This document shows positions 1-43,945 of a DNA stretch of 43,945 bases, piece after piece. Position 1 is the stretch's first letter, and each line of letters opens with the position of its first letter. The position numbers and the translations under genes were made by a program. The notes beneath the pieces were generated by a model. That model worked only from the letters and a program-made list of their open reading frames with translations. It was not told the DNA's origin and did not search any database. This DNA comes from Acidobacteriota bacterium (GTDB taxonomy: Bacteria; Acidobacteriota; Thermoanaerobaculia; Thermoanaerobaculales; Sulfomarinibacteraceae): the NCBI GenBank assembly GCA_013152895.1, contig JAADFN010000012.1:1-43945 (forward strand), written 5' to 3'.

Positions 1-374
1 GTTGGCCTCGGCGTCGGCTTGCCCGGATTGAAGGTGGCTGCGCCGTGCCCCGGCCTGCGGCCGGGCCGTCGGCTTGCAGCGATATTGGGTTGTTGCATCA
101 TCCTGGTCCTTGGTAGGGGTGGGGTCCCGCCTGCCTGGGTGGGGGAACGGGCTTTTCGGTCCAGCACGTCATGCGGACGGACAAGGGGGGTGTGGCCTCA
201 GTACTACGTGCGATGACAGTGACATACGCGAGGTTTTCCGTTGATCGGCAACTCTTGTGAGTCGGGAGGAGCCGAAGCCGACGAAGGATCCGGGTGGGTT
301 GGAGGCGCCGACGCTGGAAAGGAGAGCAAGCTACCGGGTTTTACGGATCGTCACGGATTGAGAAGGGATGTTCG
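1..374. other. non-coding stretch at window start
   Basis: I see no convincing gene here. One short plus-strand open frame (19-216) has no ribosome binding site and no recognisable motif, so I do not call it. The only structure I can point to is a perfect 7-bp stem with a 3-nt loop at 49-65 (CCCGGCC-TGC-GGCCGGG). It lacks a T-run, so it is not a classical terminator. Confidence 0.4.
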
Positions 375-1225
375 TTATCCCTCCAGGCGGGCGACGATGA
401 TGTCCTGGTAGCTGAGGAAGTCTGCCCGGCCGCACCATGAGCCGTAGGAGACCGGCTGCGAGACGCGTAGGCCCCGCGCGGCAAGGAGCTGCATCACGTG
501 GCCCTCGAGAAACGCTACGGCCGCTTCGGGATCGCCAGGATCGGTTGTGAAACAGGTGGTGGAGATCGGCCGGTTGAACGTCATGGTGCTCTCGCCGTGC
601 TCCATGAGCCGGCGTGCTTCCCGGTTGACGAGAAAGAACGTGGCAAAAAGGGTTCCGCCCGGCCGCAGCACGCGAACGATCTCATCGAGGTAGTGCTCGA
701 CGTCGCCGGGCAACATGTGCGTGAAGACCGATGTCACGATGACGAAGCTGAAGAACTGATCCGGGAATGGAAACCTGTACTCGGCCGCTGCCACTGTTCC
801 CCGTGGGTTGTAGTGACGGTTTCTCACGTTCGCGTGGTGAAAATGAAAGTTTGGATGGCGCGGCGTGATATGCCGCTGGCACCACTGGATGCCCTTGGCA
901 ACGATATCGATCCCGTACGTGTTGGCGCCAGGAAACTGGTGAGAGGGATCGCCATTCTGCCGATGCCGCAACCGACGTCGAGGATGGTATCGGACGGTTG
1001 CAATCCGCCACGCGTGATGAAATAGCCCTTGAACTCGTCACCGATCGCGCGAAAATCTCCAGCGCCGACAAACATCAGAGACCTGGGCGGGACCAGGGGA
1101 TCGCGGCCCCGGATCAGGTCCATGCCGTCTTGAAGCAGGTGCCAGACCCGGCGCGCCTGACGATACGGGACACTCCTTCTCCATGCGGGCAGGGATGTTC
1201 TGGTGACATGGGTCCTTGTGGTCAT
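375..1225 (-). pseudogene. class I SAM-dependent methyltransferase, split by a frameshift
   Basis: This is a Rossmann-fold methyltransferase of the Methyltransf_11/25 type; substrate unknown. The N-terminal half (start ATG at 1225, MTTRTHVT) carries SAM motif I, LDVGCGIGRMAIPL. The C-terminal half lies in another frame, starting with GIDIVAKGIQWC and containing the post-motif SVFTHMLPGDVEHYLDEIV and RVLRPGGTLFATFF. The two parts join near 924-935, where one missing G in the GGCGCC neighbourhood would give a continuous protein of about 280 residues. Both halves keep family-like sequence right up to the junction, so the frameshift is either very recent or a sequence error. Nothing around it suggests a substrate. 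Confidence 0.75.
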
Positions 1226-1300
1226 GCCGCCGCATTCTACCAGCGACCGTGTGGAAGGGATGGCGGCGCCGTTCATCACCGGAGCGGCGGAAGGTTCTCC

Positions 1301-1489
1301 TTACGATGATCTCGTGTCGCGAGCTGGGGAAAGGGTGACGATGACCCGTCCGAAGGCTGCCACGATGAAGAAGACGGCCCGGTGATCGGCGCCGGCGTTC
1401 GTATATCCCATCGTGTAGCCCACGACCAAGGCGCCGAACGTGGCTCTCCGGATGCGTGTGCTGGCCTGTGACACGATGCTCCGTTTCAT
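1301..1489 (-). CDS. possible small hypothetical membrane protein
   Basis: This is a 62-codon open frame starting MKRSIVSQ with two weakly hydrophobic stretches (about residues 16-30 and 38-53). Codon third positions are mostly G or C, as in the neighbouring genes. There is no Shine-Dalgarno sequence; an AT-richer CATATCT lies just upstream of the ATG. I recognise no family. It could equally be a chance frame in the 476-bp gap between the methyltransferase and the diguanylate cyclase, the rest of which holds no gene I can see. Confidence 0.25.
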   Translation of the reverse strand: MKRSIVSQASTRIRRATFGALVVGYTMGYTNAGADHRAVFFIVAAFGRVIVTLSPARDTRSS

Positions 1490-1636
1490 GGGCAGATATG
1501 CGGATGCGTAGCCGAGCAGCGTCCCTCTTCATTCGATGACGTGATGGTGGGAGTGGAGACGTTGGATGTGAGACTGACAAGGATATGCCAGGGGAGTAAT
1601 CTGGACGTCGCGTGAGGCTTTGGGCGCGAGTCATGG

Positions 1637-1686
1637 TTGACCAGCGGTGAAGATGCTGCGAAAGTGGGGCTTTCGCGGGACGCGAA
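1637..1686 (+). promoter_or_regulatory. promoter-like boxes and two mutually exclusive hairpins before the diguanylate cyclase
   Basis: TTGACC (1637-1642) and GAAAGT (1660-1665) are 17 nt apart, a weak sigma-70-like pair. Overlapping them is a perfect inverted repeat GCGAAAG-TGGGG-CTTTCGC (1658-1676), extendable by a C-G pair and a wobble. A second one, TTCGCG-GGA-CGCGAA (1672-1686), shares 1672-1676 with the first, so only one can form at a time. The second ends about 4 nt before the GGGAGG of the next gene. This could be an operator or, if transcribed, an RNA switch. Confidence 0.4.
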
Positions 1687-1701
1687 CGGGAGGACCGGAA
1701 G

Positions 1702-2670
1702 GTGGCTCAGACCAAGGGAAAGCGGACGTGGCGGCTCCTCGTGGCAGAGGATGAGCTCATCTCCCGCACTCTCTTGACCAGGCTCGTGAGCTCGTGGGGG
1801 TACGACGTGATCGCCGTCGAGGATGGTTCGCAGGCCCTCGAGGTTCTGGAAGGTGACGATCCGCCAAGACTCGCCGTGCTCGACTGGATGATGCCCGGCG
1901 CCGACGGTGTCGCCATCTGCCGGCGCATTCGCGCCCTGAGGCGTGAGCCGTACATCTACCTGATCATCCTGACGGCCTTGCAGGAACGGCAAAAACTCGT
2001 CGAAGCCCTGGAGGCCGGCGCGGACGATTTTCTCACCAAGCCGGTGCAGCCCCACGAGCTGGAGCTCAGGATCCATGTCGGCCGCCGCATCGTTGAGCTG
2101 GAAGAACAGCTGATCGAGGCGCGCGAGGCCCTCCGCGAGCTGGCGACCCACGATCCTCTGACCAGGATATGGAACCGGCGAGCGATTCTTGAAATTCTCG
2201 AAAAGGAAATCGCCAGGGCGTCGCGAAAGGGCGCCTCGGCCGATGTCTGCGCATTGATGATCGACATCGACCATTTCAAGACGGTCAATGACCAGTATGG
2301 TCATCTTGTCGGGGACCAGGTTCTGATGCACGTCGCCGAGCGGATCCGCGAGGCTGTGCGGCGGCACGACGAGGTGGGGCGATACGGTGGGGAGGAGTTC
2401 CTGGCCGTTCTCACCGGTTGCGGTGTGAACGGCCTGAAAGCGGTCGCAGAGAGAATCCGCAAAGAGGTGGCCGAAAACCCATTCGTCACCGGGGACAGGC
2501 CAATCGCCGTCACCGTCAGCCTAGGTGGCGCGCGGTTAACCGGGGGAGAGGGAGGTGGATCCATCATGCAGCTCATCGGCCGGGCCGATCACGCATTGTA
2601 CGAGGCAAAGGATCAAGGCCGAAATCGTGTCGTCATAGACGGGGAGCAGGGGGTGAACGATGAAGAGTAA
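1702..2670 (+). CDS. response regulator diguanylate cyclase (REC-GGDEF)
   Basis: A cytoplasmic 322-residue protein predicted to make cyclic di-GMP from two GTP when phosphorylated. The N-terminal receiver domain (about 10-130) has the acidic pair in VAEDE, the phospho-acceptor Asp61 in VLDWMMPG and the conserved Lys in TKPV. A short helical linker leads to a GGDEF domain (about 155-315) with the active-site signature GGEEF at 229-233. The product-inhibition I-site RxxD is present (RRHD, 220-223), so feedback control by c-di-GMP is likely. The start is GTG with GGGAGG a few bases upstream. The stop overlaps the next gene by 11 nt, so the two are translated together and probably share a phosphorelay. 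There is no membrane segment. Confidence 0.93.
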   Translation: MAQTKGKRTWRLLVAEDELISRTLLTRLVSSWGYDVIAVEDGSQALEVLEGDDPPRLAVLDWMMPGADGVAICRRIRALRREPYIYLIILTALQERQKLVEALEAGADDFLTKPVQPHELELRIHVGRRIVELEEQLIEAREALRELATHDPLTRIWNRRAILEILEKEIARASRKGASADVCALMIDIDHFKTVNDQYGHLVGDQVLMHVAERIREAVRRHDEVGRYGGEEFLAVLTGCGVNGLKAVAERIRKEVAENPFVTGDRPIAVTVSLGGARLTGGEGGGSIMQLIGRADHALYEAKDQGRNRVVIDGEQGVNDEE

Positions 2671-4669
2671 CCAGCTGCAGAAGGGTGAGGCTCGGAAAGC
2701 CCATTGGGACGGCGGGAAGAATGTCTCCGCCCTGGCGTTGTCATACGTTGCAGATGTGAGCCACGAGCTGCGGGGACCTCTCAACGTGATTCTCGGGATG
2801 ACAGAGTTGCTGGGGGATATGCGGTTGACGGCCAGGCAGCGCGAGCTGTTGGACAACATCCGTAGCTCGGGAGAAATCCTGATTTCTTCGGTCAACGAGA
2901 TGGCCGACTTCGTGGGCATGGCTGTCGGCGGGCTCAGGCTCACATCGCTCGACTTCTCCCCGCGAACGTTGGTGGAAGACATGGGGGATCTTGTCGCCGA
3001 GAAGGCCAGCGCCCGGGGACTCGAGTTGATCATCCTTGTCGATCATGATGTGCCGGAACGTATGACCGGGGATCCAACGCAGCTGAGGCGGGTGCTGACG
3101 ACGCTGGTCAATTCGGCGATCCGGCGTGCCCGGGGGGGAGAGATTGTCGTACGGGCGGAGCTGGCGGTATCGGGACCGCCGGGGAGCCTCCGCTTCAGCG
3201 TGGAATACGATGGCCCGGCTGTGTCGCTCGAAGAAACTCGAATGGATGCGGTCGGTTTTCCGGACGAAGATATGTTGACTCTGCGTGGTCCTCATCCAAC
3301 AGGGCCCCAGCTCGCCATGATCGGGCAGATCGTACGACGAATGGGAGGCGTCCTGGAGGTCGAAAGGCTCGACGGCGGCCGTTCGCGCATGGCGTTCGAC
3401 GCGAGGCTTGAACCCGTGTCCGGAGAGGAACAGATAGCGCAAGAACCGGACGTACAGCTCGGTGGGCTCAAGGTCCTTGTGGTTGACGACAGCGAGGCGA
3501 ACCGCAAGCTGCTCGAAGAGATTCTGCGGAGCTCGGGGTGCCAGACGGCCGTGGCGGCGGGCGGCGCCGAGGCCCTGGACCGCCTTCACGAGGCGGAGGG
3601 TACGCAACCGTTCGACCTGGCGATTCTCGACTTCGTCATGCCGGACATGGACGGGGTCACGCTGGCCTCAGCGATCCGAGCGCATCTTTCCGCAGCCTCG
3701 ATGCCGATGATTCTCCTGACCTCCGCGCCGGCGGCTGGGGACGCAGAACGGATGCGTGAGGCGGGCTTTGACGCGTACCTCACCAAGCCGGTCACGCGGG
3801 CGGATCTCACGGATACGGTGCGTTGGGTGCTGTCACGGCCGGCCAGAGCACGGGGCGGACTGATCACACGTCATACGTTGAGGGAGACACGGCGAACCCG
3901 GCTGCGGATCCTCCTGGTCGATGACGATGAGCTCAACCAGAAGACGATCGCAGCGATGCTCGAACGGCTTGGATACAGGTGCGATCTGGCGGCAAACGGC
4001 CGCGCTGCCGTTCAAGCCCTGGCGCGGCGCGAGTACGACGTTGTCCTGATGGACTACGAAATGCCCGTTATGGATGGGTTCGAGGCGACGCGGCGTATTC
4101 GCGAACGGGAAAAGGAGACGCGCCGCAGGACGCCGATTATCGCGACGACCGCAGATACCCTTGCTGGCAACCGCGACAGGCTCCGTGAGATCGGGATGGA
4201 CGAGTACGTTCCCAAACCGATTGATATCCGGGAGCTGGCAGAAGTCCTTGCCCGTTTGACCGGCGAAGAGGTTCCAGCGCCTCAATCTCTCGAGAAGGAC
4301 CAAGGGGCTGAGCCAGTGGATATCTCGCGGCTCGAGCTGATGTCGGGGAACGATGTGGGTTTCTTGAAGAAGATCATCTTCATGTTTCTCGATGAGAGTG
4401 AGAGCCGTCTGGGTGCGTTGAAGCACGCACTCGAAGCGGCTGACTTCGAAACGGTTCACGGCGAGGCTCATGCGCTCAAGGGAGCGGCCGGCAATCTCGG
4501 TGCCCGGGAAGTGAGCGAGGCCGCCGCCACCCTTCAGCAAGCCGCCAAAGCCGAAGATCGCGGTGAGTGTGTGGGCCTCCTGGCCACGCTCCAGGCGCGG
4601 ATGGAAGAGGCTGGCCGTTGGTTGAAGGCCTATGCGGGCCGGCTCCCGGCCGGACCGGATGGGGCCTGA
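2660..4669 (+). CDS. hybrid histidine kinase-like phosphorelay protein with degenerate ATPase domain (DHp-HATPase-REC-REC-HPt)
   Basis: A soluble 669-residue phosphorelay protein with no membrane, PAS or GAF input; the dimerisation/phospho-His helix begins almost at the N-terminus (His35 in VSHELRGPLN). Two receiver domains follow the ATPase region, with Asp324 (ILDFVMPDMDG) and Asp465 (LMDYEMPVMDG). A C-terminal HPt domain carries His604 in EAHALKGAAGNL. The ATP-binding region (about 120-260) has the right size, but its motifs are eroded: the N-box reads TLVNSAIRR instead of NLxxNAxKF, the DxGxG box reads YDGPAV, and the GTGLGL lid reads PTGPQL. It probably cannot autophosphorylate well and may act as a phosphotransfer hub or phosphatase for the upstream diguanylate cyclase. 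The start overlaps that gene by 11 nt. Confidence 0.88.
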   Translation: MKSNQLQKGEARKAHWDGGKNVSALALSYVADVSHELRGPLNVILGMTELLGDMRLTARQRELLDNIRSSGEILISSVNEMADFVGMAVGGLRLTSLDFSPRTLVEDMGDLVAEKASARGLELIILVDHDVPERMTGDPTQLRRVLTTLVNSAIRRARGGEIVVRAELAVSGPPGSLRFSVEYDGPAVSLEETRMDAVGFPDEDMLTLRGPHPTGPQLAMIGQIVRRMGGVLEVERLDGGRSRMAFDARLEPVSGEEQIAQEPDVQLGGLKVLVVDDSEANRKLLEEILRSSGCQTAVAAGGAEALDRLHEAEGTQPFDLAILDFVMPDMDGVTLASAIRAHLSAASMPMILLTSAPAAGDAERMREAGFDAYLTKPVTRADLTDTVRWVLSRPARARGGLITRHTLRETRRTRLRILLVDDDELNQKTIAAMLERLGYRCDLAANGRAAVQALARREYDVVLMDYEMPVMDGFEATRRIREREKETRRRTPIIATTADTLAGNRDRLREIGMDEYVPKPIDIRELAEVLARLTGEEVPAPQSLEKDQGAEPVDISRLELMSGNDVGFLKKIIFMFLDESESRLGALKHALEAADFETVHGEAHALKGAAGNLGAREVSEAAATLQQAAKAEDRGECVGLLATLQARMEEAGRWLKAYAGRLPAGPDGA

Positions 4670-4781
4670 CGGGTCGGCCAGGCACCTGAATACCGGAACG
4701 GTCCATCGCGAAATGACGGAGATAGACGGCAGGGCAGGGGAGGAATGATAAGGTGTGAGCCACGAACCGGGGAGGTTGGCG

Positions 4782-5954
4782 ATGGCAACAAAGGTCGTTG
4801 TTCTTGGCGGCGGTCGAGTGGGCGGCGCGATCGTCCGGGATCTGGTGCGATCAGGAGGATGGGACGTCCGGGTTGCCGATGCCTCGGAGCAAGCGCTGGC
4901 GCAGCTCGCGGTGAAGACTGGAGCGGGAACGATTCAGGCCGACCTGTCCCGCGCGGAGGAGGTGCAACGCGCGATCCGGGATGCCGATCTCGTGATTGGC
5001 GCCGTTCCGGGTTTCATGGGATACCAGACCGTCAAGGCTGTCATCGCGGCTGGAAAGAACATGGTGGACATCTCGTTCTTTCCGGAGGATCCTTTCGGGC
5101 TTGATGCTGCGGCGCAGGAGCGGGGTGTAACCGTGGTCGTGGACTGCGGCGTTGCACCGGGGTGCGGCAACATCGTTCTCGGGTATACCAACACCCGTCT
5201 GGACGAGATCGAAAGGTTCACCTGCATGGTTGGCGGACTTCCGGTTGAGCGCCGCTGGCCGTACGAATACCGCGCCGTTTTCTCGCCGATCGACGTCATC
5301 GAGGAGTACACGCGTCCGGCGCGGCTGGTGGAGCATGGGCGCGTGGTGATCCGCCCGGCACTCTCCGAGGTCGAGCTCGTTGACCTGCCGGGTATCGGCA
5401 CCCTGGAGGCGTTCAATACCGACGGGCTGCGAAGCCTGCTGACGACGATGTCCCACATTCCCTTCATGAAAGAGAAGACGCTTCGGTACCCGGGACATGC
5501 CGAGCGGATGCGGATGCTGCGGGAAACCGGGTTTTTCAGCCAAGTGCCGGTCGAGGTCGATCACACGCGGGTGACGCCGTTGAGCCTGACCGCGAAGCTC
5601 CTCTTCGAAGCGTGGCGACTGCCACGGGGCGAAGAGGACCTGACCGTCATGCGCATCGAGATCGTGGGGCGCAGGGACGGGCAACGCGCGCGGGTCGTCT
5701 ACGATCTCCTCGACAGGTACGACAGGGACACTGGAACGACGTCGATGGCGCGGACGACGGGCTACACGTGTACGGCCGTGGCGCGGGCCGTGGCGGACGG
5801 CCTTTTCCGGGAACCCGGCATCTCGGCGCCGGAGGATCTCGGCAAGATGCCGGGGGTATACGAGCTCGTCATGAAGCACCTCGCGGATCGCGGGATCGTT
5901 TTCAAGATCTCGGAAACTCCCGGTGACGAGGGAGATCGTGGCGAGAACGCCTGA
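4782..5954 (+). CDS. saccharopine dehydrogenase family oxidoreductase (lysine-6-dehydrogenase-like)
   Basis: A 390-residue NAD(P)-dependent oxidoreductase. The N-terminus holds a Rossmann nucleotide loop, VVVLGGGRVGGAI, at residues 5-17. The following segments (GAVPGFMGYQTVKA, NMVDISFFPEDPF and DCGVAPGCGN) are typical of the bacterial saccharopine dehydrogenase / lysine 6-dehydrogenase group. The exact substrate cannot be read from sequence. A GTG nine codons upstream is in frame, but the ATG at 4782 has GGGGAGG at a proper distance, so I choose it. It leads a likely three-gene run with the YhhN protein (21 nt away) and the large membrane protein. No lysine biosynthesis or degradation genes lie nearby. 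Confidence 0.85.
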   Translation: MATKVVVLGGGRVGGAIVRDLVRSGGWDVRVADASEQALAQLAVKTGAGTIQADLSRAEEVQRAIRDADLVIGAVPGFMGYQTVKAVIAAGKNMVDISFFPEDPFGLDAAAQERGVTVVVDCGVAPGCGNIVLGYTNTRLDEIERFTCMVGGLPVERRWPYEYRAVFSPIDVIEEYTRPARLVEHGRVVIRPALSEVELVDLPGIGTLEAFNTDGLRSLLTTMSHIPFMKEKTLRYPGHAERMRMLRETGFFSQVPVEVDHTRVTPLSLTAKLLFEAWRLPRGEEDLTVMRIEIVGRRDGQRARVVYDLLDRYDRDTGTTSMARTTGYTCTAVARAVADGLFREPGISAPEDLGKMPGVYELVMKHLADRGIVFKISETPGDEGDRGENA

Positions 5955-5975
5955 TCCGGATGTGCTGGAGGCGTG

Positions 5976-6617
5976 ATGGTGGCCATGGCGGCCGTTGTCC
6001 TGAGCGTCATCTTGGTTGCCGTTCTTGTGGCGGGTGAGAAGTCGGGAAGGATGGCTCTCCGGGCGCCTGCGAAGATCGCGGCCTCGGCGGTGTTTGTCGC
6101 GGTTGGCGTGGCGAGGTACAGCTCAGGTCATCCCTACGATGCCTGGCTGGTGCTCGGGCTTGTGCTCGGCGCCATCGGGGACGTGCTCCTGCTGTTGCCA
6201 CGTGGTTTCCTGGCCGGCCTCGTCGTGTTTCTGCTGGGTCATGCCGCGTACATTGTCGCGTTTCACACCCTCGCGCCCATCCACTCGTGGCCGCTGGGTT
6301 TCCTGGCGCCGGTCGTGATCGTCAGCGGAGTTGCTTCCAACCTGCTCTGGGCTCACCTGGGGAAGCTTCGCTGGGCCGTGCTGGGGTACGTGACGGTGAT
6401 CTCGATCATGGTGTGGGGAGCGGCCGGGACGGTTGCCGCCGGGGACCGGGCGGGCTGGATGCGCCTGGCAGGCGCCGTTTGTTTCTACGCTTCGGATCTC
6501 CTTGTCGCGAGGAATCGTTTTGTGAAAAAGACGTTCAACAATCGCGCATGGGGTCTTCCTCTCTACTACGCCGGCCAACTCATTCTTGCTTTTACGGTAG
6601 GAAGGATGTCCAGGTGA
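5976..6617 (+). CDS. YhhN/TMEM86 family membrane protein
   Basis: A 213-residue integral membrane protein with about seven to eight hydrophobic helices. Two family signatures are visible: GAIGDVLLLLP in the first half, and FYASDLLVARNRF followed by LPLYYAGQLILA near the C-terminus. Mammalian TMEM86 members hydrolyse the vinyl-ether bond of lysoplasmalogens; the bacterial role is unsettled. The conserved Asp residues of GD and SD are present. GGAGG lies 4 nt before the ATG at 5976; a GTG one codon earlier is an alternative start. The gene sits 21 nt after the oxidoreductase and 31 nt before the next membrane protein. Confidence 0.88.
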   Translation: MVAMAAVVLSVILVAVLVAGEKSGRMALRAPAKIAASAVFVAVGVARYSSGHPYDAWLVLGLVLGAIGDVLLLLPRGFLAGLVVFLLGHAAYIVAFHTLAPIHSWPLGFLAPVVIVSGVASNLLWAHLGKLRWAVLGYVTVISIMVWGAAGTVAAGDRAGWMRLAGAVCFYASDLLVARNRFVKKTFNNRAWGLPLYYAGQLILAFTVGRMSR

Positions 6618-6648
6618 TGCGGCCGAACGCCGTCGCAGAAGGATGATG

Positions 6649-8214
6649 ATGCGAGTTTCCAGGACCGGAGCCATCGTCGTCATCGTCTGGTGCACCGTGT
6701 TGGCTGCAGCCCTGTGGTTCGCTCCCGTGGCCGGCGATGACGCCTATCACCACGCCGTGATGGCGGTGGAACAGGCCAAGTGCGTGCGCCAGGGAGAGAT
6801 CTGGCCGCGCTTTCACCCCGACTGGAACGGGGCAACGGGCTCGTTTCTTCCCGCGGTGTACTCCCCGGTCGCCTTGACCGTTGATGCGGTGCTGGTCCTT
6901 CTCACCAACGAGGGCACGCGTGCCGTGTCCCTATCCCTTGTCGCGGCGCTGGCGGCGGGAGCGTTCTTCATGGGACTCGTGCGGTTGGATGAGGAGCCGC
7001 CGTGGTGGTTGTTCGTGTTCGCTCCCTACATCTTGGTGAATATCTTCTCGCGCGCAACGGTGACGGAGATGTGGGCGCTCGCGGCGCTGGCGGGAGGGCT
7101 GGTGTTTCTGCTGCCACCTGGGATCGGACGTCCGCGGGATGGGTTTGTCGCGCTGGGGGCCGTTTTTCTTGCGGCGGGCGCCCAGCCCGTCATGCTGATC
7201 ATTGTGGCGGTGCCCGCGCTGGCGACATGGATGATTGCGCTCGCCGCCCGATGGAGCTCCAGGTGGAAACGAAGCTTCGCCTGGGGCTTGGTGATGATTG
7301 CCACAACGGCGGTTTTCTGGCTGCCGCCGCTCCTGCTGATCAAGGATCTCGACAGGTCCGCGGTGTTTTCCGGGCATTACGGGTGGCGCGGCCACTTCGT
7401 GACGAACGTTTCTGGAAACGGGCAGCTCGGCCCGGTGCTTCTGGCGATCTGGCTGGCTCTTGTCATCGTGACCGTTGCGGGCGCGCTCGTCCTGAGGCGC
7501 CACCGTGATACCAGGGGCCGCGCAGTGCTCACGTTCATCGTCGCCAGCCTGATCCTCGCGAGCCCCGTCAGCGCTCCCTTGTGGTCGCTTCCTGGCCTCC
7601 GGGTGGCACAGTTCCCGTGGAGATTCCTCGGCCCTGCATCGCTCGCGGCGTTGGTCCTCCTCGGCCGGCTGCCGCGGGTGTGGCGCCGCGCGCTCGCCGT
7701 AGTTTTTCTCGTTCCTGCAGCGCTGCTGCCGGTCGAGCTGGGTGCAGGCCGGCCTGCGCTCGCGCCGGCCATGTCCGCCAGCCAGCTTGCTCGGGCAACT
7801 TCTATCCGCTACGGTATCGCCCCGGTACTTCCATCGACGCCCGGCGAGTACGCCCCGCGGTTTCATCCGTTGCGTAGCCTGGACGCCCTCAAGAACCAGC
7901 AAGGCCTCAAGCTTCAAAGACGTACAAGCTCGTGCGCATCCAGGACCTATCGCGCGAGGGTATCACGGGGTGGACGGTACCTGCTGCCCGTCCAGTGGTG
8001 GCCCTATTGGAAAGTGCGAGTCGACGGAATACCTGCGGCGTTCGTCAACGATCGAGGACTGGTCAGCCTGTACCTTGACGCTGGCGCGTACAACGTCAGC
8101 CTTGCTCTGGAGCCGTCGGGGGCCCGGTGGATCGGGGGCGCGATCACGGCGGCTGGCGCCCTGCTGAGCGTACTGCTGTGGTGGGGTTCCAAACGTTTTG
8201 ACGGCCGATATTGA
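6649..8214 (+). CDS. multi-spanning membrane protein, 6-pyruvoyl-tetrahydropterin synthase-related (PF10131-like)
   Basis: A 521-residue polytopic membrane protein with an N-terminal signal-anchor, about ten hydrophobic helices and a soluble C-terminal segment (about 400-490) rich in beta structure, then a last helix before the stop. The early lumenal loop with DDAYHHAVMAVEQAKCVRQG and FHPDWN resembles PF10131 proteins, which look like GT-C glycosyltransferases: an acidic motif in the first outside loop and a C-terminal outer domain. A role in cell-surface glycan assembly is an inference supported only by the KDO genes next door. Three consecutive ATG codons occur at 6643-6651; I use the third because AGAAGG lies 6 nt ahead of it. 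The TGA stop lies inside the -35 box of kdsB. Confidence 0.72.
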   Translation: MRVSRTGAIVVIVWCTVLAAALWFAPVAGDDAYHHAVMAVEQAKCVRQGEIWPRFHPDWNGATGSFLPAVYSPVALTVDAVLVLLTNEGTRAVSLSLVAALAAGAFFMGLVRLDEEPPWWLFVFAPYILVNIFSRATVTEMWALAALAGGLVFLLPPGIGRPRDGFVALGAVFLAAGAQPVMLIIVAVPALATWMIALAARWSSRWKRSFAWGLVMIATTAVFWLPPLLLIKDLDRSAVFSGHYGWRGHFVTNVSGNGQLGPVLLAIWLALVIVTVAGALVLRRHRDTRGRAVLTFIVASLILASPVSAPLWSLPGLRVAQFPWRFLGPASLAALVLLGRLPRVWRRALAVVFLVPAALLPVELGAGRPALAPAMSASQLARATSIRYGIAPVLPSTPGEYAPRFHPLRSLDALKNQQGLKLQRRTSSCASRTYRARVSRGGRYLLPVQWWPYWKVRVDGIPAAFVNDRGLVSLYLDAGAYNVSLALEPSGARWIGGAITAAGALLSVLLWWGSKRFDGRY

Positions 8215-8239
8215 CTTCCGGGTGCTCGCTGTTTAGCAT
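8211..8239 (+). promoter_or_regulatory. kdsB promoter, sigma-70 type
   Basis: TTGACT (8211-8216) and TAGCAT (8234-8239) are separated by exactly 17 nt. The kdsB ATG is only 11 nt after the -10 box, so the transcript would have a leader of about four bases or none. No Shine-Dalgarno sequence is visible. The -35 box overlaps the stop codon of the preceding gene. Confidence 0.65.
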
Positions 8240-8250
8240 CGCTCCACAGT

Positions 8251-10672
<2,422 letters not shown>

Positions 10673-10882
10673 CAACGCCGGGCGCAATATGTTGGCGGGC
10701 CGTGGTTTTCTTCCGGTCGCAACCTCGCTCTCAACTTTCAAAAAGCTGGCGTCGAAACATCTCGCACCCACGGGGCGGTCACGTGCAGGGCGCCTGCTCT
10801 GGACCACATGCACACGTTCAGGATGCGCGTGTCATGGAACTCCTTCAGTCAGGAAGTGGCTCCGTGACACGCGTTCCTGGTG

Positions 10883-10888
10883 TACACT
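10883..10888 (+). promoter_or_regulatory. -10-like box immediately before kdsA
   Basis: TACACT is followed by exactly six bases and then GTG (10895), which is in frame with kdsA. I see no good -35 box at the usual distance and no Shine-Dalgarno sequence. The arrangement matches leaderless genes, whose transcription starts at the first codon. Confidence 0.4.
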
Positions 10889-10894
10889 CCCGCC

Positions 10895-11731
10895 GTGGAA
10901 ATGAAAGACGGATTCGAAGCCGTTCCTGGGGTCGTGATTGGTGGGGGGGCAAGACCCGTGTACATCATCGGACCCTGCGTCATCGAGTCGGAGGCAATGG
11001 CAGTTGCGGTTGCGCATGGGCTTGAGGAGCTCGCCGCGCATCATGGCGTCCCGCTGGTTTTCAAGGCCTCGTTCGACAAGGCCAACCGCTCGTCCCTGGA
11101 GAGCTTCCGCGGGCCTGGACTCGAGCTTGGGTTGGAGATCCTGGGCCGGGTCAAGGAGGAGACCGGACTGCCCATTCTGACCGATTTTCATGAACCGTGG
11201 CAGGCCGAACGCGTGGCGGCGGTCGCCGACGTCCTTCAGATTCCGGCGTTCCTGTGCCGCCAGACGGATATGCTGCTCGCGGCGGGTCGGACCGGCGCCG
11301 TCGTCAATATCAAGAAGGGCCAGTTCATGGCGCCGGAGGACATGCGCCACGCCGTGGCCAAGGTCGCATCGACGGGGAATACGAAGGTGTTTCTGACCGA
11401 GCGCGGATCCTCGTTCGGTTATCACAACCTCGTTGTCGACATCCGCAGCTTCCCCGTGATGCGCGAGTTTGCACCGGTGGTGTTCGACGTGACCCATTCA
11501 CTCCAGCTGCCTGGAGGCCTCGGACATGCGACGGCCGGGGCGCGCGAATATCATCCCTACCTGGCACGGGCTGCTGCGGCCGCCGGGGTGGACGGGTTCT
11601 TTATCGAGGCGCACCCGGACCCGCCCTCTGCGCTTTCCGATGCCACGACCCAGTTGAGCCTTGAAGAGGTCGACACCCTGATCCCGCAGTTGGAACGGAT
11701 TATCCGGGCCGTTGAAGGAGTGCATGAATGA
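10895..11731 (+). CDS. kdsA: 3-deoxy-8-phosphooctulonate synthase, metal-dependent type
   Basis: Condenses phosphoenolpyruvate with arabinose 5-phosphate to KDO 8-phosphate. Signatures in order are IIGPCVIES, KASFDKANRSS, DFHEPWQ, ERGSSFGYHNLVVD, DVTHSLQLPG and EAHPDPPSALSD. The Cys in GPCVIES, where the E. coli enzyme has Asn, and the ALSDATTQL tail match the metal-requiring class typified by Aquifex aeolicus. The start is uncertain: GTG 10880, GTG 10895 and ATG 10901 are all in frame. I use 10895 because of the -10-like box six bases ahead. The stop overlaps the kdsD start by 4 nt. Confidence 0.95.
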   Translation: MEMKDGFEAVPGVVIGGGARPVYIIGPCVIESEAMAVAVAHGLEELAAHHGVPLVFKASFDKANRSSLESFRGPGLELGLEILGRVKEETGLPILTDFHEPWQAERVAAVADVLQIPAFLCRQTDMLLAAGRTGAVVNIKKGQFMAPEDMRHAVAKVASTGNTKVFLTERGSSFGYHNLVVDIRSFPVMREFAPVVFDVTHSLQLPGGLGHATAGAREYHPYLARAAAAAGVDGFFIEAHPDPPSALSDATTQLSLEEVDTLIPQLERIIRAVEGVHE

Positions 11732-12684
11732 CGCTTGACGTTGCGCGCCAGGTGCTTGAGGTTGAGGCGGATGCGATCAAGGGGCTGATCTCGAAACTCG
11801 GACCGACGTTCGAGGGTGCCGTGAACATGGTTCTTTCCTGCACGGGGCGGGTCGTGTGGTCCGGAATGGGGAAGTCCGGGATCATTTGCCGCAAGCTCGC
11901 GGCGACGATGGCGTCGACCGGCACGCCCGCCCTCTTCCTCCACCCGGCGGAAGCGATCCATGGCGACCTCGGGATGGTAACGCCCAACGATCTCGTGATC
12001 TGCGTTTCGCATTCCGGTGAGACCGAGGAGATGCTTCGCCTGGCCGAGGTGCTCAAGCGGCTCGGCATTTCGATGATCGCCGTGACCTCCAATCCGGATT
12101 CGAACCTTGCGAAGGTTGCAGACCTCCACCTGGATCTGGGTGTGAGGCGCGAGGCGTGCCCGTTGAACCTCGCGCCGACCGCGTCGACGACGGCGACCCT
12201 CGCCCTCGGCGATGCGCTGGCAGTCTCCGTCTCGGTGCGCAAGGGCTTTGGCGAAGAGGACTTCGCCCGCCTCCATCCCGGCGGCAAGCTCGGCAAGCGT
12301 TTCTTGCGGGTCGAGGAGCTGATGCACGGGGGGGAGCAGATCCCCCGGGTCGGTATGTCGACGCCGATGAAAGACGTGATCTACGAGATGAGCCGCAAGG
12401 GTCTCGGTATGGCGACTGTCCAGGACGACGCGGGGCATCTTCTGGGGGTGATTACGGACGGCGATCTCCGCCGGTTGATGGAACGGGAGAAAAACCCGCT
12501 CGTCAAGACGGCGGGCGAGGTCATGCACGCGGGCGGCGTCACGATCAAGGCGGACGAGCTTGCCACCGTGGCGCTGCGAACGCTTGAGGAGCGGCGGATC
12601 ACCTCGTTGATGGTGGTCGATCCAGAAGGCCGCGTGCAGGGTGTTCTCCACCTCCACGACCTGTGGGGCGTCGGGCTGTTCTGA
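11728..12684 (+). CDS. kdsD: arabinose-5-phosphate isomerase (KpsF/GutQ family)
   Basis: Interconverts ribulose 5-phosphate and arabinose 5-phosphate, the first KDO-specific step. The 318-residue protein has an N-terminal SIS sugar-isomerase domain (about 30-180) with VVWSGMGKSG and VSHSGETEEML. RLHPGGKLGKRF forms the usual link to a pair of CBS domains (about 205-318). It is coupled to kdsA by an ATGA overlap. The phosphatase gene kdsC, often found beside kdsD, does not follow; the next gene is convergent sucD. Confidence 0.95.
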   Translation: MTLDVARQVLEVEADAIKGLISKLGPTFEGAVNMVLSCTGRVVWSGMGKSGIICRKLAATMASTGTPALFLHPAEAIHGDLGMVTPNDLVICVSHSGETEEMLRLAEVLKRLGISMIAVTSNPDSNLAKVADLHLDLGVRREACPLNLAPTASTTATLALGDALAVSVSVRKGFGEEDFARLHPGGKLGKRFLRVEELMHGGEQIPRVGMSTPMKDVIYEMSRKGLGMATVQDDAGHLLGVITDGDLRRLMEREKNPLVKTAGEVMHAGGVTIKADELATVALRTLEERRITSLMVVDPEGRVQGVLHLHDLWGVGLF

Positions 12685-12802
12685 CCCCCATCCATCGTAT
12701 CCAGTGAAGCGCCTCCGCCGCGAAAGGCACCGCAAGGGCAGGCGTGAGCGAGGGCGCATCGGGCTGTGGGGGATACGCGGGTTGAACACGATTGACAAAG
12801 AT

Positions 12803-12826
12803 GCGGCCCGGCGTGGGCCGGGCCGC
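12803..12826. terminator. perfect 10-bp hairpin between convergent kdsD and sucD
   Basis: GCGGCCCGGC and GCCGGGCCGC pair perfectly across a GTGG loop. On the minus strand it is followed by an ATCTTTGTCAAT stretch, a weak T-rich tail, so it most likely ends the sucCD transcript. On the plus strand there is no T-run, but it may still block read-through from kdsD. Confidence 0.6.
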
Positions 12827-12848
12827 TGGAAAACAGGATACGAAATCA

Positions 12849-13736
12849 CTACCCAAGGTGTCTGAATGCGTGGAGGTGCTCCTTCATCGTCTTGCCGATT
12901 TCCGCCGGGGTGGGGACGACAGCGATGCCAGCGGCCGCAAGAGCTTTCATCTTTTCAGCTGCGGTTCCCTTGCCGCCGGAGATGATCGCGCCGGCGTGCC
13001 CCATGCGGCGCCCCGGAGGCGCGGTCTGCCCGGCGATGAACGCGACGACCGGCTTGGTCATGAACTGCTGGACGAAATCGGCCGCCTGCTCCTCAGCATT
13101 ACCACCGATTTCGCCGATCATGACGACGCCCTCCGTGTCCGGGTCCTCTTCGAACGCCTCAAGGCAGTCGATGAAATTGGTGCCCGGCAGCGGGTCGCCT
13201 CCGATGCCGACGCAGGTGCTCTGGCCAAGGCCGAGCTGTGTCAGCTGGTGGACCGCCTCATAGGTCAGCGTTCCGGAACGGGAAATCACGCCGATGGAGC
13301 CCTGCTTGTGAATGTGACCTGGCATGATGCCCAGCTTGGTCTTGCCGGGCGAGATGATGCCGGGGCAGTTTGGCCCGATCAGACGCGTCGGAAGGCCCTG
13401 GAGTATCCGGCGAACGCGGATCATGTCACGCACGGGGATTCCCTCGGTGATGCACACGACGAGATCGATCCCGGCGTCTGCCGCTTCGAGGATCGCATCG
13501 GCGGCGAATGGCGGTGGCACGAAAATCAGGGAGGCATTGGCACCGGTGGCGTTGATGGCATCCTCGACCGTGTTGAACACGGGAACACCGTCAACTTCCT
13601 GTCCGGCCTTTCCAGGGGTGACGCCGGCAACAACGTGGGTGCCATACTCGCGGCACTTCTCAGCGTGGAAACGGCCCTCTTTACCGGTCAGGCCCTGAAC
13701 GACAACTCGCGTTTCTTCGTTAGCCCAAATACTCAT
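12849..13736 (-). CDS. sucD: succinyl-CoA synthetase (ADP-forming) alpha subunit
   Basis: The alpha subunit of the TCA-cycle enzyme that makes ATP or GTP from succinyl-CoA. The 295-residue protein has the CoA-binding Rossmann domain (QGLTGKEG, then [10 protein letters not shown] and [10 protein letters not shown]) and the ligase domain with active-site His247 in [11 protein letters not shown]. The motif [11 protein letters not shown] is intact. It starts 10 nt after the sucC stop, so the two are co-transcribed. Confidence 0.97.
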
Positions 13737-13746
13737 GATTGCCCCC

Positions 13747-14910
13747 TCACTTCCCCGCCACGGCGGCGACGATCTTCTCGGCCGAATCGGCCATTCCTTC
13801 GCCGACGATCAGATCGAGACCGGACTCGGCGAGAAGACGCCTGCCCTCCTCGACGTTGGTACCCTCGAGACGAACGACGAGTGGAACGTTGATTGCAACT
13901 TGCTTCGTCGCTTCGATAACACCGTTAGCGATCATGTCGCAGCGGACGATCCCTCCGAAGATGTTGATCAGGACGCCCTTGACCGCCTCGTCCGAAAGGA
14001 GAAGCCGGAAGGCCGCGGCCACCCGCTCCTGGGAAGCGGCGCCACCGACGTCCAGGAAATTCGCGGGCGCGCCTCCCGAGAACTTGATGATGTCCATCGT
14101 GGACATGGCCAGTCCGGCACCGTTGACCATGCAGCCGATGTTGCCGTCCAGCTTGATGTAGTTCAGGTCGTACTTGGATGCCTCGACCTCGTGGGGTTCC
14201 TCTTCCTGGATGTCCCGCAGCTCGACGATGTCGGGGTGACGGAAAAGAGCGTTGTCATCGAAGTTCATCTTGGCGTCGAGAGCGACGACCCGTCCGTCGG
14301 TCGTCGTGACCAGCGGGTTAATCTCCGCGAGCGACGCATCCGTCTCGGCGTACGCCTTGGCCAGGGCTGTCATGAATTTCACTCCGGCCTTGAACGCGGC
14401 ACCGCTGAGCTCGAGCCCGAACGCAAGCTTGCGGGCCATGAACGGCTGCAACCCCGAATCTGGATCGAACGGGACCTTCAGGATCGCTTCCGGATGCTCG
14501 GACGCGACCTCTTCGATCTCCATGCCGCCGAACTGCGACACCATCATCACGGGGAATCCCTCGGAGCGGTCCAAAACGATTCCGAGGTACAGCTCACGTT
14601 CGATCGGAAGCGCCTCCTCCACGTAGACCTTGTGGACGATCTTGCCCTTGGCGCCGGTCTGCTTCGTGACGAGCTTCATTCCAAGGATCTGCTTCGCCAC
14701 CTCGACCGCCTGACCAGGGGTGTCGGCAAGCTTGACGCCGCCGGCCTTGCCACGTCCACCGGCATGAACCTGGGCCTTTACGACCACGCGTCCGCCCAGC
14801 TCCTCCGCCGCCTTGCGGGCATCCTCGGCCTTGGTTACAAGGATGCCGCGCGGAACAGCCACACCGTAGCGCGCGAGGATTTCCTTCGCTTGATACTCAT
14901 GAACTTTCAT
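13747..14910 (-). CDS. sucC: succinyl-CoA synthetase beta subunit
   Basis: The nucleotide-binding beta subunit, 387 residues. It starts [17 protein letters not shown], the usual N-terminus, preceded by a strong AAGGAGG about 5 nt before the ATG at 14910. The ATP-grasp fold is visible through [19 protein letters not shown], and the C-terminal domain has [13 protein letters not shown] and [11 protein letters not shown]. The frame could be extended 25 codons upstream, but the ribosome binding site decides the start. It is the first gene of sucCD. Confidence 0.97.
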
Positions 14911-14956
14911 AGGACCTCCTTCACATTCCCCGTCGCTGAGCGGCGGTGGATGGGTT

Positions 14957-14985
14957 ATTGTGCACTTTTCTTCACAAGCTCGCAA
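14957..14985 (-). promoter_or_regulatory. sucCD promoter candidate
   Basis: On the minus strand TTGCGA (14985-14980) and CACAAT (14962-14957) are separated by 17 nt. Transcription would start near 14950, leaving a leader of roughly 40 nt that contains the AAGGAGG of sucC. Confidence 0.5.
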
Positions 14986-15132
14986 CCGTGGCAGAGGGGC
15001 AGGACCCCGAAGCGGCCAAAGAAAAGCACGCGTGGCATGCCCTCTGGAGGGACGCTCTGGGGAGTGGGGGATCGAATCGCCGGGGGCTCAACGCAGTTCG
15101 TTCGGGCACCGTACATTTTTGTGGAGGTCACA

Positions 15133-18100
15133 ATGCACATCATGGCGGCACTTCGCAAGATCTCAATGATGATCGCTGGGGCTCTGGCCGCGCTCGTGGC
15201 GGTTGCTGGAACGGCGGCGGCGGGTCCGTGGGTCGTGTCGATGGCGCAGCCGGACACGTGGCAGTTCACGGCGGCGGCGTGGGGGCGGGGACGGTACGTT
15301 GCCGCCACCGGCGACGGCATCATCGCCATCAGCCTGGACGGGGGTAGCTGGAGGGCGGTGGCCGGGAACAGTCACTGGTACATCCAGAAGATGGCGTTTG
15401 GAGCTGGGGGCTTCGTCGCTGTGGGACGGTACCGGGTTACCGATTCCTACACGGTGGGGCTCATCCTGCACAGTCCGGACGGCGTCACCTGGAGCGAAGC
15501 CGTGCGACCGGACCGGCTCAATGATCCCGGGGCGATTGCGTCCTCGGATGGAGTGTGGCGGGTCTTCGACCGTCAGTCGGTGTGGACGAGCCGTGGTGGA
15601 ACGCACTGGACGAGCCACCCGCTGACGTTCGACCGGCAGTGGATCGAGATCAAGGCCGTCTCCCGCTGGAAAGGAGGGTGGATCGCTGTCGGGAGCGTGG
15701 ACGACGGCTCGAAGCTCTCTACGGGGTGGATCGGAACGAGCGGTGACGCCGCGAGCTGGACAACGGTTGCGACTCCGGCCCGCCCGCTGAGCTTGCTGGC
15801 GGCAAGCCCGGCGAGGCTCGTCGGTGTGGGGGCCGGCCTCGCAGCCTGGAGCGAGGATGGCAGCTCGTGGACGGTCGAAGACCTGCCGGGCGGTCTCGAG
15901 ACGTCACTGACGGATCTCGCCTGGACGGGGACCTGTTTCGTCGCCTCCGGTTGGGAGGACCACCCCTCAACTGGGCCGGTGAACGGGTTCATCTTGACCA
16001 GCACGGACGGGTCGCAGTGGGAGTTTGCCGTCATCGATCCGTACGATTTCAGACTTATGCTCCCGGTATGGGCGCTCCACGCATTGGCGGTTTCGCCGGC
16101 GGGTTTGATCGCGCTTGGCGACGAGACGGTCATCGCGAGCGCCGGCGGGCAGAGCTGGCAGCATCGCCTCTTCGGATTTCCCTCGCAGCTCACGCAGCTC
16201 GTCCGGTTTGGCGGGAACCCGCTGGCAATCCAAACGCAGCTCTTCCCCGGGGATGATCCTTCCTGGGCGGAGGTTTTCGCCTATGGAACGAAGAACGGGA
16301 TCGCCTGGGGCCTGGACGGTGGCCCGTGGATCAAGCCAACCGGAATAGCGTGGCGGTTCATCTCGCGCGAGCGGCAGCTCTTCGGGTACAAACGGTACAT
16401 CGGACGTTCGGTCTCGGTGCTGGGGCCGGACGGTCAGTGGCGTTTTGGGTCGCTGCCGTCGAGTCCAAGCTCGTACCCCACGGGTGCGGCGTGGGGAGCG
16501 CCGGGAATCGTGGTCGTGGAGACGCACGGGACGATCGATTTCAGCACGGACGGCTTGGCGTGGAGCCAACGGAGCATTCCGGGAACTCACATTTCATGGC
16601 AGAACGTCGTCTGGACGGGCTCGATGTTCATGGCGATCGGGAGTCAGGGAGAGGTGGCCGTCAGCCCGGACGGCCTGGTATGGGCGATGCGCCGCCGCCC
16701 TGGTAATGGTGTAGACGCTTCATTTGCGGCAACGAACGGCAATCTGACCGTCGTGGCGGGGGCGTACGGATCCCTGGCCTGGACGGTGGACGGCCGGAGA
16801 TGGACCTATGTCTCCCAGACCACGAGCGAGGACCTGAACAGCGTTCGCTGGACCGGGGACCGCTTTGTCGCGTCGGGGAACGGGGGCGCCGTGCTCGAAA
16901 GCGCCGACGGCAGGAGCTGGACCGTGAGCCCGGCTCCGCCGCTTGCCGTGGACCTCCATGGAGCGGACAGGATGGATGGCCGAACGATCGTCATCGGCCA
17001 GGGATCGACGATCCAGGTGCGCCTGCCGTCGGTCCCGGAGATTTCTCAGTTGCCCGCGTACCGGACGGTCGTTCCCGCCGTGGCCCACGCGCCGGGTGTC
17101 AACGGGTCGTTCTGGAACACGAGTCTCACGCTGGGAAACCACGTGACCGGTTCCGTTCTCGTCTGGCTCCGGTGGCTTCGCACGTCGGGGCCGGTCGAGA
17201 CGCACCCGTTCGTGGTGCCCGGCGGCTGCGAGCTCGGCGACGTGGTGGAGACGCTTTTCGGCGCGAGCTCCGGGTCCGGGGCGCTGATCATCGACTCGGA
17301 CGCGCCGCTGGCCGTCAGCAGCCGCACGACGGCGGAAGCCGGCGGACGTGGTCCCGGCCAGGTGTTGCCCGGGATCACACCCATCCCGGGAGGTACGGCC
17401 GCGGTTCTTCCGGGGCTTGCGGGAGCTCCCGTATTCCGGACGAACATCGGGCTCGCCAACCTCGGAGGCGCCGGGGAACATGTCACGATCGACCTGCTGG
17501 ATGCCGACGGGAGACTGTTGCGGCGGCGCGAGGTCGACGTCGATGGCTGGCAGTCGGTGCAGCTCAACCGCGTCTTCAAGGGGCTTGGCGTCGGAGGAAT
17601 GGCGTGGGCGCGGGTGAGCTCAGACGGTCCGTTCTCGACGTACGCGTCGGTGATCGACAACGGAACGAACGATGCGGCGACGGTGCTGCCGGCGGTGGTG
17701 ACGTCGCAGCCGCTGATCGTTCCGGCGGCCGCCCACACGGGTGGCGCCAACGGCGCCGTGTGGCGGAGCGATCTCGATCTCGTCGATCCGGGGGAGGGGC
17801 CGACCGAGGTGGCACTCGAGCTTCTGACACCGGAGGGTGGCGCCGTGCCGGGCGGAACCGTCACCCTTGGGCCGCAATCCGCCGTGCAGCTTCGCGACGT
17901 GCTCGCCGCCCGGTTTCCCGGGCACGCCGCCGGGGCGATCCGGATCACTCCTCGAACCGGGACGGTCGCAGCCTGGAGCCGCACCTTCGACGTGACGCCG
18001 GAAGGAACGCTGGGACAGGGGATCCCGGCCGTTCTGGAGAGCTCGGCCGCGGTTCCCGACGGCGGCGTGCTGTCGATCGGCGGTCTACGGGGGGGCAGCT

Positions 18101-18417
18101 CAGTCTCCGGATGGTTCCACACGAACGTCGGCCTGGTCAACGTCGGCGATACCCCGTCGAAGCTGCACCTGAAGGTCGAGGACGCAGTGTACGACGTGAA
18201 GTTTGACACCACCGTCACGGTTCCCGCGAATGGGTGGCTGCAGCTCCTGAAGGTATTGAGCCACCGGGCCGTCGAACCGCTCGGCGGTGGCTTTGTGAAC
18301 ATCAGTGTCACGAGCGGTTCGAGCCGGGTACTCGCCTGGGCCTCGGTCATCGACAACACGTCGGGAGACCCGTCGTTCCTGCTTGGCCAAACGGTTCCGG
18401 CAGCGCCGGCGGAGTGA
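15133..18417 (+). CDS. large secreted beta-propeller protein with four C-terminal repeat domains
   Basis: A 1094-residue exported protein of unknown function. A Sec signal peptide (about 1-30, hydrophobic ALAALVAVAGTAAAG) is followed by repeated blades of about 40-60 residues to about residue 640. They share the pattern FVAVG...I..S.DG..W, as in BNR/photosynthesis-stability-like propellers. The C-terminal third has four related beta-rich repeats starting near 648 (VPAVAHAPGVNGSFWNTSL), 758 (APVFRTNIGLANLG), 862 (VPAAAHTGGANGAVWRSDL) and 981 (GWFHTNVGLVNVG). I associate such repeats with secreted Acidobacteriota proteins. GTGGAGG precedes the ATG at 15133. The same frame is open back to 13735, but that part is antisense to sucC. 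No anchor or sorting signal is visible. Confidence 0.85.
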   Translation: MHIMAALRKISMMIAGALAALVAVAGTAAAGPWVVSMAQPDTWQFTAAAWGRGRYVAATGDGIIAISLDGGSWRAVAGNSHWYIQKMAFGAGGFVAVGRYRVTDSYTVGLILHSPDGVTWSEAVRPDRLNDPGAIASSDGVWRVFDRQSVWTSRGGTHWTSHPLTFDRQWIEIKAVSRWKGGWIAVGSVDDGSKLSTGWIGTSGDAASWTTVATPARPLSLLAASPARLVGVGAGLAAWSEDGSSWTVEDLPGGLETSLTDLAWTGTCFVASGWEDHPSTGPVNGFILTSTDGSQWEFAVIDPYDFRLMLPVWALHALAVSPAGLIALGDETVIASAGGQSWQHRLFGFPSQLTQLVRFGGNPLAIQTQLFPGDDPSWAEVFAYGTKNGIAWGLDGGPWIKPTGIAWRFISRERQLFGYKRYIGRSVSVLGPDGQWRFGSLPSSPSSYPTGAAWGAPGIVVVETHGTIDFSTDGLAWSQRSIPGTHISWQNVVWTGSMFMAIGSQGEVAVSPDGLVWAMRRRPGNGVDASFAATNGNLTVVAGAYGSLAWTVDGRRWTYVSQTTSEDLNSVRWTGDRFVASGNGGAVLESADGRSWTVSPAPPLAVDLHGADRMDGRTIVIGQGSTIQVRLPSVPEISQLPAYRTVVPAVAHAPGVNGSFWNTSLTLGNHVTGSVLVWLRWLRTSGPVETHPFVVPGGCELGDVVETLFGASSGSGALIIDSDAPLAVSSRTTAEAGGRGPGQVLPGITPIPGGTAAVLPGLAGAPVFRTNIGLANLGGAGEHVTIDLLDADGRLLRRREVDVDGWQSVQLNRVFKGLGVGGMAWARVSSDGPFSTYASVIDNGTNDAATVLPAVVTSQPLIVPAAAHTGGANGAVWRSDLDLVDPGEGPTEVALELLTPEGGAVPGGTVTLGPQSAVQLRDVLAARFPGHAAGAIRITPRTGTVAAWSRTFDVTPEGTLGQGIPAVLESSAAVPDGGVLSIGGLRGGSSVSGWFHTNVGLVNVGDTPSKLHLKVEDAVYDVKFDTTVTVPANGWLQLLKVLSHRAVEPLGGGFVNISVTSGSSRVLAWASVIDNTSGDPSFLLGQTVPAAPAE

Positions 18418-18421
18418 GGGC

Positions 18422-18444
18422 GCCCCACGGCTTGGGGCTATACT
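18422..18444 (+). promoter_or_regulatory. -10-like box with adjoining palindrome before the NtrY-like kinase
   Basis: TATACT (18439-18444) lies exactly six bases before the GTG start at 18451. Directly upstream is a perfect inverted repeat, GCCCCA-CGGCT-TGGGGC (18422-18438), which occupies part of the space between the -10 box and where a -35 box would lie. There is no Shine-Dalgarno sequence. This suggests a leaderless transcript whose promoter may depend on an activator binding the palindrome; the repeat could also be a small terminator for the preceding gene. Confidence 0.45.
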
Positions 18445-18450
18445 GGTCGG

Positions 18451-21400
18451 GTGAGCGTCTCATCGAGCGAATCGTTTTCGACGCCCCCGGGAGGGCACGA
18501 AGGCGATGACGGCGAGTCCGGGCGGCGCGCGTCCCCGCGCGTGACGACACCCGGTGTGCAGCCACGTTCGTGGTGGCTGGCACTCGCCGCGCTGGCGCTC
18601 TGCGGGCCGTGGCCGGGATGGGCTCCCGGGGCGTGGCAGCTCGCGGCGATGCTCGTGGGGCTGGCAATCCTGGCGCGGCCGCGGGGGCGGGCGTGGCTCG
18701 GATGGATCATGGTCGCGGCGGCTGGCATCCTCCTGGTTGCTCGGCCGGCGTCCACGCCCCGCATCGCACAGTGGCAAAACGGCCTCGAGCACCACTGCAG
18801 CCGGATGCTCGATGCCGCCGAGCAGGTCGTGACGGATCAGCGGATTCAACGGATTTTCGGCGCGACGGGCGAAGTCGTTCGTCCGGAGATGCTCTTCGCG
18901 GTCGTCTCACGGGCGGCCGGACACGTCCCCGGGAGGACCGTTTTCCTGGCCGACGACCGCGGCAATCTCGTCGCCTGGGCTGGAAAACGGCGGGAATACC
19001 CGCGCGATATGAGGCCGCTGGGCGAGCGCCGGTGGAACGTGGTGTGGCGGGTCCAGTCGGGCGCCCTGATGATCCGGGAGCCGATTCTCCACGAGGGGCG
19101 TCTCGTCGGTGCGGTCACCGTGGTCGACCGTGCAAGCAGGCGGTCCAGGTCGGTATGGGGGATGCGGGCTGGCTGGGCTGCCCGCGTTCTCGTGTCATCG
19201 GGCAATGGGGGCTCGGGGCCCATCATCCGGAGCCCGAGGTTCCCGGGAGTCGCCGTGCGGGTCCGGCAGGAGCCGGCATCCGAGATGGGCGCGGTCCCGG
19301 CGGTCCGGTGGTGGCCATGGCTGGGATTCATCCTCGTGGCGATGGCCGTATACCCGGGCGTGGCCGTGGCCGGCGCCGTCGTGGGCGGTCTTTCTCTGGC
19401 CGTTGCAGCCGGCCCGGTGCCCACAACACTGTCCGGAATCGTGGTTCTGGCGGCCGGCGCCGCGGTGGGAAGATGGATACGAACCCTGTCGCCGGGCCGC
19501 GGGCGCTGGCTGGCCCTCGCCGGGTTGGCAGCGCTTCCGGTTTCGGCGCTGCTTCTCAGAACCTCCGGCATCGCGTCGTGGCTCCCCGAACGGGCGTTCC
19601 AGCCCGGGTGGGGCGCCGCGTGGATGGTTGCAGCGTCGTGGGTCGCCGCGGGGTGGTGGAAGCATCAGCGCGAGGGCGGCGTGGGACTCGACCGGCGCAT
19701 TCTCGTCGCCCTGGCGGCGGTGGCCGCCGGGCTATTCGCGCAGCTCATTCACGTTCCGGTGCAGGTCCGTGCTGCCGAATCCCGTGGCCGGGCGCCGGTC
19801 CTTGGCCATCGGTCCATCGTTCTCGATGGGATCCTTCCTGGGGCGATCTCCTCCTGTCATCTCGATGATCTTGCCGGCAAACTGGCGATGGATCTTGGCT
19901 TGCCGGAATGGCGCGAACCGGCGATGCTCCAGGTGATCAGTCCGAAGGGCGGGGTCATCTCGCAGTGGGGAGATCTCAGCGAAGCCGGGAGCGAGATCGA
20001 GAGGCTCCATGCCTGGACCCTCGTGGCCGGGGGAAAACGCGTCGCAAGGGCCGAGCTGTTCGTTGCGTCCCCTCCATGGGGCATGCTCCGGGACTGGCGT
20101 TCGTGGGAGTCGGTGGACCGGTTTGCCTCGGCTCCCGTCTGGTTTGCCGTGATGACCCGCTCCGGCCAGGTTGGCGCGACCATTCACTCCGGGATTCCAG
20201 ATTTGACGCCGCAAGAAGCGGGGAAGCTCTTCCATGCTGGAGGGGGATGGACGATGGTGTCCGCCGGAGGAAGCCGGCGTCTCGCGCACGTTCGCAGGCA
20301 GGGTGAGTGGCTCGTTACGGCGATCGCCCGGTACCCGTCGGCGGCCGTCTGGATTCTCAGGGTCTTGCTGGCTCTTGTGTGGGCGATGGTTGGCCTGGCG
20401 ATAGCGGTCCCTCCCGTGTTCCGCCGGGACCGGGTCCAGACGTTCGGAGGACGGCTGCGCCTGCTGGTTGCGGGCGCCGTGGTCTTGCCGCTCGTTCTCT
20501 TGACCGTCTTTCTCCACCAGCGCCTGCGCCAGGACGGGGTGCGCCTGGAAGGCGTCGTTGCGGGCGACGCCTTGCAGGCGGCCAGGTGGACGGCGACGCA
20601 CCTCGCGGGAGGTTTCAAGGTCGACGAAAACCTGGCCCGTTGGATAGGGCGCCAGATCAGCGGCGAGGTCATCCTGTTCAAGGGGGCGTCTATCGTCGCC
20701 GCATCGCGCCCCGACCTCGTGACGGCCGGCCGGCTCCCGGGACTCCCGGCGCCGCCGGCGTACGTGGGGTACATGCTCGGCCGCGAGGCGCCCGTGGTTC
20801 TCCGGGAGGGGCCATGGCTCGTGGGCGCCGGGGGCGTCCGCGTCCAGGGCGTTCGGTACCTCCTCGAGGTCTTCCCGTCTGATCCGTTGACGGTGGGGGG
20901 ACTACCGGACGTGGTCGACTGGTTGCTCACCGGGGCCATCGTCGCCGCGCTGCTTGCGCTCGTTGTCACGTCGCGGGTGGAGCGGCAGCTGGGCGCCTCG
21001 TTGCAGACGCTGGTGGATCTTTCCGGGCGGGTCGAGCGTGGAGAACCGGTGGGGAAGGTCGAGCCTCCCGCCGAACGGGACCTGGCCCAGGTGGTCGATG
21101 CGGTTCGATTGATGAGTGAGGAGGTGCAGCGCCGGGAACGTGATCTGAAATCCCAGGAGGAGCTCCTGAGGATCACGTTGTCGACCCTCGCTCCGGCCGT
21201 CATCGTGTACGGGAGTAGCGGCGCAGTGTGGTTCACCAATCCCAGCGCCAAGACACTGCTATCGGAGCATGGGGAGCTGGTGTGGAGAGTCGTGTCGGAG
21301 GCCGGGGGGCGGACGCCTGACGGGGAACATGTCGCCATCCAGACGGTACAGCCGTTCCCGGGAGAAGACGTCACGTGGCGCGTGGGGGTCGCCGACGTGC

Positions 21401-22158
21401 CGCTCCCCGATGGACGCAGGGGCCAGGTCGCCGTGCTCGATGATGTGAGCGATGTCGTTCAAGCGGACCGTTTCCGCCAGCTGAATCAGCTCGCCAGGAT
21501 CGTGGCGCACGAGGTCAAGAACCCGCTGACGCCGATTCGGCTGTGGGTGCAGGAGATCGAGGACGCGCTGCACCGTGGCGATACTGGACTTGAAGATCTT
21601 CTGGAAGAAGCGTGCGCCGAGATCAGCGCCCAAGTCACCCGGCTTCAAAACACCGCGGCGTCATTTTCCAACCTCGTCGCCCTGGAGCGATGGGAGGCCG
21701 AACAGGTGGATCTTGCCGATCTGCTCCGATCGATCCTGGATGGGATGAAGATCCTTCAGCGGCGGGGGATTTCCATCGACGTGGACGCGCCCCCGGATCA
21801 GGTTTGTACCGTTGTTGGCGATCGGAGCTGGCTGCGCCGGGCGCTCACCAACGTGATTCAGAACAGTATCGATGTGCTGCGCGGACGGGGCGGGGAAATC
21901 CACGTACGCCTTCGCTCGCGAAACGGCAGGACGATCGTCGAGGTCGAAGATTCCGGCGGCGGGGTGCCGGAGGACCAGCTTGGGGAGCTGTTCAATCCGA
22001 GGTTCTCGACGACCAGCGCGGGAACCGGCCTCGGCCTGGCGCTGGTCCGTCACGTCATCGCACGATGCCACGGCACGGTGATGGCGTCCAACGGGCGCCA
22101 GGGGCTCGTGATCCGCATCGACCTCCCCGAAACCGGCCGCTCCTCTGCTACGATATGA
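18451..22158 (+). CDS. very large membrane sensor histidine kinase, NtrY-like
   Basis: A 1235-residue sensor kinase. Three N-terminal helices (about 41-99) lead to an outer segment (100-286), then a block of about five helices (287-436), a second outer segment (437-630), two helices (631-688), a third outer segment (690-818) and a last helix (820-840). A HAMP-like linker (850-900) and a PAS domain (about 905-1000) follow. The kinase core is intact: His1020 in VAHEVKNPLTPIRL, N-box NVIQNSID, G1 VEDSGGGVP and G2 GTGLGLAL. AHEVKNPLTPI is typical of NtrY-type kinases. NtrY is usually shorter (about 700-800) and paired with NtrX; no response regulator is near. The start is GTG without a ribosome binding site. 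The stop overlaps the following lipoprotein's first possible ATG. Confidence 0.88.
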   Translation: MSVSSSESFSTPPGGHEGDDGESGRRASPRVTTPGVQPRSWWLALAALALCGPWPGWAPGAWQLAAMLVGLAILARPRGRAWLGWIMVAAAGILLVARPASTPRIAQWQNGLEHHCSRMLDAAEQVVTDQRIQRIFGATGEVVRPEMLFAVVSRAAGHVPGRTVFLADDRGNLVAWAGKRREYPRDMRPLGERRWNVVWRVQSGALMIREPILHEGRLVGAVTVVDRASRRSRSVWGMRAGWAARVLVSSGNGGSGPIIRSPRFPGVAVRVRQEPASEMGAVPAVRWWPWLGFILVAMAVYPGVAVAGAVVGGLSLAVAAGPVPTTLSGIVVLAAGAAVGRWIRTLSPGRGRWLALAGLAALPVSALLLRTSGIASWLPERAFQPGWGAAWMVAASWVAAGWWKHQREGGVGLDRRILVALAAVAAGLFAQLIHVPVQVRAAESRGRAPVLGHRSIVLDGILPGAISSCHLDDLAGKLAMDLGLPEWREPAMLQVISPKGGVISQWGDLSEAGSEIERLHAWTLVAGGKRVARAELFVASPPWGMLRDWRSWESVDRFASAPVWFAVMTRSGQVGATIHSGIPDLTPQEAGKLFHAGGGWTMVSAGGSRRLAHVRRQGEWLVTAIARYPSAAVWILRVLLALVWAMVGLAIAVPPVFRRDRVQTFGGRLRLLVAGAVVLPLVLLTVFLHQRLRQDGVRLEGVVAGDALQAARWTATHLAGGFKVDENLARWIGRQISGEVILFKGASIVAASRPDLVTAGRLPGLPAPPAYVGYMLGREAPVVLREGPWLVGAGGVRVQGVRYLLEVFPSDPLTVGGLPDVVDWLLTGAIVAALLALVVTSRVERQLGASLQTLVDLSGRVERGEPVGKVEPPAERDLAQVVDAVRLMSEEVQRRERDLKSQEELLRITLSTLAPAVIVYGSSGAVWFTNPSAKTLLSEHGELVWRVVSEAGGRTPDGEHVAIQTVQPFPGEDVTWRVGVADVPLPDGRRGQVAVLDDVSDVVQADRFRQLNQLARIVAHEVKNPLTPIRLWVQEIEDALHRGDTGLEDLLEEACAEISAQVTRLQNTAASFSNLVALERWEAEQVDLADLLRSILDGMKILQRRGISIDVDAPPDQVCTVVGDRSWLRRALTNVIQNSIDVLRGRGGEIHVRLRSRNGRTIVEVEDSGGGVPEDQLGELFNPRFSTTSAGTGLGLALVRHVIARCHGTVMASNGRQGLVIRIDLPETGRSSATI

Positions 22159-23543
22159 GCATGAAGATTCGTTGGCTGGCTGGTGTCTGTCTGGCGGCCG
22201 GGTTGGTACTCTTGGGATGTGGCCGGTCCCATCCCGCAACGGTCAAACAACCACAACAGGCAGAACGGCGGTGTACCGTCTGGTTGCAAGGGGCTTCTCT
22301 TCCAAGCGAGACATTCGGCGAGCTTACTCGCCTCGGTGTCGATGAGGTCGTCCTCGACGCCGGCTCGGTCGATCTTGGCGCCGGGGTCCCCGTGATGCGT
22401 GTCAATGCGCGCCCAGCCATCCCGGGTGGGATGCCGTTCGGTGCGCTTGTGCATGTGAAGCGGCCGCCGGAAAAGACAATCGCCAGGCTCGCCAGGCCGG
22501 TTTGGGAAGGGCTCAAGGGAGCATGGCCCGGCATCGTACACGCCCGAGAGCTGCTCCTCGACCTGCCCCGGACGCCCGCGGGAACGGCGGCCTTCGTCAC
22601 AGGCCTGTCCGGGGCGGCGCGTATGCCCGTCATTCCGGTGCTCTCTGTGGCGGAGGCATCGAGCGGTCCTGGAAAAGCGCTTGCCCGGGCGGCTGGAGGG
22701 TGTGTCGTTCTCTTGGCCGGCAATCTTGGTGCGTTCCGGCCCGGCGCCGCCGTCTCGGACCAGCCATTTTCAGATCAGCTCGCGCCGCTCGCAGGCACGG
22801 GGCTTTGTCCCCGGGCGGCGATCGTCTTGACGCCCCGCGTCAGTCCCGATCCGGGGACGTGGCCGGATGACGTGGAGCCGCTGAGCCATCCCGGTGTGGC
22901 CGATCTTTCGACTCCAGAGGATTTCGATTGGGCATTTCATCTCAAGCGCGGGATCACGTGGAGCGGGAAGACGTGGAAGCGCGGGGACACCATCGAGGCG
23001 AGTTGGCTGGGCGCCGCGCGGCTCAACGCGGATCTGCACGAGCTCACGAACGTCACGCTTCCCGAGGTTGGGGGCTGGGATCTCGTCGGTGTCACGGCCA
23101 AGCCTGTCGCGATGGGGATGGGCCTGAGCACGCTGAAGGCATACCTGAAAGGAGAAGGGCCTGCGCCGGACGTCACCGTGAAAGTGGAAAGATCCGGGCG
23201 CAAGGTGCGTGTCACTTTACGCAATCCAACTCCCTTCTGCTCCGCCCTGAGCTCCTTCGGAAACTGGGTCGAGGTTTCGATCCCCAGGGGACTGGTGGCA
23301 GTCTCGAAGAGAGGCTCATTCGATCGCCTGACGCTGGGGAGCCTGCGGTCCGGAACGTGGCGCGCGGTCACGGGAGGAACGAACGCGGTGCGGTTCTTCG
23401 ACACCTTTGTGGCTCCAGGCGAGACGGCCCGTTCCGGATGGATCAGGGTGCCATCCTGGCGGACGGCGGTTACCGTGCGATGGCGCCTGCTCGTGAGCAC
23501 GGGTGAGACGATCTCGGGACGGCAACTCATCCCAGGGCGGTAA
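22155..23543 (+). CDS. hypothetical lipoprotein of about 460 residues
   Basis: I do not recognise the family. The N-terminus is a lipoprotein signal, KIRWLAGVCLAAGLVLLGC, with the acylated Cys about residue 20-22. The mature part begins with a segment resembling a TIM-barrel start (TRLGVDEVVLDAGSV, then ELLLDLPRTP), which recalls DUF3142-like proteins. It ends in a beta-rich region of about 150 residues. Two in-frame ATGs are possible: 22155, overlapping the kinase stop as ATGA, and 22161. Coupling to the kinase suggests it senses or serves the same outer-surface process. Its 3' end overlaps the convergent membrane-protein gene by 17 nt. Confidence 0.7.
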   Translation: MSMKIRWLAGVCLAAGLVLLGCGRSHPATVKQPQQAERRCTVWLQGASLPSETFGELTRLGVDEVVLDAGSVDLGAGVPVMRVNARPAIPGGMPFGALVHVKRPPEKTIARLARPVWEGLKGAWPGIVHARELLLDLPRTPAGTAAFVTGLSGAARMPVIPVLSVAEASSGPGKALARAAGGCVVLLAGNLGAFRPGAAVSDQPFSDQLAPLAGTGLCPRAAIVLTPRVSPDPGTWPDDVEPLSHPGVADLSTPEDFDWAFHLKRGITWSGKTWKRGDTIEASWLGAARLNADLHELTNVTLPEVGGWDLVGVTAKPVAMGMGLSTLKAYLKGEGPAPDVTVKVERSGRKVRVTLRNPTPFCSALSSFGNWVEVSIPRGLVAVSKRGSFDRLTLGSLRSGTWRAVTGGTNAVRFFDTFVAPGETARSGWIRVPSWRTAVTVRWRLLVSTGETISGRQLIPGR

Positions 23544-24615
23544 TTGCGAAGCAGAGCGCGGCGAGCAGGCCGACGACCGCCAGGGTGGCCCACACCCACC
23601 GGTGGCCAAAGTTGAGCGTGTACCCGATGCCGAAACGCTTTTCCACGAAGATCGCGGGGTCGTCCGGGTTGACGTAGAACACGCCGGCCTTCCAGAAGCG
23701 GTCCTCGCTCCGGTCGCCGGTGGGTCTCTCCTCGCCCCCAGCACCGCCATCGATCCTGGCGCCACCCTGGCCGGCACGGATCAGCAGAACGACGATGACG
23801 ACGATGGCTGCGATGAACACGGCAAGGATGACGTTCGCGGTTCGCGTGGGCGGTGTTGGCCCGGTGAGCGGGGAGATGCCAATCCACGCGCTGATGGCGG
23901 CCAGCATGTACTCCGAGACGAGAAGCAGGAGCAGGATCATGGTGCGGAAACGGCGCTCGGCCTCGCCCTGCGGCCCGGAGGCGTGGACCTGGCGGGACCA
24001 ACGGGCGACCCCCCAGCCGACGAGCAGGAGGACGAGACATGTCAGCGCACTGATTCCGAGAACGCCGAAAACGCCCCATGGCGATCGCGTGGCCCAGCCG
24101 TCCGGCGTGCCGTCGAGCCTCCAGTGGATCGGGAAGCGGGCCGGGATACTCTGCCAGTGAAGGCTGAGCCAGGCCGCAGCGCCCCCGAGGATGACAAACG
24201 GCCCGGCCTGCGCCCGCAAGCCGCCGGGAAGCCTCCCGTGGCGAGGCGCGAGCTCAGCTTCCCGTTGCGAGTCGGGCTCGGCGGCGTGGGGCAGCACGCG
24301 GCGGCGGGCGTCGAGGAAGGCAACGATCGCTGTTGCCAGCGCCACCACGATGGGGAGCCACATTCCCGCAGGTCGAGCGTCCCCCGGTATCCACAGAGCG
24401 GCGGCAACGGCAAGGGCGGATCCAGCGACGATCACGGTACGGTATCGCGTCACGATGCTGCGCCCTCTTTGGCTTTGACGAAACGCGGGATCGATCGTGA
24501 CCGAGAAGAACAGGCTCGGCCGCGTCAAACCCGGCATGAGAAAGAAGAGAACGGCGAGGACGAGTACCTCGATGATCACTGGCGCCTGAACGGTCAGGAG
24601 TGTTGCGGTGTTCAT
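23527..24615 (-). CDS. DUF1648/DUF5808 membrane protein
   Basis: A 362-residue polytopic protein with about seven hydrophobic helices. The middle has the DUF1648 pattern SIPARFPIHWRLDGTPDGWA. The C-terminus has a DUF5808-like block (FWKAGVFYVNPDDPAIFVEK, then GIGYTLNFGHRW) before a last helix. Such proteins often sit next to YtrA-type GntR regulators, as here, and are thought to belong to membrane-stress or antibiotic-response operons; the biochemical role is unknown. The start overlaps the hydrolase stop by 4 nt. It is the last gene of the operon, and its stop lies inside the 3' end of the lipoprotein gene on the other strand. Confidence 0.85.
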   Translation of the reverse strand: MNTATLLTVQAPVIIEVLVLAVLFFLMPGLTRPSLFFSVTIDPAFRQSQRGRSIVTRYRTVIVAGSALAVAAALWIPGDARPAGMWLPIVVALATAIVAFLDARRRVLPHAAEPDSQREAELAPRHGRLPGGLRAQAGPFVILGGAAAWLSLHWQSIPARFPIHWRLDGTPDGWATRSPWGVFGVLGISALTCLVLLLVGWGVARWSRQVHASGPQGEAERRFRTMILLLLLVSEYMLAAISAWIGISPLTGPTPPTRTANVILAVFIAAIVVIVVLLIRAGQGGARIDGGAGGEERPTGDRSEDRFWKAGVFYVNPDDPAIFVEKRFGIGYTLNFGHRWVWATLAVVGLLAALCFAITALG

Positions 24616-25955
24616 TTATGTCTCCCCGGTTGGGTTCGAATCCAAGCGGCGATGTCCGTGATGACGCGGGGATCGACATGGCCGGGTTTCATGTACTCGG
24701 CCGGCGACGAAGGCCCGCGTCCCGGTATGAACAGGTGGTCGAGGCTGGGATAGAGCTTGAACGTGACGTTCGTGTGTCCCTCGAGCGCCCGCTTCCAGAG
24801 CCTGAAATCGGCCCGGGTTACCTGGTAGTCCCGGCCGCCCTGGAGGATGAGCATCGGGATGTGAAGCGTCGCGGCCACCGTGTCCGGGTGATAGCCGCGC
24901 AGGTCGAGCCAGTACGATCCGGGCGTCCTGGAGCCCAGGACGTCGACGGTGTCGTTGGCGGCGAGCGCCGGACCCTCGACCTTCGCCCTGAGCGCCCGGA
25001 CCGCGGCGATCTGCCGCTTTTCCTGCGCCGAGAGTTTCCCGTCCAGCCGCGCCAGGTACAGCACCTGACTCACCATGAGATCCTCGAGTGGACGGACGTT
25101 CCCGGCCATGATGATGAGGCCGGCCACGTGCGGATCGCCCGCAGCGATCCGGGGCGCCGCCATGCCGCCAAGGCTGTGGCCGAGCACGAAAACTCTACGA
25201 TGGTCGATCTGGGGGGTTCGGGAGAGGAGATCGACGGCGGCCCTGGCATCGTCGATCGTTTCCTCCTTGAGGGTAAAGTCGTGGAGCTTAGCGCAGGCGA
25301 CGGGGTACCGCTTCGTCCGCTTCTCGTAACGCAGGACGGCGATGCCTTTCGAAGCGAGGCCCCAGGCGAGATCGCGGAAGATCTTGTTGGGCCCGATCGT
25401 CTCGTCGCGGTCCTGGGGTCCGGAGCCTGCGACGAGCACCACGGCGGGGAAGGGACCGGGTCCCTTCGGAAGGCTGAGCGTGGCCGGAAGCGTCCAGGGC
25501 GCGTGACCAACGGTGACAGCCCGCTCGCGGACCCCGGAGGGAGGTGTCTCCTTGCGGGCCGGGGCCACCGGTTGGGCGGGCAGGAAGAAGAAACCCGCGA
25601 CCCGTCCCTTCCGGTCGTAGACGATCTTCGCGTCGAGCTGCGCGCGTGCGAAGGTGCACCCGACGAGGATGATGTCGTACGCGCCGGCCTGGACGTGTCG
25701 AACGGTCCCGATTGCTTCGAACTTTCCGGCCTGGTCTTGGATCTGGTCCCACACCTGGGACAGCTTCGCCGCCGGAAGAGCCGTGCGCATTCGGGCGTCG
25801 AACTCGGCAACGACAGCGTTCATTCGCCCGGAGGCCAGGTCCGTGACGAGCTGGCGGGCGCGGCCTTGAAGGTTGGGGACGTCGTGGCTCCCGGCGATGG
25901 CGAAGGTGGCGGCAGTGATGGCCAGTATCAATGCAAGAACGTGGAGTCTTTTCAT
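24612..25955 (-). CDS. secreted alpha/beta hydrolase with DUF3887-like N-terminal domain
   Basis: A 447-residue exported hydrolase. A signal peptide (about 1-21, LHVLALILAITAATFA) precedes a small alpha+beta domain (about 25-125) that looks like DUF3887. The alpha/beta hydrolase domain (about 140-447) has an oxyanion region VVLVAGSGPQDRDE, nucleophile Ser261 in VLGHSLGGMA, Asp in LQGGRDYQV and His in PSLDHLFIPG. This is the layout of S33/dienelactone-hydrolase-like esterases; substrate unknown. It overlaps the regulator upstream and the membrane protein downstream by 4 nt each, so all three are one operon. Confidence 0.88.
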   Translation of the reverse strand: MKRLHVLALILAITAATFAIAGSHDVPNLQGRARQLVTDLASGRMNAVVAEFDARMRTALPAAKLSQVWDQIQDQAGKFEAIGTVRHVQAGAYDIILVGCTFARAQLDAKIVYDRKGRVAGFFFLPAQPVAPARKETPPSGVRERAVTVGHAPWTLPATLSLPKGPGPFPAVVLVAGSGPQDRDETIGPNKIFRDLAWGLASKGIAVLRYEKRTKRYPVACAKLHDFTLKEETIDDARAAVDLLSRTPQIDHRRVFVLGHSLGGMAAPRIAAGDPHVAGLIIMAGNVRPLEDLMVSQVLYLARLDGKLSAQEKRQIAAVRALRAKVEGPALAANDTVDVLGSRTPGSYWLDLRGYHPDTVAATLHIPMLILQGGRDYQVTRADFRLWKRALEGHTNVTFKLYPSLDHLFIPGRGPSSPAEYMKPGHVDPRVITDIAAWIRTQPGRHK

Positions 25956-26377
25956 GGCTGCTCTCTCCTTGTGTCGGGAATAACGTTTTCGATTGAGCCG
26001 GCCGCCCGGCGAAGGGCGGCGGCGAGGAAACCCGGTTCCAGGCCCTGGGTCAACGCCTCGGCGATCAGCTCGTTGAGGCGGCGGATCCAGCGGTCCCCCG
26101 CATCCGGGCCGGGGGAGGGGAGCGGGCGATCGAGCACGGTGGCGCCGCGCCGGCGCCTGAGCTCGATCCAGCCCTCATCGGCGAGAAGCCTGTACGCCTC
26201 CGCCACCGTGTTTCGGTGGACTCCGAGGTCCATGGCGAGGTCGCGGATCGTCGGCAGCCGGTGTCCCGGGGCGAGGTTCCCCTCGACGAGGAGGATGCGA
26301 AGCCCGCGTGCGATCTGGCGGTAGACCGGGACCGGTGAGGCGAGGTCGATGTGGAGAGTCGGGTGTGAATCAGTCAT
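25952..26377 (-). CDS. GntR family transcriptional regulator, YtrA subfamily
   Basis: A 141-residue repressor-like protein. The winged helix-turn-helix occupies about 10-80, with PVYRQIARGLRILLVEGNLA, LPTIRDLAMDLGVHRNTVAEAY and LLADEGWIELRRRRG. The short helical C-terminus, without an effector domain, is the mark of the YtrA group, which usually controls its own operon of membrane proteins and transporters. I start at ATG 26377 (MTDSHPTL) because the longer frame would run through the promoter. An operator-like palindrome overlaps its own promoter, so autoregulation is likely. Confidence 0.9.
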   Translation of the reverse strand: MTDSHPTLHIDLASPVPVYRQIARGLRILLVEGNLAPGHRLPTIRDLAMDLGVHRNTVAEAYRLLADEGWIELRRRRGATVLDRPLPSPGPDAGDRWIRRLNELIAEALTQGLEPGFLAAALRRAAGSIENVIPDTRREQP

Positions 26378-26382
26378 TGTCC

Positions 26383-26424
26383 ATTGTCCGCAGACAATAT
26401 ACATTGAACGTGATGGGCTGTCAA
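26383..26424 (-). promoter_or_regulatory. strong promoter with overlapping operator palindrome for the GntR operon
   Basis: On the minus strand a perfect TTGACA (26424-26419) is 17 nt from TATATT (26401-26396). Overlapping the -10 box and the expected start of transcription is a perfect inverted repeat ATTGTC-CGCA-GACAAT (26383-26398). The GACAATG half is repeated in tandem toward the gene. A protein bound here would block polymerase, as expected for repression by the first gene product. The leader would be only about 12 nt. Confidence 0.75.
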
Positions 26425-26500
26425 CCCCAAGGCGGGGATTGGTGCGAATGCCGGCGAGCCGGCAAGTACCCGAACAGCGGACTCGATGCAATTCGGCTCG

Positions 26501-26528
26501 TTGAGCCAAGGCCGAGATGTAGCATAAT
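26501..26528 (+). promoter_or_regulatory. promoter candidate for the S9 peptidase
   Basis: TTGAGC (26501-26506) and CATAAT (26523-26528) are separated by 16 nt. The transcript would have a leader of about 220 nt before the ATG at 26759. The leader (26530-26758) holds no gene I would call, although the reading frame of the peptidase is open through it. It is the only stretch in this 381-bp divergent gap not explained by the GntR promoter. Confidence 0.45.
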
Positions 26529-26758
26529 CGTCACTGCGGATGTCGCGAATGGGGCCGCACCGAAGATGTGTCGTGGACGGGATCGGGATGCGGCATCGTG
26601 GAGTCATTGTTCGCGGATCTCGAGACGGAACCGTCCGGATGCCTCAACGCGGCGGCGAGAAAGGGAAAACCGTGCCTGCAAATACACGAGCGTCAAAGAG
26701 TGATTCCTCGACCGAATACCCGCATGGGATCCGATTCGTCTCCCGGTGGATACCCGCG

Positions 26759-28738
26759 ATGAAAGTTGCATGCATTGTGACGGCTGCCGCATGTCTGTGT
26801 GTTTCCCTCGGAGTTGCCCACGCGGCACAGACCGCCGGTTTTCAGTTGAAGGACCTCCGGCGATTGACCAGGCTGTCCGGCCCGCAGGTGGCGCCGGATG
26901 GCACGCGCGTCGTGGTCGTCATGTCCACTCCGGTGTGGAAGACCGACAAGCGCAACACCCGCCTCGTGCTGGTGGACGTGGCGACGGGTCATCAACGCAC
27001 GTTGACCTGGCACCGCGAGGGCGTATCTTCACCACGCTGGTCCCCGGATGGCAGCCGGCTGGCCTTCCTGGCCAAGGACGCCAAGACCAAACACACGCAG
27101 GTTTTCGTCATGCCCATGAACGGGGGGGATGCTCGTTGCATCACCGATGCCAAGGAGGGTGTGGATACGTTCAGCTGGAGCCCCGACGGCACACGGATCG
27201 CCTACATCGCCCAGGACGCCCCGCTCAACGAGAAGGCGATCAAGGCGCACGACAAGGCGTTCCAGGTCACCTCCGGCAACTTTCTCTTGCGCCACGCCGT
27301 GGCGCCGTGGCACCTGTGGGTCGTCCCCAGCGATGGCGGGAAGGCCCGGCGCCTGACGCAGGGCACGTTCAGCCTGGACACGGATCAGGGTGGTGCAACG
27401 CGGCCAGCGTGGAGCAGCGATGGCACGCACATCGCGTTTACCAAGTTTCCCAGCGCCTACTGGGGTCCCTCGTTTCACTCGGTGATCGCCGAGGTCGATG
27501 TCAACGGCGGGAAACCGCATACGCTGGTGCGCGCCGAAGGCGCGAACAGCTTCGCCTATGCGCCGAAGGGCCGGGCTTTTGCATTCTTGAGGGCCCGGGG
27601 CGGCGATCAGAACAACGGCAATGCCGTGTACGTGCATGCGAACGGCACGACGTACGATGCCACGCGTGCGCTGGCGCGCAATTTCAACGCCTTCGCATGG
27701 ATGGCTCACGGCCGGAATCTGCTGCTGGCCGGTGAGCTTGGCACGCACTCGGTGCTCTGGATGCAGCCGTTGCATGGCCCGGGACATCGGATCGCACTGG
27801 GCGATGTCGAGGCGCGTCCGGATATCGATGTGTCGAAAACCGGCCTGATCGCGTTTGTCGGCTCGACCGCCACCCATCCCGGCGAGCTGTACGTCCTGGG
27901 CTCGACAGATGCGAGACCGCGGCGCCTGACCGATGTCAACGGCTTCGTCGACAAGCTGGAGCTCGGGCACAGCGAAACCGTTACCTGGAAGGGGCCGGAC
28001 GGCTTCCACGAGGACGGGGTGCTGACCTATCCCGTCGCGTACACCAAGGGAAGACGATATCCGCTGGTGCTGGTGATCCACGGCGGACCGGAGGGTGCCT
28101 CGACCGTGCGCTTTTCCGCCTTGCCCCAGTTGCTGGCAACCGCCGGATTCCTGGTGTTCGAGCCCAACTACCGCGGCAGCACCAATCTCGGCGATGCCTA
28201 CCAGCACGCGATTTACCGGGATACCGGAGACGGGCCGGGCAAGGATGTCATGGCGGGGCTTGGCGCCGTGGAAGACCTCGGCGTCGTGAACAGGGAACGC
28301 ATCGGCGTCAGCGGCTGGTCGTACGGCGGGTACATGACGGCATGGCTCACCGGTCACGCTACGGTGTGGAAGGCCGCCGTCTGCGGCGCGGCGCTCACCG
28401 ACTGGGTGATGGATTACACGATCTCCTACTACCAACGGGGCGACACCTACTTTTTCGGGGGCTCGCCGTGGAGTGCGAAGTACTGGGAGATCTGGCGCGC
28501 GCAGTCGCCGATCCAGTACGCGCGCAACGTGACGGCGCCAACACTGATCATGGGCGATGTGGGAGATCCCAACGTGCCTCTGGTCAACAGCTACGAGTGG
28601 TATCACGCGCTGCGGGACAACGGCGTCACCGTCACGTTCTACGCGTATCCGGAAAACACGCACTTTCCACACGATATCGTGCAGGTCACCGACGTGTACC
28701 GGCGATGGGTGAACTGGATGAAAAAGTACCTGCGCTGA
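26759..28738 (+). CDS. secreted S9 family prolyl oligopeptidase/acylaminoacyl peptidase
   Basis: A 659-residue exported serine peptidase. A signal peptide (about 1-22, VTAAACLCVSLGVAHAAQ) precedes a propeller domain built on WSPDG..IA repeats (residues about 35-390) and a C-terminal peptidase_S9 domain. Catalytic Ser521 is in SGWSYGGYM, the Asp is in MGDVGDPNV and the His in PENTHFPHD. The last has the HFP variant I know from some xanthomonad-like S9 enzymes. The start at 26759 has GGTGGA 8 nt ahead; an upstream in-frame ATG (26540) would bury the signal peptide behind 73 Arg-rich residues. Codon choice (CTG, GGC, AGC, ACC, GTG) differs by eye from the CTC/GTC-rich neighbours, so transfer is possible. 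Confidence 0.92.
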   Translation: MKVACIVTAAACLCVSLGVAHAAQTAGFQLKDLRRLTRLSGPQVAPDGTRVVVVMSTPVWKTDKRNTRLVLVDVATGHQRTLTWHREGVSSPRWSPDGSRLAFLAKDAKTKHTQVFVMPMNGGDARCITDAKEGVDTFSWSPDGTRIAYIAQDAPLNEKAIKAHDKAFQVTSGNFLLRHAVAPWHLWVVPSDGGKARRLTQGTFSLDTDQGGATRPAWSSDGTHIAFTKFPSAYWGPSFHSVIAEVDVNGGKPHTLVRAEGANSFAYAPKGRAFAFLRARGGDQNNGNAVYVHANGTTYDATRALARNFNAFAWMAHGRNLLLAGELGTHSVLWMQPLHGPGHRIALGDVEARPDIDVSKTGLIAFVGSTATHPGELYVLGSTDARPRRLTDVNGFVDKLELGHSETVTWKGPDGFHEDGVLTYPVAYTKGRRYPLVLVIHGGPEGASTVRFSALPQLLATAGFLVFEPNYRGSTNLGDAYQHAIYRDTGDGPGKDVMAGLGAVEDLGVVNRERIGVSGWSYGGYMTAWLTGHATVWKAAVCGAALTDWVMDYTISYYQRGDTYFFGGSPWSAKYWEIWRAQSPIQYARNVTAPTLIMGDVGDPNVPLVNSYEWYHALRDNGVTVTFYAYPENTHFPHDIVQVTDVYRRWVNWMKKYLR

Positions 28739-28874
28739 GGCGGCGGGCGTTCAACGTTCCGGCCATCGAAACACGCTGCGATGAGATAATGCCCTCCAGG
28801 CCATGGTGTTCGCACGAAGGTCGGCGGAACCATGTGGATGGATGAAAAGGCGTGCGGGGGAAGGCCGGTGCGGG

Positions 28875-28880
28875 TATCCT
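28875..28880 (+). promoter_or_regulatory. -10-like box before the DAACS symporter
   Basis: TATCCT is followed by seven bases and the GTG start at 28888. No ribosome binding site and no clear -35 box are seen. It is another instance of the TAnnnT-then-start arrangement in this window. Confidence 0.35.
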
Positions 28881-28887
28881 GTGGTTT

Positions 28888-30177
28888 GTGAAGGGCAAGA
28901 AGCTCGCACTCCACTGGCAGATCCTGATCGCGCTGGGCCTGGCTGTCATCGCGGGACGGCTGACCGGCACCGAGGGCACGGCGCTCGGCGTGCGCTGGTT
29001 CGCCGTCTACGGGTTCGTGGGCACACTGTTCCTCAACGCGTTGAAGATGCTGATTGTGCCGCTGATCGCCTCATCGATCATCGTCGGCGTTTCGGGCATC
29101 GGCGGCGAGGAGAGCCTGGGCCGCCTCGGTTTGCGAACGCTGGCGTACTACATCGTTACGAGCCTGCTGGCTATTCTCACCGGCCTTGCGCTCGTCAACC
29201 TGGTTCGCCCCGGGATCATCCATGGGCAACCGGCGCGCACCGTCATCGGCCTGACCGGTTCGGTCCAGGAGGTGGCCGCCCACGTGCACGGCCGAGGGAT
29301 GGCCGACGTGGTGGGGATCTTCCTGCGCATGGTCCCGACGAACGTCGTCCAGGCAGCGTCGGACAACCGCGCCATGCTGGCGGTCATCTTTTTCAGCCTG
29401 CTCTTCGGCTTCTACATGGCGCGGATCCCGGAGCCGGGCCGGGGCGTCTTGCACGGCTTCTGGCAGGGCGTGCTCGACGTCATGATGCGGATCACGGATC
29501 TCGTCATGCGTTTTGCACCGATCGGCGTTTTCGGGCTGGTGGCGAAGGTCATGGCTTCGACCGGATTCGCGGCGTTCATTCCGCTGGCGAGCTTCTTTGC
29601 AGTCGTCCTGGCGGGATTGACGATCCACATGTTCGTCACGCTCCCGCTGATCTTGAGGCTCGTGGCCGGCGTCAAACGGCCCTGGCGCCAGCATCGCGCC
29701 ATGGGTCCCGCCCTGTTGATGGCGTTTTCAACCAGCTCATCGGCCGCCACGCTTCCGGTCACGCTCGAGTGTGTACAGAAGCGCGCCGGCGTGTCGGAGC
29801 GCGTGGCGTCGTTCGTCCTGCCGCTCGGGGCGACCGTCAACATGGACGGGACGGCGCTGTACGAATGCGTGGCGGCGATGTTCATCGCCCAGGCGTACGG
29901 GTTGCACATGAGCTTCGGGACACAGTTCAACGTCGTGTTGATGGCGCTGTTGACATCGATCGGCGTTGCGGGCGTCCCTTCGGCGAGTCTTGTCGCCATC
30001 GCGATTATTCTATCGGCGGTCGGCCTGCCGCTGGAGGCGATCGGGCTGATCCTGGTGGTCGACCGGCTTTTAGACATGGCACGCACGGCTGTGAACGTGT
30101 TTTCCGACACGTGCGGCGCTGTGACGGTGGCGCGGCTCGAAGGGGAGCGGGGGATCCTGGAAGGGGAGCTGGGGTAG
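28888..30177 (+). CDS. dicarboxylate/amino acid:cation symporter (DAACS, GltP/DctA type)
   Basis: A 429-residue inner-membrane transporter with about eight helices plus the re-entrant loops of the GltPh fold. Family signatures are NALKMLIVPLIASSII in the first half, TSSSAATLPVTL (hairpin loop 1), LGATVNMDGTALYE (the NMDGT cation-binding motif in TM7) and AGVPSASLV (hairpin loop 2). The C-terminal RLLDMARTAVNVFSDTCGA resembles the substrate-binding TM8. The substrate is glutamate, aspartate or a C4-dicarboxylate and cannot be fixed from sequence. I choose GTG 28888; GTG 28852 would add 12 residues without a ribosome binding site. It is a single gene. Confidence 0.93.
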   Translation: MKGKKLALHWQILIALGLAVIAGRLTGTEGTALGVRWFAVYGFVGTLFLNALKMLIVPLIASSIIVGVSGIGGEESLGRLGLRTLAYYIVTSLLAILTGLALVNLVRPGIIHGQPARTVIGLTGSVQEVAAHVHGRGMADVVGIFLRMVPTNVVQAASDNRAMLAVIFFSLLFGFYMARIPEPGRGVLHGFWQGVLDVMMRITDLVMRFAPIGVFGLVAKVMASTGFAAFIPLASFFAVVLAGLTIHMFVTLPLILRLVAGVKRPWRQHRAMGPALLMAFSTSSSAATLPVTLECVQKRAGVSERVASFVLPLGATVNMDGTALYECVAAMFIAQAYGLHMSFGTQFNVVLMALLTSIGVAGVPSASLVAIAIILSAVGLPLEAIGLILVVDRLLDMARTAVNVFSDTCGAVTVARLEGERGILEGELG

Positions 30178-30223
30178 GATGCGTACCGTCACCGGAGTAC
30201 TGTGGACAGGACGGAGGTGCACG

Positions 30224-30796
30224 ATGGTCAAGAGAGCACTTTTCATTCTGGCAATGCTGGCGATGGTGGCCGGGTGCACGAGCATGAAGGTCTCGTCCGA
30301 CTGGGATCGGACCGTGAACTTCTCCCGGTACCGCACGTTCGAGTTCCTGGCGACACCGGCGACGATGGACCAGCTGACGTTGCGGCGAATCCGGCGCAGT
30401 GTTGCGGCCGAGCTGAGGGAGCGGGGGATGCATCGCCCGGTCTCCTCGCGAGCGGACCTGCTGGTGGCGATCCGGGTCAGCAAGCACCTCGAGCCGCGGT
30501 CGAGCTCCGTCTCCATCGGGTACGGTGGCGGCTGGTGGGGCGGGTGGGGCGGCGGCGTGACGACCAACCGGGTGCGTAACGTTCCCGTGGGGACGTTGAT
30601 CGTGGATCTCGTCGACGCGCGGTCGAATCAGCTCGTGTGGCGGGGCACGGCGCGGGGCGCTCTGAGCAGGAACCCCCAACGGCGTACCGAGAAGATCCTC
30701 GAAGCCATCGACACGATGTTTGGTACGTTTCCCCGGCCGAAGGTTACGCCGCCGGCCCGGGGGTCCGTTCCCGCCCGGAAGCTGCCACGGCCGTGA
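30224..30796 (+). CDS. DUF4136 lipoprotein
   Basis: A 190-residue outer-membrane-type lipoprotein. The signal ends in a lipobox, LAMVAGC, and Met-Lys-Val-Ser-Ser-Asp-Trp-Asp opens the DUF4136 domain (VNFSRYRTFEF, then RADLLVAIRVSK, then VGTLIVDLVDARSNQLVWRG). A Gly/Trp-rich loop (YGGGWWGGWGGG) lies at about 103-115. GGAGG precedes the ATG at 30224. The last 17 codons are proline- and basic-rich and overlap the 3' end of the convergent methyltransferase by 53 nt. Function unknown. Confidence 0.87.
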   Translation: MVKRALFILAMLAMVAGCTSMKVSSDWDRTVNFSRYRTFEFLATPATMDQLTLRRIRRSVAAELRERGMHRPVSSRADLLVAIRVSKHLEPRSSSVSIGYGGGWWGGWGGGVTTNRVRNVPVGTLIVDLVDARSNQLVWRGTARGALSRNPQRRTEKILEAIDTMFGTFPRPKVTPPARGSVPARKLPRP

Positions 30797-31370
30797 GCGT
30801 CCAGACTCCACGATAGAGGCTGACGTCGGCGATCCCGGTATACCCCGTCTCCTGGAGGGCCGTCACGACCCGGGATACGGGAACGCGGTGGGAGGGCGGG
30901 GGACCGCCGAGCTCTGGATCGCCGCCGGGATCCCAGTCACTGAGGATCAGCCGGCCTCCCGGGCGGAGCAGGTGCGCGAGCTCGAGAAGAACCGCCTCGG
31001 GCTTTGGGAGCTCGTGGTACAGGCTGACGGAGAAGATGACATCGGCGATACCGTTGGAGAGGGGCAGGGGGTGCTCTCCGGCCACGGCGGCGATCGTCTG
31101 GAGCCGCGATGCAACACGTGCGGCGCTGGCACGTTTGCGAACGAGATCAAGCATCCGCGGATCCGCGTCGATGGCGATGACCAGCCCGTTCGGGAGTTGC
31201 TGTGCCAGGGGAATCGCGAAGTAGCCCGTCCCGGCGCCGAGGTCGATGACCGTCGTTGGCCGTTCGGCGAGCACGAGGCTGAGGAGGCGCCCCACGGGCT
31301 GATGCCGTTTCCGTTTGGCCGAGTCCAGGACGTGATGCTTTTCAAACGGGAAGAGATGGTTTTCCGCCAT
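30744..31370 (-). CDS. class I SAM-dependent methyltransferase
   Basis: A 208-residue Methyltransf_11/25-type enzyme. Motif I is VIDLGAGTGYFAIPLA (about 41-56), the acidic end of beta-2 is IAIDADPRML, motif II lies around VIFSVSLYHELP, and LLRPGGRLILSDWDP is the post-motif. The N-terminus (HVLDSAKRKRHQP) resembles UbiE-like or arsenite-methyltransferase-like enzymes, but no substrate can be named. Its start overlaps the stop of the MTH1187-family gene (TGATG), so it is the third gene of the hutU transcript. The C-terminal tail overlaps the opposite lipoprotein gene. Confidence 0.88.
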   Translation of the reverse strand: MAENHLFPFEKHHVLDSAKRKRHQPVGRLLSLVLAERPTTVIDLGAGTGYFAIPLAQQLPNGLVIAIDADPRMLDLVRKRASAARVASRLQTIAAVAGEHPLPLSNGIADVIFSVSLYHELPKPEAVLLELAHLLRPGGRLILSDWDPGGDPELGGPPPSHRVPVSRVVTALQETGYTGIADVSLYRGVWTLTAVAASGRERTPGPAA

Positions 31371-31684
31371 CAGCGGCCCGCATCCCGGCTCAGCCAGCTC
31401 TCCACCGCGGCGATTTTGCCCGCCAGCGTCTGATCACGGTCGGTTCTCGTGCTGCACCTGAGGTTGGTCGCAACCCGCGGGACGCCCATCTCGTGGAGCG
31501 CCTCGTGGCACTTCTTGAGCGCGGCGAAGACCTCGTCCCATTCGCCCTCCACGTTGGTGCCGTTGGCGTGAAGCGTCGCGTTGAGGCCGGCCTCGCGGAG
31601 GATCTTCTCGACGGCTGCGACGTACCTCGACAGCGACACTCCAACGCCGAGCGGGACGATCGCGAGATCAGCGATGACCTTCAT
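31370..31684 (-). CDS. MTH1187 family (thiamine/HMP-binding-like) protein
   Basis: A small cytoplasmic ferredoxin-like protein of 104 residues. MKVIADLAIVPLG, VSRYVAAVEKIL-like spacing and LNATLHANGTNVEGEWDEVF match the MTH1187/YkoF-like family (PF01910), whose members bind thiamine or its pyrimidine. GVPRVATNLRCSTRTD is the conserved C-terminal strand. It overlaps hutU by 4 nt (ATGA) and the methyltransferase by 1 nt, so it is translated with both. Its link to histidine degradation is unclear. Confidence 0.87.
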   Translation of the reverse strand: MKVIADLAIVPLGVGVSLSRYVAAVEKILREAGLNATLHANGTNVEGEWDEVFAALKKCHEALHEMGVPRVATNLRCSTRTDRDQTLAGKIAAVESWLSRDAGR

Positions 31685-33690
31685 GGCGTACCCCCGTCCC
31701 GGTCGACGAGCGCCTCGAGCATGACGTCGTCGGCGATGTGTGGCACGGTAACGTGGCCACGGCCGGCGTTGACCTCGTTCCAGGCCGCGATGGTTTCGAT
31801 GGCGTTGCGATTGCGGGCCCACGCGCGGCGCGACACGCCCCCCATGACGTCCCACTCCAGCGCCGTGTCGAGGATGCGGTCCACACGCTCGGAACCGTCC
31901 AGGACGAGGCCGAAACCGCCGTTGATCGCCTTGCCCGTGCCGACGCCACCCCCGTTGGAGAGCACCGTCATCGTCATGCCGCGTGCGGCGTTGCCTGCCC
32001 AACACTGGTGGGCCATGTCGGCCGTCAGGTTCGAGCCGTCGAGGATGTTGGCGGTTTCGCGGTACGGGGAGTCGGTGCCGCCCGTGTCGTGGTGATCGCG
32101 CCCCATCATGACGGGACCGATCTCACCGTCGCGAACCATGCGGTTGAATTCGCGCGCGATCCTCGTCCGGCCTTCGGCGTCGGCGTAGAGGATCCGGGCC
32201 TGGGTGCCAACCACGAGCTGGTTCTTCTCGGCGTCGCGGATCCAGTGCCAGTTGTCACGGTCCTGCCCCCGCCGATTGGGATCGATGCAGCTCATGGCGG
32301 CGCGATCGGTCTTGACCAGGTCCTCGTGCTTGCCCGAAAGACAGACCCACCGGAATGGCCCGTAGCCGTAATCGAAGCAGATCGGTCCCATGATGTTTTC
32401 GACGTACGAGGGCCAGATGAACCCTTCGGACGTGTCTTGGCCGTTTTTCGCGATTTCAGTCACGCCGGCGTCGAAGACCGCCTTGAGGAACGAGTTACCG
32501 TAGTCCCAGAAGTGTGCACCCCGTGCTGTCAGGCGGCGCAGAACCTCGAAGTGCCGGCGAAGGCTCGCGTCGACAAGTGAACGGAAGCGCGCCCGGTCGG
32601 TCCGCAGGATCTCCCGCCCCTCCTCGAAGCTGATGCCGGCCGGGGTGTAGCCGCCATCGTACGGTACGTGGCACGACGTCTGGTCGGAGAGAAGCTCCAC
32701 GGGAACGTTGTGCTCATCGAGGTATTCCAACAGATCGACGACGTTGCCATGGTACGCGATGGAAAGCGCGTCACCATGATCCCGGGCGTCCAGCATCCAG
32801 CGGACCGCCTCCCCGAGGTCGCCCGTCACCTTGCCGACCCAGCCCTGCTCCCTGCGGGTTTTGATCCGCGAGGCGTCGACCTCCGCAACGATCCCCGCGG
32901 CGCCCGCGATCTCCATCGCCTTGGCCTGCGCGCCCGACATGCCGCCGAGCCCAGAGGATACGAAGAGGTGGCCGCGCAGGTCGGAATCCTCCGGGATGCC
33001 GAGGTAGAGCCGCCCGGCGTTGAGAAGCGTGATGAAGGTACCGTGCACGATCCCCTGGGGACCGATGTACATCCACCCTCCGGCGGTCATCTGCCCGTAG
33101 TTAACACACCCCATGGCGGCCAGCCTGTGGAAGTCCTCGGGCGTATCGAACATGCCAACCATCAGGCCGTTCGTGACGATCGCGCGGGGCGCCTCCGGGC
33201 GCGACGGGAACAGCCCGAGCGGGTGGCCCGAGGAGACGACCAGTGTCTGGGTGTCGTCCATGATTTCCAGGTACCGCTTGATCAGCCGGTACTGCATCCA
33301 GTTCTGGCAGACCTGCCCCGATTCGCCGTAGGTGACGAGCTCGTACGGGTAGAGCGCAACCTCGAAGTCGAGGTTGTTGTCGATCATCACCTGCATCGCC
33401 CGCGCCTCGAGGATCTTGCCCCTGTACTGATCGATGGGACGGCCCCAGATGCGGCCGGCCGGGCGGTACCTGTAGCCGTAGATTCTGCCGCGTGTCTTGA
33501 GCTCTTGAAGAAACTCGGGTGCAACGATTTGGTGGTACTCGCTGGGAACGTACCTGAGCGCATTCTTCAGGGCGACGATCGTCTCGCGCCTGTTGAGATC
33601 GTACCCGCGGCTCGGCGCACGGCGGATTCCGGGCTCGAAGGGCTCGGGGTTGGGAAGCTCCGTCAACTCGATGGTCAGCGGTTCGGCCAT
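31681..33690 (-). CDS. hutU: urocanate hydratase, long form
   Basis: Converts urocanate to imidazolone propionate, the second step of histidine degradation, using tightly bound NAD. The 669 residues are closer to the mammalian UROC1 length (about 676) than to the usual bacterial enzyme (about 555). Recognisable blocks are VNYGQMTAGGWMYIGPQGIV, VSSGLGGMSGAQAKAM, SDQTSCHVPYDGGYTP and GGVGTGKAINGGFG. The start at 33690 has GGAGGTGA at a good distance; a TACAAT box lies at 33714-33709. The other hut genes (hutH, hutI, hutG) are not in the window; instead an MTH1187-like gene and a methyltransferase follow in overlap. Confidence 0.96.
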   Translation of the reverse strand: MAEPLTIELTELPNPEPFEPGIRRAPSRGYDLNRRETIVALKNALRYVPSEYHQIVAPEFLQELKTRGRIYGYRYRPAGRIWGRPIDQYRGKILEARAMQVMIDNNLDFEVALYPYELVTYGESGQVCQNWMQYRLIKRYLEIMDDTQTLVVSSGHPLGLFPSRPEAPRAIVTNGLMVGMFDTPEDFHRLAAMGCVNYGQMTAGGWMYIGPQGIVHGTFITLLNAGRLYLGIPEDSDLRGHLFVSSGLGGMSGAQAKAMEIAGAAGIVAEVDASRIKTRREQGWVGKVTGDLGEAVRWMLDARDHGDALSIAYHGNVVDLLEYLDEHNVPVELLSDQTSCHVPYDGGYTPAGISFEEGREILRTDRARFRSLVDASLRRHFEVLRRLTARGAHFWDYGNSFLKAVFDAGVTEIAKNGQDTSEGFIWPSYVENIMGPICFDYGYGPFRWVCLSGKHEDLVKTDRAAMSCIDPNRRGQDRDNWHWIRDAEKNQLVVGTQARILYADAEGRTRIAREFNRMVRDGEIGPVMMGRDHHDTGGTDSPYRETANILDGSNLTADMAHQCWAGNAARGMTMTVLSNGGGVGTGKAINGGFGLVLDGSERVDRILDTALEWDVMGGVSRRAWARNRNAIETIAAWNEVNAGRGHVTVPHIADDVMLEALVDRDGGTP

Positions 33691-33843
33691 GTCGTCACCT
33701 CCGGGAGAATTGTAACCCCTTGCCCTCATATCTCCCCGACTTTCTGCCGCGGCCGCGGGTACGCCCGCCGGTGCGACGTTTCTCGCAGCGGCGGCGCAAG
33801 ACCGTGGGGGGTTCGGACTCGAGAGGCACGTGGGGTTAGGGGC

Positions 33844-35544
33844 CTACTTCTTCGTTGCCTTCGAAAGCTCCATGGCGGCCTTGATGGTTGCGAGAAGGCC
33901 GGGTCCCCGTGTCTGCGGAGCCACGGCGATGATCTTTCCATCCGGTCCGACGAGGATCGGTTCCGGGATGCCCTGAACCTCGAACGCCGTGGCAAGCGCA
34001 CTTCGAAAGCCGCCCTTGACGAATACGTGTTTCCACGGCATTTTCCATTTGCCCTTCCGGAATGTGGAGATCGCCTCGGGCGAGTTGTCAAACGAGAAGC
34101 TGATGATCTGGAAATTGTGCCGGTGGAACTTCTTCCACGCGGCATCCAGGTTCGGCATTTCGGCCCGGCACGGAGCACACCACGTGGCCCAGAAGTCGAG
34201 CAGCGTGTAATGACCGAGGAGACTCTTGTTGCTGATCTTCTTTCCGTCGAGCAACGTCGCCGAGAATGCAGGGACGGCTTTGCCAATCTGGATGGCTTTG
34301 TTGGGATTGATCCGCCCGAGGAGATACTTCACCGGTGGAACGCCGGCGTAGTTGCTCTTGAGTGCTGTGTAAAGCTTCGTCTGCAGCGCCGTGTTTCCCT
34401 TGGACATCGCCCCCACGGCTTGGAAATACAATGCGTAGGCCTGGACTTGCCTGCTGTGGTTTTCCTTGACGAACCGTTCGTAGATGCCCGGGGCCTTGTC
34501 GCCGAGAGATGCGACGGCATCGAGAGAACGCGGCTGGAATGCCCATGCGGGCGAGCTCGGTGGCGCCGCGGATAGCACCGACGTCATGAAACCGGGCGTC
34601 TTCAGGAACTCTGAACCGGATTCAGCCTTGACATTGATCAGCAGGACCGCCGCGTAGGCACGGACCAGCGGACTCTTTGCGCTCGCCATTGCGTCTTGAA
34701 GGTTCTTTACAGTCGCCGCATTGTCGGGCGTGAATCCCTTGACGTTGTGGTGCTTTTCGAAGTACGCGCGTTGCGCTTTTCCGACGCGAGCGGCATGCGC
34801 GTCGTTTTCGATGGACAACCGGGCGATCGTGTTCAGCGCGGCATGCGCAGGATCCCAGCTCACGACGGGGAATGCACCTTCGACGGGCGCCGGAAGCTTG
34901 GCAGGATCGTAGACGACGCGAACGTGGCCGTTCACGGGATGGACGATCGACTCGTAGTCGCCGCCGCCGTCGTAGACGAAGCTGTCCGATTGGGTACCGT
35001 TGATGCTGTGGCCGTTCGTGCAGATCCCGATGAGCTCGTAGCGGATCTCGGGCGCCTCGGCATCCTTTTCCCAGACGAACGTGCCGTCCTCTTGTTTTTT
35101 CATGGGTACGGCGTCATGCAGCGAGAGGTGCCTGGTGTCGGTCGCCGAAATCTGAACATCCTTCGCGTTGTGGTCGAACGGATCGAGCGCGAGCTTGACG
35201 GTGATCGAGGCTGGAGCGGCGCTGGCGAAAAACACGGGGAGATCGGCCTCGACGTGGTTGACGGCCGAGAGTCGCAGGCGGAACGCCGTCTTGACGGGCG
35301 CCTCGATGGTGAAGCTGCCGTCCTTCGCGGCTTGTACCGAAACCATTTTCGCGCCGGTTACCGCGACGTGGGCGTCAGCTCGAAGCGGCGGAGTGCCTCG
35401 CGCCGTCAGGATCTTCCCCGTAATCGTCACCTTCTGTGGCCCGGTTCGAGCCGGTTTTGCGGCCTGATGGCACCCGGCCAGCGTGACGAGCATGGCAGCA
35501 GCCATCAAACTGGCAGCCGCCGTAGTGATGAGAAGACATGTCAA
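33844..35544 (-). CDS. lipoprotein with C-terminal TlpA-like thioredoxin domain
   Basis: A 566-residue exported protein. A lipobox (LVTLAGC) ends the signal, a carboxypeptidase-regulatory-like beta domain follows (about 40-125), then a long helical region (about 220-400). The thioredoxin fold (about 420-560) has FWATWCAPCRAEMPNL with Cys456 and Cys459, and GIPEPILVGPDGKI with the cis-Pro region. It probably acts as a periplasmic thiol-disulfide reductase. The start is problematic: TTG 35544 abuts AAGGAGG, while the ATG at ideal spacing (35539) is in another frame, and the next in-frame ATG is 35505. It lies about 100 nt downstream of the MacB permease, on the same strand. Confidence 0.85.
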   Translation of the reverse strand: MTCLLITTAAASLMAAAMLVTLAGCHQAAKPARTGPQKVTITGKILTARGTPPLRADAHVAVTGAKMVSVQAAKDGSFTIEAPVKTAFRLRLSAVNHVEADLPVFFASAAPASITVKLALDPFDHNAKDVQISATDTRHLSLHDAVPMKKQEDGTFVWEKDAEAPEIRYELIGICTNGHSINGTQSDSFVYDGGGDYESIVHPVNGHVRVVYDPAKLPAPVEGAFPVVSWDPAHAALNTIARLSIENDAHAARVGKAQRAYFEKHHNVKGFTPDNAATVKNLQDAMASAKSPLVRAYAAVLLINVKAESGSEFLKTPGFMTSVLSAAPPSSPAWAFQPRSLDAVASLGDKAPGIYERFVKENHSRQVQAYALYFQAVGAMSKGNTALQTKLYTALKSNYAGVPPVKYLLGRINPNKAIQIGKAVPAFSATLLDGKKISNKSLLGHYTLLDFWATWCAPCRAEMPNLDAAWKKFHRHNFQIISFSFDNSPEAISTFRKGKWKMPWKHVFVKGGFRSALATAFEVQGIPEPILVGPDGKIIAVAPQTRGPGLLATIKAAMELSKATKK

Positions 35545-35648
35545 CCTCCTTCGACCGTCTCCGGACAGACGGCAGTGTAGCCATCCGCGATTTTCGCAGC
35601 AAGTCCGTGTCCTGGCGGCCCGGGATCAGGTGTCCATGTGCATCCGGC

Positions 35649-36861
35649 TTACTCGTACCGGAGGGCGTCGATCGGGTTGAGCGCCGAGGCCTTGGCGGCC
35701 GGGTACGTTCCAAAGACAACGCCGACCAGCGCCGCGAAGCCGAAACCGAGACCGACCACCCATATCGGGACGTGGGCCGGTGGAAAACCTGGGATCGCCT
35801 TGGCGCCGATAATGCCCAAACCCCATCCGAAGAGCACCCCGAGAAGACCTCCGAGCAAGGAGAGCGTGATCGCCTCGATCAAGAACTGGATCAGGATATC
35901 GGCGCGGCGGGCCCCGAGGGCTTTCCGGATGCCGATCTCGCGCGTGCGCTCCGTGACCGAGACCAGCATGATGTTCATGATGCCAATGCCGCCAACGAGC
36001 AACGAGATGCCGACCACGGCGCCGACGACCTGCGTCACCTTGCCGAGCACGGAGCCGGTGGTCTTGAGGATCTCTTCCTGCAGGATGACGGAAATCGTTG
36101 GGCAGCCCTTTCGCGAGGTTGTGCCGCTTGCGCAGGATCCGCGTGATCTGATCTTTCGCGAGGTCGACGAGCTGCGGGCTCTTCGCCTGAAAGGCGAGGA
36201 AGATCCTCCGGAGCGGTTGTTCCCCGTAGAGATCCCGTGCGGTCGTGATGGGAATCATGACGACGTCGTCCTGGTCCCGTCCGAACATCTGTCCCTTCTT
36301 TTCCATGATGCCCACGATCGTCAGGCTTGCCTTGCCGACCAGGATATCCTTCCCGATCGGGTTGTCTCCAAGCTCGAGATCATCGATGACGGTCTGGCCA
36401 ACCAGGCAGACGCGCGCGTGCCGCTCCAGGTCGAGGGGAGAGAAGAACCGTCCCCGGGCGACCCAGTGGTTATTGACCTCCTGGTACGAGCTTCCGACGC
36501 CGAGCAGGGTGGTGTCATGCTGGTTGTCACCGAAGTAGGTGCGGGCCGCCCGGAAGTAGATTGGAGTGAACTCGGCGAGGGTCGAGGCCTGTTCCATCAC
36601 CGCCTGACCGTCCTCGTACGTCAGGTGAATGTCCCTCCCGGCGAGCTCGGGATTGTTGCGGTGGTGCTCGGGGATGACGCGGATGTACGTGGCGCCGACG
36701 CCTTCGAGCGCGTTCGAGATGACGTAGTTGAGGCCCTGGACGATCGACACGACCGCAATCACGGCGGCGACGCCGATGATGATGCCGAGCGTCGTGAGGA
36801 TCGACCGCATCTTGTTCGACCAGATGGCTTTTACTGCGATTCGGAAGTTCTCAATGATCAT
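35649..36861 (-). pseudogene. MacB-type ABC transporter permease, split by a frameshift
   Basis: The membrane subunit of a MacB/FtsX-type exporter. The N-terminal frame (from ATG 36861) has the first helix in KMRSILTTLGIIIGVAAVIA and the periplasmic MacB_PCD domain to LAKGLPNDF. Family sequence then continues in another frame from about ILQEEILKTTG through GGIGIMNIMLVSVTERTREI, GIRKALGARRADIL and YPAAKASALNPIDALRYE. The break is near 36090-36096 beside a TTT run; dropping one T or adding two bases restores about 404 residues. Both parts are well conserved, so a sequence error is plausible. It overlaps the ATPase gene by 11 nt. Confidence 0.88.
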
Positions 36862-37555
36862 GGCGACGCCCCGCTGTTGTCAGGACCTGATCTTCCTGGA
36901 CCTTTCCGTCGAGGAGACGGACGATCCGGTGCGCGTGCGCCGCGATGTCCTCCTCGTGCGTAACCAGGACGATCGTGTTCCCCGCTTCGTTGAGCTTCGT
37001 AAACAGCCCGATGATCTCCTCGGACGAGCGCGAGTCGAGGTTCCCGGTCGGCTCGTCGGCGAGAATGATCGATGGATTGTTCACCAGGGCCCGGGCGATG
37101 GCGACGCGTTGCCGCTGGCCTCCCGAGAGCTCGTTCGGAGTATGACGGATCCGGTCGCCGAGGCCGACCTTCTCGAGAGCCTCGCGTGCCAGGCGATGAC
37201 GGTCCCTGCGGTGCGTGCCGCCGTAGATCAGAGGGACCTCGACGTTTTCGAGAGCCGTCGTCCGCGGGAGGAGGTTGAACGTCTGGAAGACGAAGCCGAT
37301 CTCGGCGTTCCGGATGTGGGCGAGGGCCGTGTCATCGAGACCCGAGACTTCCTGTCCATTGAGGATGTACTCGCCCGAGGTGGGCGTGTCGAGGCATCCG
37401 ATCAGGTTCATCAACGTCGATTTTCCAGAACCGGACGGTCCCATGACGGCGAGGTACTCCCCCTTCTCGACATCCAGGGTCACCCGGTCGAGGGCGCGCA
37501 CCTCGATGTCGCCCATCTGGTAGATCTTGCACAGGTCGCGGATCTCGATCAGCAT
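36851..37555 (-). CDS. MacB/LolD-type ABC transporter ATP-binding protein
   Basis: A 234-residue ATPase subunit with all key motifs: Walker [10 protein letters not shown] (about 39-47), Q-loop FQTFNLLP, signature [15 protein letters not shown], Walker [10 protein letters not shown] with the D-loop NLDS, and H-loop VTHE. Unlike E. coli MacB, ATPase and permease are separate genes. The start overlaps the adaptor stop by one base (TGATG) and the stop overlaps the permease by 11 nt. Confidence 0.95.
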
Positions 37556-38814
37556 CAGCGAACCCTGACCCGGATATTGCCCTTGTCCTCGCCGGCGTCC
37601 GTGGTCTGGCCGTCCGGCGTTCCCGTCACGTAGATCGCGTCGCCGTCGTGAAGCGACTTGAGCGTGCGATACGGTCCCGTGATGACCCGGTCTCCAGGTT
37701 TGACGCCCTGTACGATCTCGACCAGGAGCTCGTTGCTGATCCCGGTCTTCACGGGGGAAAGCCTGGCCTTGCCGTTCCTGAAGAGGTAGACAACGTTGCG
37801 CTTCTTCTGGTTGGGTTGCAGCTGCTTACCCTTGATCTCGTGGCCGTTGTGATCGACGGCGCGCTTGACGACCGCCTGGATGGGAACCACGACGACGTTC
37901 TTGTGGGTCGCGGTGAGGATATCCGCCTTCGCCGTCATCGCCGGCCTGAGTCTCGGATCGGGATGATCGATGGCGATCTTCACCTTGAACTTGATCGTCC
38001 CTTCCGAGGTGTCGAGGACGCCCGATGTCGCGATCTCGACCACGCGGCCTGTCAAGGTCTTGTCTCCGAGGGCGTCGACGTGAATGTCGGCGTGCTGCCC
38101 AAGCTTGACGTGGACGATGTCGACCTCGCCGACGTTGACTTCCGCGAGGATCCGCGACATGTCGGCGATCGTCATGATCACCGAGCCAGGCAGGTTCGAA
38201 CGCCCGGGCACGACGGTTTCACCTTGCTGAGCGTTCAGCTGAATTATCTCTCCGTTCATGGGCGACATGATCGCGGTGCGGGCCAGGTCGTCCTGGGCGC
38301 GTTTGAGAGCCGACTTGAATTGGGCGACGGTGTGGCGTTGCACGATCAGGCCCACCTGTGCCGTCTTGAACGCAACCTCGGCCGAATCGAGCTGCTCCTG
38401 GCTTGCCAGGCCGCTGGCGAACAGATGTTGTGTTCGTTTCAAAGTGCGCGCGGCGTCGGCGAGTTGGACCTTGGCCCGTTCGATGGCGGCAACGGCCTGG
38501 TCGAGGGAGGCCTTGGCCTGGTTGCGGCTGGCCTCGTAGATGTCACGTTCGATCTGGACGAGTTTTTCGCCCTTGTGAACGGTATCTCCCTCCTTGACGG
38601 GAAGCTCGGTGATTTCACCAACGACTTTCGCCGAGATCTCGACCTTCTTTTCCGGGGTGATCTCCCCCGATGCCTTGACGATCGAGGAAATCGTCTTCTT
38701 CTTTGCAGGTTGCACGGTGACAAGCGTTCCCTTGTCCTGTCCGCCCTTGAGGCTGAAAAAGACGATCAGAGCAATGACGATCACCAGGCCGGCGCCGATC
38801 AACGTTTTTTTCAT
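37555..38814 (-). CDS. MacA-like periplasmic adaptor (HlyD/RND membrane-fusion family)
   Basis: A 419-residue membrane-fusion protein linking the MacB ATPase/permease to the TolC-type channel. An N-terminal anchor (about 4-22, [17 protein letters not shown]) is followed by the lipoyl half-motif [18 protein letters not shown], a long coiled-coil hairpin (about 85-165, [20 protein letters not shown] onward), the second lipoyl half ([11 protein letters not shown]) and beta-barrel and membrane-proximal domains to the end. AGGGAG lies about 10 nt before the ATG. It starts 16 nt after the YIP1 stop. Confidence 0.93.
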
Positions 38815-38830
38815 GGTATTCCGACTCCCT

Positions 38831-39604
38831 TTAGTGATGCAGAACGAGCGCGAACACGACCCTGACGATGATGAAGAGGATCCAGAGCGCCGACACTGCG
38901 ACTGCCGCCTTCCGGCGGCTGACATGACCCACAGCCGACATGCCGAGGATGAGAAGCACGAACGTCCACGCGTTGAAAACATCGAATGTCTGGCCGATGG
39001 TGTGCAGCCAGTGCGGCGCGCCAGCGGGAAGGAACGCCCCAACGTTCGACCTCACGACGTTTTTGAGTTGCTGGGCCGGGAGCTTCCCAAACCTCTGGAC
39101 GAGCAGGATTGTGAGCACCCCTTTGGTGAACCCCGCCGGCCACGAGGCGTGGAGGAAGGCCGAGAACGTGTGCAGATAGGTGGCCTCCGAGCCCGCAAGC
39201 TTGAGGGCAAGAAAGTAAAACGCCGCGATGATCAACATGATCAACGGCACAACGACGACGGAGGCGACCGGCTGGATATATGCGAACTTGCCGGCGTTCT
39301 TCATGATCCGGTTCATTTGCTGGTCGCTGATCTTGTGCTCGCTTCGTGCCATCCGGTTGCGGATCGTCGCTTCATAGTCGATGTGGGGAATCACGGCGAA
39401 GCTTGCGCCCATGGCCAGAACGGTCGTCAGGACGAGACACGCCACCCACGTCGGTTTGCGAGCGATGTCGGTGAACACCTCGGTGGGGTTGGTGAAGACG
39501 AGGACCAGGCGTTTCCAGGCTCCAATCTGCGCGGCGTTGCCTTTCGGTGCGGGTACCATGGTGTCGCTCGATTGGGGCTCGAAGGCCGGACGTTCGCCGT
39601 TCAT
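38831..39604 (-). CDS. YIP1 family membrane protein
   Basis: A 257-residue protein with a hydrophilic N-terminus (about 1-45) and five hydrophobic helices matching the Yip1 domain: LVFTNPTEVFTDIARKPTW opens the domain, and HTFSAFLHASWP lies in the core. The biochemical role of bacterial YIP1 proteins is not known. Its placement inside an efflux operon, overlapping tolC by 4 nt (ATGA) and 16 nt from the adaptor, suggests a partner of this exporter. Confidence 0.85.
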   Translation of the reverse strand: MNGERPAFEPQSSDTMVPAPKGNAAQIGAWKRLVLVFTNPTEVFTDIARKPTWVACLVLTTVLAMGASFAVIPHIDYEATIRNRMARSEHKISDQQMNRIMKNAGKFAYIQPVASVVVVPLIMLIIAAFYFLALKLAGSEATYLHTFSAFLHASWPAGFTKGVLTILLVQRFGKLPAQQLKNVVRSNVGAFLPAGAPHWLHTIGQTFDVFNAWTFVLLILGMSAVGHVSRRKAAVAVSALWILFIIVRVVFALVLHH

Positions 39605-41319
39605 GACGCATTCTCCTTGGTGTGTGCCGTTCTCTTCGGCGTTGTTCCCTTGATGTCGACAAACTGGAGCCATTTCACGTGCTTCCAGTAGTCGTGGGGC
39701 ACCTTCGGCTGACCCGGATCGACGATTGCCACGTGCTCGTCGTCGAGGAGCAGCCCGGTGGCTACCCGGTAGCCGACGATGGCCTTGCGGTAGGCGGCGC
39801 GGGCCTGGAGCTCGGTGAGCTCGGCCTTGGCTAGGTCGTCCTGAATCTGGAGCACCTGGAAGCTGGTCGAGAGCCCGTTCTTGAACTTGGTTTCCTCGGC
39901 CTCGAGGTTCTTTTGCGCGGCCTGGCGCGCCGCGGAGGCCGCATCGATATTGGCGGCGCCGTCCTCGAGGGAACGAACCGCAACCCTCACCTGTTTGATG
40001 ATCGTCTGTTTCAAGCTCTCCAGGCGGACCTCCTCCTGTCGGAGTTGGAACCGCTGCTCGATGAGGTTTGCCTTCGCCTGGTGGTTTCCGAGGGGGATTC
40101 CGAGGGTGATGCCCATGGTCCAGTTTGGATACTCCCGGTTGAGAAGCTGCGTGTATGCATCGTGAAGGCCGCCGGGAACCTTCTCGATGACCTGCCCGGT
40201 CGTCCGGTCGACGAGGGTGAGGTTGCCGCCGAGGCCGTTCCAGCCGTAGCCCGCCTGGAGATCGAGGCGGGGGAGGGTCTGGTTGCGTGCGACCTTGACG
40301 TTCAGGCGGATCGATGCCAGGGCGAGAAGCTCCTGCCGCACCTCGGGCCTGTGTTTGAGCGCCTTTTCGATCGAAGCCGCCAGGCCGGGGCGTATCGATG
40401 CCGTTTGGAGCGTATCGGCCGTCTTGATATGGATGTTCCACTCGGCCGGTTGATCGAAGCCCAGGAGGGCCTTGAGCGTGTCTTCGGCGTTGCCCGCCAC
40501 GTTCTTCGCGGCGATCAGAGCCTGCCGCCGGGCCGCGACCGTGGCGCTCGGCTGAACGAGATCGATCGGTGCGGAGGTCCCCACCTTGATCCGTTGCCGG
40601 GTTTCATCGAGGAGCCGCTCCGCGAGCTTCAGGGATTCTTCCTTGACCGCGACGGCCTTGCGCGCTGCGACGAGATCCCAGTAGGCATTCTCGACCTGGC
40701 TGAGCGTGTCCATCACCTTGAGCTTGAATGCAGCCGAGCTCTGGGCCCTGTTGTTTCGAGCGATGACGATCCCCGCGCGGTTGACAAGCGTTCCAAAGCC
40801 GTTGAGAAGTGGCTGTTTGATCGTGACGTTGAGGTTCGTGTTCCATCGCGGGTTGAGGAAGAAGAACTGGGAATTCGTTTCGCCGCGAGAAGCGCTGGTC
40901 GTGACGTTGAGCGCCGTGCCGGTCGGCAACAGCGTATTGAGGCCGAGGGTAAACCGTGTGTTCCGGCTTTCGGTGACCTCGGCGCCAGCCAGCTGCGTGG
41001 CGGCGGGGGACCGGGCCCAGTCGCCGTTGAGCCCGGCAGAAAGTTGTGGATCGAAGATACCGGTCTTGGAGAGGATGCCGGCGTTCGCCCTGGCGACATC
41101 GTACCGGCCCACCTGGAGGTCGAGATTGTTCTTCAGCGCGAGCTCGTACGCTTCATCAAGGCTCAGCGTGAGCACGTTGCCCGGCGCCGCAAGCGGGGTC
41201 GAAACGCTCTGAAGGGGTAGAACCGGCGTCGAGAGCTTCGAGGACGCCTGTTGCTGGGCGCCGCAGGGAATGGCGAGCGAGAGGACGAGGGCCGTGTATC
41301 CAATGATGTTCCGTTTCAC
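39601..41319 (-). CDS. TolC family outer membrane channel
   Basis: A 572-residue outer-membrane efflux protein. A signal peptide (MKRNIIGYTALVLSLAIPCGAQ) is followed by two OEP repeats. The first begins LSLDEAYELALKNNLDL; the second begins around LAASIEKALKHRPEV. Long coiled-coil helices follow, including LEAEETKFKNGLSTSFQVL. The start is GTG at 41319, with AAGGAGG 5 nt ahead; the ATG 15 nt upstream lacks a site. It is the first gene of the operon with YIP1, MacA-like, ATPase and permease. The start region is preceded by an 8-bp palindrome, ATACGTAT, in an AT-richer stretch. Confidence 0.93.
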   Translation of the reverse strand: MKRNIIGYTALVLSLAIPCGAQQQASSKLSTPVLPLQSVSTPLAAPGNVLTLSLDEAYELALKNNLDLQVGRYDVARANAGILSKTGIFDPQLSAGLNGDWARSPAATQLAGAEVTESRNTRFTLGLNTLLPTGTALNVTTSASRGETNSQFFFLNPRWNTNLNVTIKQPLLNGFGTLVNRAGIVIARNNRAQSSAAFKLKVMDTLSQVENAYWDLVAARKAVAVKEESLKLAERLLDETRQRIKVGTSAPIDLVQPSATVAARRQALIAAKNVAGNAEDTLKALLGFDQPAEWNIHIKTADTLQTASIRPGLAASIEKALKHRPEVRQELLALASIRLNVKVARNQTLPRLDLQAGYGWNGLGGNLTLVDRTTGQVIEKVPGGLHDAYTQLLNREYPNWTMGITLGIPLGNHQAKANLIEQRFQLRQEEVRLESLKQTIIKQVRVAVRSLEDGAANIDAASAARQAAQKNLEAEETKFKNGLSTSFQVLQIQDDLAKAELTELQARAAYRKAIVGYRVATGLLLDDEHVAIVDPGQPKVPHDYWKHVKWLQFVDIKGTTPKRTAHTKENAS

Positions 41320-41433
41320 GGAATCCTCCTTCATATCAAACTGTCCTTGATGTCATACGTATTCACCATCAAAAAGTTCCCCCCGCCTGCCAAGGTTACG
41401 AAAGGAGCGAACGCGGGTTTCTTCACGCCGTGT

Positions 41434-41470
41434 AAAAAAACGTTCACGTCATCATCGACGATGAGCCTCC
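41434..41470 (-). terminator. possible terminator after ahcY
   Basis: On the minus strand a run of seven T (41440-41434) follows a small stem, TCATC-GTCGAT-GATGA, about eight bases earlier. The stem is short and not adjacent to the T-run, so intrinsic termination is uncertain, but this is the only T7 run between the ahcY stop and the tolC promoter region. Confidence 0.35.
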
Positions 41471-41573
41471 TCTGTGGGTCGCCCCTGCAGGCGCTCCCTC
41501 GGCCATACGAACGGTTTACGCGGGCCGCTCGTCGACCGCGGCGGATCGGCGACTTGCAGATGGGAAGCCGACG

Positions 41574-42968
<1,395 letters not shown>

Positions 42969-42974
42969 CCTGGA

Positions 42975-43288
42975 GCACAGCGTGCATGGTGCAACGGAGT
43001 TGTGCAAGGGGTGGCCTGCGGCACCCGGGAGGCCCGGCTTTCAGCCGGACCGCGGTCTCGACCCCGATCCGCTCTGCACGCGAGCGTGCCGGTTGGCTCC
43101 GGCTCGATCGCGGCCGGGGCTGGCGCCCCGTCCCGGAGTGTCGCTTCGTAGTCCCCATAACCTGCAGGGTCTCGCCGCGAGGCCGAGGGAGGCACCTGCC
43201 GGTGTGGTGTTTCGATCGAGGCGGAGCCAGCTCGAGGGTTGCGTAGGCGCCTTCGCGGTCGCGGGGGGATGTGTGCGAGACATGCGGG
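42975..43288. other. non-coding, hairpin-rich block upstream of ahcY
   Basis: There is no gene I can support here. Three perfect short stems sit within 100 bases: CCGGCT-TTC-AGCCGG (43034-43048), GCACG-CGAG-CGTGC (43076-43089) and CGGGGC-TGGC-GCCCCG (43115-43130). A weaker CTCG/CGAG pair lies near 43170-43180. The region follows the amidotransferase stop on the minus strand and lies outside the expected ahcY transcript. It could be an interspersed repeat or an uncharacterised RNA. Confidence 0.4.
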
Positions 43289-43945
43289 CTATGTGTAGAG
43301 ATCGAGAAACCGGCGCAGGAGGCCTTCTGCCTGCGGTGAAGGACGGAGGGATTTGCGAATCCGATCGAAGGTGGCGGTATCGGGGACGTAATCCTCGCGA
43401 TACAGCTCAAGTCTTTGGCTGAGCTGCTCAGCCGACATCTCACCGTGAAACTGCGTGCCATAGATGGGCGTTTCGGCCAGCCGGATGGCCTGGTAGCGGC
43501 ACCGTGGGTTGGACGCTAGCTCGAGGATGCGAGGAGGAACGGCGACGACCCTGTCCCTGTGGCCCGCCTGGGCTGCAAACGTGGGCGGCATGCCGGTAAA
43601 GAGCGGATCCGCACGCCCGACGTCCGTCAGCTGCACATCGATCGTTCCAATTTCGGTGGCATCGAGATCCCTCATCACGCGTCCGCCGAGGCACTGGGCG
43701 ATGAACTGATGGCCCCAGCACACGCCAAAAACGGGGCGGGCTTCTTCGGCGAGCCTGAGAACCACCTCGGTCAACGGCGCGATGAACGGGAGATCATCAA
43801 AGACGGAGTATTCTCCCGAACCTCCGATGATAATGGCGTCGGCATCGGCGATATCGCGCCACGTGATCCGTGGCCGGTCGACGAGATTGTGCGTGCGGAA
43901 CGCCCGCCCTCCAACGCCGCAACGCTGGCGGAACCACTCGCGTTC
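43289..43945 (-). CDS. class I glutamine amidotransferase domain protein, 5' end outside the window
   Basis: At least 218 residues remain; the frame stays open to the window edge, reading EREWFRQRCGVGG at the cut. The class I glutaminase signature is FGVCWGHQFIAQ with the nucleophile Cys, preceded by AIIIGGSGEYSVFD. The His-Glu pair is in YGTQFHGEM. This resembles the stand-alone GMP-synthase-like amidotransferases (GATase1_GMPS-like/YfeJ type), not a full GuaA. The last 50 residues are helical. Function beyond glutamine hydrolysis cannot be assigned. Confidence 0.85.
   Translation of the reverse strand, partial: EREWFRQRCGVGGRAFRTHNLVDRPRITWRDIADADAIIIGGSGEYSVFDDLPFIAPLTEVVLRLAEEARPVFGVCWGHQFIAQCLGGRVMRDLDATEIGTIDVQLTDVGRADPLFTGMPPTFAAQAGHRDRVVAVPPRILELASNPRCRYQAIRLAETPIYGTQFHGEMSAEQLSQRLELYREDYVPDTATFDRIRKSLRPSPQAEGLLRRFLDLYT

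Follow-up and report, generated by a model that had tools for sequence, protein, structure and literature searches.

Histidine kinase-like proteins that do not autophosphorylate and yet take part in phosphotransfer are already known. RetS of Pseudomonas aeruginosa has a degenerate HATPase domain without G-boxes, does not autophosphorylate and obtains the phosphate on its REC2 domain from GacS; the HExxT phosphatase motif is required (PMC5992135). RcsD of the Enterobacteriaceae possesses an inactive, poorly conserved HATPase, and its C-terminal HPt carries phosphate from the REC domain of a hybrid kinase to a response regulator (PMC7418988). ChpT of Caulobacter is a kinase-like dimer with a degenerate Bergerat domain that does not bind ATP, and the His of its DHp domain carries the phosphate (PMC3433190). 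Two other systems tie kinases to c-di-GMP. In Borrelia, the hybrid kinase Hk1, which bears REC and Hpt domains, is encoded beside the REC-GGDEF cyclase Rrp1 (PMC4013479). ShkA of Caulobacter is an active kinase that is activated by c-di-GMP via a pseudo-receiver (PMC7010744).

Here we describe a pair of overlapping genes, one for a diguanylate cyclase and one for a hybrid pseudokinase, from an Acidobacteriota bacterium of the family Sulfomarinibacteraceae. The window, that is, the whole stretch of DNA analysed, comprises 43,945 nucleotides (contig JAADFN010000012.1, forward strand). A sister species of the same genus (G007; Acidobacteria MAG S145_17, WGCW01000115.1) keeps the gene pair, and its syntenic orthologue of the pseudokinase is also 669 aa long and approximately 62% identical overall. 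Pfam matches in both genes agree with the coordinates and domains of the original prediction, which had read the locus as a REC-GGDEF protein followed by a hybrid protein. The cyclase has the following features:

1702-2670, + strand: diguanylate cyclase REC-GGDEF, 322 aa (Pfam Response_reg 84 bits, GGDEF 159 bits; sister-species orthologue 78% identical)
1732-2076, + strand: cyclase REC, acceptor Asp D61 at 1882-1884; acidic pair, Thr and Lys retained; 87% identity between the two species
2359-2400, + strand: RxxD inhibitory site (RRHD) at 2359-2370 and active-site motif GGEEF at 2386-2400; neither differs between the two species

By sequence and Pfam, the REC Asp, GG(D/E)EF and RxxD are all intact, and the protein is therefore classed as a REC-GGDEF diguanylate cyclase. 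The cyclase gene comes first, and the start codon of the pseudokinase lies inside it (11-nt overlap), so the two genes are very likely co-translated. This overlap is retained in the sister species. As in other modules of a hybrid kinase and a REC-GGDEF protein, the cyclase adjoins, on the same strand, a hybrid kinase bearing REC and HPt domains; the intact ATP boxes of the kinase in such modules are lacking in the window pair. The layout of the pseudokinase is as follows:

2660-4669, + strand: sensorless hybrid pseudokinase HisKA-HATPase-REC-REC-HPt, 669 aa (Pfam), start inside the cyclase gene
2741-2920, + strand: HisKA (DHp), aa 28-87, Pfam 49 bits; phospho-His H35 at 2762-2764
2762-2812, + strand: phospho-His helix, aa 35-51, HELRGPLNVILGMTELL, all 17 residues the same in the sister species; Gly in place of the H+4 Thr
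3056-3412, + strand: degenerate HATPase (CA), aa 133-251, weak Pfam match; 42-44% identity to the sister species; kinase fold in the AF2 model
3089-3130, + strand: eroded N-box, both Asn gone (T148, S152), from an alignment of related hybrid kinases
3200-3226, + strand: eroded G1 box VEYDGPAVS, Asp replaced by Tyr183, from the same alignment
3293-3313, + strand: eroded G2 box, HPTGPQL replacing GGTGLGL, from the same alignment
3467-3841, + strand: REC1 (Pfam), aa 270-394, Asp D324 at 3629-3631; 75% identical to the sister species
3902-4264, + strand: REC2 (Pfam), aa 415-535, Asp D465 at 4052-4054; 81% identical to the sister species
4325-4654, + strand: HPt, aa 556-665, phospho-His H604 at 4469-4471 (HALKGAAG), Pfam Hpt 54.5 bits

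No sensor domain was found in the pseudokinase by Pfam, and only about 27 residues precede HisKA. Since the upstream frame is open for only about 1 codon past the ATG (670 vs 669 aa), a wrong start cannot conceal a sensor upstream of the annotated one. Both observations agree with the sensorless protein originally proposed.

Other genes of the window were also noted. Downstream of the pair, positions 8251-12681 (+) encode a KdsB-like cytidylyltransferase, a CTP synthase, a KdsA-like member of the DAHP synthetase family and a KpsF-like SIS-CBS protein, pointing to KDO synthesis; the stretch of this cluster seen in locus L018 keeps its synteny in the sister species. Immediately upstream of a large kinase gene is an open frame of 1560 aa at 13735-18417 (+), which Pfam does not recognise and for which NCBIfam gives just a trivial match. 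The kinase gene (18451-22158, +) encodes a 1235-aa histidine kinase with HisKA-HATPase confined to its last ~230 residues; no Pfam family covers the ~1000 residues before them.

The three ATP-binding boxes had been predicted to be eroded in a protein that keeps its phosphate-carrying residues, and alignment, with Pfam for the HPt, confirmed both parts of this claim. In G1, DTGIGI has become YDGPAV, with the conserved Asp replaced by Y183, and in G2, GGTGLGL has become HPTGPQL. The intact N, G1 and G2 boxes of an active hybrid kinase are thus missing. Kept are H35 with E36, the HPt H604, the DD pair, D324, Ser/Thr and K376 of REC1, and the DD pair, D465, T497 and K519 of REC2. The H-box reads HELRG in both species, so that the HExxT phosphatase motif has Gly instead of Thr at H+4. 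An HMM search, proposed as a check along with the original prediction, gave a weak HATPase_c match to the pseudokinase (30.9 bits against a Pfam cut-off of 26.4), and most kinases in the same genome score far above this value. In structure prediction, the AF2 model of the kinase region has the usual DHp and Bergerat-type fold, and its lid (model residues 171-195) is at pLDDT <50. The folding alignment contained few relatives. ETR1, ShkA, RetS and GacS are the best structural matches to the kinase-region model. The individual domains of the full-length model are good; its pTM is 0.34, and the domain arrangement was therefore not read from it. From the lost boxes, we predict that the pseudokinase is most likely unable to bind ATP or to autophosphorylate.

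Comparison with the sister species strengthens this picture. Its orthologue is eroded too, with YDGPAI at G1 and no recognisable G2, where the letters differ from those of the window protein. The same erosion in two species at 62% identity indicates a pattern beyond chance. Between these two species (n = 2 within the genus), identity is 42-44% in HATPase and 39% in HisKA outside the His helix, vs 100% in the His helix itself, 75% in REC1, 81% in REC2 and 87% in the cyclase REC; the HPt, at 59%, is only moderately conserved. HATPase identity therefore lies 37 points below that of REC2, as compared with a mean difference of +2.7 points (sd 5.9, minimum -15) in 703 other kinase pairs, which are mutually non-independent and make these statistics descriptive. 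The His helix is ~66% identical (maximum 82%) in other pairs with similar HATPase identity, vs 100% here. With the tree held fixed, 24% of the domain tree length in HisKA and 26% in HATPase falls on this lineage, vs 3.5% in REC1 and 4.9% in REC2. REC, HPt and cyclase show dN of 0.09-0.32 vs dS >1 between the two species, indicating purifying selection. With HATPase and HisKA evolving fast and the RECs and His helix conserved, constraint has been lifted from the ATP-using module only, and the phosphate-carrying parts have been preserved. A His helix so strictly conserved suggests a continuing function for H35 or its docking surface, either as a ChpT-like carrier or as a RetS-like pairing surface. 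Taken together, the erosion in two species, the acceleration of the core, the invariant helix and the intact RECs and HPt support the pseudokinase assignment well.

Of 40 hybrid kinases of the phylum that were aligned, only the window protein and its G007 orthologue lack normal N, G1 and G2 boxes; the other 38 rule out an ordinary kinase family in which the boxes are weak throughout. No orthologue with eroded boxes was found outside the genus in the family, the order or a 396-genome sample of the phylum, the best matches being inspected in detail. The orthologue check proposed originally is thereby answered: the syntenic orthologue shares the erosion, and normal boxes occur only in more distant relatives, which dates the erosion to the window genus. 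In the tree, the genus pair groups with a protein of the same family (G011:C210; support 97/96), although the long stem (1.49) calls for caution about its exact position. This relative, 902 aa long, has the order PAS-PAS-HisKA-HATPase-REC-REC-HPt, with PAS domains that were called by reading the sequence; its boxes are intact, and no cyclase neighbour of its gene was detected.

Beyond the genus, the proteins closest to the cyclase share about 40-51% identity with it. Elsewhere in the phylum, a hybrid kinase adjoins on the same strand at 24 of 39 loci of near cyclase relatives, and a hybrid kinase or an HPt adjoins at 28 of the 39, the HPt being a separate small gene in several. These neighbourhoods indicate that kinase, HPt and REC-GGDEF protein form a recurrent module in the phylum. 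The gene order of the window pair is reversed relative to most of these relatives. This reversal, together with the cyclase-less G011:C210, suggests that the window pair may have been assembled anew rather than inherited as a module. Variants of the module were also seen. At two loci of another family (L190 and L191, in G188 and G228) the order is cyclase, hybrid kinase, cyclase and small HPt gene, so that two REC-GGDEF proteins flank one kinase. At L121 and L159 (G206 and G044) the cyclase-linked hybrid kinases have lost the acidic pair of REC1 (AESN, AETN); pseudo-receivers thus occur within the same type of kinase-cyclase module.

With regard to possible phosphate donors, the window genome (a 3.0-Mb assembly, 97% complete) contains two Pfam Hpt matches, one in the pseudokinase and one in a CheA-like HPt-HATPase-REC protein, and a relaxed threshold revealed only noise-level matches to further HPts in the genome. 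The sister species contains the pseudokinase HPt and two others, both beside HATPase matches, by which we take them to be CheA-like. These searches used the Pfam model on assemblies that are 97-99% complete. Six or more PAS-type hybrid kinases that carry a REC at the C-terminus and lack an HPt are also encoded in the window genome. If any of these use a His-Asp-His-Asp relay, the pseudokinase HPt would be the sole visible station besides the CheA-like one, which is a circumstantial argument; these candidate donors may also work without any HPt. Eleven GGDEF domains above the cut-off and five PilZ domains make it very likely that c-di-GMP signalling is real in this organism. A search for an active twin of the pseudokinase in the same genome found none, the next match being partial (E 4.5e-18). 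Locus L244 (702-4304, -) encodes a 1200-aa fusion, PAS-HisKA-partial HATPase-REC-PAS-GGDEF-EAL, with its HATPase split over two frames, possibly by a frameshift or an assembly error.

We consider it probable, on balance, that the pseudokinase acts as a genus-specific, non-autophosphorylating phosphotransfer hub that would exchange phosphate with the cyclase REC and switch c-di-GMP synthesis. Phosphate would be supplied by another kinase, either from the receiver of a hybrid kinase to the HPt or by His-to-Asp transfer onto REC1 or REC2. The HPt would then exchange phosphate with the receiver of the co-translated cyclase, whose phosphorylation would switch c-di-GMP synthesis. The data show the loss of the boxes in both species, the retained acceptor residues, the release of the core, the gene overlap and the lone non-CheA HPt. 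What we infer is the failure to bind ATP, the donor, the direction in which phosphate flows and its delivery to the cyclase. Forward flow is favoured only by analogy, as related operons hold an intact kinase in the equivalent place. The original idea of a phosphate router thus gains from the lone non-CheA HPt and from the hybrid-kinase and HPt neighbours of the cyclase family, while its donor, its direction and its delivery to the cyclase stay conditional. More tentative, and on the doubtful side, is an extension in which the pseudokinase would be the cell's only general HPt station. Several HPt-less sensor hybrid kinases would converge on it to set one cyclase, and it would have arisen when a self-sufficient kinase-cyclase pair lost its kinase activity.

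The same parts might instead drain phosphate. The HPt and RECs would strip the cyclase receiver, Asp-phosphate would be hydrolysed and c-di-GMP synthesis would be shut off. The residues for reverse transfer are all intact, reverse flow occurs in HPt relays generally, and the cyclase could obtain its phosphate from another kinase or from small phosphodonors. However, the sequence gives no preference for reverse over forward flow, the phosphatase Thr of HisKA is lost, and the intact kinase adjoining the cyclase in related operons suggests forward flow, all of which makes a drain unlikely.

The invariant His helix also fits a conserved pairing surface, and the pseudokinase could then be an inhibitor similar to RetS, pairing through its HisKA helices with an active hybrid kinase, blocking autophosphorylation, taking phosphate on REC2 and lowering signalling. 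RetS itself is a precedent, having a degenerate HATPase, no autophosphorylation and a REC2 phosphorylated from GacS (PMC5992135). In both sequence (E 2.6e-28) and fold (Z about 20), its kinase region ranks with the solved structures nearest to our protein, but active GacS and ShkA match equally well, so the likeness is a general one. In addition, our protein has Gly in place of the phosphatase Thr of RetS (HExxT), RetS lacks an HPt and any link to a cyclase gene, and no GacS-like partner of the same architecture was seen in the window genome. We therefore find this role quite improbable. Membership of the RetS family is likewise unsupported, active GacS being the better match by sequence.

The fast divergence of HisKA and HATPase could also mean that the gene is in decay, the kinase core dying after loss of the sensor and ATP pocket and the rest to follow. 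This is very improbable, given a 669-aa frame open in both species at about 62% identity, purifying selection on REC, HPt and cyclase, an invariant His helix and a cyclase overlap that has been kept. An atypical yet active kinase with an unusual nucleotide pocket, to which the retained fold of the AF2 model and an HATPase_c score still above the Pfam cut-off might point, is scarcely credible, since both species lack the N-box Asn pair, the G1 Asp and the G2 Gly cluster and share no alternative lid motif, and the lid is at pLDDT <50.

The phosphotransfer hub thus remains our preferred reading. The locus appears to offer a dated example of how a complete sensor kinase turned into a non-catalytic phosphate carrier, with an intact relative in a neighbouring genus and the erosion fixed by two species, and the release of the ATP module alone is measurable in the window lineage. 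If the relay is real, a c-di-GMP synthase would have been put under many kinases by losing kinase activity, without the gain of a domain, and two proteins with one HPt would provide a small system for studying phosphate routing by pseudokinases.

A c-di-GMP hub of this kind had originally been called unusual. This judgement is tempered by RetS, RcsD and ChpT (PMC5992135, PMC7418988, PMC3433190), and stands for the arrangement as a whole: we found no description of a pseudokinase-HPt-cyclase operon in the open-access literature that was searched. RetS and the pseudokinase share the order HisKA-HATPase-REC-REC, the loss of the G-boxes and the retention of the phospho-His and REC Asp, and are close in sequence and fold. 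RetS has a periplasmic sensor and an HExxT motif, and neither an HPt nor a co-encoded cyclase; the pseudokinase, in contrast, has an HPt, no sensor, HELRG at the H-box, and N and G1 boxes that are more eroded. With RcsD it shares a degenerate HATPase and a C-terminal HPt. RcsD, however, sits in the membrane, possesses periplasmic and PAS-like domains, has an ABL domain where the pseudokinase has RECs, and serves RcsB rather than a cyclase; the pseudokinase is sensorless, has two intact RECs, and none of the periplasmic, PAS-like or ABL domains of RcsD was found in it. ChpT lacks RECs and an HPt, whereas the pseudokinase has a separate HPt and its DHp His (H35), although set in an invariant helix, is only a putative carrier.

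Among the systems tied to c-di-GMP, Hk1-Rrp1 and the Acidobacteriota modules have kinases with a sensor and a conserved core, while the window pair has a dead core, no sensor and the cyclase gene in first place. ShkA likewise has a HisKA-HATPase-REC-REC core tied to c-di-GMP and matches the pseudokinase in fold (Z 20.3), but in the latter the phosphorylation residues of REC1 are kept and the kinase is eroded. Precedents therefore exist for parts of the window system, which combines a dead core like that of RcsD or RetS with intact RECs and HPt, the absence of a sensor and an overlapping cyclase gene.
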